A stretch of DNA of 40,797 nt, taken from positions 1 to 40,797 of the IMG/VR virus record IMGVR_UViG_3300043398_000445; one strand, 5' to 3'. The notes beneath the pieces were generated by a model. The model made no database searches, had not been told where the DNA came from, and worked only from the letters and a program-made list of their open reading frames with translations. The stretch comes from a virus. Position 1 is the stretch's first letter. Each line of letters opens with the position of its first letter. A program made the position numbers and the translations under genes. Below, one piece after another: positions 1 to 40,797 of the stretch.

Positions 1-127
1 GCGCTCGCTCTCCAGGCGCACCCGGACCCGCTCCAGCTCCTCTGCGGTCTCCCTCAGCTCCCGTTCGGCGATGTCCGCGCGGCGGTCGCTCCGGCAGATG
101 GGGCAGGGCCCGGCGATGCCGTGGTTG
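1..127. repeat. Terminal duplication, left copy (assembly overlap of a circular genome)
   Basis: Bases 1-127 are identical to 40671-40797. A leftward gene reads through the join without interruption when one copy is removed. The odd length of 127 is typical of a de Bruijn-graph overlap, so this is more likely an assembly mark of a circular or circularly permuted molecule than a biological terminal repeat. Confidence 0.95.
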
Positions 128-207
128 CAGGCGCCTTGCTCCTCCTGCAGCGCGTGTGCTTCCCAGTCTTCGAACTCGCTCTCGTTCGCAATACTGCGGT
201 CGGTCAT
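1..207 (-). CDS. Zinc-binding/coiled-coil small protein, 5' part (gene crosses the contig join)
   Basis: ATG at 207 overlaps the TGA of the HNH gene (ATGA). These 69 codons reach base 1 in frame and continue at 40670 for 42 more codons to a TGA at 40545, giving a 110-aa protein. The N-terminal part has a CNHGIAGPCPIC pattern that could bind zinc. It is followed by a charged Glu/Arg-rich helix (roughly residues 45-70) likely to form a coiled coil, then a C-terminal segment with LTGIGNVVLRW. I do not recognise the family. It sits between an HNH nuclease and a VRR-NUC-type nuclease, so a role in phage DNA metabolism is possible but inferred from position only. Confidence 0.8.
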   Translation of the reverse strand, partial: MTDRSIANESEFEDWEAHALQEEQGACNHGIAGPCPICRSDRRADIAERELRETAEELERVRVRLESER

Positions 208-497
208 GCTCCCTCCATCTCAGCCAAGCGGTCCCTCAGGCAGAGCGCGATGGCTCGCCAGAGGTCGTGTAGGGTGTCGCTTGGGCTGTTGGTTCCAATG
301 GTGCCGCGCTTGTGCAGCTCCCGGTGGTGGTCACGGCAGAGCGGCGCGGCCAGCAGATCGCACGGCTTGATGCCGATGCCTCCGCCACCAACGAGGCGCC
401 CCGTGTGATGCGCCTCCGCGGCAGGGTTGGCGCAGAACGCACAACGCCGACCCCGCACGAAGGCCAGGTGTTTCTTGGAGCGGTGGGGCGAGATCAT
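204..497 (-). CDS. Small HNH-type endonuclease
   Basis: A 97-aa protein. ATG at 497 overlaps the TGA of the nuclease-recombinase gene upstream (ATGA). Residues 19-22 form a CxxC (CAFC), followed by AHH at 29-31, another cysteine in PLC (about 54) and the block CRDHHRELH. This Cys/His layout is that of compact phage HNH proteins, in which the paired cysteines hold a structural zinc and the His residues form the active site that nicks DNA. Free-standing HNH proteins can be homing nucleases or assist packaging or recombination. Here its position directly behind a recombination gene, far from the terminase, favours a recombination or replication role; this is inference. Confidence 0.75.
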   Translation of the reverse strand: MISPHRSKKHLAFVRGRRCAFCANPAAEAHHTGRLVGGGGIGIKPCDLLAAPLCRDHHRELHKRGTIGTNSPSDTLHDLWRAIALCLRDRLAEMEGA

Positions 498-1984
498 GCC
501 GCGTCCATTTCCTCGGGCGCGTAGAGCCCCAGGACCGCCTTGGGGTAGACCAGCCGAGCGAGCTTGCTCCCAGCCGTCTTGACCAGCATGTCCTGGGGGC
601 GCTTGGCCCAGTTGCCCGTGTTGAGCCCCGCTTGCTTGGCCTGCTCGATGGTGTACGTGAACCGGGTGGGCTTGGGGTGCCTCTTGTGCTTGGTCTCCCA
701 CGTGGCCTTCTCGTTGTCGGCCTCGATGAGCATGAAGTACTCACAGTGCTCGTCTCGTTCGGCGAGCGACCGGATGAGGTCTGCGGAAGCCGTCGGTCGG
801 CCCTCGATGACGTGGAAGCCCATCAGCGAGGTGGTGACGCCGATGCCCAATTCGCGACCCCGGAGCATCACGGCAAAGACCGCTTCAGGGGTGGGGAACT
901 TGCCGAACATCCGCGAGTCGTAGAGCCACTTGCTCATGGCCTTCGCGCTCTCGAGGTCTTGGGGCTGGAGGCTCTCGTCCACGTGCCCGTACTTCACGAG
1001 ACCCGGCTTGGGCTCCGTCTGGTTGGCGGCCTTCTGGGGCGGCTCACTCTTCCGCATCACTGTCGGGGCGACGTAGCCCTCTGCCGCCTTGCTGATGGGC
1101 ACGAAGTCCGCTTCGCTCACCTCGGGGCTGTCATCGTTCACCATCTCGGCCATGTCTCCCACGTCGTCATCCTTTCCGTCGGTCTGCAGGAGCGCCTCCA
1201 GGTCCAGGGGCACATCCGTCACGAGCCTCACCAGGTCCGCCGAGAGCCTCAGTTGGTCCCAGTGGTCGGCGAGGGTCTTCCACATCGTCTTCTGCGCGGC
1301 GGTCTCCCCTTCGCTGGGGCCGGCGGCCAGCGCCTCTGCGATGCCCGTGAGCGAGCCACAGTCGTGGATGAGGGCGGCCGCCTTCTTCGGGCCGATGCCG
1401 GGAACGCCGGGGATGTTGTCGCCCTTGTCGCCGGTGAGCGCGAGAAAGAGCGGCATGTCCTTCGGCTCGACGCCGTACTTCGCCTTGATCTCGGCGGGTC
1501 CTCGGATCTCCCCCGGGCGATCACCCACGCGGGGAACGAACATCCGCACGGTGTCAGAGACCAGGCAGGCGAGATCCTTGTCGCTGGCGATGATTCGCAC
1601 GTCGGGGCACCAGAGACCCACGGAGAGAGCGAGCGTCGCGATGACGTCGTCCGCCTCGTAGCCCTTCACCCGCGCGATGCGGTAGCCGTACGCGGTGAGC
1701 TTCTCCAGGGTCCAGCGCTTCTGCGCGGTCTCCTCTGCCTCGGGCTTCTCCCGGTGAGCCTTGTACTCGGCGTAGAGCTGCTGGCGATGGTACGGAGGCG
1801 CGTCGCAACAGACGATGAGGTGGTCCACGTCGCCGCGGACTCCCTCGATCTGATCCAGGGTTTCCTGAGCGGCATCACCGGGCTTCGCGTCCCTCGGGGC
1901 TCCGGCGTAGTTCTTCTTGAAGAGGTAGGACAGGTCGACCAACGCGACCGACTGGATGCTCCCCGGAATCTGCTCTGCTGCCAT
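494..1984 (-). CDS. Fused FEN-type 5'-3' nuclease and RecT-like single-strand annealing protein
   Basis: A 496-aa protein. Residues 1-260 are a complete flap/5'-3' exonuclease domain: VDLSYLF with Asp17, CCDAPPYHRQ with Asp61, GYEADD with Glu110, Asp112 and Asp113, ASDKDL with Asp135 and Asp137, LTGDKGDN with Asp186 and Asp189, then the H3TH DNA-binding loop IPGVPGIGPKKA. No DNA polymerase domain follows. Residues 265-335 are an acidic, disordered-looking linker. Residues 340-496 match the RecT-like annealing proteins of many phages: FPTPEAVFAVMLRGRELG, then MGFHVIEGRPTASADL, NWAKRPQDML and LARLVYPKAVLGLY. Established knowledge: such systems use a 5'-3' exonuclease to make 3' tails and an annealing protein to pair them, normally as two proteins. 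Here both lie in one chain. A GGGAGGA ribosome site lies about 12 bases before the ATG. About 100 bases upstream hold no gene, so a separate promoter is possible. Confidence 0.88.
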   Translation of the reverse strand: MAAEQIPGSIQSVALVDLSYLFKKNYAGAPRDAKPGDAAQETLDQIEGVRGDVDHLIVCCDAPPYHRQQLYAEYKAHREKPEAEETAQKRWTLEKLTAYGYRIARVKGYEADDVIATLALSVGLWCPDVRIIASDKDLACLVSDTVRMFVPRVGDRPGEIRGPAEIKAKYGVEPKDMPLFLALTGDKGDNIPGVPGIGPKKAAALIHDCGSLTGIAEALAAGPSEGETAAQKTMWKTLADHWDQLRLSADLVRLVTDVPLDLEALLQTDGKDDDVGDMAEMVNDDSPEVSEADFVPISKAAEGYVAPTVMRKSEPPQKAANQTEPKPGLVKYGHVDESLQPQDLESAKAMSKWLYDSRMFGKFPTPEAVFAVMLRGRELGIGVTTSLMGFHVIEGRPTASADLIRSLAERDEHCEYFMLIEADNEKATWETKHKRHPKPTRFTYTIEQAKQAGLNTGNWAKRPQDMLVKTAGSKLARLVYPKAVLGLYAPEEMDAA

Positions 1985-2086
1985 GATGAATTGAATCCTC
2001 CCGTACCTACAGATTAGCGCGAATGAGCCTGTTTTCTGCTGGATTCGCGATTGCGCGCGCAGTTCGCTCGCCCCGATGAAACACCG

Positions 2087-2314
2087 TCAGTCTACCGGCT
2101 GCTGCTGCGTGAGAATCGACCTGACCTGCAGCGGCCCCTTCACCACGGCAAAGTCTTTGCACGCATCGGTGACGCGCCGGAGCGCATCCTCTGCCGCTTG
2201 CTTGTAGACCTCCTCCAGGTTGTGGCTCTTCCACTGCGGCCCGATCTGGATCTCCAGCGTGACCGTGACCACAGCCGTGCAGGCCACGCGCCCATCCGTC
2301 GGCGAGTAGCTCAC
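2087..2314 (-). CDS. Hypothetical protein, 75 aa
   Basis: GTG at 2314 overlaps the TGA of the preceding gene (GTGA). The protein alternates beta-prone segments (TAVVTVTLEIQI) with one helix (EEVYKQAAEDALRRV), which gives an alpha/beta small fold. No family is recognised. It is the last gene before the roughly 100-base gap that precedes the nuclease-recombinase gene. Confidence 0.7.
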   Translation of the reverse strand: MSYSPTDGRVACTAVVTVTLEIQIGPQWKSHNLEEVYKQAAEDALRRVTDACKDFAVVKGPLQVRSILTQQQPVD

Positions 2315-2613
2315 GACAGCCCTCCCGGAATGAGTGACAGCCTCGGCCTGGCCTTCACGGGCTCTCTCGCCACCAGGTCCCGCACGGTCCGGGCCAGGAT
2401 ATCGAGCCGCTCCTCGTAGGCCCGCGTCTCCAAGGTCTCGTGGCCCTGGATGCGGATCATGTCCGCGAGCAGCAGGTGGCAGTAGTCGAGCGCCGTCTGG
2501 ATGTGACGGTAGATGCTCCGCTGGAGAAGCTCCTTTTCGAGAGTGTCGAGGCCGTCGCGGAGCCGGATGCGGGCCCGCTCGATGGCCAGGTGGTTACCGG
2601 GCTTGCGGGGCAT
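2311..2613 (-). CDS. Hypothetical helical protein, 100 aa
   Basis: Starts at ATG 2613 (MPRKPG) and overlaps the next gene by GTGA. The predicted product is almost entirely helical and rich in Arg, Glu and Leu, with two long amphipathic helices (about residues 10-50 and 60-85) that could form a coiled-coil dimer. No catalytic motif is seen. It belongs to the leftward early operon. Confidence 0.7.
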   Translation of the reverse strand: MPRKPGNHLAIERARIRLRDGLDTLEKELLQRSIYRHIQTALDYCHLLLADMIRIQGHETLETRAYEERLDILARTVRDLVAREPVKARPRLSLIPGGLS

Positions 2614-2614
2614 G

Positions 2615-2821
2615 TCAGTTGCCCTCTCCCGTGCTCGGCTCGATGTACCCGAAAGTGAGTGGCCCCACGCCGAACCGCAGGCGCTCGCCGTCTTCGGTCT
2701 CGTGGAACTCCATGACCTCGTTCAGCAGCGTGACGGCCACGATTGCCTCGTGGAGCGTGTCGCAAACAGCGCCGGGGTGGCCGCTCTCGAAGCGAGTCCG
2801 GTACTTGCAATTGGTCTTCAT
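2615..2821 (-). CDS. Hypothetical protein, 68 aa
   Basis: ATG at 2821 overlaps the stop of the gene upstream (ATGA) and has a good ribosome site (GGAGAGGG) just before it, which decides the start. The product begins MKTNCKYRTRFE and looks like a compact mixed alpha/beta domain: a helix near DTLHEAIVAVTLLNEV and a C-terminal strand region LRFGVGPLTFGYIEP. No known family is recognised. Confidence 0.75.
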   Translation of the reverse strand: MKTNCKYRTRFESGHPGAVCDTLHEAIVAVTLLNEVMEFHETEDGERLRFGVGPLTFGYIEPSTGEGN

Positions 2822-3042
2822 TCGTCCCTCTCCTCTCTCGGTTCCGTCGCGTTGCACTCTGCCGTCGCCACCGCGTGGCCCCGGTCGTATCCGGAGCGCT
2901 CGACGGACTGGAGAACGTGCGCGGTCAGCAGTCGGCTCGCGCGAATCTCCTGGTGCTTCAGCATCCAGTCGAGCGCCTCGGTCACCGTCAGGCGCAGCGA
3001 CGGGTCGTTCATCAGCGCCTCCAGCGACCCAAGCCCGCTCAC
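2818..3042 (-). CDS. Hypothetical helical protein, 74 aa
   Basis: GTG at 3042 overlaps the preceding stop (GTGA), and its own stop overlaps the next ATG (ATGA). The product is mostly helical, with a central LTVTEALDWMLKHQEIRASR segment and a hydrophilic tail. Function unknown. It is coupled on both sides within the leftward operon. Confidence 0.7.
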   Translation of the reverse strand: MSGLGSLEALMNDPSLRLTVTEALDWMLKHQEIRASRLLTAHVLQSVERSGYDRGHAVATAECNATEPREERDE

Positions 3043-3365
3043 GACGCCGCCTCCACCGCCGGAGCGCTCGGCCTCACGCTCGCGAGACCGGGCCGGCACG
3101 CGCAGGCGATCTCGCTCGTGGGGGTGAGACAGTCGCCGCCACAGGTCGTGCACCAGCGGCCGCACTCGTCCTCGGGCTGGACCTCGAGGGGCACCGCCCG
3201 GAACACCAGGGCGCGGTCGTAGTCGGCTTCCAGAGTGGAGATCAGGTTGGTCGCGTCCACCTCGGTGCCGGTGATGACATCGCAAGTCTGCGTCCACTTC
3301 TGGTCACAGGCCTCGACGCCGTCTTGCCAGGAGCGGCGGGGGATCCAGTCGATGCGGTACCTCAC
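3039..3365 (-). CDS. Zinc-ribbon-like hypothetical protein, 108 aa
   Basis: GTG at 3365 overlaps the upstream stop (GTGA). The first 70 residues look like a small beta-rich domain (VRYRIDW..., LVFRAVPLEV). Then comes CGRWCTTCGGDC with further cysteines in IACACRPG, a spacing expected for a zinc knuckle or ribbon, and a low-complexity tail. Several other proteins of this operon carry similar CxxC pairs. Metal binding is inferred from the cysteines, and no specific role is seen. Confidence 0.7.
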   Translation of the reverse strand: MRYRIDWIPRRSWQDGVEACDQKWTQTCDVITGTEVDATNLISTLEADYDRALVFRAVPLEVQPEDECGRWCTTCGGDCLTPTSEIACACRPGLASVRPSAPAVEAAS

Positions 3366-3601
3366 TTGCTCCGTCCCTTCTTCGCGGGCTTGATCTCGGC
3401 CGCCTTGACGACCACGGACATATACCGGCGCTCTGCCGCGAGCCGCCAATGTCGGAGGGCCCGGACCGGGTCGGCTGTCGTGCGGGTGGCGTCCATTTGC
3501 TCGACGGCTGCTTTCAGCTTGGTCATCGTGCTGTACATACTAGCAAACGTAATGACGGTTGCATGATGTTTGGATATCGATTCATCCGAATTGTGTTCCA
3601 T
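3362..3601 (-). CDS. Hypothetical basic protein, 79 aa
   Basis: Starts at ATG 3601, six bases after the stop of the sigma-like gene, with no strong ribosome site. This is one of the few places in the operon without an overlap. The middle is helical (MTKLKAAVEQMDATRT) and the C-terminus is lysine-rich (KPAKKGRSK), which suggests nucleic-acid binding, but no family is recognised. A shorter start at ATG 3538 is possible. Confidence 0.6.
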   Translation of the reverse strand: MEHNSDESISKHHATVITFASMYSTMTKLKAAVEQMDATRTTADPVRALRHWRLAAERRYMSVVVKAAEIKPAKKGRSK

Positions 3602-3607
3602 AGGGAG

Positions 3608-4318
3608 TCACTCGGCGGCCTGCGCGGTGAGCTGTCGGACCGTTGTCAGGTAGCGGGCTTTGCAGCCCGCGGCGCGCGTCGACTGGGCATCACTGAGCCC
3701 CAGCGCGCGCAGCTCCGCGTATCTCCGTCGGCGCTCGGTGAGCATCAGCTGGTTAGCCGCGGCCCGGTGAACATCCCGAGCGGCTACGCGGGTGCGCTCA
3801 CGGGCCGCGCGGTCGTCCTCTGTCTCGAACGATGCTCCGCGCCATGCCGCTTTGAGCTTCTCCCGAGCGTCCGCGATGTATTGCCGGATGCGCGCCCCGG
3901 TGACTCCAAGCTCTGATTCCAGCTGACCCAGTTCCTCGCCGAGCCAGTGGTGGCTGTACCAGGCCACGGCTTCGCGGAGCTGCATGCCGAGTAGCGCGCG
4001 CTTCAGATCGATGAGCAACTCCACGTCCAGCGTCGATGAGCGGCGCCACACGGAGGAATCCCAGTCGTCGTCATACTCGACTTGGATGGGGGTCATCCTT
4101 CGCGCCTGCCTGCCTGCCCTCCAGCGCTGAGCCTCGTAGATCATGCCCTGCTTGGCACAAACGAAGGCGAGGACCGGTGACGCTGCGCCGTACTTCAGAA
4201 TGCGCTCAACGCCGATGCTGACCAAGTCGGCAAGCTCCAGGCCGTGACCCGGCGGAAGCTTGGACCTCACGATGCGCGCGGCATCCGAGATGGCTGGCAT
4301 GTAGTCCTCGATATTCAT
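3608..4318 (-). CDS. Sigma-70-family-like transcription factor
   Basis: A 236-aa protein; ATG at 4318 overlaps the upstream stop (ATGA). The N-terminus resembles sigma region 2: PAISDAARIVRSKLPP, then ELADLVSIGVERILKYG, corresponding to the usual 'R-LP-ELDDLVS-G--GLI-AL--YD' pattern, followed by FVCAKQGMIYEAQRWR in place of the usual R-AMLDELRR. Residues about 120-160 resemble region 4: LREAVAWYSHHW, LGEELGQLESELGVTGARIRQYI, AREKLKAAW, a typical helix-turn-helix. A further 70-residue C-terminal extension carries another possible HTH (ALGLSDAQSTRAAGCKARYL). It could direct host RNA polymerase to phage late promoters, as phage sigma-like factors do elsewhere. Its targets are unknown; an HTH regulator that is not a true sigma factor is the main alternative. 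Confidence 0.7.
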   Translation of the reverse strand: MNIEDYMPAISDAARIVRSKLPPGHGLELADLVSIGVERILKYGAASPVLAFVCAKQGMIYEAQRWRAGRQARRMTPIQVEYDDDWDSSVWRRSSTLDVELLIDLKRALLGMQLREAVAWYSHHWLGEELGQLESELGVTGARIRQYIADAREKLKAAWRGASFETEDDRAARERTRVAARDVHRAAANQLMLTERRRRYAELRALGLSDAQSTRAAGCKARYLTTVRQLTAQAAE

Positions 4319-4911
4319 CCCGCCTCTGCCGCGTAGATGAGGGTGGCCTCGATGAGATTCGAGCACGGCTCGGTGTCCCAGTAGCCTGGGTCGTTCACTG
4401 GGTAGCGCGCGCAGAAGCGGCCATGGGTGGCGCGTAGCTCGTTGCCGACCACCTCCCACTTCAGGCCGGAGAAAGGCCCCGTGCCGCCGGGGCAGTAAGC
4501 TTTGAGCGCGAGCCCCTCCGCGACAGCGTTGAAGACCTCGGCGAGGTCACCCTCGCTCCCCGTGTCGCGCGCCTCGGGATCGCTCATGGCAGCAGCGCCC
4601 TGTGAGTACGCGATGATCTCGCCGAGCTCGTGAGCACGCTTCACCCGAGCTTCCGGGTCGGTGGAGAAATGCTTTGTTGCCCACCGAGGCACCGCGTCGA
4701 GCAGCAGAGGCAAGAACCACTGACCGCCGAGCGCGCCGGATTCCTGCTCGCTCTGCTCGAGCGCCATGGCCTCCACGTCCTCGCTGGTCTTGCCAGCCCA
4801 GAACGCTTCGCGCTCGGCTCGGCGCCGGGCCTCCCTGCGCTTTGCGAACTCCTCGGGCGTCTCGGTCGGCTTCTCGAAGAGGTCCGCCTGCTTTGCCTTG
4901 CGCTTGCTCAT
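4315..4911 (-). CDS. Hypothetical protein, 198 aa
   Basis: ATG at 4911 (MSKRKAKQADLFEKP) overlaps the upstream stop (ATGA). The first 60 residues are highly charged and helical (EEFAKRREARRRAERE). The middle is an alpha-helical domain around PLLLDAVPRWATKHF, and the C-terminal part contains several cysteines (AYCPGG, GRFCARY, EPCSN). No known family is recognised. It is translationally coupled to the sigma-like gene downstream, so joint expression is likely. Confidence 0.75.
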   Translation of the reverse strand: MSKRKAKQADLFEKPTETPEEFAKRREARRRAEREAFWAGKTSEDVEAMALEQSEQESGALGGQWFLPLLLDAVPRWATKHFSTDPEARVKRAHELGEIIAYSQGAAAMSDPEARDTGSEGDLAEVFNAVAEGLALKAYCPGGTGPFSGLKWEVVGNELRATHGRFCARYPVNDPGYWDTEPCSNLIEATLIYAAEAG

Positions 4912-5153
4912 TCCGTCCCACTCCTGCGAAAGCCCCGGCCTCCCCAGTTGCGAGGGGCGCTCTGGTGTCGGCGCCGCGCCTTGCACGTCTCACACTCCAG
5001 CGTCGGGGCCGTGGCGGGCTCCCGGCAGCCCTTCATGCACCAGACGTTGCCGGCGTCGTCCACGAGGTGCCACTTCTTGGCCATGTTCATCAGGGCCTCG
5101 TCGGTGATGGTGGCGAGCGTGCCGATGGGGGTGGGCTGGCTGCTCTGGGTCAT
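4908..5153 (-). CDS. Small cysteine-containing hypothetical protein, 81 aa
   Basis: ATG at 5153 overlaps the preceding stop (ATGA). The sequence contains WCMKGC and, 12 residues later, CETC, a pattern consistent with a four-cysteine zinc site, followed by a basic, Arg-rich tail. No family is recognised. It is one of the zinc-ribbon-like miniproteins of this operon. Confidence 0.7.
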   Translation of the reverse strand: MTQSSQPTPIGTLATITDEALMNMAKKWHLVDDAGNVWCMKGCREPATAPTLECETCKARRRHQSAPRNWGGRGFRRSGTE

Positions 5154-5473
5154 GTGTGCCCCAGCTCCCGGTACTCGACGGCCTGGCCCAGCTGGTGAGC
5201 GTGCTCGATGCCGTAGCGCATGCCGTCGGACAGCCCTCGGTCGGTGTAGACGACGGTCTTGGCCGCGAGCCGGCGCCATGCAAAGCCAGCGTGGATGCCG
5301 TGAGCGCGCTCGCTCGGCTCCTCGTCGCGGAGCACGCCCGGTTGCGTGTAGAGCCCATGACTCGCGAGCGGCGCCTCTCCGCGCAGCAGGGAGTCCCTCA
5401 GACATGCGCGGAGGTAGGTCAGGTTCGCTTCCACGTCGCCCGCGTATGGGCTTTCGATGATCACGGGTGTCAC
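5150..5473 (-). CDS. Nucleoside deoxyribosyltransferase-like protein (DUF7768-type)
   Basis: A 107-aa protein; GTG at 5473 overlaps the stop of the replication gene (GTGA). The product begins with the strand VIIESPYAGD, continues with LTYLRACLRDSLLRGEAP and SHGLYTQPGVL, and ends with TVVYTDRGLSDGMRYGIEHA. This is the conserved pattern of a small family common in phages and bacteria whose fold resembles nucleoside 2-deoxyribosyltransferases. The biochemical role of that family is not established. A part in nucleotide metabolism or base modification during replication would fit the position but is inference. Confidence 0.7.
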   Translation of the reverse strand: MTPVIIESPYAGDVEANLTYLRACLRDSLLRGEAPLASHGLYTQPGVLRDEEPSERAHGIHAGFAWRRLAAKTVVYTDRGLSDGMRYGIEHAHQLGQAVEYRELGHT

Positions 5474-6498
5474 GCTCTCGCCTCCTTCGCTGCCTTCACG
5501 GGTGGTCTCGGTATCGGTCCGTCTGCGCGCCACACGCCGGTGAGGGCGAGGGCCTTCAAGCGCTGGAGAAAGTCCCGGTCCCTCTGCGGCCCCACGAGCT
5601 TGCTCAGGCTGCTCGCGCGGTACTCGCGGGCGAGGGCTTCCAGGTCCGTCGTCGGGGGCAAGTGCCGCTCCGCGAAGTCCCGGTGCTCGTAGTGGAGCTT
5701 GAACGCGGTGGCGGCTCCGGTCGTGTCGAGGTCGTCGCGCGGGGAGGCGCGGGGTCCCGAGTTGGCTTTGAATCGCTCGGTCTGCGCTTTCACGCGCTGG
5801 TCGTCGATCCAGAGATCGAACCGGCGATCCCAGTCGCTGTAGGACCGGTTGAACTCCTGCTTGCGGAAGCGGCTCTCGGTCGCCAGCGGGTCGAGCTTGC
5901 TCTCCGCGCAGCGGGCCAGGTGGCGCTCCTTCGGCTTCCAGTCGTCGGGCACGAAGTAGGTCAGGCGCCGCGTGGGCACGACCGCGTCGAGGCCCGGCAC
6001 TTCAGGGAGCGCGAGATCCTCTCTCTCGGATGGGAGGGTGGGAGCAGAGGGAGGATGGGTGGGAGGGTGACATCCTGTGACCGGAGGTGACTCGGCGCGG
6101 CCCGTGGTGACATCCGTCACGTTTGCTGGTCTCGCTAGGGTGACATCTGTCACGGCCTGAGCCGATCTCGCGCGGCGGCTCTCGCGCTGCCTCACTCGGT
6201 CGGAACGCCTGCAATTCTGCGCCTCTTCGTAGTTGGGCCAGGTGATCACCTCAGCCGTCACCACCCACGTCTTGGTGCGGATGAGCCGCTCGAGCCCCAC
6301 CCGCACGATCTCGAGGGGCAGGTCCGTCACCGCGCTGATGCACTCGGCGGGGTCGCCCTGGATCGCGAAGATGCCGGCGGCGTCGAACTCACCGTCCAGC
6401 ATCGCGTTGCGCACGGCGCGGCCTTCCCACCCGAGCAGCTTCCAGGTGAGGGTCTTGCGCGTGTAGAGGCGCACGTAGGGCTCGTCCGCGAAGTCCAT
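5470..6498 (-). CDS. Replication initiator/replisome organiser-like protein
   Basis: A 342-aa protein. ATG at 6498 overlaps the upstream stop by one base (TGATG); an earlier in-frame start would only add a low-complexity tail. Residues 1-95 form a winged-helix-like domain (YVRLYTRKTLTWKLLGWEGR, then PLEIVRVGLERLIRTKTWVV and ITWPNYEEAQ) of the kind found at the N-terminus of phage DnaD/O-like proteins. A Pro/Thr-rich linker follows with repeated VTDVT units. The C-terminal half is helical and charged (FRKQEFNRSYSDWDRRFDLWIDDQR). The linker DNA carries regularly spaced dyads, a layout like lambda O, whose gene contains its own origin. I infer that it binds the origin and recruits the host helicase, since the phage has no recognisable helicase or polymerase. 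Confidence 0.65.
   Translation of the reverse strand: MDFADEPYVRLYTRKTLTWKLLGWEGRAVRNAMLDGEFDAAGIFAIQGDPAECISAVTDLPLEIVRVGLERLIRTKTWVVTAEVITWPNYEEAQNCRRSDRVRQRESRRARSAQAVTDVTLARPANVTDVTTGRAESPPVTGCHPPTHPPSAPTLPSEREDLALPEVPGLDAVVPTRRLTYFVPDDWKPKERHLARCAESKLDPLATESRFRKQEFNRSYSDWDRRFDLWIDDQRVKAQTERFKANSGPRASPRDDLDTTGAATAFKLHYEHRDFAERHLPPTTDLEALAREYRASSLSKLVGPQRDRDFLQRLKALALTGVWRADGPIPRPPVKAAKEARA
6066..6154. repeat. Iteron-like dyad repeats, candidate replication origin
   Basis: The unit GGTGACATC starts at 6066, 6106 and 6139, with a shorter GGTGAC at 6086, so the first three are exactly 20 bases apart. Two of the full copies extend to dyads GTGAC-ATCC-GTCAC (6107-6120) and GTGAC-ATCT-GTCAC (6140-6153); the first reads GGTGACATCCTGTGACC. 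They lie in the linker-coding part of the replication-initiator-like gene, as lambda iterons lie in gene O. The repeat also encodes the VTDVT motifs, so protein repetition is a competing explanation. Confidence 0.5.
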
Positions 6499-6920
6499 CA
6501 GGCCTTGGGCTCCAGTTCCTGGGGATCCACCCGAATCTGGCGAGCGGCCCACGCCCGCACGTCGCTCCAGCGCTTCTCCGGCGAGTCACCCCAGACTCCC
6601 TCGTCGTTGACGTACATGACCTCTTGCGCGAGCTGGGGCGCGATGTTGAACAACTCGGCGAGCTGGTCGTAGTCGTAGGTGTCGACGCTGCTCAGGTCCA
6701 CGCCGCGCGCCTTGCCCAGACAGCCGAGCGCGCAGACGGCGCCCTCCTCGTTCTCCAGGTCGCCCGTCACGAGCCGCTTCTCGGGCATGGCGTCCAGTGC
6801 AGCCACGAGCGCGCGGAAGAACGCCTGCCCGCGCTTGCCGCGGACTGCGCTCGCGATGACGCCGCGCCACATAGCCAGCTCGTTCCCGTCGTAGTCGTCG
6901 CTATACCCGTGGCGGCTCAT
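6498..6920 (-). CDS. Conserved phage hypothetical protein, 140 aa
   Basis: ATG at 6920 overlaps the preceding stop (ATGA). The pattern SRHGYSDDYDGNELAMWRG, AVRGKRGQAFFRALVAALDAMP, EEGAVCALGCLGKARG and YVNDEGVWGDSPEKRW resembles a protein repeatedly seen in phage and prophage early regions. Its function is not known to me. It sits directly before the replication-initiator-like gene and overlaps it, suggesting co-expression. Confidence 0.75.
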   Translation of the reverse strand: MSRHGYSDDYDGNELAMWRGVIASAVRGKRGQAFFRALVAALDAMPEKRLVTGDLENEEGAVCALGCLGKARGVDLSSVDTYDYDQLAELFNIAPQLAQEVMYVNDEGVWGDSPEKRWSDVRAWAARQIRVDPQELEPKA

Positions 6921-7108
6921 CTCTCGCTCTCCCCCGCCACACGCTCGAGCGCGTAGATGATCGCGGTCTGGTTGCCGACCGGTCTCCTGTTCTTCGGGTC
7001 GTCGATCATGCGGAGCTTGATCTTCCGGAGGCGCGCCATGTCCCTCGGGTGGAGCTGCAGCGAGATGGGGGTGCGGCGGCTCTTGGGATCGTCGTCGGGC
7101 TTGGTCAC
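6917..7108 (-). CDS. Small DNA-binding-like protein (possible ribbon-helix-helix), 63 aa
   Basis: GTG at 7108 overlaps the upstream stop (GTGA) and the gene ends in an ATGA overlap. The segment TPISLQLHPRDMARLRKIKLRM followed by NQTAIIYALERVAG has the strand-helix-helix rhythm of ribbon-helix-helix regulators, preceded by a basic N-terminus. The match is by pattern only and the family is uncertain. It may be an autoregulator or a nucleoid-type accessory factor. Confidence 0.55.
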   Translation of the reverse strand: MTKPDDDPKSRRTPISLQLHPRDMARLRKIKLRMIDDPKNRRPVGNQTAIIYALERVAGESER

Positions 7109-7299
7109 GGGGTGCCTTTCAGGGTTCTGATCTGCGCTTCGATCGCGCGGATGGTCTTCACGCTCTCGTTGTCCTCGGGGAGCGCCCTCGGCAGGGGCAG
7201 CCTCAGTAGCTCGAGAGGCAAGACAGCGAGGGCGGACAGCGGGAGAGGCCTTGCCAGCCACCAGGAGCGGGCCCGGTAGTGGAGCAGGGTGCCGGTCAT
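7105..7299 (-). CDS. Hypothetical small protein, 64 aa
   Basis: ATG at 7299 overlaps the preceding stop (ATGA). It contains a leucine/proline-rich hydrophobic stretch (LPLSALAVLPLELLRLPLP, about residues 19-37) that could associate with membrane, then a charged helical tail. No family is recognised. Confidence 0.55.
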   Translation of the reverse strand: MTGTLLHYRARSWWLARPLPLSALAVLPLELLRLPLPRALPEDNESVKTIRAIEAQIRTLKGTP

Positions 7300-7463
7300 G
7301 AGCTCACCCTGACGATGGCTTGGGTGCCAGCCCGCACGCGTGGCGCGGTCGACACTCCGTAGCGGGAGACACGCTCGGCAGCGGCATGCCACTCGCGCTC
7401 GCCGAACCACGCGATGTGGGCCTGCAGTAGCCAGTAGCCGCGCCAGGACTGGGCCTCGCTCAC
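7296..7463 (-). CDS. Hypothetical small protein, 55 aa
   Basis: GTG at 7463 overlaps the stop of the small membrane gene (GTGA), and its TGA overlaps the next ATG (ATGA). The product starts MSEAQSWRGYWLLQAHIAW and is rich in Trp and Arg, helical in its first 35 residues. No known family. Both overlap signatures and the absence of any other reading through this segment support it as a real gene. Confidence 0.6.
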   Translation of the reverse strand: MSEAQSWRGYWLLQAHIAWFGEREWHAAAERVSRYGVSTAPRVRAGTQAIVRVSS

Positions 7464-7567
7464 GTATTCACCCACCAGCTGACCGCCACCCCGGCGAGGG
7501 CGAGGCCGAGGAGGAGGGTGATGGCAAAGCAGGTGGCGAGATCGGTGCGGGTGGAGTGGGTCTTCAA
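7460..7567 (-). CDS. Small membrane protein, 35 aa
   Basis: TTG at 7567 overlaps the stop of the J-domain gene (TTGA). After a short hydrophilic start (MKTHSTRTDLA) there is one clear membrane segment, CFAITLLLGLALAGVAVSWW, ending three residues later. It is too far from the lysis cassette to be the main holin. A role in superinfection exclusion or membrane modulation is possible but unsupported. The TTG start lowers certainty, but the overlaps at both ends favour a real gene. Confidence 0.5.
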   Translation of the reverse strand: MKTHSTRTDLATCFAITLLLGLALAGVAVSWWVNT

Positions 7568-8145
7568 TTGGCCCCCAACGCTTCGTGATAGGCCTGGGTC
7601 AGTCGGGCGAAAGCTGCCGCGTCGCCGCCCTGGTCGGGATGCGAGTTCCGTGACAGCGCCCGGAACCGGCTCACCACCTCGTCGCGGCTCGCCCCGCGCG
7701 CCAGCCCTAGGATGTCCCAGCAGCTCTGCGCGGCGGGCAGACGAGCGAACCCCTGGAACGCCCGTTCGAGTAGCTCACTCGCGCCGGTCCGCTCCAGCTG
7801 CCGCAACGAGGCGTAGGCGAGACCGACAGCACGGAGGTTCTCCCGCACGGTGCGCCACACGTCGCAGGCGATGACCCGGGGCTTGCCAGCCTTGTCGTCC
7901 CAGTAGACGGCGACGCCGGGGTCCTCGGGCTCGCGCATGTTGGCGAGCGGCAGCCCGTCCCTGCGAAGCGGGACATTGCTGGAGATCACGACGTGACGCG
8001 CGCGCCCCGCGGTCAACTCCCGCAGCAACTCGTCGCGCGCGCGAATGAAGGTCACCCGGTAGTCGCTGCCCTTGCGATCCTGCCTGCCCCGGCGTGGCCA
8101 CCCATCGGGCCAGCAGAGAGGAAACGCCTCGATCGCTGCGCTCAC
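7564..8145 (-). CDS. J-domain (DnaJ-like) protein
   Basis: A 193-aa protein; GTG at 8145 overlaps the upstream stop (GTGA). The last 55 residues form a J domain: CWDILGLARGASRDEVVSRFRALS, the diagnostic HPD loop (SHPDQGG), then AAFARLTQAYHEALG. The J domain lies at the C-terminus rather than the usual N-terminus. The first 130 residues are an unrecognised alpha/beta domain (ARHVVISSNVPLRRDGLP, DPGVAVYWDDKAGKPRVIACD) that could hold the client or partner. J proteins stimulate Hsp70 ATPase, and phages use host DnaK/DnaJ in replication-complex remodelling. Recruiting host DnaK to the phage replisome is a reasonable inference from the neighbourhood. Confidence 0.85.
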   Translation of the reverse strand: MSAAIEAFPLCWPDGWPRRGRQDRKGSDYRVTFIRARDELLRELTAGRARHVVISSNVPLRRDGLPLANMREPEDPGVAVYWDDKAGKPRVIACDVWRTVRENLRAVGLAYASLRQLERTGASELLERAFQGFARLPAAQSCWDILGLARGASRDEVVSRFRALSRNSHPDQGGDAAAFARLTQAYHEALGAN

Positions 8146-8405
8146 GCGCTCCTCCTCTCCGGCGCCCACGGCAGCCCGCACCCGGGGCACACGCGCTCCC
8201 GTCGCTCACTCAGGTCAAAGCAGACCTTGCACACGAGCCTCGCCGATCGGGGCTCGCTGTAGACGAGCCGGCGCTTGCCCGTGCTCCGGGTCTCTTGTCG
8301 GCTCAATCTCCTGCGCTCGACCATCAGCCGGCGCTTGCACTCGGGCAGCCTTCGGGCCACGGCGGACAGCACCTCGCCGCCGCAGCCGCATTCGCAGAGC
8401 TTCAC
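8142..8405 (-). CDS. Zinc-ribbon protein, 87 aa
   Basis: GTG at 8405 overlaps the preceding stop (GTGA). Two cysteine clusters are present: KLCECGCGG at the N-terminus and CKVC...CPGCG at the C-terminus, the latter a typical zinc ribbon. A very basic middle (KRRLMVERRRLSRQETR) suggests nucleic-acid binding. No specific family is recognised. Confidence 0.7.
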   Translation of the reverse strand: MKLCECGCGGEVLSAVARRLPECKRRLMVERRRLSRQETRSTGKRRLVYSEPRSARLVCKVCFDLSERRERVCPGCGLPWAPERRSA

Positions 8406-8722
8406 TGGCCCACCCCGAGCGCGCGAGCGGCTGCCCCCTGTCCGTGGTCACGGTCGTAGAGGCGGGTGTGCAACTGATCGCCCCGGAGATCGATCTTCAG
8501 AGGGCGCCCGTAGAGGTAGTCGAAGTAGCCCTCGGCTCGGCTGAACCCCATGTCGTTCTTCGGCTCAGGGTCATCGAGCAGCCTGCGCGCATCCTCGATG
8601 CTCAGGTCGCCGGGACGCGCCTGCAGCATGCCCATGCCCATGGGGCGAGCCGCGTTGTAGAGCTTGGCCAGGACCTCGGCCTTGTCCATCTTGCTGATGT
8701 CGATGAGATCGTCAGTGCTCAT
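8402..8722 (-). CDS. Conserved phage hypothetical protein, 106 aa
   Basis: ATG at 8722 lies directly after the preceding stop. The C-terminal half, GYFDYLYGRPLKIDL, GDQLHTRLYDRDHGQGAAARAL, is a pattern I have seen in conserved phage proteins of unknown function. The first half is helical and ends in a DARRLLDD segment. It has a cytosolic composition with no catalytic motif I can name. Confidence 0.7.
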   Translation of the reverse strand: MSTDDLIDISKMDKAEVLAKLYNAARPMGMGMLQARPGDLSIEDARRLLDDPEPKNDMGFSRAEGYFDYLYGRPLKIDLRGDQLHTRLYDRDHGQGAAARALGVGQ

Positions 8723-8992
8723 TCATTCCCTCTCTGTGCCGGCGGTGGCCGGGGTGGTCACGCGAGCCGCGTCGAGCGCATCCAGGGCGGAGCGCAGCGC
8801 CATCCAGAAGTGCTCGCCAGTTGCCTGAACCGAGGCGTGCGACTGCTCGGGGTCGTCGGTCAGGTAGGTGATCTCGACGTGATGCTCCCCGTCGCTGATG
8901 AAGTGCACCAGGCAGTGGACGTCGTTCTCAGCCAGGAAGGCATCGCGCCGGACCGCGAGCGCGACCAAGTCAGCGAACGTGACGTCGCTCAC
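8723..8992 (-). CDS. Hypothetical protein, 89 aa
   Basis: GTG at 8992 overlaps the integrase stop (GTGA), so it is probably cotranslated with the integrase. The sequence alternates short strands and helices (CLVHFISDGEHHVEITYL, HFWMALRSALDALDA). No family is recognised. Confidence 0.7.
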   Translation of the reverse strand: MSDVTFADLVALAVRRDAFLAENDVHCLVHFISDGEHHVEITYLTDDPEQSHASVQATGEHFWMALRSALDALDAARVTTPATAGTERE

Positions 8993-10764
8993 TTCCCGCC
9001 CTCCCGCTCATCGCGCTTGCGACGTGCCGCCTCGAGGCTGGCGACCCCTTGGGCCTTCGCTGCTGCCGCCTCCCTTGCGAGCCTGCGCGCTTCCAGCTCC
9101 CGGGCGAGGATGCGGACGGTCTCCCACTCCCCGGCGGCCGTGGCGCCCTGGATGGCTCGGGAGAGGGACGCCTCCACCTCCGCGAGGGCTGCCGCGACGG
9201 GGTCCGTTTGAGCTAGTGTGGGTGAGCCGGGGGTGTCCTGTACCCGGGACACCACCTCTCCCTGCCCTGGGCCAGGTTGGCCCACCCCCTGAAAACCTGC
9301 TGGGCCAGAAGTGGGGTGAGGTGGGGTTTCAGTGGTTACGGAAGCCGGTTTTACCGGGGTTTCCTGCTGATCAGAGCCCGTTAGGGACTCCGTGATGGAG
9401 TACATGGAAGGCGCTGGAGCAGCTTGTTTTCGGCTCTCTCGTTTGGGCGTGGCCCACCCTTGGCCCATCTCGTGGAGGTAGGCACGGATCTCTGGGATGG
9501 CCTGCCCCATGTCGGCGAACCACCGGGCGATGCCCTGCTCGTCGGCGTGGCGGACGAACCGAGAGTACTTCTCCAGCTGGGCCGCGGACTCGTGCCCCGA
9601 GCGATCCATGATCCACGCGTCCGGCATGCCGCGCCTCCGGGCGAGGGTACAGAAGCTCGCCCGGCTGTCGTGGACCCGGAGCTTGCGCGACCCCTTGGTG
9701 GTCTTGTGCAGCTCCGCCCGGTCGACGCCCGCGAGCAGCAGGTCGGAGAGGAACCGCTCCTGGACCGTGACCTGGTGGAGGGTGTCGCCCTTGGTGGAGT
9801 GGAACACGCGCCTCTCCCCCTTCGGGCGGCCGTCGATCTCGAACCAGGCCCGCATGGCGAGGTGCACGTCCTGCTCGAGATCCCAGAAGCGCGCCCGCTT
9901 GGTCTTGGTCCACTCGGCCTCGAGGTGCACGCGGCCGCGCTTGAGGTCCAGGTGGTCGTGCGTGAGCCGGAGCGTCTCGTCGATGCGGGTTCCGTTCCTC
10001 ATCAGCCAGGCGTAGAGCACCCGGTAGCAGAGCGGGATCTTCCGGCAGGCGAGGAGCTGGGCCTCCTCCTCGGGGTAGAGAAACCAGAAGAGGTTCCGCG
10101 TCTTGAGGCCCGGCAGATCTTCGGCCTCGTCGGGCACCACGGTGATGAGCTTCAGCGGTTTGCGCGCGAGCCGGAACACGCTCCGGAGCCGGAGCAGGTA
10201 GAGCCGTCGGGTGTCGGGGTCGAGATCGGCGGGGACGAGCTTCTTCGCCTTCAGGATGTCCTCGCCCGTGATGGCCGCCATGGCCATGTCGCCGAGGGCG
10301 GGCAGGAACACGGCGAGCGTGGCTCGGTCGATCTTCCGGCCCCGGTCGGTCTTGGCTCTCACGGCGGGGTTGTCGGGGTGGTTGGACTTCAGCCTGCCGC
10401 TGGTCCACTCCTCGACTACTTCCCGGAACGTGACGGGGCCGGCGTCCTTGGGCTTCTGCGCCTTCATCTGCCCAGCGACGGCGGAGGCCTTGTCGACCGC
10501 GCGCGCGAGCGCCTGCAGCTTCTTCGGCTCGCCCGCGACCTTGCCGGCCTCGATGAGCGTCTCGATGGCCTTCTCGGCCTTCATGGCTGCCAGCTGGTTG
10601 GCCATGACCTGCATCACCCGCTCGGCCTCCCGGGCTCGCTCGAGCGCGCCAGTGCTCTCCGGGTCGATGTGGATGAGCAAGCGCTCGCGCAGCTGCTTAC
10701 CGGCGGCGTCGCGCCCAATCCGCAGGCGCGTCTGGAAGGCCCGACCCTTGGGGGTGACCGTCAT
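8989..10764 (-). CDS. int: Tyrosine recombinase (phage integrase)
   Basis: A 591-aa protein. ATG at 10764 overlaps the upstream stop (ATGA), which decides the start against an in-frame codon 27 bases earlier. It has an N-terminal arm-binding-like region, a core-binding helical region (about 110-210), then the catalytic domain: Arg260 in NGTRIDE, Lys in TKTKRAR, His365 and Arg368 in VHDSRASF, His391 in RSGHES, Tyr400 in LEKYSR. All catalytic residues are present. After the tyrosine there is an unusual 190-residue extension, Pro/Gly/Thr-rich and then a charged helix ending in REGGK. It integrates the phage into the host chromosome. I could not identify attP or a tRNA-like core site nearby. Confidence 0.93.
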   Translation of the reverse strand: MTVTPKGRAFQTRLRIGRDAAGKQLRERLLIHIDPESTGALERAREAERVMQVMANQLAAMKAEKAIETLIEAGKVAGEPKKLQALARAVDKASAVAGQMKAQKPKDAGPVTFREVVEEWTSGRLKSNHPDNPAVRAKTDRGRKIDRATLAVFLPALGDMAMAAITGEDILKAKKLVPADLDPDTRRLYLLRLRSVFRLARKPLKLITVVPDEAEDLPGLKTRNLFWFLYPEEEAQLLACRKIPLCYRVLYAWLMRNGTRIDETLRLTHDHLDLKRGRVHLEAEWTKTKRARFWDLEQDVHLAMRAWFEIDGRPKGERRVFHSTKGDTLHQVTVQERFLSDLLLAGVDRAELHKTTKGSRKLRVHDSRASFCTLARRRGMPDAWIMDRSGHESAAQLEKYSRFVRHADEQGIARWFADMGQAIPEIRAYLHEMGQGWATPKRESRKQAAPAPSMYSITESLTGSDQQETPVKPASVTTETPPHPTSGPAGFQGVGQPGPGQGEVVSRVQDTPGSPTLAQTDPVAAALAEVEASLSRAIQGATAAGEWETVRILARELEARRLAREAAAAKAQGVASLEAARRKRDEREGGK

Positions 10765-11159
10765 TTGCCACCTGCCAGTCGCTCGAACCACTCCCGCTCG
10801 AATACCCCCGTCTCATCGTCGGGTGTCTCAGCGCGGGGCAGCGCCTTGACCGGCGGCATCGCGGGCGGGGGGAGGGTCTCGGGGAGCTTCCCGCTGTCGA
10901 CCATCACCCGGTTCTGTCGAGAGATCTCCTTGTCCAGGGCGGAGGCGCGGATGAGCCACCTACCCGTGGTCGCGTCGTAGTAGGCATCGGAGGAGCCCTT
11001 GCGAATCAAGCGCTTGCAGGCCTTCACGTGCCGGTTGCGGCCGATGGAGTGGTCCTGATCGATCCACTGGCCCTGGCCCAGCTCGGCCATCAGCTCCTCC
11101 TTGAGCTCACGCTTCAACTCCGCCATCAGAAGCGGAAACTGATCGAGGACCCCAGCCAT
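10761..11159 (-). CDS. Excisionase-like or HTH DNA-binding protein
   Basis: A 132-aa protein; ATG at 11159 has GGGAGGG upstream. It is the first gene of the leftward operon and overlaps the integrase (ATGA). The middle, SIGRNRHVKACKRLIRKG followed by DAYYDATTGRWLIRASALDKEI, resembles the winged-helix layout of excisionases and MerR-like proteins, in which a recognition helix is followed by a short hairpin and 'RW-I--SALD'. The N-terminus is a charged helix (LMAELKRELKEELMAEL), and the C-terminus is proline-rich. Position and pattern suggest a directionality factor for the integrase; a transcription regulator is an alternative. Confidence 0.55.
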   Translation of the reverse strand: MAGVLDQFPLLMAELKRELKEELMAELGQGQWIDQDHSIGRNRHVKACKRLIRKGSSDAYYDATTGRWLIRASALDKEISRQNRVMVDSGKLPETLPPPAMPPVKALPRAETPDDETGVFEREWFERLAGGK

Positions 11160-11331
11160 CGGTGTTAACCCTCCCGTAACGATACTGGTACCGTGCCGTG
11201 ACGGAATGCCACAAGCCCCTTCTGCGAGAAGTGACGCGATTGGTACGCACGTGTGCGACATGCGTAACCTTGACGCGGCGAGCAATGTCCGTCAAACCAA
11301 CTACAAGACGGTTGAACATATTGTATTCCAC
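11160..11331. promoter_or_regulatory. Divergent control region between the leftward operon and the rightward RHH-like gene
   Basis: This stretch is visibly richer in A+T than its surroundings. It contains an inverted repeat TTGACG-N14-CGTCAA (11270-11295), in which each arm also reads as a -35-like hexamer on opposite strands, and a smaller dyad CGCAC-GT-GTGCG (11246-11257). No good -10 partner could be fixed by eye. It is the likely site of the early leftward promoter and of a lysis-lysogeny operator. Confidence 0.5.
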
Positions 11332-11553
11332 ATGCCCAATCAGCGCGATGCGGTTCCTGCAACAAGATATTGGTACGTCAAAGTCACCCCTGAGGAGCAT
11401 GACGAGGGCAACGAGCAGGCGGACGCGTGCGAGCGCTCGCTCAGCAATTACGTGCGCTGGCTGGTGAAGCGCGACCGGCCCCGTCTCATCGAGGCGGGTC
11501 TGCTCATTCCCGAGGTGAAGCCATCGAGGCGCCCACCGAAAAAGAAACGGTGA
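11332..11553 (+). CDS. Ribbon-helix-helix-like regulator, 73 aa
   Basis: The frame is open from an ATG at 11206, but the first 40 codons show no protein-like pattern and cover the control region, so the ATG at 11332 (MPNQRDAVPA) is preferred. None of the candidate starts has a clear ribosome site. The core, YWYVKVTPEEHDEGNEQAD followed by SLSNYVRWLVKRDRP, fits a ribbon-helix-helix DNA-binding domain (strand, helix A, turn with Ser, helix B), with a lysine-rich tail. Standing alone opposite the early operon and beside a dyad, it is the best candidate for a lysogeny or early-gene regulator, as no CI-like repressor is seen. Confidence 0.5.
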   Translation: MPNQRDAVPATRYWYVKVTPEEHDEGNEQADACERSLSNYVRWLVKRDRPRLIEAGLLIPEVKPSRRPPKKKR

Positions 11554-11724
11554 CCGTCCCGATTCGGATTAGCGTGAGCGAGCGAGCGATGCAGGGAGCA
11601 ACACGAGTGTCTGAAAAACTGGACGTACGCCGTGCGGGAGATCTGGACCACGTTCACGGACGAGCAGCGCCACCGGCTGAAGACGAACGCGAGCGTCCTC
11701 GCATCTCAAGAGGAGTGGGACTGA
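11550..11724 (+). pseudogene. Small ORF split between two frames (possible frameshift)
   Basis: A GTG at 11550 overlaps the preceding stop (GTGA) and opens with VTVPIRISVSERAMQGATR. Around 11605 the protein-like reading moves one base forward, to CLKNWTYAVREIWTTF, then TDEQRHRLK, ending EEWD with a TGA at 11722-11724 that overlaps the next ATG (TGATG). Each half looks coding and both ends are coupled to neighbours, but joining them needs a +1 shift. It could be a decayed gene, a programmed frameshift, an assembly error, or two unrelated short readings. Function unknown. Confidence 0.35.
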
Positions 11725-12059
11725 TGACAACCCCCGAGACCCTCACCGAGGAAGAGCGCGCGCACATCCGGAACGCGCTCGCGACCGCGGGCGATCCGTT
11801 GACTCCATTCGGCGATGCCGTGGCCAAGATCCTCCGCATCCACGACGCGCAAGCGGCCCGGGTGAAGGAGCTGGAGCGCGGATGGGCAGCGCAGATTCGC
11901 GACCTTGCTCCGCGCATCGGCCTCCGCGCGCTGGAAGGCGTACCCGAGGAGGTGAAGGCGCTGCTCTCTGGACCGCCAGACTGCCCAGCATGCGGACCTG
12001 ACCCCTGCACACCGTCGTGCCCGGAGCGGGAGTGGCGCTACGGCAGGCCTCCCGGTTGA
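11724..12059 (+). CDS. Hypothetical protein with C-terminal cysteine cluster, 111 aa
   Basis: ATG at 11724 has an AAGAGGAG ribosome site about 10 bases before it and overlaps an upstream stop (TGATG). The N-terminal 75 residues are helical (EEERAHIRNALATAGDP, DAVAKILRIHDAQAARVKELE). The C-terminus has CPACGPDPCTPSC, a likely zinc-binding knuckle. The open frame extends upstream without a better start. No family is recognised. Confidence 0.7.
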   Translation: MTTPETLTEEERAHIRNALATAGDPLTPFGDAVAKILRIHDAQAARVKELERGWAAQIRDLAPRIGLRALEGVPEEVKALLSGPPDCPACGPDPCTPSCPEREWRYGRPPG

Positions 12060-12456
12060 CGCTCCCCGCCCCCATCGTTAAGCTACGCGGGCACGCATCC
12101 TTCTGGGATGAACAGGAACGCCCTTATGTGAACCCTCCTCAACGCCCCGGATTCGGCCTTAGCCCCACTCGGTGGGGACGTAATACTGGACGGGTCCGGG
12201 GCGGTACCTCGGGGGTCACTGCCTGCGGGCTGGCAACAGGGTCGGTGCGTACGGCCTTCACCGTGTCAGCGCGCGGGGCAGAGGCTCCTCAGGAGACGAC
12301 AGATTCTAAAACAGGGGGCAGCCCGGCCATGAGTAGCCCCCAACACGTGAAACCTAGCTAGCGCCAAGCGGGCGCCGCCCGAGTCTCCCAGAGGAGAGCA
12401 AGCGGCAGAAGCCTCACCGGGATGTGCCCTCGGTGAGGCAGGCGCATCGAGGAGCC
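12060..12456 (+). other. 397-base stretch without a convincing gene; hairpin-rich
   Basis: No reading frame here has a credible start and composition. Several potential stems occur on the rightward strand: CCCCAC-TCG-GTGGGG (12162-12176), GGGGGC with GCCCCC around 12314-12341, GCGCC-AAGCG-GGCGC (12361-12375), and a perfect 9-bp stem at 12411-12439. A possible -10 element TAATAC is at 12181. It may be a structured untranslated or non-coding RNA, or contain attP; GC-rich DNA forms stems easily, so this is only a candidate. Confidence 0.4.
12411..12439 (+). other. Perfect 9-bp stem just upstream of a small gene
   Basis: GCCTCACCG (12411-12419) pairs exactly with CGGTGAGGC (12431-12439) across an 11-base loop. 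It ends 17 bases before the ATG at 12457, adjoining the GAGGAG ribosome site. There is no T-run after it, so it is not a standard intrinsic terminator; a translational or RNA-processing role is possible. Confidence 0.5.
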
Positions 12457-12645
12457 ATGGCCATCCCCACCATCCACCACGTAGACCAGCCCGACCCCGG
12501 AGAGTGCCCGTGCGGTCCCCGTCTCTGCGCGCGGTGTGCCTACCAGCTGCAGAGGCTCCAGGCGGAGAGCGACCTGAAGCGGTGGGTCGCGGCGTTCGGC
12601 ACGGTGCCGGATGAGAGGGCGCCCAAGCGGGCTACCTCATCTTGA
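12457..12645 (+). CDS. Cysteine-rich small protein, 62 aa
   Basis: ATG at 12457 follows GAGGAGCC closely. The product contains CPCGPRLCARC, a compact cysteine cluster able to bind zinc, then a helix (QLQRLQAESDLKRWVAAF). It ends convergently with the leftward lysis cassette, overlapping its last gene by 14 bases. No family is recognised. Confidence 0.6.
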   Translation: MAIPTIHHVDQPDPGECPCGPRLCARCAYQLQRLQAESDLKRWVAAFGTVPDERAPKRATSS

Positions 12646-12862
12646 GCGGGCCGATCTTCGGCTTCTTCGGCGGAGGCGGTAACCTGCTCGGGTGAGTGAG
12701 CGGGATCGGGTCGGTCTTGTCGAGCTCGTCGAGCGCGTGCGGGAGCTTGCCCCTGCGCGCCTCCCGGACGAGCTTGCGCCCTGCCCCGATCAATTCCCCA
12801 GCGCCCTGGACGATGCCGAGGGCGTGGTAGATGCCGCGCGCGATGACGGTGAGGAGGCTCAT
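12632..12862 (-). CDS. Hypothetical protein at the end of the lysis cassette, 76 aa
   Basis: ATG at 12862 overlaps the preceding stop (ATGA). The N-terminus (LLTVIARGIYHALGIVQGAGELIG) is weakly hydrophobic and amphipathic. The C-terminus is proline- and lysine-rich (LPPPPKKPKIGPLK). It may associate with membrane, but no known lysis family is recognised. Confidence 0.6.
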   Translation of the reverse strand: MSLLTVIARGIYHALGIVQGAGELIGAGRKLVREARRGKLPHALDELDKTDPIPLTHPSRLPPPPKKPKIGPLKMR

Positions 12863-13041
12863 GGCGCGGTAATCCTGGTGAGCACGCCGTCGACCCAGAC
12901 CCAGCCGGCGGCGCTCCGGCGATCCATCTCCGCTAGCAGGTCATCAAAGCTCACGCGCGCTCGCTCACCTCGGGCCAGCCACTCCTGATAGCGGCGAGCC
13001 TGACGCGCTTGCCGGCGCCTGCGCTTCTCCCGGGCCTTCAC
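12859..13041 (-). CDS. Hypothetical basic protein, 60 aa
   Basis: GTG at 13041 overlaps the endolysin stop (GTGA). The first 25 residues are very basic (KAREKRRRRQARQARRY). They are followed by a short domain with VSFDDLLAEMDRRSAAGWVWVDG. Function unknown; expressed with the lysis genes. Confidence 0.6.
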   Translation of the reverse strand: MKAREKRRRRQARQARRYQEWLARGERARVSFDDLLAEMDRRSAAGWVWVDGVLTRITAP

Positions 13042-13637
13042 CGGTCCTGGCTCCCGAGCAGCGGCAGGGTCGGGATATCGAGCGCCAAGGGGCAGCCCGT
13101 AGCCCCGACGCGGTAGAACTTGCGACCCTTGAGATAGCGCAGCCCCGCACGGACCGCGTTGCCCACGTTGCCTCCAACCACGCTCGCTATCAGCACGCCG
13201 TCGATGGTGGCGAGGCCCGTGACGATGTCCACATGCCCGGTCCCGTCCGGGTGATGGACGCAGCAGAGGTCTCCCGGGAGCGGAGAGGATGTCTCGGGGA
13301 ACATCGCGGCCAGCCTCTGGACGCTCGCCTCCCGGGCTTCGATCCTGCCCGCCCGAAGGCACATGCTCGCGAAGGCCGCGCACCAGGGATCGCCCGGCTC
13401 CGCCTTGCATGCCTTCAGCCACGCGTCGATCTCGGGGCCGCTATTGGGCGCAAGCTCCACGGTGCCGACGAAGCGGAGCCCCATGAGCACGATGTCTTGC
13501 CGGTAGCCGGGCAGCGCCTCGAGGTCGAAGGCCCATTGCGTTCTCGCCCCCCAGTCGCCGTCGGGTAGGAGCTTCTGTCCGTCGGGGCCGACGTGCAGGC
13601 GTTGGAACGCGGCGACGTGCGCAGGAGTGAGGCTCAC
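13038..13637 (-). CDS. Endolysin with CHAP/NlpC-like cysteine-histidine domain
   Basis: A 199-aa protein; GTG at 13637 overlaps the stop of the small membrane gene (GTGA), which favours it over an ATG nine bases upstream. Residues 1-40 carry a short peptidoglycan-binding-like segment (LTPAHVAAFQRL, DGDWGARTQ). The catalytic part has the cysteine in GDPWCAAFASMCLRAG, the block PLPGDLCCVHHPDGTGHVDIVTG with the expected histidine, and ASVVGGNVGNAV, as in CHAP and related amidase/endopeptidase domains that cut peptidoglycan peptides. There is no signal peptide, so export would need a holin. It is the central gene of the lysis cassette. Confidence 0.8.
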   Translation of the reverse strand: MSLTPAHVAAFQRLHVGPDGQKLLPDGDWGARTQWAFDLEALPGYRQDIVLMGLRFVGTVELAPNSGPEIDAWLKACKAEPGDPWCAAFASMCLRAGRIEAREASVQRLAAMFPETSSPLPGDLCCVHHPDGTGHVDIVTGLATIDGVLIASVVGGNVGNAVRAGLRYLKGRKFYRVGATGCPLALDIPTLPLLGSQDR

Positions 13638-13756
13638 GAGAGCCATCCCCACCAGACGTAGAACGCCACCATGAAGACGTACCAGGCCCACTCCGCGCGC
13701 GACGGCGGGTGCTCGCGGAACATCTTCCACCAAGCCCGGTAGAGGCGAATAATCAC
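13634..13756 (-). CDS. Small membrane protein, holin candidate, 40 aa
   Basis: GTG at 13756 overlaps the upstream stop (GTGA), and its TGA overlaps the endolysin GTG. The N-terminal half is basic and aromatic (IIRLYRAWWKMFREHPPSR). The C-terminal half is one membrane segment (AEWAWYVFMVAFYVWWGWLS). Size, single membrane span and position directly before the endolysin fit a small holin or pinholin-type protein. Its partner upstream also has membrane segments, so which of the two sets lysis timing cannot be decided from sequence. Confidence 0.6.
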   Translation of the reverse strand: MIIRLYRAWWKMFREHPPSRAEWAWYVFMVAFYVWWGWLS

Positions 13757-14193
13757 TGCCCCACCAACCCCACGACCAGCGCGATGAGGTCCGCGTACTC
13801 GGGCCAGAGCTTGGCGAGGGCCGCCCCGAGGGCAGGCAGGACCACGAGTAGGCCCGCGTACTTGCCGAGCAGGACGCCCACGCCCACGGCCTTCTGCTTG
13901 CGCGTGGGGGGCACGCTGGAGCGTTCGAGGTTCAACTCTGCCAGGTCGGCGCGCTCGATGGCCGCGTTGCGCTCCCGGCGGATGCGGGCCAGGTCCTTGC
14001 GCAGCTGCATCTCGACCGGGCCCATACCGATGCCGGGCTCGGTCTCGATGTCGTTGGCGGTGATCTGGATGAACCCCTGCGCGGTAGAGGCCTCACCCTT
14101 GGCAAAGACGCACTGGCCCGGCCTGCAGCGCGTGTCATGCGCGGGGCAATCGGGCGCGATGCCGACGGACTTAGGCTCACCGCGCACCGGCAT
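13753..14193 (-). CDS. Coiled-coil and membrane protein of the lysis cassette, 146 aa
   Basis: ATG at 14193, inside the end of the lipoprotein gene (17-base overlap). The N-terminus has a cysteine cluster (CPAHDTRCRPGQC). Residues 60-92 are a charged helix likely to coil (EMQLRKDLARIRRERNAAIERAD). Residues about 102-126 (VGVGVLLGKYAGLLVVLPALGAAL) and 133-145 (YADLIALVVGLVG) are membrane segments forming a C-terminal hairpin. A holin with a long N-terminal domain or an inner-membrane spanin partner are both possible. Confidence 0.6.
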   Translation of the reverse strand: MPVRGEPKSVGIAPDCPAHDTRCRPGQCVFAKGEASTAQGFIQITANDIETEPGIGMGPVEMQLRKDLARIRRERNAAIERADLAELNLERSSVPPTRKQKAVGVGVLLGKYAGLLVVLPALGAALAKLWPEYADLIALVVGLVGQ

Positions 14194-14386
14194 CGCTCGC
14201 CTCCTGCCGGCACGCCCGTAGCTCCGTGGCCAGGGTCCTCACATCCCCGAGGGTGAGCGAGTCCGGGTCCTCCACCGCCGAGAGGGGCAGGCGACTGACC
14301 GCGTCGAGCCGGCACTGCAAGGTGGAGGGGCCTCCGCAACCGGCGAGGGCAGCGACAACCAATCCCCCGAGGATGGGCTTCAGCAT
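14177..14386 (-). CDS. Small lipoprotein, possible outer-membrane spanin
   Basis: A 69-aa precursor; ATG at 14386 gives a normal signal peptide (MLKPILGGLVVAALAGC) with lipobox LAGC and Cys17 as the lipidated residue. The mature part is about 53 aa with two further cysteines. Being the first gene of the lysis cassette and overlapping the next gene resembles Rz1-type o-spanins, which bridge the inner and outer membranes in Gram-negative lysis. Rz1 proteins are usually proline-rich, and this one is not clearly so. Confidence 0.65.
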   Translation of the reverse strand: MLKPILGGLVVAALAGCGGPSTLQCRLDAVSRLPLSAVEDPDSLTLGDVRTLATELRACRQEASDAGAR

Positions 14387-14391
14387 GGCCC

Positions 14392-14421
14392 AGTGTGAAC
14401 CCGGTCCTACCCCTGGGTCAA
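14392..14421 (-). promoter_or_regulatory. Candidate promoter of the lysis cassette (motif shared with 17067)
   Basis: On the leftward strand TTGACCCAGGGG occupies 14421-14410, and its first base is 35 bases before the lipoprotein ATG. The identical 12-mer occurs rightward at 17067-17078, 37 bases before another ATG. With a 17-base spacer the -10 would be TCACAC, a poor match, and the transcript would start almost at the ATG. Confidence 0.4.
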
Positions 14422-14565
14422 ATCGCACCCACCACCCAGAGCGTCACCCGGAGGTGTTCCACCGAGGCCTACACAGGGATCGTAAACGCTGTCAGCCGTA
14501 GAGCATGGGAGCGCTTACAGTCAAGGCTGGCAACCCGGCCAACAAACGGCCATGCTTGCGGCAAC

Positions 14566-15291
14566 GTGCGCGCCAGCTATCCGCTCGCTCGAATCCCCAA
14601 GACCACCCAAGGTAGGAAGCCTCCTCACCTGTGGGACCCGCTCTACCGGAGCAACATCATCTCCACCGCCTCCACCGGGATGAGCCGGCGCGGAGTCGCC
14701 CAGCGGTGCGGCATCAGCCACGGCTTGCTCCACGACTGGCTCGAGCGCGGCAGAGCCCACCCCGACGAGGAGCCGTACGCGTCGTTTGCCATCGACTACC
14801 TGCAGGCAGAGCGCGGGCTCGATCAAGCCGCGTCCACGGCCATCGCCTTCCGGGTACAGTCGCTGCTCGAGGCGCAGCGCGCGCTGGTGGAGTGGATCGA
14901 GAGCCCCGGGCCTCCCCCCGTCATGCCGCCGCGCCCGGACCCCGAGCGCGCGACCCCCGCGGACTGGGTGGACTACGACGCTGCGATCGGCGCCTGGCAA
15001 CTGGCAGTCTTGGCCTGGAAGACGCCCCCGAAGGTGCCGCCCGCGCAGGACTTCGAGTGGCTATCGAGGGTGCTGGAGCGCCGCTACCCCGAGGACTATG
15101 GCCACCACCCGCACCGCAAGCCCGAGGCCGACCCCTCCGGAGACGCCTGGCTCGAGCGGCACGGCATCACCCATGGGCAATTGGTGCACATGCTGAGGGA
15201 GCCGCCGGAGAGCATCCGGAATGCCTTGGTGGAGGCGGGGGACGACGTGTATGCCCTGCTCGTAGCGGCGGGGTGGAAGGCGAGGGTATGA
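14566..15291 (+). CDS. terS: Terminase small subunit
   Basis: The frame is open from 14395, but that would overlap the divergent lysis promoter region. GTG at 14566 is the chosen, uncertain start (241 aa). The N-terminal domain has a helix-turn-helix, SRRGVAQRCGISHGLLHDWLERGR, preceded by DPLYRSNIISTAST. The middle is a long helix, and the C-terminal part has FEWLSRVLERRYPEDYG, the 'W-LERRYPE-YG' signature common in small terminase subunits. It recognises the packaging site and loads the large subunit onto phage DNA. Its stop overlaps the next ATG (ATGA). Its large-subunit partner lies just beyond on the opposite strand. Confidence 0.78.
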   Translation: MRASYPLARIPKTTQGRKPPHLWDPLYRSNIISTASTGMSRRGVAQRCGISHGLLHDWLERGRAHPDEEPYASFAIDYLQAERGLDQAASTAIAFRVQSLLEAQRALVEWIESPGPPPVMPPRPDPERATPADWVDYDAAIGAWQLAVLAWKTPPKVPPAQDFEWLSRVLERRYPEDYGHHPHRKPEADPSGDAWLERHGITHGQLVHMLREPPESIRNALVEAGDDVYALLVAAGWKARV

Positions 15292-15533
15292 GCGCGAGCA
15301 TTTGTTGGAGACCGAAGATTCAGGGACGCGAGAGCGTCAACACGGCCGCGCCCTCCCGGTTCATGGAGACACTTAAGGCGCTCACGGGGCAGCAGATGCC
15401 CATGACGCTGGACCACTCGCACCTATCAGGGTTGCGGGCCCTGGCGATCGCCTCGCCCGGCGAGGGCGGCTACCCCCAACTAGTGAAGGCCATCGAGGAG
15501 CACGGCGAGATCGAACTCACGGCGGAGTACTAA
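15288..15533 (+). CDS. Hypothetical protein, 81 aa
   Basis: ATG at 15288 overlaps the small-terminase stop (ATGA). The product contains a Pro/Arg-containing start (SASICWRPKIQGRES) and a domain with METLKALTGQQMPMTLDHSHL and GYPQLVKAIEEHGEIEL. No family is recognised. Its 3' end overlaps the 3' end of the convergent large-terminase gene by four bases. Confidence 0.7.
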   Translation: MSASICWRPKIQGRESVNTAAPSRFMETLKALTGQQMPMTLDHSHLSGLRALAIASPGEGGYPQLVKAIEEHGEIELTAEY

Positions 15534-16945
15534 GCCGCCTCGTCCTCAATCTCCCGAAGCGCCTCCTGGTACGCCTCCTCCAACTCCTCGGCCTCCTGCT
15601 TTGCCCTAGCCTCGGCGCTGTTCGGGCGAGCTTCATGCTTCGGCTCGGGGGCGATCTCCGCGTCGCCGAAGTGCGGCATCGACGCCATCAGCAGTGAATC
15701 CCACACGTCGTCCAGGCAGCGCTCCGAATGCTTGGTCCGGGTGTCGTCCCACACGAGGGCCACGGCTTCATGCCGGAGGTCCATGCAGCGGCTGATGTGC
15801 ACCCGCAGGTGCCCGGTCTCTAGCGCGCCCTGCAGGAGCTGGATCCGCCGGAGCTTCGGGCCCTTCATCGCCGCGCGGATGGGGATGCCCATCTTCCGGA
15901 AGGTGGCCTCGATGATCTTGCCGGCACTGGCACTGTCGATCTCGACCGTCGCGTCCGGGTAGACCTCCAGCTTCTTCATGAGGTGCTGCGCGAGACCATC
16001 CACGGTCACGTCCCGCATCGCGTACGCCTCGGGCACCCAGATCGTCGGCAGCGCCTGGGTGCTCTGGCAGACGGTCACGGCCGTCCTGTCGAGCTTCTCG
16101 TTTGGGCCTTCCGTGGTGGCGCCGCCCAAGTCCACCCCGATCGTCGTGCGGTCCACCGCGAACGGGAGCTCGCCCGAGTAGTTGTTCCGCGGCAGGAGCT
16201 TGTAGACGAGCGCCTCGAGGTCCAGCACCCAGGCCCCGAGGTACTCCCGGACGAACTTGGCCGGCAGCAGGTGCCAGTACTTGGGGTCTGCGATCGCCCC
16301 CTCGATGGTGACCCCGGGCGGCCACTTCTCTTTGGGGGCGAGGCCGCCCATGCGCTTCAGCGCCTTGAGGAAGTATTGGAGAACGTTCGGCTGCCAGGGG
16401 TTCTCGCGCGCGTCCCACGAGACGATGCGATACGGGTGCTCGGTCTCCCCGGTGGAGAGGGCGTGCCAGTAGCCCTTGGGGATGGCCCCGGGGGTGCCGG
16501 TCGCGCACCAGCTGCCGTTGAAGTCGAGCAGGCGCGGCTCGACGCACTCGTGGATGTCGTACTCGAGGAGCTTGGAATGGATCGCGTCGCACTCGTCCCA
16601 CCCGGCTTCCACCCACGGGACGCCGCGGCGCTTGTTGCACTCGACCCGGTCTTTGCACCCGCGCATGAGCACGCGGTAGCCGTTGGGCCAGAGCATCGCG
16701 TTGGCCTTGCGGTACTCCCGAAGACCGAGGCCGTACTTCTCGGAGAGCAGCTCGAGGGCGGGCACCAGGATGTCCCGCGCTCTCTCCGCCGAGAGGCTCA
16801 CGAACACGCTGCTCTTGCCCGGGTGGGAGTGGCTTCTCCGGTGGAACTTGCGGGCGTGGCCGTGGCTCTTGCCTGCTCCGCGGCCCGCCTTGCCCACGTC
16901 ACCGTGCAGGACGAACTCCCGCTGTTTGGGGAACGTCTCGGCCAT
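15530..16945 (-). CDS. terL: Terminase large subunit
   Basis: A 471-aa protein. ATG at 16945 is preceded by a GGGGGCGGA ribosome-like site; the open frame extends 81 bases further with no better start. ATPase motifs: an atypical Walker A GKAGRGAGKS (about residues 18-27) and Walker B WVEAGWDECDAI. Later come ATGTPGAIPKGYWH as the coupling region, then the RNase H-like nuclease with TTIGVDLGG, ATVEIDSASAGK and CLDDVWDSL supplying the three acidic groups. It powers DNA packaging into the prohead and cuts concatemers. Oddity: it is transcribed leftward while the small subunit and portal on either side are rightward, so it needs its own promoter. Confidence 0.92.
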   Translation of the reverse strand: MAETFPKQREFVLHGDVGKAGRGAGKSHGHARKFHRRSHSHPGKSSVFVSLSAERARDILVPALELLSEKYGLGLREYRKANAMLWPNGYRVLMRGCKDRVECNKRRGVPWVEAGWDECDAIHSKLLEYDIHECVEPRLLDFNGSWCATGTPGAIPKGYWHALSTGETEHPYRIVSWDARENPWQPNVLQYFLKALKRMGGLAPKEKWPPGVTIEGAIADPKYWHLLPAKFVREYLGAWVLDLEALVYKLLPRNNYSGELPFAVDRTTIGVDLGGATTEGPNEKLDRTAVTVCQSTQALPTIWVPEAYAMRDVTVDGLAQHLMKKLEVYPDATVEIDSASAGKIIEATFRKMGIPIRAAMKGPKLRRIQLLQGALETGHLRVHISRCMDLRHEAVALVWDDTRTKHSERCLDDVWDSLLMASMPHFGDAEIAPEPKHEARPNSAEARAKQEAEELEEAYQEALREIEDEAA

Positions 16946-17066
16946 GATCCGCCCCCAGAGGGGGGAATCAGCGTGCGCGTTGCCGGCTCCGAGCCGGAGG
17001 AAAGCGCCTACACGTGGGTCCGTCACTGGTTGTCAAGCGGCAGCGTACCACAGGGGGAGGTCATTC

Positions 17067-17095
17067 TTGACCCAGGGGCGGCCCAAGGGTAGGTT
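17067..17095 (+). promoter_or_regulatory. Candidate rightward promoter of the virion operon
   Basis: TTGACC (17067-17072), a 17-base spacer and TAGGTT (17090-17095) form a plausible sigma-70-type promoter 9 bases before the ATG at 17104, so the transcript would be nearly leaderless. The first 12 bases (TTGACCCAGGGG) are identical to the motif before the lysis cassette. A leftward TTGACA on the opposite strand near 17030 could serve the large-terminase gene. Confidence 0.45.
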
Positions 17096-17103
17096 TGCCG
17101 AGC

Positions 17104-17295
17104 ATGCTCTACGCCGTGCGCTACGACTCCGAGGGCATCCCGTGCTTTGTGCTCGGCTCCGACATGCACGCGAAGCGCCTCACGAAGGAGCGCGCGGACA
17201 AGGTTGCGCAGGACCTCATCGACCGCACCGACAAGACGAACGTGCAGGTCGTCGAGTACGACAGTGTGCCCACCGAGCTACGGAGCGGCGCGTGA
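17104..17295 (+). CDS. Hypothetical protein, 63 aa
   Basis: Start taken at ATG 17104 (MLYAVRYDSEG); an in-frame TTG at 17095 is less likely. The domain is small and alpha/beta: strand LYAVRYDSEGIPCFVLGSD, helix KERADKVAQDLIDRT, strand NVQVVEYDS. No named family. It is the first gene of the rightward virion operon and overlaps the next by GTGA. Confidence 0.65.
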   Translation: MLYAVRYDSEGIPCFVLGSDMHAKRLTKERADKVAQDLIDRTDKTNVQVVEYDSVPTELRSGA

Positions 17296-17525
17296 GCGGA
17301 TTCACTCCACGCCACCCCCGCCCGCGCAGCACGCTCGGACCGCTGATGCTCCAGGCGCTCGGCGCTGCTGGGGCGATGATCACGGACGAGTACATCTGGA
17401 GCCCGTTCGATGCTCCGGTGGGCCGCCGCGACGGCATGTCGAGCCGGGTGCTCGGCTATGACCTGAGCATGCCCGAAGTGGGCCCCATCGCGATCCACGA
17501 GCCCATCCGGGTGGACATTGGCTGA
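17292..17525 (+). CDS. Hypothetical protein, 77 aa
   Basis: GTG at 17292 overlaps the preceding stop (GTGA). The sequence begins SGFTPRHPRPRSTLGPLM and later has DEYIWSPFDAPVGRRDG and VLGYDLSMPEVGPIAI. No family is recognised. It overlaps the portal gene start by eight bases. It may be a small capsid or packaging accessory, by position only. Confidence 0.6.
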   Translation: MSGFTPRHPRPRSTLGPLMLQALGAAGAMITDEYIWSPFDAPVGRRDGMSSRVLGYDLSMPEVGPIAIHEPIRVDIG

Positions 17526-19542
17526 CCAGCACTGGAGCCGCCGCAAGGCAGACGACGGCGCGCCCATCCTGGCGAGCAAGTTCGCCGACGGCGCGGCCAA
17601 GTGCTCCTGGCGCCACGAGATGGCAGCCCGCGGCGCAGCCATCTACTCCAGCATCTACGGCGGCAACCTGTTCGACTCGCTGCCGTTCGACACCTACCGC
17701 AAGGGCGCCAAGGGCAAGCGCTGGGGCAAGCACAAGCTGAACCACGGCCGGGCCATCGTGCAGACGATGACCGCGAAGATCGCGGGTCTCGACGAGCCGA
17801 AGAGCCAGCAGGTCACGACCGACGCCAGCTGGGAAGAGAAGCGCCAGGCGGTGTGGGCAGACCGGTTCGTGGAGGGCAACTACCACGAGCAGCAGGGGTC
17901 CTTTCAGAACCTGTGGGACCTCGGCAGGCACGGCTTCAACCTGGCTGGGGCCAGCACCGGCACCGTGGGCATGCGCGTCGAGCCGGACTTCGTCTTCAAG
18001 CGCGTGAGCCATCAGCTCCGGAGCACGCTCAACACCTGGATCGATCCACACGACCGCGCCAACGGTAGGCCCATCACGACCGTGGACGTGACTTGGGAGA
18101 ACCCGGAGATCCTCGCCGAAGACCCCAGATGGTCGAGCAAGTGGGGGAGGCACATCCTCGACTCGGCGGAGACCTGCCCTCCGCACCTGCAGACCGATGG
18201 GGAGGTGGACTTCGGCACCAAGCTCGTGAAGGTGATCACGGCCTGGCGCTGCCCGTTCGGTAGCTTCAAGGGCAGGGAAGCGCGCATCGTCGGGGGCAAG
18301 GCGATCCAGTGGGACGACTACGAGCACGACATGCCGCGCATCGCGTTCTTCCGCATGGCGCGCTGTCTCGGCGATGACTTCTGGAGCGAGAACCTGCTCG
18401 AGTCCGTCATCTGGGCGCTCGACACCGCCAACGACGTGACCGAGATGACCGAGCGGGCGATGAGACTGCTCTCGGGGCTCTACCTCGCCTACGACAAGCG
18501 CTCGGTGAAGGCAGCCGACGTTCGCAACGCGAAGGACGTGACCCTCCTGCCGTACGACGGCGAGAAGGGCGGGCCGCCCACCGCTGTCGCTTCCCCCATC
18601 GTGGACGGCTCGCGGCAGAGCTTCAAAGACGAGCTGATCCGCTCGGTGCATGAGATCCTCGGGGTCGACCAGATGCACACGGCGGGGCAGAGACCCGAGG
18701 GCATGACCAGCGGCCGCGGCGTGCGCATGGTCGCCGCCCTGTTCTCCGAGCGGCACGCGCCGATCCAGAGGGCCTGGCGCCACTGGCTCGCGGTGGACAC
18801 CGCGCACCTCAATGTGTTTGCGGCCCGGGAGATCGGGCAGCACGAGCCCGACTGGCAGGTGACCTGGCCCGGTCAGGACTTCGATGCGAAGGTCTCGGTC
18901 AAGGCCCTGGACGCCGTCGCGGACAAGAAATACACGCGTCGCCCCTACGCGGTGAGCGAGCAGAAGAACACCCCCGGCGACCGGGCGGAGCTGGCAAACG
19001 AGCTGGTCCAGGCAGGGACCATCAGCCAGGAGCAGGCGGCGATGATCGTCAGCTCCACCTTCGACACTCCGAGCGAGACGAAGGGGCAGAGCACACAGAG
19101 ACGCTTCTTCGCCAAGCTCATCGACCAGGCCCTCCACGCGGAAGAAGACGACCTTCGGGACCCCAACTACTGGGCCACCAAGTACCAGAGCCCGCCCCCG
19201 TGGATTAAGCCGGAGCCGGGCATGGTGCAGGTCTTTGACAGCTACCTGCAGGCGATGATCGACGACGTGCCGCAGTTCCGCCGCAATGTGCTCAAGCGCA
19301 CGCTGGAGGAGCTGGATTGGATGATCGCGAGCGCCAAGCGGCAGGAGACCATGGCGCAGAACACGAACGTGAACGTGGACGCCACGCTTGGAGAGGCGGG
19401 GCTAGCCGCTCCGCCTGCTCCGGGCGCTCCACCCAGTGACCCGATGACAGGAGCCCCCAGTGACGTTACAGGCAACCCCGGAGGCAACGTCCTCCCCTTC
19501 CCCGGAGCCGAGCCCGGCGGAGCAGCTGCAGTCGGATTTTAA
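17518..19542 (+). CDS. Portal protein (podovirus type)
   Basis: A 674-aa protein from a TTG at 17518 overlapping the upstream gene, with GGTGG upstream; the next in-frame ATG is at 17620. Recognisable portal features include an N-terminal alpha/beta region with Trp/Arg-rich segments, a central part with FFRMARCLGDDFWSENLLESVIWALDTANDVTEMTERAMRLL split by turns, LIRSVHEILGVDQ, and a long C-terminal helix (QAMIDDVPQFRRNVLKRTLEELDW) ending in a Gly/Pro/Ala-rich tail. Length is typical of podovirus portals. Twelve copies would form the ring at the capsid vertex through which DNA passes, bound by the terminase and later the tail adaptor. Its 3' end overlaps the scaffold gene by 83 bases. Confidence 0.82.
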   Translation: MADQHWSRRKADDGAPILASKFADGAAKCSWRHEMAARGAAIYSSIYGGNLFDSLPFDTYRKGAKGKRWGKHKLNHGRAIVQTMTAKIAGLDEPKSQQVTTDASWEEKRQAVWADRFVEGNYHEQQGSFQNLWDLGRHGFNLAGASTGTVGMRVEPDFVFKRVSHQLRSTLNTWIDPHDRANGRPITTVDVTWENPEILAEDPRWSSKWGRHILDSAETCPPHLQTDGEVDFGTKLVKVITAWRCPFGSFKGREARIVGGKAIQWDDYEHDMPRIAFFRMARCLGDDFWSENLLESVIWALDTANDVTEMTERAMRLLSGLYLAYDKRSVKAADVRNAKDVTLLPYDGEKGGPPTAVASPIVDGSRQSFKDELIRSVHEILGVDQMHTAGQRPEGMTSGRGVRMVAALFSERHAPIQRAWRHWLAVDTAHLNVFAAREIGQHEPDWQVTWPGQDFDAKVSVKALDAVADKKYTRRPYAVSEQKNTPGDRAELANELVQAGTISQEQAAMIVSSTFDTPSETKGQSTQRRFFAKLIDQALHAEEDDLRDPNYWATKYQSPPPWIKPEPGMVQVFDSYLQAMIDDVPQFRRNVLKRTLEELDWMIASAKRQETMAQNTNVNVDATLGEAGLAAPPAPGAPPSDPMTGAPSDVTGNPGGNVLPFPGAEPGGAAAVGF

Positions 19543-20620
19543 GGAACGCGTCCGCGCCGGCCTGGAGAAGGCGGGCCACACGCGCGTCGAGGAAGACATC
19601 CGCGACTCCGAGGTGCTGGACGATGACCCCCCGGACCCAAAAGCAGGCAAGGGCAAAGAGGCCTCGACCGCTCCTGCTGGTGGGAAGACTGCTGAGCCCG
19701 ACAAGACCGAGACCAAGGAAGAGACCGAGCGCGCGGCACCCCAGCCCCGCTACGATTCCAAGTCGTTCTCCAAGTGGATCGAGAACAACCCCGACAAGGC
19801 CGCCGAGCTGGCGACCAAGGTCTTCAAGACGCAGCTGGGCGGCAACGCCGAGAGCTGGAAAAAGCACTTCATCGCGGCCGAGAACAAACGCCGTAGGCAG
19901 AGCGAGCAGGACGAGGCCACGCAATCGGCCATCGCCGCAGAGAAGGCCGAGGTGGAGCGGCTCGCCAAGGAAGCACGCGAGCCCATCGAGCCCATTCTCT
20001 CGCTCCTCGAAGCGGAGCAGAAGGAGGACTTCCCCGCGATCGACCGCTTCATCAAGGAAGCCTTCAACGTCGACTTTGACGAGTACTGCCGGCGCCGATT
20101 GCGTGGGCTCGGCAAAGAGACCGTGACCGAGCGCGCGCTGAAGCAGAAGGTCGCCGCGCTGGAGGCCAAGCTCGAAGGCGGGAGCAAGACCGAGGCGCCG
20201 AAGGAGAAGGAAGCTTCCCCCGCCGTGAGCGAGCGCTGGGTGGAGAAGGAGATCCCCGCCGACCACGGAGTGAGGGACCTCGAGGGCTGGAAAAAGAAGG
20301 TCACCGCCGTCTACGAGAAGAGCAAAGACCCCGAGACGGACGAATACGAGATGAGCATCGAGGAGGCCGCGCAATCGGTCCTCGATGACTTCCTCGCCAA
20401 GCGCACGCAGCGGCCGCCAGCCAACGACCGCTCCTCTCGCCGCCCACCCCAGAGGACGGAGGCCCGCTCCGAGCGTCGCACGAAAACCTGGACGGACGAC
20501 GACGAGGACAAGACCCCGGCGCGGGACCTCGAGGAGGACCAGGCGAAGCCGGACGTGCTGGACTACGCAGCCACCACCCGGCGGGCGCTCGCGCGCGCGG
20601 CGCAGAGGGCGGCACGGTGA
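19460..20620 (+). CDS. Scaffolding protein
   Basis: A 386-aa protein; GTG at 19460 has AGGAG seven bases before it, a strong ribosome site placed inside the portal gene. The product is almost entirely charged and low-complexity: Pro/Ser/Glu-rich start, helical Lys/Glu segments (AAEKAEVERLAKEAREP, LKQKVAALEAKLEGG) with coiled-coil character, and an Arg-rich C-terminus (RRTKTW..., RRALARAAQRAAR). Position between portal and capsid and this composition are typical of scaffolds, which guide prohead assembly and are then removed. The basic C-terminus would bind the coat protein. Immediate overlap with a protease-like gene suggests it may be digested rather than released. Confidence 0.75.
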   Translation: MTLQATPEATSSPSPEPSPAEQLQSDFKERVRAGLEKAGHTRVEEDIRDSEVLDDDPPDPKAGKGKEASTAPAGGKTAEPDKTETKEETERAAPQPRYDSKSFSKWIENNPDKAAELATKVFKTQLGGNAESWKKHFIAAENKRRRQSEQDEATQSAIAAEKAEVERLAKEAREPIEPILSLLEAEQKEDFPAIDRFIKEAFNVDFDEYCRRRLRGLGKETVTERALKQKVAALEAKLEGGSKTEAPKEKEASPAVSERWVEKEIPADHGVRDLEGWKKKVTAVYEKSKDPETDEYEMSIEEAAQSVLDDFLAKRTQRPPANDRSSRRPPQRTEARSERRTKTWTDDDEDKTPARDLEEDQAKPDVLDYAATTRRALARAAQRAAR

Positions 20621-21102
20621 CCTGCATCATTGGCCACCGCGACGGGTGGATGGTAGCCGACCGCCGCACCGTCTGGGGTGACAGCGCGCTCCGTCCCATG
20701 AGAACGGACAAGATCGTTCGCTACGGGCACGCGCTCGTGGGATTCAGCGGGTCCTCCGACTTGGTTCGCACCCGCGTGGATTGGGGCTCCGTAAACGTCA
20801 CTAGCGACCCGCTCCGTGACCTCCCGCCCATCTTTCGGGACGCGCCCGAGCGCGAGTACAGCGCGATCATCTGCGCGGACGACTCCCTCTGGCTCATCAG
20901 CGGCCAAGGCGGCCTGCATGCGCTCACGGCGGACCTGTTTGCGATCGGCTCCGGCGCCGATGCGGCGCTCGGGTATCTCCGCGGGCTACGCGATGGGCGC
21001 AGCGAGATGGCGATCTCGCCGCAGGATGCGAAGTGCGCCATCAACTACGCAGCGGAGACGGACTGCTCCGTGGGCGACGGCTACCAGGAGGAGCGACTCT
21101 GA
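20617..21102 (+). CDS. Proteasome-like Ntn hydrolase, candidate prohead protease
   Basis: A 161-aa protein; GTG at 20617 overlaps the scaffold stop (GTGA). After removal of the first Met the chain would begin with Thr2 (MTCIIG), the nucleophile of proteasome/HslV-type peptidases. Asp15 and Arg17 (VADRR) and Lys32 (DKIVRYG) fall where the catalytic Asp and Lys belong. ALVGFSGSSD, FAIGSGADAALGYLRG and INYAAETDCSVGDGYQ match the rest of the fold. Related small Ntn proteins are widespread in phages. Lying between scaffold and capsid genes, where a head-maturation protease is normally found and none of the usual families is present, it may digest the scaffold. It could instead act on host proteins. 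Confidence 0.75.
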   Translation: MTCIIGHRDGWMVADRRTVWGDSALRPMRTDKIVRYGHALVGFSGSSDLVRTRVDWGSVNVTSDPLRDLPPIFRDAPEREYSAIICADDSLWLISGQGGLHALTADLFAIGSGADAALGYLRGLRDGRSEMAISPQDAKCAINYAAETDCSVGDGYQEERL

Positions 21103-21845
21103 TGCGCTTCATCCCCTTCGAGCAGTGGGTCTCCCTCGAGCCCGCCCCCGACCTGCACCAGGACGCCAAAGAGGGCATCCACCTGCCCGTGAGCTACTCC
21201 CGCAGGAAGGCGGCCCCCAACACGGGTCGGTGGTTCCGCGTGGTGGAGGCGGGTGACGGCGTCCCTCCCTACATCAGCCCCGGAGCCCCCGTGCTCTGCA
21301 ACCTGTCCATGCTGAGCGACGAGCTGGACGTGGGCGACGAGACGGTGTCGCTCATGCCCTTCCGTCAGATCGCCGGAGCCCGGATCGGAGTCACCACCAT
21401 GCAGCACCTCGAGACCGAGCACCCCGTGATCCCCATCGGCGACTACGTGCTCTGCAAAGACGACGACAGAAAGCACTCCCTCATCCTCGGCAGGGACCCC
21501 AGCTCCCGCCTGCATCTGCCGCTCATGACGCTGGAGCGCGGGCAGAGGACGGACGAGGCCTACGAGACCCACGTGGACGACGACGGCTGGGAGACGGAGA
21601 ACAAGAACCGCCCCAACGACGGGGTGAAGATGATGTTCTCGGAAGTCCTGGAGGTGGGCCCCGAGGTGCCCGCGGGCAGGCTGGAGCGCGGCGACATGGT
21701 TGCGTTCCGTCCCAACATCTGCGGCATCCGCTTTGACTTGTTCGGCATTTCCTATCGGTTGGTCCGCTGCAGCGAGAAGAACAGCGAGACGATGGGCAAG
21801 GTGCCGCGAGCGATCTTCGAGCGGATGCTTGACAAGGCGAGCTAG
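21102..21845 (+). CDS. Tandem GroES-like co-chaperonin
   Basis: A 247-aa protein; ATG at 21102 overlaps the preceding stop (TGATG) with AGGAGG upstream. Two GroES-like halves can be read. First (residues 8-66): WVSLEPAPD, KEGIHLPVS, then GRWFRVVEAGDG and SPGAPVLC. Second (110-225): VIPIGDYVLCKDDD, later FSEVLEVGPEV, RLERGDMVAFRPNICG and ISYRLVRCSE. Both follow the GroES order: 'P--D-VLVK', mobile loop, 'G-V--VG-G', 'GD-V-F', closing strands. Phage GroES-like proteins such as T4 gp31 help host GroEL fold the capsid protein, and this gene lies directly before the capsid gene. Two domains in one chain recall chloroplast Cpn20. The match is by pattern, so moderate confidence. Confidence 0.6.
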   Translation: MRFIPFEQWVSLEPAPDLHQDAKEGIHLPVSYSRRKAAPNTGRWFRVVEAGDGVPPYISPGAPVLCNLSMLSDELDVGDETVSLMPFRQIAGARIGVTTMQHLETEHPVIPIGDYVLCKDDDRKHSLILGRDPSSRLHLPLMTLERGQRTDEAYETHVDDDGWETENKNRPNDGVKMMFSEVLEVGPEVPAGRLERGDMVAFRPNICGIRFDLFGISYRLVRCSEKNSETMGKVPRAIFERMLDKAS

Positions 21846-21861
21846 TCCCGTTCAAGCTTGT

Positions 21862-21885
21862 GTCACCGGAGGCAACTCCGGTGGC
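21862..21885 (+). other. Hairpin with GCAA tetraloop after the GroES-like gene
   Basis: CACCGGAG pairs with CTCCGGTG across a GCAA (GNRA-type) loop, extended by a T-G wobble and a G-C pair to ten base pairs. It begins 17 bases after the stop at 21845. There is no T-run behind it, so it is more likely an RNA stabiliser, processing site or attenuator than a standard terminator; it may set the higher expression of the capsid gene. Confidence 0.6.
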
Positions 21886-21892
21886 CACTCGG

Positions 21893-21973
21893 GGCCCCAG
21901 TACCGAGAGCCCACTCCGCGGGCCCAATAGCGAGACGCCACGTCCGGCGCAAGTAGGCGAGCCACCGACCAGG
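21893..21973 (+). repeat. Three degenerate 26-27-base tandem units upstream of the capsid gene
   Basis: Units start near 21893, 21920 and 21947 and share the core A(G/A)TA-CGAGA followed by GCC(C)AC. The first two agree at about 18 of 27 positions, and the third is more diverged. They fill most of the untranslated leader of the capsid gene. They may be protein-binding sites or a decayed coding repeat. Confidence 0.4.
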
Positions 21974-22019
21974 CCCAACCGGTCGAGTCTGCTTCCCTCT
22001 CGCGCAAGGACGCTCGCGG

Positions 22020-23360
22020 ATGTCCGGTTATATCGACTCGTTCGCTCACGATCTCTTCCCCGACAAGCGGTCGATGGTGGCTTTCAGCCAGATCGGCCAC
22101 CCCCTGCTCGCCATGATGGAGCAGCGGAGTCACAACAGCCCGGGTCGAAAGTACGGCTACCCCGCGTACATCCAGGGCCCCATCGCCATGGCCGGCACCC
22201 GCGCTCAGGTGCAGGAGATCGCCGACCAGCCCGACGACGTGGCCAACTTCGATGGCGAGGACTTCCTCGTCGGCTACAGCCCCTACAAGGCGGGCTTCAA
22301 CATCTCGGAGCTCGACTACGCGACCACCGAAGGCTCGGGAGGCGTGCCGGACGGCGCGTACCTGGAGAAGTTCGCGGTCTCGATGCGCGAGATCTTCGAG
22401 AACCTCGGAGCGCGCAAGGAAGCCCAGTTCGTCTCCGCCCCCGGTCGCTCCCTGGCGCTGTCCACCGCGAACGGCGGCACGACCACGCTCAACACCGGCG
22501 TGATCACGCTGGCTGAGAAGACGTTGGTCAATCGCTTCCGAAAGAACATGCTCATCGAGGCGTCGCTGAACACCGGCGGCTCGTCCTCGCACACCAAGAT
22601 CGACTCCGGCTCGGTCGCGTACGTGGTGAACATCGACCACGACGCGGGGATCCTCTACGTGTCCAGCTCGAGCGGCGGCTCGGTGGGCCACTCCGGGTGG
22701 AACACGGGCGCCGGGTCGTCTGCGATCTACCTGTTCGCGTATGGAGACTTCCAGGGCACGGGCGTCACCACGGTGCTCGCGAAGGGCTACCAGGACTGGA
22801 ACCCGTCGAGCTGGTCGACGACCATCGACAGCGCCGGCAACTTCTTCGGCGTGAACCGCGGCAACGACCAGCGTCTCGCCGGTTGGCGCCTGCCTGCAGC
22901 CCTCGTCACCGGCGAGCAGCTGGACACGGTCATCGAGAACTGCCTCGACCACGTGTCCACCCTCTACGGCGGCACGGGGGCGTTCACGTTCCCGCTCTCG
23001 AAGAAGCGCTGGACGAGCCTGTCCCGCATCGCCAAGGCGCGCGGCTACCGCGTGCTCGACGGCAAGGGCGCGATCATGGGCTACAAGGCCATCGAGATCG
23101 TCCACGGTGACATGACCGCGGAGGTCGTGGCCGTGCCGCAGATGCAGCAGGACGATCTCTTCTGCATGGACATGAAGGACGACGGCTGGGTCGAGAGGCA
23201 CCTCGGCCAGGGCCTGAAGGTGCTGAATGGCGACGGCCTGAAGATGCTGCGCAAGACGGCGTCCGACGACTACGAGGTCCGCATCCGGGACTTCTTCCAC
23301 TGGGGCACGAACCGCGTCTGGCGCCAGGGGCGCGCGGACATCAGCGGAGTCTCGCTCTAA
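22020..23360 (+). CDS. Major capsid protein
   Basis: A 446-aa protein; ATG at 22020 with AAGGA about ten bases before it. It starts with SGYIDSFAHDLFPDKRSMVAFSQ-like head sequence, has a central beta-rich domain with Ser/Gly repeats (a possible insertion domain) and ends in DDLFCMDMKDDGWVERHL and the closing DFFHWGTNRVWRQGRADI. The order portal, scaffold, protease-like, capsid and the length support a HK97-fold coat protein. A basic internal stretch LSKKRWTSLSRIAKARGYRVL lies in the second half. It forms the icosahedral shell. No N-terminal delta-domain is obvious, in keeping with a separate scaffold. Confidence 0.82.
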   Translation: MSGYIDSFAHDLFPDKRSMVAFSQIGHPLLAMMEQRSHNSPGRKYGYPAYIQGPIAMAGTRAQVQEIADQPDDVANFDGEDFLVGYSPYKAGFNISELDYATTEGSGGVPDGAYLEKFAVSMREIFENLGARKEAQFVSAPGRSLALSTANGGTTTLNTGVITLAEKTLVNRFRKNMLIEASLNTGGSSSHTKIDSGSVAYVVNIDHDAGILYVSSSSGGSVGHSGWNTGAGSSAIYLFAYGDFQGTGVTTVLAKGYQDWNPSSWSTTIDSAGNFFGVNRGNDQRLAGWRLPAALVTGEQLDTVIENCLDHVSTLYGGTGAFTFPLSKKRWTSLSRIAKARGYRVLDGKGAIMGYKAIEIVHGDMTAEVVAVPQMQQDDLFCMDMKDDGWVERHLGQGLKVLNGDGLKMLRKTASDDYEVRIRDFFHWGTNRVWRQGRADISGVSL

Positions 23361-23719
23361 TGCCGCTGCCCAACGGCTTCCCGCTGCTGGTCGATCCGGA
23401 CTTCCGGGACGGCGGCATCGCGGTGTGGCGGGGCACGGTCGCGTCCGGCGTGGTCACCAAGCTCGGCGGGCTCTGCACGCTCAGCGACTTCACCACGGGC
23501 GCAGCCACGGGCACGTTCCCCAAGTGCAAGAAGGCGGTACAGGTCTTTGGCGAGAGCAACACGGACAACGCCTCGTCGACCAGTCGCCACAAGATCAAGC
23601 TCACCGCGATCGATGCGGGCGCCGGCACCTGCACCGTGCGCTGCGTAGACGAGAACAACGGCGCCACCGAGAACCCCGCGGACGGCACCATCTACTTCGG
23701 CCTTTTGCTCAGCTGGTAA
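23360..23719 (+). CDS. Small capsid-associated protein (decoration candidate), 119 aa
   Basis: ATG at 23360 overlaps the capsid stop (TAATG). The product is beta-rich with Gly, Thr and Asn (TGAATGTFPKCKKAVQVFG, IKLTAIDAGAGTCTVRCVD). Position immediately after the capsid gene and size fit a decoration or head-stabilisation protein. No family is recognised. Confidence 0.65.
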   Translation: MPLPNGFPLLVDPDFRDGGIAVWRGTVASGVVTKLGGLCTLSDFTTGAATGTFPKCKKAVQVFGESNTDNASSTSRHKIKLTAIDAGAGTCTVRCVDENNGATENPADGTIYFGLLLSW

Positions 23720-23725
23720 CCCAAC

Positions 23726-24646
23726 ATGGCAAGCGCAATTCAACAGAACCTCCGCGGCGCCACTCAGAGTGCCTACCGCAAGCTCAAGGCCGCGCTCGCG
23801 TACGGCGGCAACCCCGTCGGATCGAGTCAGGAGCTGGGCCAGCTCTTCGCCTCCCCCATCCTCTTCCGCAGCCCGGACTACTCGTTCGATGCGACGACGG
23901 ATGACGCCACGATCTTCACGGTGTGGGACTCCAGCGACCCGCTGAACAACTCCAACGCGGAGGTGAACGGGGAGCTGTCCCCCGCTCTGCTCTTCCCCGC
24001 CAATACGCTCACCCCCGTGTACGCCTTCGGCATCGTCGCCAACGACGACACCATCGGGGCCATCGGGGTGCAGTGCCTGGTGAAGGGCTCGGCGACGGCG
24101 CCCACCCTGGTGGAGGCCTTCCAGAACACCTACGTGCTGAAGGCCACGTTCAGCTCCGGCACCGCTACCCGAGTGGTGGCCGAGAGCACGCCGGGCTTCA
24201 CCATGACGGCCGCGGCGGTCGCGACGGGTCGGTACGCGATTGCCCTGCCCGTGAGCGTCTCGGGCCACATCACCTGCGGGCTCGACTGCGCAGCGGGCAC
24301 GGTCGCCACCAGCGCTCTGCACGCGCAGCCCAACGCGTTCGTGACCTCCACGGGCGTGGGGGAAATCCGGACCTACGGCGCGGCCACCCCCGCTCTCACG
24401 GCCCCGGGTGACACCCACATCCTGCACGCGCGCGCGACCATCCGGGAAGGGAACGGCAACCTGTTCCGCTACACGAACGACAGCGCGGACACGGCCGACA
24501 CCCTGCTCGCCTTCAGCATCAACACGAGCCCCACCCCCGACAGCCTCCGCCTGAGGGCCACGGGCATCGCGTCTGCGGAGCTGCGCTGGACGGGCGGCAT
24601 CTGGCTCGGTGAGCGCATCCCGATCGCGTTCCGCACCCAGGTCTGA
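23726..24646 (+). CDS. Virion structural protein, unknown, 306 aa
   Basis: ATG at 23726, six bases after the previous gene. It has a short basic N-terminal helix (QQNLRGATQSAYRKLKAAL), then an almost all-beta, Thr/Ala/Ser-rich sequence (TRVVAESTPGFTMTAAAV, GRYAIALPVSVSGHITCGLD) ending in GGIWLGERIPIAFRTQV. This is typical of surface or decoration proteins. Function within the virion unknown. Confidence 0.65.
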   Translation: MASAIQQNLRGATQSAYRKLKAALAYGGNPVGSSQELGQLFASPILFRSPDYSFDATTDDATIFTVWDSSDPLNNSNAEVNGELSPALLFPANTLTPVYAFGIVANDDTIGAIGVQCLVKGSATAPTLVEAFQNTYVLKATFSSGTATRVVAESTPGFTMTAAAVATGRYAIALPVSVSGHITCGLDCAAGTVATSALHAQPNAFVTSTGVGEIRTYGAATPALTAPGDTHILHARATIREGNGNLFRYTNDSADTADTLLAFSINTSPTPDSLRLRATGIASAELRWTGGIWLGERIPIAFRTQV

Positions 24647-24681
24647 CCCGCTCCGTGAGAGCGACAACCAAGGAAGCAAGC

Positions 24682-24744
24682 ATGGCCAAGACCAAGCCGA
24701 AGCCCCCGCCGCCGAAGGGCAGCAAAAAGGGCAAGGGCTGCTGA
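24682..24744 (+). CDS. Very small Lys/Pro-rich ORF, 20 aa
   Basis: ATG at 24682 follows AAGGAAG at a good distance. The peptide starts MAKTKPKPPPPKG, continues SKKGKGKGC-like and ends at TGA 24742-24744. It lies alone in the 165-base gap between two structural genes. It may be a DNA- or capsid-binding miniprotein or a leader peptide; translation is unproven. Confidence 0.35.
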   Translation: MAKTKPKPPPPKGSKKGKGC

Positions 24745-24811
24745 TCTTCCCGGGGCTGGCGGCGTCACTGGCGCCGGTCCCGGGGCATTTTCCCCTGAAG
24801 GACCCGGCCCC

Positions 24812-25444
24812 GTGAATCGATTCCACCTCTCTGCTCGGAGCGGCCTCATCGCTGGGGCCGTCTCTGCGAACGCCGTTCTCTTTGCCTGGCGCAACGCGAT
24901 CGCGAACAAGCACCAGTTCATCGAGGCGATGACCGTGAAGTGGAGGACCGTGACGGGGTTCCCCGCCGAGCAGGAGATCGCTTTATCGGTGCTGCCCGTG
25001 ACGGCGTTTGGAGCATCGCCCGCCAACTACACGGGTGGCACCGACCTTTCCGACTACACGGGCGGCTCTGCCGTCGTGGCGACGAACGCGATCAAGCCCC
25101 GGAGCAAGAACCGGAAAGACCAGAGCCTGGTCCTCCGCAGCCAGCTCGAGGCGGGCAACGTGCGCATTGCGTCCACCGGGGCTCTCTCGCACGCGGGTAG
25201 CCCCACGATCGCGACGCATCCCTGGATGGCCGACGGCTTCGTGGAGCTGGCCGCGAACACCGCTCTCCCCCGTGGGTTCCTGGATCTGTTCTGGGAGGCC
25301 CCCAAGCGCGCCGACGCGATGATCGACTACGAGTCGCTCTGGCCCATGCCGCCCGAGAACGGCTTCGTCATCACCAACCCCGTAGCCCTCGGCGCGACCG
25401 GCACGGGCCGGCTCATCGTCGAGGTCGACTTCATCGAGTCCTGA
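24812..25444 (+). CDS. Virion-associated protein, unknown, 210 aa
   Basis: GTG at 24812, with AAGGA upstream. The N-terminus has a helix (SGLIAGAVSANAVLFAWRNAIAN), the rest is beta-rich with NYTGGTDLSDYTGGSAVVAT and a closing GRLIVEVDFIES. The order of genes and compactness suggest a structural protein of the capsid surface or the neck. No family is recognised. Confidence 0.6.
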   Translation: MNRFHLSARSGLIAGAVSANAVLFAWRNAIANKHQFIEAMTVKWRTVTGFPAEQEIALSVLPVTAFGASPANYTGGTDLSDYTGGSAVVATNAIKPRSKNRKDQSLVLRSQLEAGNVRIASTGALSHAGSPTIATHPWMADGFVELAANTALPRGFLDLFWEAPKRADAMIDYESLWPMPPENGFVITNPVALGATGTGRLIVEVDFIES

Positions 25445-26251
25445 ATGGACCGAGCGCAGCGCTACGCGCAGAAGAAGAAGCGCCGGGGCGGCGGGTTCTT
25501 CCCCGCGCAAGTGAGCGCCATCAAGGCCTGGCTCCGGCTCGCCGCGTCCACTGCCGTCTCTGCCGAGTGGGAGACGGTCGTCGATGTCCTGAACAGCAAC
25601 CCCGCGGCGCAGACGGATGCCGATCGGAAGCCTGCCGCCGCGACGAGCGCCAACTCGCTGCCGGTCGCCACGTTTGACGGCACGGACGTGTGGGTCTGGC
25701 CGATCGCTGCCAGCAACCACTCGACGGACAAGTGGGAGATCCTGCTCTGGATCAAGCCGGCAAGCCTCGGGGCGGCGCAGCGCGTTTTTGCGTGCGACAC
25801 ATCGGGAGGAGCGAGCCTCAACCGCATCAGGGTCACCATCAGCGCGACGGGCACGGTCGACGTGCTGGTCTTCATCAGCAACGCCGACGGCAGGCAATTC
25901 TCGACCCCGGCCGTCATCAGCGCCGCCTCTTGGGCATTCATCCGCGTCGCCTACAACTCCAGCGCGACGAACGAGGCGGACACCGACGGGCTCACCGCGG
26001 ACGCCAAGGTGCGGGTCTTCGTGGGCGGCGCCGCTCGGGCGCTCACGGGGGCCAACGTCGGCGCGGGAGGAACCATCGGAGCCCTGCGAACCGCCACCGG
26101 TAGCAACGTCGTCGGCGCGGCCAACGACAGCGACACCCCCGTCTCACCGCTCCTGAACGGCGGCCAGACGGGGCCCAACATCTGGATCGCCAACGCCGTG
26201 CTGACCACGGCCGAGGCAACGAACCTACAGAGCTTCGAGGCGCCGACCTGA
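25445..26251 (+). CDS. LamG/concanavalin-like virion protein
   Basis: A 268-aa protein; ATG at 25445 directly follows the previous gene. It has a basic N-terminus (KKKRRGGG) and then a jelly-roll pattern of laminin-G-like domains: VSAIKAWLRLAAS, VATFDGTDVWVWP, WEILLWIKPASLG, QRVFACDTSGG, then SWAFIRVAYNSS, KVRVFVGGAARAL and a final PNIWIANAVLTTAEATNL. Such domains bind glycans. On phages they occur on capsid decorations and tail proteins. Its place in the capsid-to-neck region suggests a surface decoration that helps the particle stick to polysaccharide; this is inferred. Confidence 0.7.
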   Translation: MDRAQRYAQKKKRRGGGFFPAQVSAIKAWLRLAASTAVSAEWETVVDVLNSNPAAQTDADRKPAAATSANSLPVATFDGTDVWVWPIAASNHSTDKWEILLWIKPASLGAAQRVFACDTSGGASLNRIRVTISATGTVDVLVFISNADGRQFSTPAVISAASWAFIRVAYNSSATNEADTDGLTADAKVRVFVGGAARALTGANVGAGGTIGALRTATGSNVVGAANDSDTPVSPLLNGGQTGPNIWIANAVLTTAEATNLQSFEAPT

Positions 26252-26252
26252 T

Positions 26253-26573
26253 ATGGCCGCCAAAAAGAAGAAGGTGAAGAAGAAGGCCACCAAGCGGACC
26301 CCCCGCTCGGATGACGCGGCCTGCTACGCGGAGTTCATCGGCGATCTCTTGAGCGGAACCGTGAAGGCGGTGCAGCTCTACGACACCCGCAACGGGCAGG
26401 GGAAGCTGGAGCTCGAGTACGACGAGGAGGTCGACGACAACGGCGTTCAGGGCGGTGGCCAGAGCCGCGTCCTGTCCAGCGACGAGCCAACGAGTGAAGC
26501 GGTCAGCTTCAGCGCTCCCACTGCTCGCAAGGCCCCCGCGAAGAAGCTCACCCGTAGCAAGAGGTCACCGTGA
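26253..26573 (+). CDS. Hypothetical protein with lysine-rich N-terminus, 106 aa
   Basis: ATG at 26253, two bases after the previous stop. It begins with a run rich in lysine (AAKKKKVKKKATKR), then a short acidic middle (LELEYDEEVDD) and another basic tail (PAKKLTRSKR). This alternation suggests binding to DNA or to an acidic virion partner. It overlaps the adaptor gene by GTGA. No family is recognised. Confidence 0.6.
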   Translation: MAAKKKKVKKKATKRTPRSDDAACYAEFIGDLLSGTVKAVQLYDTRNGQGKLELEYDEEVDDNGVQGGGQSRVLSSDEPTSEAVSFSAPTARKAPAKKLTRSKRSP

Positions 26574-27337
26574 GCGCGCAATTCTCGACCCTCGCCGAGA
26601 TCGTCACGATGATCCAGTACCGGGGCAACCTGGACGGCTTCGAGCAGCGGCACCCGGGCGCGACCCTGAAGATCCTGTGGAACATCTCCTGGCAGGAGCT
26701 TCGCGAGATGGTGTCGTTCCTGGAGGACGGGACGTTCCTGCAGCAGACGACGCCGGCCACGTTCGCGAGCGTCTCGGCGACCACGGCTGCCTCGGGCGAA
26801 GTGTACTCGGTCATCGACTGGCCGCTCACTGCCGTGGCCATCATGGGGGTGCGGGTCAAGAACACGAATGGCAAGTGGCGAGCGCTCAAGCCCCTGCCCG
26901 CCGCGGCCCTGCACGACTACCAGTTCGACGGGCTGCTCAACACCAGCTCACCGAGCCCCATCGGCTACATCCTCAAGACCATCCCGTTCGCTGCTGGGTC
27001 CACGGAGACCGCCGGCAAGATCATGATCCTGCCCGTGCCGTCCTCGGGGTCCTTCTCGATCTGGTACCTGGAGGCGTGGACGCCGCTCACGAGCGACTCG
27101 GACAAGGTCTCGGGGCATGCCGCGTGGATCGAGTGGAGCGTGTGGAACACGGTCATCAAGGCGCGCGCGAAGGACGGGGTCCAGGACGCCACCTATCGCA
27201 TCGCAGTCGACGAGCGGGAGAAGTGCCGGCAGCGGATCGAGCAGAGGGCCTCCCGTCTGTCGGATGGCCTGAGCATGGAGCCGAGGGACGCCCGCGGGGA
27301 TGGCTACGACTCGGACCCCTACCTGTGGGATGATTGA
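26570..27337 (+). CDS. Head-to-tail adaptor (connector) protein
   Basis: A 255-aa protein; GTG at 26570 overlaps the previous stop (GTGA). The beginning, LAEIVTMIQYRGNLDG, and the end, HAAWIEWSVWNTVIKARAKDGVQ followed by DEREKCRQRIEQRAS and EPRDARGDGYD, resemble a phage connector family in which a C-terminal helical bundle with 'D-AIK---KE-SD' and 'R---' motifs docks on the portal. The middle is beta-rich (MILPVPSSGSFSIWYLEAW). It would form the ring below the portal to which the nozzle attaches. Confidence 0.6.
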   Translation: MSAQFSTLAEIVTMIQYRGNLDGFEQRHPGATLKILWNISWQELREMVSFLEDGTFLQQTTPATFASVSATTAASGEVYSVIDWPLTAVAIMGVRVKNTNGKWRALKPLPAAALHDYQFDGLLNTSSPSPIGYILKTIPFAAGSTETAGKIMILPVPSSGSFSIWYLEAWTPLTSDSDKVSGHAAWIEWSVWNTVIKARAKDGVQDATYRIAVDEREKCRQRIEQRASRLSDGLSMEPRDARGDGYDSDPYLWDD

Positions 27338-28374
27338 TGGCTCGCTCGGCGGCGTTTCAGCCCCTGAGAAATCTGAAGGGCCTGGAGAAGCTACCCGAAG
27401 CAGAGCGGGCGCTGCTCGAGCAGCTCAATGCCATTCGGCTCGATCTCGCTCGGCTGCAGGCTAGACCCGTCTTCACTGAGCTCAAAACGACCAGCTACCA
27501 GGCGCGCGAAGAGGAGTTCGTCCGGTGCGCTCCCGGCTCCAGCGACATGACGCTGCAGCTGCCGGCGCCGAGGAAGGAAAACCAAGGCGCGCGCGTCACG
27601 GTGCTGGTCGAGAGCGTGGCCCTGGGAACGCTCACCATCCAGTGCATCGACGGGCTGGTGAACGACGCTAGCAGCCAGACGGTGTCGCTGGTCTGCCGCA
27701 TCGACTACGTGTGCGATGGCCTCGAAGGGTGGCGGAGCGAGGTGGGCCCGGGGCTCGTGGGGCTCGACGCGCTGCCGAGCGCGCTCGCGCTTTCGGTGCT
27801 GGGCAGGAGCGCCAACAGCGCCGGGACGCGCGCGGACATCCAGGCCACGGCCGCGAGCGGGGCGGTCCTGCGCGAGAGCGGCTCGGTCCTGGGCTTCGGC
27901 ACGGTCGCCACGGCGGGCGTCGCCGCCAACGCAGTGACGAACGCGAAGCTCGCGCAGATGGCCGCGCGACGCGTGAAGCTCCGGGCCGACTCCGCGGGCA
28001 CGGGAGATCCGACGGACGGCACGGGCGCGCAGCTGGGGGAGATCCTCCGCTTCGCGACCCTCCAGAGCGACTCGACGAGCACGGGCACGGTCGTCACCTA
28101 CACTGTCGCCGAAGCCACCAACGTGGTGCGCTTCATCAGCGGCATCACAGCCTTGACGCTCCGGGGGGCCACGATCCCGGGCGAGACCGGCCAGATCGTC
28201 GTGTGGGAGAACAACGACGACACGGGCGTCAACCTGACCTTCAACAACGAGGACGGCTCGGCGGCTGCTGCCGGCAACCGGTTTCGCTGTCCCGGTGGTG
28301 CTAACCTGACGATCGCGGCCGGGAACCGCGTGCTCAGCTGTTACATCAACCAGCGATGGCGCATCATCCGCTGA
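27337..28374 (+). CDS. Tail fibre/receptor-binding-type protein
   Basis: A 345-aa protein; ATG at 27337 overlaps the adaptor stop (TGATG). The N-terminal 45 residues are a helix (LEKLPEAERALLEQLNAIRLDLARL) suited to trimer formation. A beta region follows, and the stretch LSVLGRSANSAGTRADIQA, VLRESGSVLGFGTVAT, VTNAKLAQMAARRVKLRAD, GTGDPTDGTGAQLGEIL has the repeated pattern seen in many fibre shafts. The C-terminus is beta-rich with Asn/Gly turns (ENNDDTGVNLTFNNEDG) and ends in a QRWRIIR strand. Receptor binding is inferred. Confidence 0.65.
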   Translation: MARSAAFQPLRNLKGLEKLPEAERALLEQLNAIRLDLARLQARPVFTELKTTSYQAREEEFVRCAPGSSDMTLQLPAPRKENQGARVTVLVESVALGTLTIQCIDGLVNDASSQTVSLVCRIDYVCDGLEGWRSEVGPGLVGLDALPSALALSVLGRSANSAGTRADIQATAASGAVLRESGSVLGFGTVATAGVAANAVTNAKLAQMAARRVKLRADSAGTGDPTDGTGAQLGEILRFATLQSDSTSTGTVVTYTVAEATNVVRFISGITALTLRGATIPGETGQIVVWENNDDTGVNLTFNNEDGSAAAAGNRFRCPGGANLTIAAGNRVLSCYINQRWRIIR

Positions 28375-28405
28375 ACACAACGGGAATGGGAGAACGAGAC
28401 CATGC

Positions 28406-28717
28406 ATGGAACAACTGAGTCTTTGGAGTCGGGTTTTAGACTGGCTGCTGGCGCAAGCGCCGGCCATCGTGATCTCCGCCATCGCTCTGTGGTCCCAGAA
28501 CAAGCGGATCACGGCTTTACTCCGTCGGAACGAGCAGCTCTCGGATGTCTTGATGGAAAACGTGCGGCTGCACTCCGACGAACGCTTGAAGATGACCGAG
28601 AAGCATGCACGCGAGCGCGAGCAGCTACAGACGGATCATTTGCTGCAACACGATGCGACGTTGAGGAACATTCTTCACTCGTTCGAGGAAGGGTTGCTGA
28701 CCAGGCTCGGAGAATAG
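28406..28717 (+). CDS. Single-span membrane protein with coiled coil, 103 aa
   Basis: ATG at 28406 with GGGAGAACGAG upstream; an ATG four bases earlier opens a different, non-protein-like frame. Residues 5-30 form a membrane segment (LWSRVLDWLLAQAPAIVISAIALW). Residues 32-100 are a charged helix (KRITALLRRNEQLSDVLMEN) with coiled-coil heptads. DNA here is lower in G+C than its neighbours. Candidates are a second holin-type lysis protein, an inner-membrane spanin or a superinfection-exclusion factor. It ends the first block of rightward virion genes. Confidence 0.6.
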   Translation: MEQLSLWSRVLDWLLAQAPAIVISAIALWSQNKRITALLRRNEQLSDVLMENVRLHSDERLKMTEKHAREREQLQTDHLLQHDATLRNILHSFEEGLLTRLGE

Positions 28718-29011
28718 GCGAGCTGTGCCAGAAGCTCGTCCGGCGCCACCAGCAGCGCAGGCGAGCGGAGAGCAGCCAGTCCTGGCCCCTGCACCTCAGC
28801 CCGCGCGCTCCACAAGGCTAGGCCCCGCGCATCTCACTCTTGGCCGGGGGGAAACCAAGGGACGCGCAGGGCCTACACGAGAGACTGTAGCACCGTGCAA
28901 CGCGCGCACATTGTGACAGGTTGCCCCTGGGGATCACCCCTGCGGGTAAACGGGCACCCCGGGCGGGTCTGCGGCTGGGGTGCGGCTCGCCTCGCCGGGA
29001 GCGTGAGCAGG
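28718..29011. other. Intergenic stretch between convergent genes
   Basis: About 290 bases separate the rightward membrane protein from the leftward lipoprotein. Short open frames exist but lack ribosome sites and protein-like composition. A G/C-rich stretch with stacked complementary blocks (CCCCTGGGG, ACCCCTGCGGGT, CGGGCACCCCGGG; 28923-28963) could fold and may help end transcription from both sides, but no T-run is seen. Confidence 0.4.
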
Positions 29012-29554
29012 TTACTTCTGGACGAACGCCGCGTCCCTCGGGGTGGGTAGACCACCGGGGCCGGCGCCCGAGAGGCACATCACGTCCGGGCCGAACGCGG
29101 TACCCTCGTCGGCCTCGCTGCCGCAACCGAGGTGCCGGGTGTCGCCCCCGCGCAGGAGGTGACCGAGCTCGTGGGTGAGGTTTTCGAGTTGCTGCTCGGG
29201 GGTGTTCTCCCCGTTCAGCAGGACCACGTCAGCAGCAGGCGCGCACCCGCCGAGCTGGCTGCCCACGGCGAGCTTCGCCGAGTCGACCCCGCACGCGTCC
29301 GCCAGGGCCTCGGGCGACAGGAAGAGCAGCGTGTAGTCGGCAGGGGTCTCGACGCCCACAGCGCCCCAGGCTTCGGCGGCCCCATCCCGGAGCCAGGCGT
29401 CGTCCTGACCCTCGGCTTCCACGTACCGGGTCTCGCCCGCGCATGCGGCGAGCAGCAGGCTAGCGGCGACCGCCGAGCAGACGCCCGAGCGCCGGAAAGA
29501 ACCGGTGAAAGAGCCAGAGCCCGACAACCACTGCAACAACGAGTTCCACGCCAC
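29012..29554 (-). CDS. Lipoprotein with metzincin-like zinc-protease motif (moron candidate)
   Basis: A 180-aa precursor. GTG at 29554 is preferred because GGGGGGAGAGGAG lies just before it; ATG at 29572 has no ribosome site. The N-terminal signal contains FRRSG, a hydrophobic stretch AVAASLLLAAC and the lipobox LAAC with Cys38. The mature part includes HELGHLLRGGDTRH (His128, Glu129, His132, with Asp138 or His141 as third ligand) and, after about 20 residues, PDVMCLS as a Met-turn. This is the layout of metzincin/matrixin-type metalloproteases, although the usual glycine is shifted by one. It is leftward inside the rightward virion operon, with untranslated DNA on both sides. It is probably expressed from the prophage to act at the host envelope. 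Confidence 0.68.
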   Translation of the reverse strand: MAWNSLLQWLSGSGSFTGSFRRSGVCSAVAASLLLAACAGETRYVEAEGQDDAWLRDGAAEAWGAVGVETPADYTLLFLSPEALADACGVDSAKLAVGSQLGGCAPAADVVLLNGENTPEQQLENLTHELGHLLRGGDTRHLGCGSEADEGTAFGPDVMCLSGAGPGGLPTPRDAAFVQK

Positions 29555-29610
29555 GGTCTCCTCTCCCCCCATGACCGGCTGCGCGCGGCATCCCTGGAGT
29601 CGCGCGCGCG

Positions 29611-29643
29611 GAAATAGGCTACAGGCGCCGTGTAGCCCATTTC
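29611..29643. repeat. 33-base inverted repeat upstream of the lipoprotein gene
   Basis: Arms GAAATAGGCTACA (29611-29623) and TGTAGCCCATTTC (29631-29643) are complementary except for one position, with a 7-base spacer. It lies 57 bases before the GTG of the lipoprotein gene. It could be an operator for a dimeric regulator or an RNA hairpin in the leader; no T-run follows on either strand. Confidence 0.65.
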
Positions 29644-29832
29644 GGTAGCGGGTAACCGCGCGAAACCACTGCACCATACGCCATGTTGGATCAGCGGCGG
29701 TTTACTCGGCAGCCACAACGTGCCGCGCCTGCACAACGGTGCGGCTCGCGCTCACCAGTTGTTTCCTGTTGGTCAAAGCGCGCGGGAATCCGCGTGGCCT
29801 TTGGGCCGGACCTGGGTACAATATGACCCACC

Positions 29833-32811
29833 ATGGCGAGAATCACCATCCCGTTCGGCTCCGGCGTGCGGGAGGACGTGGACCCCCTGGTGATGCCCCA
29901 GGGCGGGCTGAAGCGGGTCGAGAACCTGAGGCTCACCAAGGAAGGGCGGCTCGCTCTGCGGAAGGGTTACACCTCGCTCGGTGTCACCTCGTTCACCGAC
30001 GGGACGGGCAACACCACCTTCGTTCCCACGGACCTGATGGCCTACGGCGATCGCCTGCTCGCCGCGGGGTGCATTACCGGAGGGACGGTACCCGAGGACC
30101 TCTACGAGTACGCGGCGCTCAGCCTGCGGAAGTGGCGTCCCACCGACAACGAAGGCGAGACGCGACTGAACCCGGTCACCGGCGTGCGCAACGTGGGCCG
30201 CGTGCCGTCGCAGTCGGCGAGCGTAACGGTGTGCGACGTGGCCGCTACGAACGGAGCGGCCTGCCTCGTCTGGCAAGACGGCTCGGACACCAATGTCCAC
30301 GTGTTCGATCCGGCGACGGACACGACCATCATCGTCAACACCATCCCGAACATGTCCGCCCCGCGGGTCATCGGGAGCGACGGGGTCTTCTACATCTTCG
30401 GCATCGTCGGCACTGCAGTCGTCCGGGCGAGCTTTGACCGAACCGTCAACTCGCAGGTCTCATCCACGAGCACGATCATCGCCTCCACCGGAGCGGCCAT
30501 CAGCTGCATGGATGCGTCGTTGTCCGAAGACGGCGGAATGGTGGTCGCCGCCGCGCGTAACGCGACCCCAGCCGTGACGATCCGCCGGCTCAACAGCGCG
30601 GCGATCACCCTGCAGACCATCACGGGGCCGGCTGTGACGCTGAACTCGCTCGCGGTCTTTGGGCAGGCCGCTCGCGTTCACCTCGTCGCTGTCGAGACCG
30701 CCGACAGTCACGTCGATCTCTACACCTACGAGGTGGCCGGCGGCACACTGGAGAACACGACGCTCAACCTGGCTAGCGGAGTCGCAACCGGGCGACAGCC
30801 AGGCATCTGCCTCACCGGGACTCTCGCTGATCTGCTGATCACGTTCCAGCACACGACCAATCGCACCGTGTATCAGGTGCGCTTGGACCCCTCGACACAC
30901 GGAACCTTCACTGATCGCCAGTGGGACGGCATCCAGCTCCAAAGTAAGCCCGTCAAGACCACGGCCACCGAGGCATTCGGCGGCACCTTCGCGGACAGCT
31001 CCAGTGCAACGACGAACTTCGTCGGCATCGTGGGACGCGCGCGCTCTACCGCTACCGAGATGGTGGCCGCAGTGACGGACAAAGGGGTCGCGGTCATCAC
31101 TGCCGCATCCGCCCTGCCGCACATCGCCAAGGATACGAGCACGGGCAAATACTACCGCGTGCGCCTGGTCGACGACCCTGACGGGCGAACCTTTCCCGTC
31201 GTGAGTGAGCTTCTCATCAACGATACGGGGCGCCGCCAGACGGCAACCATCGATAACTCGCTCTACATCGCCAGTGGCGCGCCGCAGATCTTCGGCGGCA
31301 GGCAGCTGGTGGAGGCAGGGTTCCTCAACCGCCCTCGCATCGTGAGCGCGACGGCGAGCAACAGCACGGGGAGCCTCACGAGCAATACACTCTACACGCT
31401 CGCCGTCACCTTCGAGTGGTACGACGAACAGGCTCGGTTCCACACGAGCGAGCCGAGCGACGTGGTGGAGGTCACCATGAACGGCACCGACGACGCGATC
31501 GCGGTCGTCGTCGTGGGCCCCCTGTCTCTGCGCTGCAACGCGACGAACCAAGCCTACGGCGGCGCGGTCAAGGTCGTCATCTGGCGGAGCCTTGCCGCCC
31601 CGGACAAGCAACTCCATCGGGACGCGACCACCACCATCACGCCGGGCACCTTCGGCGCGAGCGTCACCATCAACCTGACCCAGTCGGACGTGGCGCTCGA
31701 GGACGAGGCGATCATCTACACGCAGGGAGCCTCCGGAGCCCGGTCGGGTCCGAACCCGTTCGTCTCCCCTCAGCCGTGCCGGTATCTCTACCCCTCCGGC
31801 GACAAGATCACCTCCGGAGGCCTGCCTCAGGACAGCCAGATCCAGGAGAGCCGATCGGCGTTTCCGAACGAGCCCATCACGTGGGCGGAGAACCTCGGTG
31901 GTCTCTCGTCTGCTCCCGAGCGCGTGCTGGAGGTAGCGCGCCTGGACGAACGGCGGATCGCGTGGACCGCACGGGCGATCTTCGAGTGGGGCGGCGAGGG
32001 CCTGGACATCAACGGAGTGGGAGACCTCGGCTTCGCTCGGAGGCTGCCCTCCCCTGGAGGTCTCTACGGCGGGGCCGACGGCTGGAGGAGCATCGTCGAG
32101 ACCGCGGTCGGCATCTTCTTCCAGCTCGCCGCGGACTCGATCTACCTGTTACCTCGAGGTGGCGGGGCTCCGGTGTTCATCGGCAAGCCCGTTCAGGACA
32201 CGCTCGCCAGCTACCCGGTGATCACCAGTGCGACGTACCTGAAGACCGAGCAGCTGGTTTGCTTTACGTGCAACGACTCGGGCGCGACGGACTCGGTGAT
32301 TCTCGTCCACGATCTGGAGAGCCAGCAGTGGTTCGTGGACACGGACACGACGGCGCTGCTGGCGGCCTGCGAGTACCAGGGCAGACTGGTCATCCTCCGG
32401 AGCAACAACACCATCGAGCAGCAGGACGCGGCTCATCCTCCGTCGTCCTTCCTCACGGCGCTCATCGAGACCGGCACGCTCTACCCCGCGGGACAGGGCG
32501 GCGACATGCAACTCGACGAGATCCAGCTGTTCGCGGAGTACCGGGGACCATGCAACGTCGTCCTCTCGCTGTCCTACGACGACGGACAGACCTATCCGGT
32601 GTCACTGACCAAGGCCCTGACGGGCCTCACCGTTGGCTCCAGCGTGACGCTCAAGTGGGGGCCGAACAACATGCGCGGCGACCGGGTGCGGCTCAAGTTC
32701 CACACGACGGACCTCTCGGGCGCCTCCGAGCAGCTGGCGTTTCAGTTCGCGACCGTCGATTTCACCGCGCACGGACGCAGCGCGCTCCGCGCCACCACTC
32801 AGAAGGGTTGA
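29833..32811 (+). CDS. Tail nozzle/stabilisation protein
   Basis: A 992-aa protein; ATG at 29833 without a strong ribosome site. It starts MARITIPFGSG, then RVENLRLTKEGRLALRKGYTSLG, a conserved opening of podovirus nozzle or DNA-stabilisation proteins. The body is beta-propeller-like with repeated strands, and the end has DEIQLFAEYRGPCNVVLSLSYDDG followed by LKWGPNNMRGDRVRLKFHTTD, again typical. It would close the portal-adaptor channel and form the tail tip, holding packaged DNA in place. About 280 bases of untranslated DNA precede it, with a TACAAT at 29817 as the only promoter-like element. Confidence 0.75.
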   Translation: MARITIPFGSGVREDVDPLVMPQGGLKRVENLRLTKEGRLALRKGYTSLGVTSFTDGTGNTTFVPTDLMAYGDRLLAAGCITGGTVPEDLYEYAALSLRKWRPTDNEGETRLNPVTGVRNVGRVPSQSASVTVCDVAATNGAACLVWQDGSDTNVHVFDPATDTTIIVNTIPNMSAPRVIGSDGVFYIFGIVGTAVVRASFDRTVNSQVSSTSTIIASTGAAISCMDASLSEDGGMVVAAARNATPAVTIRRLNSAAITLQTITGPAVTLNSLAVFGQAARVHLVAVETADSHVDLYTYEVAGGTLENTTLNLASGVATGRQPGICLTGTLADLLITFQHTTNRTVYQVRLDPSTHGTFTDRQWDGIQLQSKPVKTTATEAFGGTFADSSSATTNFVGIVGRARSTATEMVAAVTDKGVAVITAASALPHIAKDTSTGKYYRVRLVDDPDGRTFPVVSELLINDTGRRQTATIDNSLYIASGAPQIFGGRQLVEAGFLNRPRIVSATASNSTGSLTSNTLYTLAVTFEWYDEQARFHTSEPSDVVEVTMNGTDDAIAVVVVGPLSLRCNATNQAYGGAVKVVIWRSLAAPDKQLHRDATTTITPGTFGASVTINLTQSDVALEDEAIIYTQGASGARSGPNPFVSPQPCRYLYPSGDKITSGGLPQDSQIQESRSAFPNEPITWAENLGGLSSAPERVLEVARLDERRIAWTARAIFEWGGEGLDINGVGDLGFARRLPSPGGLYGGADGWRSIVETAVGIFFQLAADSIYLLPRGGGAPVFIGKPVQDTLASYPVITSATYLKTEQLVCFTCNDSGATDSVILVHDLESQQWFVDTDTTALLAACEYQGRLVILRSNNTIEQQDAAHPPSSFLTALIETGTLYPAGQGGDMQLDEIQLFAEYRGPCNVVLSLSYDDGQTYPVSLTKALTGLTVGSSVTLKWGPNNMRGDRVRLKFHTTDLSGASEQLAFQFATVDFTAHGRSALRATTQKG

Positions 32812-32814
32812 CGC

Positions 32815-34614
32815 ATGGGTCTCTTCGACATCATCAACAAGGGCACCGGCGGCAAGGCGCAAGAGGTCGTGGACATGACGGCCTCCACCACGCGGGCGAA
32901 AGCGAACCTGCAGCAGCTGAACCCCGGCTACGGCGGGGGCGCGACCAAACCGAACCCCGCCTACGCGCAGTGGGTCCAGCGAAAGCAAGCCCTCGAGCAG
33001 CAGTACGGGCAGGTCTCCACCGCGGCGCAGTACAGCCAAGACCCCGGAGCCCAGCAGAAGGCGCAATCGATCAAGGCGCAGCTGGACGCGCTCGGCCCGC
33101 CGCCTGCCGCGGAGATCCCCGTGAGCGTGGCGGACGACGCCGCGGCGGTGAAGGCGACCGGGGACGCGGCGGCAGCCCAGCTCTCATCCGCCGGTCAGCA
33201 GCTCCGAGACACGGGGGCAGCGGCGGCGGCCGGGCAGCAGAGCTCGGGGGAGATCTTTCAGGGCCTGAGCAACGACGCGCAGAACCGGGGAGGGCCTCAG
33301 CTCCAGGTGCCCGGCACGGCCAGAAGCGACCAGAAGGCAGCGGGGGCCGCGGCGGCGGCGTTTCAGCCCAAGACCATGGGGGCGGGCGCGATCCGCGGCT
33401 CGGCGGCGAGCGGCGCAGCGGCCATCACGGCGGCGGGGCAGCAGGGCACCGGGGCGCTCAATAACTTCCAGGCCTCCCGCGAAGGAGTCCAGGCGCTGCA
33501 GAAGTTCGCTCAGGGGCCGACGGGGCCCTCTGCGGCGGAGGCCATGCTGAGGCTCCAGGCGGCCCGGGACAGGGCTGCCACGCTCGCGAGAGCCCGCTCT
33601 GCGCGGGGAGGCGCCGGGGCGGTGAACGAGGCGATGAAGGTGGCTCAGGCCGAAGGCGCGGCACAAGCCTCCGACACCCGGGGACAGCTCTCCTTGGTCC
33701 AGGCGCAAGAGGCAGCCCAGCGGAGACAGGAGTCCCTCTCGGCGCTCACCTCCGCAGGCCAGCAGATGGGCCAGGCAGACGCGACCCAGCTCGGGGCCAT
33801 CCAGGCTGCCGGGGCTCTCGGGGTGCAGGGCGCGACGGCCGCCGGCAATCTCGCGGTGCAGGGGCAGACCGCGGCCACTCAGGCCGACCTGACAGGCTCT
33901 CAGCAGGGCCTGCAGGCGACACAGATCCGAGCCGACATCGCGAACAACATCCGGGCCATGGACATCGACCAGGCGAAAGCCCAGCTGGGGGCCGACCTGC
34001 AGACGATGGGCATGAACGACGAGCAGACCCGGTTCTTCGCGGGGCTCGGCGAGCAGGCGAGGCAGGCGGGGATCCAGGCGCAGATCCAAGCCCAGCAGTC
34101 CGGCATCGGCGCCGACCAGGCCGCGGCCGCGGTGGCGCTACAGACGGGGCAGCAAGCCTGGCAGATGCTGACCACCGAGCAGCAGATGCAGCTCACCCGG
34201 ATGGGCATCGAGCGCGGGGTCATCCAGGCGAACCAGGCCAACGCTCAGGCGCAGACCCAGCAGACCATGGGCTTCCTCGGCACGCTCATGATGGCAGGAG
34301 CGACGGTGGCGAGCGATCGCACGGCGAAGCGGGACATCAAGAGGATCCGGAGCCTCGCCGACGATCTGCGCAAGACCCCCGGGTCGAGCTACCGCTACAA
34401 GAGCGCAAAGCACGGCAAGGGCGAGCACACGGGCCCCATGGCGCAAGACCTGGAGAAGACCAAGGCCTTCCGGAGCGCGGTGGTGGAGCGCAAGGGCATC
34501 AAGACCGTGGACACGGGACGGCTGGTGATGAGCCACCACGCGGCCCTCTCTGACCTGCAGAAGCAGATCGACCGGCTGGAGAAACTCGGCCGAAAGAAGG
34601 GCGCGGCCGCCTGA
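32815..34614 (+). CDS. Internal virion (ejection) protein with C-terminal S74-type chaperone domain
   Basis: A 599-aa protein; ATG at 32815, three bases after the nozzle gene. Residues 1-495 are Ala/Gln-rich and helical, like DNA-ejection proteins of podoviruses. Residues 500-599 (from 34312) read SDRTAKRDIKRIRSL, SSYRYKSAKHGKG, HTGPMAQDLEKTKAF, VDTGRLVMSHHAALSDLQ, the pattern of the intramolecular chaperone/peptidase S74 domain found at the end of tail spikes and fibres. There, cleavage occurs before the serine of the SD motif, here after Ala499. Self-cleavage after trimer assembly is inferred. Its stop overlaps the next ATG (TGATG). Confidence 0.72.
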   Translation: MGLFDIINKGTGGKAQEVVDMTASTTRAKANLQQLNPGYGGGATKPNPAYAQWVQRKQALEQQYGQVSTAAQYSQDPGAQQKAQSIKAQLDALGPPPAAEIPVSVADDAAAVKATGDAAAAQLSSAGQQLRDTGAAAAAGQQSSGEIFQGLSNDAQNRGGPQLQVPGTARSDQKAAGAAAAAFQPKTMGAGAIRGSAASGAAAITAAGQQGTGALNNFQASREGVQALQKFAQGPTGPSAAEAMLRLQAARDRAATLARARSARGGAGAVNEAMKVAQAEGAAQASDTRGQLSLVQAQEAAQRRQESLSALTSAGQQMGQADATQLGAIQAAGALGVQGATAAGNLAVQGQTAATQADLTGSQQGLQATQIRADIANNIRAMDIDQAKAQLGADLQTMGMNDEQTRFFAGLGEQARQAGIQAQIQAQQSGIGADQAAAAVALQTGQQAWQMLTTEQQMQLTRMGIERGVIQANQANAQAQTQQTMGFLGTLMMAGATVASDRTAKRDIKRIRSLADDLRKTPGSSYRYKSAKHGKGEHTGPMAQDLEKTKAFRSAVVERKGIKTVDTGRLVMSHHAALSDLQKQIDRLEKLGRKKGAAA

Positions 34615-36458
34615 TGGCCAACATCTCGCGGTTCGTTCCCCTGGATGGGATGGCAGATGCAGACGCCCGAGGGGCAGGCACCTTCCATTTCGACGACGGC
34701 ACCTCGATGGTGGCGGAAGATCCGGAGCTGGCCGACCTGGTGAAGAGCTACCAGGACACCCTCCCGCAGATGGAGGCGCAGCCGGACCTACGGCTCGCGA
34801 GCAACGACGCCTTTGCCGATCCGTCGGCGCTCGGCGCGGACGCGTTCGGCGCGGCGCCTGTGGCCCCGGCACAGGTCGCCGACTTCCTCCAGAATGCCCG
34901 ACCTGACACGGGCCCCAGCATTGCCCTCAGCCAGCCCTACACGCCTAGCTCCGGTCACGTAGCCCCGGAAGCCGGCTCGCATGCGGCAGCCACTACCGCG
35001 GCCGCGGGGCAACACCAACCCGCTGCGCCTGGACCGGAGCCGATGGCGGGCGACCCCGCCCTGCCTGCTCCCGCCTCGGACGCGTCGCGCGCGGCAGACC
35101 TCCACCGTCTGGCAGGCGAGCAGGCGCTGAGAGGCCACTACGTTCCCGGGCAAGCCGCGGGGTACTCCCCTGCCCAGCGAACCGGCGCGCTCGATCCGGA
35201 GGTGGCCAAGAGGCAAGCCCAAGAGCGCGGAGCCGCGAACGACAACGTCCTGCAGACCACGGAGCAGAGCCGCATGGCGGAGGCGGAGGCCCTGCGGAAG
35301 AGCGCCCTCGACGAGGCGATGCGCATCAGCGTGCAGAAGGCCGAGCAGCAGCGGGCCGCCGACGAGGCGGAGGCCAAGCGCCAGAGGCTGCTGGCCGAGC
35401 GGCGGAGGATCAATGATGCGAAGATCGACACCTCGTTCGCTCAGGGCAACGGCTTCCGGCAGGCCATGGCGCTCCTCGGCTCGGCCCTGCTCGGGGCCAC
35501 CGGCAGCGACGCGGGCCTGCGGATGATCGAGAGCAACATCGACAATCACGTCCGCAAAGAGATGCAGATCAAGGGCAGCAAGCTCCAGGCCCTCGCTGAA
35601 GAGCTGGGCAGCGAGGAGCAGGCTGTGGCCGCGGCCAAGAGCAAGCTCTATGACCTGGTGGGCAAGGAAGCCGCGAACGCCGGCAAGCTCTACGACGCCG
35701 CCAAGATCGAGCACCAGACCCCAGCCATTCTCTCAGCCATCAAGCAGCAGGCCACGGCCAACGACCAGGAGCAGGAGCGGCAGAGTCTCGGCAAGACCGT
35801 AGAGACCTACCATCAGGGCAGAGCCGCGGGACGGACCGGGCCCGATCTGGAGGGAGCCGCCAAGCACTTCGAGGCCGCCAACAAGCTCGCGCCAGCGGAG
35901 AGAGAGCAGCTCACCAAAGACCTCTCGGCGGGAGAGGCCACGGACTTCACCGCGCGCATGGAAGGGCTCGCGGACGGCGAGCACGCCATGAACGAGATCG
36001 ACCAGAACATCGGCATCCAGCGGGACGGGGCCGGGGAGATCGCCAACCGCGAGACCCTGAAGAAGCAGAACATCGAGGGGGCTGGCTTCTTCGGCGGGCG
36101 CCTGCCGAATGCGGCCCTCTCGGAGAAGGGCTCCGCGCTCAGTCGAGCCGTCCTCCGGATGACCCGCGCCAACGTGAAGGCCACGAGCGGCGCCACAGCG
36201 AGCGATCAGGAGTTCGAGCGCGCCGAGAGCGACACCCCGCTCACCGACGAGAAGGACTTGCTGAACGCCACGACCGAGAAGCGCCGGCAGTGGCAGAAGG
36301 ACTACGCGAAGGCGGTCACCCTCTACGGCAAAGACCGGGTGGAGAGGTTCCTCGGGGGCTACCGAGGGACCCGCGGGTCCATCAACGCGCAGCGGGGCCA
36401 GACCAGTAGGACGGCGCCCGCCAAGGGCAGGGTTCTGCAGATCGACGGGGAGAGCTGA
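34614..36458 (+). CDS. Internal virion (ejection) protein, 614 aa
   Basis: ATG at 34614 overlaps the previous stop. The first 200 residues are low-complexity (Ala, Pro, Gly, Asp-rich). Then come long charged helices (AEALRKSALDEAMRISVQKAE, DEAEAKRQRLLAERRRIND) and GFRQAMALLGSALLGATG, and further helices toward a basic C-terminus. There are no catalytic motifs. Composition, size and position behind the nozzle fit the middle member of the ejection-protein set, which leaves the capsid with the DNA and builds the conduit through the host envelope. It overlaps the next gene by one base. Confidence 0.68.
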   Translation: MANISRFVPLDGMADADARGAGTFHFDDGTSMVAEDPELADLVKSYQDTLPQMEAQPDLRLASNDAFADPSALGADAFGAAPVAPAQVADFLQNARPDTGPSIALSQPYTPSSGHVAPEAGSHAAATTAAAGQHQPAAPGPEPMAGDPALPAPASDASRAADLHRLAGEQALRGHYVPGQAAGYSPAQRTGALDPEVAKRQAQERGAANDNVLQTTEQSRMAEAEALRKSALDEAMRISVQKAEQQRAADEAEAKRQRLLAERRRINDAKIDTSFAQGNGFRQAMALLGSALLGATGSDAGLRMIESNIDNHVRKEMQIKGSKLQALAEELGSEEQAVAAAKSKLYDLVGKEAANAGKLYDAAKIEHQTPAILSAIKQQATANDQEQERQSLGKTVETYHQGRAAGRTGPDLEGAAKHFEAANKLAPAEREQLTKDLSAGEATDFTARMEGLADGEHAMNEIDQNIGIQRDGAGEIANRETLKKQNIEGAGFFGGRLPNAALSEKGSALSRAVLRMTRANVKATSGATASDQEFERAESDTPLTDEKDLLNATTEKRRQWQKDYAKAVTLYGKDRVERFLGGYRGTRGSINAQRGQTSRTAPAKGRVLQIDGES

Positions 36459-39400
36459 TGCCGGGTCCTCTCCGAAGCGGCGGCAAGCTGGTCCTGGTCG
36501 CCCCCGGGACGGGCGAGCTCATCCTCTCCGATGACGAGACGGCGGCTCAACAGCTGGGGGCGGGCTATCAACCGGCGACCCCCGAGGACGTCGAGAGGCA
36601 CAACACCCAGGAGCAGTACGGGAGCATCGCGCAGCAATCCCTCGCACAGGCCGAGCGCGCCGTCCGCGGGGCGACCCTGGGGCAGGTGGAGGGCTTCGGC
36701 TCCGAGGAGGACATCCGGGGCCGCGCCGAGCTATCGGAGGAGGAGCACCCGTACCTCTCGTTTGCAGCCGACGTGGCCCCGGACATCGCCCTCTCGATCG
36801 GCACGGGCGGCGTTGCTGGGCTCGCCACGGGGGCAGGGAGGGTCGCCGCCAAGGGAGCGCTGAAGGGCGGCGTGCGGGCAGCCCTGGGGGCCGCTGCGAA
36901 GGCCGCGCCCCGGGCCGCGCTCATCGGTGAGGCACTCGGCGGCGGGGCCGTGGCGGCCTCACAGGAGGCCTTCTCGGAGGGTCGGCAGTTCCTCCACGAC
37001 GACCCCGTCGAGGACGCCTACAACATGCTCTTCTGGTCGGGGCTCGGCGGGGCCCTGTCTGCCGTCCCGGGGGCAACCCGCGTGCTCAAGGGGGGCAAGG
37101 CCACTGGCGAGCTGGTGACGGAGGCCGAGCTTCAGGCAGCGAGGGAAGCCGGCGAGCTCTCCCGCGCCCGGGAGGTCATGCCGCTACCGGAGGAGGCCGG
37201 AGCCAGGACCCGAGGGGAGCCGACCACGAGCGACCCCGCCACGGTCGAGCAGTACGCCCGCGCGGGCAACGAGATCCCGCCCCCGTCGATGCGCCCCCCC
37301 GCGAGCGAGGCCGCCGTGCCGGAGAGCGGCACCGTGCTCAAGGCGACCGGGGAGACCGTGGAGGGAGCGGCCCCCGCGGCAGAAGCCGTCGAGCAGGCGA
37401 CCCCCTTGGACGCGTACGTGGCGAGCTTCGAGCCTGCTCAGCAGGCCGAGGTGCTGGACGAGATCGAGCACCAGATTCTGGAGCGCTTCGAGGAGCTGGG
37501 GAAGCGACCAGGCAAGCCCGGATCCCGGAGCTGGCAGACCATCGAGGACGAGATCGTCCAGGCCCGCATCAAGGAAGCCGGCGGCGAGTTCACCCCCGTT
37601 CCGACCCCCGCCGCTCCCAAGCCGCTCGAGGTAACACCGGGGTCCGCTCAGAGGGCGACCGAGGCCACTGCCGATCGCGGGGTGGCCCGGGCGGAGCGAG
37701 AGGCGCTCAAGAGCGAAGCAGAAGACGTGGTGGAGCGCGTGGCCCGGGGAGAGTCGCCCATTCGGGAAGGCGGGGGCTGGACCCGGGACGCGCGCCTCGC
37801 CCGCTACCAACCGGAGATCATCGAGGTCGCGACCAAGGAAGCGCGCAGCGACCTGAACGAGCTGAACAAGCTCAGCCAGGGGATCCGAGAGCGGGCCGTC
37901 AAGCAATCGGACGTGGCCAAGAACATCAGCGACAACCTGTCCGGGCAGCAGTCGGCGGCCAGGCAGATCGCCTTGGCGGGCAGCGAGCTCGCCGGCAGCC
38001 TCCGGGCAGACGCCATGGCGCTCGGCAAGGCGCTCGGCAAAAAGCGCCCGGCGTACTTCTCGGGCACGGCCCGGGACCTGGCCCTGTCCCTCGTGGAGCG
38101 GACCAAGCGCATCGGCGAGATGACCGATGGGGCTGCCATCTTCAACGAGCTGGATGACCTCAAGCGCATCGTCGACTCGCACAAGGTCGCCCTCGAGCAG
38201 GGGTCTCGGAAGAGCGCTAAGGACCCCCTTGCCTATCAGAACCTCATCCCGAGGGTGGAGGAGTTCGCGAACCAAATCCGCTCCCAGCTGGAAAGCGTGG
38301 AGACGTTCGGTCGCGCGGGCGAGATGCAGAGGGCCTACAACGCGACCTATCACAACAAGTGGTTCCCCGCGAAGCAGGTCTTCGAGGACGCGGTCTTCAA
38401 GGTCACGGGCAGGGACTACAAGGCCTTCAGCACCATGGACGCGTGGGAGAGCAAGATTACCCAGCTGCTCTCGTCTCCCAACACCGGAGAGCGACGCCAC
38501 GTGGTCGACATGCTCGACGCCTTGAAGGAGATGGCCGAGCAGCGAGCCAAGTACGGCACGGCCTCGAAGGCGGAGACGGGACGAATCACGGAGCTGGTCG
38601 ACAAGATCCACCGCACCTTCGGCCTCGCCGATGAGACCACCGCGGCGGTCCGCCGGATGCAGGACGTCAACACGGTCGCCACCGGCATCGGTGGGGCTCT
38701 CGGGGCTTTGGCTGGGGGTCTTCCCGGTGCCATCCTCGGGGGCGGCCTCGCCAAGGGAGTGGGCGAGTTCACCACCGGCAGATTCAGGAACGCGTTCTCG
38801 AACCTTCGGGAGGCCACCGCCAACAGCGTGGAGCGGAGCGTGGACGACTGGATCGAGACGAGCAGGTCCCGCGGCGGCTCGAATGTCCCTGCCCGAAAGC
38901 GCGCGGCCAAGCTCAGCCCCGAGGACCAGCAGGCGCTCTCGACGGCCAAGCGCCGGGGCGCGACCATCGGCTTCAGTCAGTTCCTCGGAGAGGACGACTC
39001 GCCGCAGAGCGCGTACGCGAAGAAGCGCGACGCCTTGATGGACGACGAGAAATTCGCGGCCGCCTTCAGCGACGAGTTCGGCGACATGGCGGCCGAGCAC
39101 CCACAGGCGTACCTCGTGGCCGCGGGCAAGGCGGCAGAGGTCCGGAAGTTCCTGCTCGACCGGATGCCGACCAGCATCGCGATCAGCATGCGCAACCCCA
39201 AGGGCTATCCGCCCACCAACGAGAGCATCGAGGACTGGAGCGTCTACTACAACGCGGCGACCGACCCCCGGAGCGTGCTCAAGTCGCTCTCCCGGGGAGA
39301 CATCCGCCCCCAGGAGATCGAGACGCTCCGGACGCTCTATCCGCAGAGGTACGAGCAGCTGCAGTCGTCGATGCTGACCAAGATCACCACCGCTACGGAG

Positions 39401-39631
39401 GCCGGCGAGGAGCTGGACGATCAGTTCCTCATGCGGATGAACCTGCTCTTTGACCTCGACGGGGCGGGCTCTCCCGCGTTCAGCCAGAGGGCAGCCAACG
39501 TGGCCAGGAGCTACGTCCCGCCGGAAGCTCAGGCCGCGCAGAGCCAGAAGCCGTTCGCGCCGAAGATGGCCTCCCGGGTCAGCCCCAGCAACGTGGCCAT
39601 CACGGGGCCCACCTACGGCACCTTGAGCTAG
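36458..39631 (+). CDS. Large internal virion (ejection) protein, 1057 aa
   Basis: ATG at 36458 overlaps the previous stop. Two Gly/Ala-rich hydrophobic regions stand out: GTGGVAGLATGAGRVAAKG to EALGGGAVAAS (about residues 110-170) and IGGALGALAGGLPGAILGGG (about 745-765), possible membrane-inserting parts. Between them are long charged helices (ALKSEAEDVVERVARGES, DLNELNKLSQGIRERA). The protein is the last of the virion operon. It corresponds in size and place to the largest podovirus ejection protein. No lysozyme or transglycosylase motif was recognised. It ends three bases before the convergent left-arm operon. Confidence 0.68.
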   Translation: MPGPLRSGGKLVLVAPGTGELILSDDETAAQQLGAGYQPATPEDVERHNTQEQYGSIAQQSLAQAERAVRGATLGQVEGFGSEEDIRGRAELSEEEHPYLSFAADVAPDIALSIGTGGVAGLATGAGRVAAKGALKGGVRAALGAAAKAAPRAALIGEALGGGAVAASQEAFSEGRQFLHDDPVEDAYNMLFWSGLGGALSAVPGATRVLKGGKATGELVTEAELQAAREAGELSRAREVMPLPEEAGARTRGEPTTSDPATVEQYARAGNEIPPPSMRPPASEAAVPESGTVLKATGETVEGAAPAAEAVEQATPLDAYVASFEPAQQAEVLDEIEHQILERFEELGKRPGKPGSRSWQTIEDEIVQARIKEAGGEFTPVPTPAAPKPLEVTPGSAQRATEATADRGVARAEREALKSEAEDVVERVARGESPIREGGGWTRDARLARYQPEIIEVATKEARSDLNELNKLSQGIRERAVKQSDVAKNISDNLSGQQSAARQIALAGSELAGSLRADAMALGKALGKKRPAYFSGTARDLALSLVERTKRIGEMTDGAAIFNELDDLKRIVDSHKVALEQGSRKSAKDPLAYQNLIPRVEEFANQIRSQLESVETFGRAGEMQRAYNATYHNKWFPAKQVFEDAVFKVTGRDYKAFSTMDAWESKITQLLSSPNTGERRHVVDMLDALKEMAEQRAKYGTASKAETGRITELVDKIHRTFGLADETTAAVRRMQDVNTVATGIGGALGALAGGLPGAILGGGLAKGVGEFTTGRFRNAFSNLREATANSVERSVDDWIETSRSRGGSNVPARKRAAKLSPEDQQALSTAKRRGATIGFSQFLGEDDSPQSAYAKKRDALMDDEKFAAAFSDEFGDMAAEHPQAYLVAAGKAAEVRKFLLDRMPTSIAISMRNPKGYPPTNESIEDWSVYYNAATDPRSVLKSLSRGDIRPQEIETLRTLYPQRYEQLQSSMLTKITTATEAGEELDDQFLMRMNLLFDLDGAGSPAFSQRAANVARSYVPPEAQAAQSQKPFAPKMASRVSPSNVAITGPTYGTLS

Positions 39632-39634
39632 GAG

Positions 39635-39793
39635 TCAGCTAGAGCGCTGTCTCCTCGCCTCCACGGCCCTCTGCCCCTCCGGCGACTGCTCCCACCTCTG
39701 CCTCACCTTGCGGGCCCAGAGGGAGTAGCGGCGGGGGTCTTGGAGGAGGGCGAGGAAGCGCTCTTCGGCTTCGGTGAGGGGGTCGTCAGGCAT
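39635..39793 (-). CDS. Small helical protein at the end of the left-arm operon, 52 aa
   Basis: ATG at 39793 lies inside the end of the preceding gene (8-base overlap). The product starts MPDDPLTEAEERFLALLQD and continues as a basic helix (YSLWARKVRQRWEQSPEG). Family unknown. It is the last gene of the leftward run and meets the virion operon tail to tail. Confidence 0.55.
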   Translation of the reverse strand: MPDDPLTEAEERFLALLQDPRRYSLWARKVRQRWEQSPEGQRAVEARRQRSS

Positions 39794-40043
39794 CGCCCTG
39801 ACACTGGTATTGGTGGCGAGCGCTCTCGACCCAAATGAGACCCAGCGCCGGGCACATGATGGCTCCTCTCCTGCACTGCTGCCGGCGCGGGGAGGTGCAG
39901 GGGCGGCGGTGTGCCTGCTTCTGCTCGTGGAGCCAGCCGAGCACGCACGCCTTGCTGGGCTCCCAGTCGCCAAACCAGGGCGTGCCGTACCCCCGGGCCC
40001 GGCACGCGCTCCAGCGCTGCTCCAGGGTCGAGCAGGGGGTCAT
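39786..40043 (-). CDS. Cysteine-rich hypothetical protein, 85 aa
   Basis: ATG at 40043 overlaps the upstream stop (ATGA). Six or more cysteines are spread through the chain (PCSTLEQRWSACRARG, SKACVLGWLHEQ, RPCTSPRRQQCRRG, IMCPALG, QYQCQ), with many Arg and Trp. Metal or disulfide stabilisation is possible. No family is recognised. Confidence 0.6.
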   Translation of the reverse strand: MTPCSTLEQRWSACRARGYGTPWFGDWEPSKACVLGWLHEQKQAHRRPCTSPRRQQCRRGAIMCPALGLIWVESARHQYQCQGDA

Positions 40044-40237
40044 TGCCGAATCCACATACCGCCTTCCGTTGCGCAGTTGCACCCGATGACCCGCACGGTG
40101 CCGAGCGCTCCCGGGATGGTCCTGCAGCGCGCAGGCTTGCCGCACATCGGGCAGTCGACGATGGTCTCTGGAGGGTGAGGCTCGCCGCGGTCCTGGTAGG
40201 CCTTCACCATCGCCTTCAGGTCGTCGATCGCGCTCAC
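40040..40237 (-). CDS. Zinc-ribbon protein, 65 aa
   Basis: GTG at 40237 overlaps the stop of the nuclease gene (GTGA). The N-terminal helix IDDLKAMVKAYQDRG is followed by CPMCGKPARC, then GCNC about 18 residues later, a standard small zinc-ribbon layout. Possibly a nucleic-acid-binding accessory to the neighbouring nuclease; inferred from position. Confidence 0.7.
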   Translation of the reverse strand: MSAIDDLKAMVKAYQDRGEPHPPETIVDCPMCGKPARCRTIPGALGTVRVIGCNCATEGGMWIRQ

Positions 40238-40548
40238 CCCGTCATCCTCCTCAGCTGGTCGACGGCGTCCTGAGCGCTCGTGGCGGTGATGCGGGGGTAG
40301 CCTGGGGTGCGCGCCCGCCACTTCAGCTGGGCCTTCGTGTAGCGGACGGGCGGCACCTTCACCTCCACAGGCAACCAGTAGTGCTGCAGGTGGCCGTTCA
40401 CGAGCCGGCGCTGGAGCCCCACGAGCAAGTCCTCGCACCCGCCACCGACCCCGCTGAGATCCATGACGGGGAAGCCGAGCGCCTCGATGGCCTCCCGGAT
40501 GGCCCTCTGGTTCTGGTCGTCCTTGCCCTTGGCGGCGGGGTTTCTCAT
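40234..40548 (-). CDS. VRR-NUC/Holliday-resolvase-like nuclease
   Basis: A 104-aa protein; ATG at 40548 overlaps the stop of the junction-spanning gene (ATGA). DDQNQRAIREAIEALGF is the first helix. VMDLSGVGGGCEDLLVG carries Asp40 of the PD-(D/E)xK core, with Glu instead of the common Pro before it. LPVEVKVPP has Glu62 and Lys64, and YTKAQLKWRA supplies the usual Gln. The last part, ITATSAQDAVDQLRRM, is the typical closing helix. Such small phage nucleases cut branched DNA or nick during replication and recombination, and this fits its place beside the recombination genes. Confidence 0.78.
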   Translation of the reverse strand: MRNPAAKGKDDQNQRAIREAIEALGFPVMDLSGVGGGCEDLLVGLQRRLVNGHLQHYWLPVEVKVPPVRYTKAQLKWRARTPGYPRITATSAQDAVDQLRRMTG

Positions 40549-40797
40549 GGCAGGTTGCTCATCCAGCGGAGGACCACGTTGCCGATCCCGGTGAGCACGC
40601 TGCCAGCGAGAGCCTTCTCGTCGCTCCACTGCCGGTGCAGGAACTTGATGTCCTTCAGGTAGCCGTGCAGGCGCTCGCTCTCCAGGCGCACCCGGACCCG
40701 CTCCAGCTCCTCTGCGGTCTCCCTCAGCTCCCGTTCGGCGATGTCCGCGCGGCGGTCGCTCCGGCAGATGGGGCAGGGCCCGGCGATGCCGTGGTTG
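40545..40797 (-). CDS. Zinc-binding/coiled-coil small protein, 3' part (gene crosses the contig join)
   Basis: This is the downstream portion of the gene that begins at 207. Bases 40671-40797 repeat the coding sequence of 1-127, and 40670-40545 add the last 42 codons (starting LHGYLKDIKFLHRQW, ending WMSNLP and TGA). Its stop overlaps the ATG of the VRR-NUC-like gene. Confidence 0.8.
   Translation of the reverse strand, partial: NHGIAGPCPICRSDRRADIAERELRETAEELERVRVRLESERLHGYLKDIKFLHRQWSDEKALAGSVLTGIGNVVLRWMSNLP
40671..40797. repeat. Terminal duplication, right copy
   Basis: Exact copy of bases 1-127, as described for the left copy. One of the two should be removed to obtain the 40,670-bp circle. 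Confidence 0.95.

Follow-up and report, generated by a model that had tools for sequence, protein, structure and literature searches.

Exonuclease/annealing protein pairs of bacteriophages underlie recombineering, and the loading of the annealing protein by the exonuclease has been studied in systems with separate partners. The locus described here raises the question of whether both components can reside in a single polypeptide chain, and what such a protein would do for its phage. The window, meaning the whole stretch of DNA that was analysed, comprises 40,797 bases and is a virus record of IMG/VR; it carries integrase and terminase genes and therefore represents a temperate tailed phage or prophage. 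A megablast search of its first 20 kb against phage records gave no match. The sequence-only reading made earlier had proposed that one frame of this record joins a FEN-type nuclease to a RecT-like annealing domain, with the nuclease standing in for a separate lambda-exo or RecE partner.

Gene organization

A single uninterrupted open reading frame occupies positions 494 to 1984 on the minus strand, with the ATG at 1984 and the TGA at 494–496, and encodes a protein of 496 amino acids; a plus-strand reading of the same interval was rejected. Three successive sections can be distinguished within the product: a FEN domain (residues 11–265), a linker (residues 266–335) and a RecT/Redβ-type core (residues 336–496). 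The GC content at third codon positions is steady across all three segments (0.88–0.89), and the gene thus bears no signature of a frameshift join. The stop codon overlaps the ATG of a downstream HNH endonuclease gene (204–497, minus strand; PHROGs HNH endonuclease, E 1e-12). The RecT section lacks the usual C-terminal tail, and this overlap led to the rejection of truncation at a contig end as the cause.

The N-terminal nuclease domain

The N-terminal half (positions 1190–1954, minus strand) is assigned to the FEN/5'-3' exonuclease superfamily, with an intact acidic two-metal site. The assignment follows from profile searches, fold comparison and conservation. Pfam 5_3_exonuc_N was matched at residues 14–171 (E 9e-24, 84.4 bits against a cut-off of 34.3) and the 5_3_exonuc/H3TH profile at residues 172–263 (E 2.5e-22, 79.6 bits against a cut-off of 40); all 27 fused members matched both the resolvase-like and the H3TH profile. 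A PHROGs exonuclease family was matched at residues 13–235 (E 2e-27). Nine acidic residues (D17, D61, E110, D112, D113, D135, D137, D186 and D189) are invariant or near-invariant across 27 homologues, the one exception being a change of D112 to glutamate in contig L180. The acidic active site and H3TH loop recognized in the sequence-only reading are thereby borne out. Taq Pol I aligns with this half from D61 onward.

In the fold search, the best matches were ExoIX (Z 27.8), the Mycobacterium FEN (Z 26.3) and T5 FEN (Z 25.4), and the YKxxR arch segment of the FEN fold is conserved in the family. The N-terminal half thus shares its fold, H3TH element and acidic active site with T5 D15, ExoIX/Xni and the N-terminal domain of Pol I (Z 20–28); none of the phage and bacterial FEN matches examined, however, carries a RecT domain.

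The C-terminal annealing domain

The C-terminal half (positions 497–979, minus strand) is predicted to form an annealing core of the RecT/Redβ family. In profile searches, which the sequence-only reading had recommended for both halves, it matched Pfam RecT at residues 444–493 (E 4e-7; score 30.2 bits, cut-off 24), and 23 of the 27 fused members matched the same profile at E 0.01 or better. Two PHROGs families of RecT-like ssDNA annealing proteins were found at residues 367–492 (E 4e-9) and 338–494 (E 1e-8). With the profile of the fused family, the lambda Redβ chain was recovered by sequence as well (E 3e-4). The lambda Bet equivalog TIGR01913 scored 23.5 bits, below its cut-off of 76.95, which places this half among the relatives of Bet and not among its orthologues.

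Modelled separately, the RecT half reached a pLDDT of 92. The fold search ranked lambda Redβ first (7ujl, Z 8.8, 133 residues aligned) and LiRecT, from a Listeria phage, second (7ub2, Z 6.6, 134 residues aligned), ahead of RAD52, Sak and Mgm101; the Z scores are modest, and the top two represent the expected family. The chain ends just past a conserved PEE motif. After the RecT core, 28 fusions retain a median of 1 residue (range -3 to 10), versus a median of 124 residues in 84 stand-alone RecT frames. The tail of the stand-alone type is therefore absent, and is predicted to be dispensable for the annealing core itself.

The linker

Between the domains lies a linker (positions 980–1189, minus strand) that is acidic, as the earlier reading had noted; Asp and Glu make up 20% of its residues. 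Across the family, its length varies from 49 to 186 residues and its sequence is unconserved. An AlphaFold2 model of the full chain, built with 27 fused homologues, gave the picture of two confident domains with a disordered joint: the overall pLDDT was 86, values fell under 50 at residues 270–331, and at a pTM of 0.57 the mutual placement of the domains is not fixed.

One short element recurs within this otherwise variable section. The segment SEADFVPIS (residues 290–298, positions 1091–1117, minus strand; family form TEAEFDPIS) contains the pattern [DE]A[DEAQ][FWY], present in 14 of 27 linkers against a mean of 0.9 in shuffled sequences (maximum 6 in 2000 shuffles). In the tails of stand-alone RecT proteins, the pattern occurs at chance level only. 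The acidic-aromatic motif is a possible docking peptide. The fused copy in contig L205 has a slightly longer C-terminus, ending in FEAEFEER, and its EAEF motif is located there instead of in the linker.

The linker also contains hypothetical internal starts, a GTG at residue 275 preceded by AAAGGA and an ATG at residue 281 (positions 1142–1162, minus strand). In the first 40 codons past the FEN domain, 17 of the 27 genes have an in-frame ATG or GTG accompanied by a stretch that resembles a Shine-Dalgarno sequence (dG of at most -5.4), versus a mean of 7.4 and a maximum of 13 in codon-shuffled linkers (400 shuffles). Compared with synonymous recoding, there was no enrichment (mean 14.7, P 0.12); the signal therefore resides in the residues themselves, Glu or Lys before Met, and does not amount to proof. 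Within the group L195–L200, the candidate start position switches between ATG and GTG. The signal is suggestive only. We consider it possible, though on balance doubtful, that ribosomes also initiate internally, from a binding site where the linker begins, and make the linker and RecT core alone, so that a few nuclease-bearing chains seed filaments made mostly of RecT-only subunits. Two overlapping products are known from T7 gene 4, and the likeness would lie in two products arising from one gene. If such a start is real, the fusion would be a read-through of an exo–recT pair in which the former recT start survives, and the mismatch of one nuclease to many annealing subunits would be solved.

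Partner exonucleases and gene neighbourhood

The 25 fused records searched each contain exactly one 5_3_exonuc_N match, always within the fusion frame. YqaJ, PDDEXK_1 and DUF3799 were found in none of the 25, a count that covers these three families while others could be present, that comes from records mostly of unknown completeness, and that does not represent 25 independent events, as the fusions are related and perhaps of one origin. In records with a stand-alone RecT, by contrast, a FEN domain was found in 0/21 and YqaJ or PDDEXK_1 in 15/21 (Fisher p 1e-7 for the partner-exonuclease contrast); the remaining 6/21 likewise lack the tested exonucleases. Given the absence of these enzymes and of the RecT tail, the usual partner exonuclease appears to have been replaced by the FEN domain, and tail-mediated pairing by a covalent link. 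On this point, too, the earlier proposal agrees with the counts.

The nearest annotated stand-alone RecT relatives, from the Rhodococcus and Gordonia phages REQ3, GMA1, Adora and Wizard, adjoin RecE-like exonuclease genes, and HNH genes adjoin recT in several actinophages too. Genes for SSB, RusA-like and HNH proteins are frequent neighbours of the fusion genes, which places the latter in a recombination/replication setting; a putative replication gene in the same module is common to nine loci.

Several further features of these neighbourhoods were observed. Near the fusion in L196 and L198–L202, a small gene resembles the RusA Holliday-junction resolvase (DDDN motif, judged by eye). An SSB gene is located downstream of the fusion in L195, L196, L198, L199, L201 and L202, its product ending in GDDIPF in L202. 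In another clade (L189, L191, L194 and L197), a small protein is encoded downstream, ending in DADSIPF in L197; an SSB-like acidic tip is thus present in two contexts downstream of fusions. Elsewhere in the window, positions 7564–8169 encode a 201-residue protein whose C-terminal part is a DnaJ domain (Pfam, E 1.6e-6) and which falls into a PHROG without assigned function (E 2e-45).

Proposed function and alternatives

In this temperate tailed phage, the protein probably unites an exonuclease and an annealing protein in a single chain and does the work of lambda exo with Redβ or of RecE with RecT. The N-terminal FEN domain would bind a DNA 5' end and strip the 5' strand; the RecT core, held on its flexible tether, would bind the emerging 3' strand and anneal it to a complementary strand. 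The covalent tether would substitute for the C-terminal tail that docks the partner exonuclease in Redβ. Resection, strand hand-off and annealing, and with them a role in phage recombination or replication, are what we infer from the domain composition.

The main rival to this resection-coupled annealing is flap trimming, which we regard as unlikely. FEN enzymes cut flaps, and the flaps of Okazaki fragments and of recombination are processed by such enzymes. The RecT core would here anneal single-stranded DNA, for example in gaps at replication forks, and the FEN domain on its tether would cut the leftover 5' flaps arising from annealing or strand displacement, with end resection left to a host nuclease or unneeded. 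The FEN fold with its conserved YKxxR arch, the best fold matches to ExoIX and to bacterial and T5 flap endonucleases, and the position of the gene in a module with the putative replication gene of the nine loci are in keeping with flap trimming. It leaves unexplained, however, both the lack of the known partner exonucleases of RecT in 25/25 fused records and the loss of the RecT tail in the fusions.

Much less probable is a protein in which the RecT half no longer anneals and serves as a mere ssDNA-binding or oligomerising anchor for a replication-type FEN engaged in primer removal. The shortness of this half (about 160 residues) and the restriction of the best Pfam RecT match to its last 50 residues would fit such a role, but a complete Redβ core fold is predicted (pLDDT 92; 133 residues aligned, Z 8.8), and by dN the RecT half is conserved as much as the FEN half, or more. 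That two genes were fused by a sequencing or assembly error has next to no probability, had nothing in its favour and was rejected: at least 30 separate diverged contigs bear the same one-frame fusion, in frames free of internal stops and with linkers of varying length, GC3 is continuous, and the fusion of both domains in one chain is confirmed as real. Neither outcome named beforehand as refuting the sequence-only reading occurred, since the C-terminal half does match annealing-protein profiles and folds and the homologues carry both halves in one frame; its core claim is supported, while the direct hand-off of the resected strand would be a further step.

Distribution and evolution of the family

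Alignment-based scans recovered the one-frame fusion in at least 30 further IMG/VR contigs, the halves being joined and not split, at identities to the 496-residue protein down to about 30%; pattern scans of viral and genome contigs with the single protein, in contrast, had found no close relatives. The same fusion is present in contig L205 (QJWJ01000441.1) of a MAG labelled Deltaproteobacteria, where its 5' end is cut by the contig edge; six other genomes from the phylum of this MAG contain stand-alone RecT proteins with tails and no fusions. With four family members as queries, no fusion covering at least 80% of the query was found among 50,697 phage records, nor was one among plasmid records. 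L193, a candidate stand-alone gene within the fused clade, was rejected as such, because the contig stops within its frame.

In comparisons of related members, both domains give dN/dS values mostly well below 1, and the linker gives higher ones; the values are rough, several dS estimates being near saturation. In the RecT tree, a single branch separates the fusions from the other sequences (support 65/82), in an alignment that omits three cut or long rows; a quick tree including them required three changes. In a quick tree of the FEN half, one branch likewise sets the fusions apart (support 70). These topologies are compatible with a single origin of the fusion, without proving it.

The RecT halves of L195 and of L198/L199 are nearly identical (dN 0.03–0.05), whereas their FEN halves are strongly different (dN 0.48). 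The difference suggests an exchange of the nuclease module, in frame and near the linker.

Comparison with known recombination systems

As in lambda Red, a 5'-3' nuclease is coupled to a core of the RecT/Redβ fold, and the C-terminal half of the fusion matches the Redβ N-terminal domain (7ujl, Z 8.8). In lambda, however, the system is formed from two proteins, a trimeric PD-(D/E)XK exonuclease and a Redβ with a C-terminal docking domain; this domain, according to the title of one paper, reportedly contacts lambda exo. The fusion is instead one chain with a FEN nuclease and no tail. The Rac RecE/RecT and actinophage RecE-like/RecT pairs likewise combine a RecT-family annealing protein with a 5'-3' exonuclease, but are encoded by separate adjoining genes, with a RecE-like nuclease and a RecT of 280–340 residues that has a tail. 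Neither of the features that define Red and RecET, two separate interacting polypeptides and a PD-(D/E)XK (lambda-exo/RecE/Cas4-like) exonuclease, is found in the fusion.

In phage T7, gp6, a FEN-related 5'-3' exonuclease, works with the ssDNA-annealing protein gp2.5 in phage recombination. The T7 proteins differ from the fusion in being separate, and gp2.5 has an OB-fold and is not RecT-like.

In a structure search, UniProt A0A6J5MUB0 of an uncultured Caudovirales phage matched almost the full length of the chain (E 1.8e-36, 492 alignment columns), although its annotation, 'PIN_53EXO domain containing protein', describes the nuclease half only. The entry evidently shares the FEN–RecT architecture, and the sequence type has thus already been deposited. 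The sequence-only reading knew of no described example; in agreement with this, no description of such a fusion was found in the open-access literature searched, which is part of the whole. The protein appears to be a compact and as yet undescribed kind of phage recombination machine, whose job resembles that of lambda Red and RecET while its composition does not.

Significance

As a natural single-chain pair, the fusion would set a 1:1 linkage between nuclease and annealing subunit, and the hand-off would be testable by point mutants or linker changes within one protein. It could also serve as a one-gene recombineering tool. For the biology of these phages, it would mean that in a RecT system a FEN nuclease can stand where a PD-(D/E)XK partner is usual, and that the loss of the RecT tail may be tied to a lost need for partner docking.
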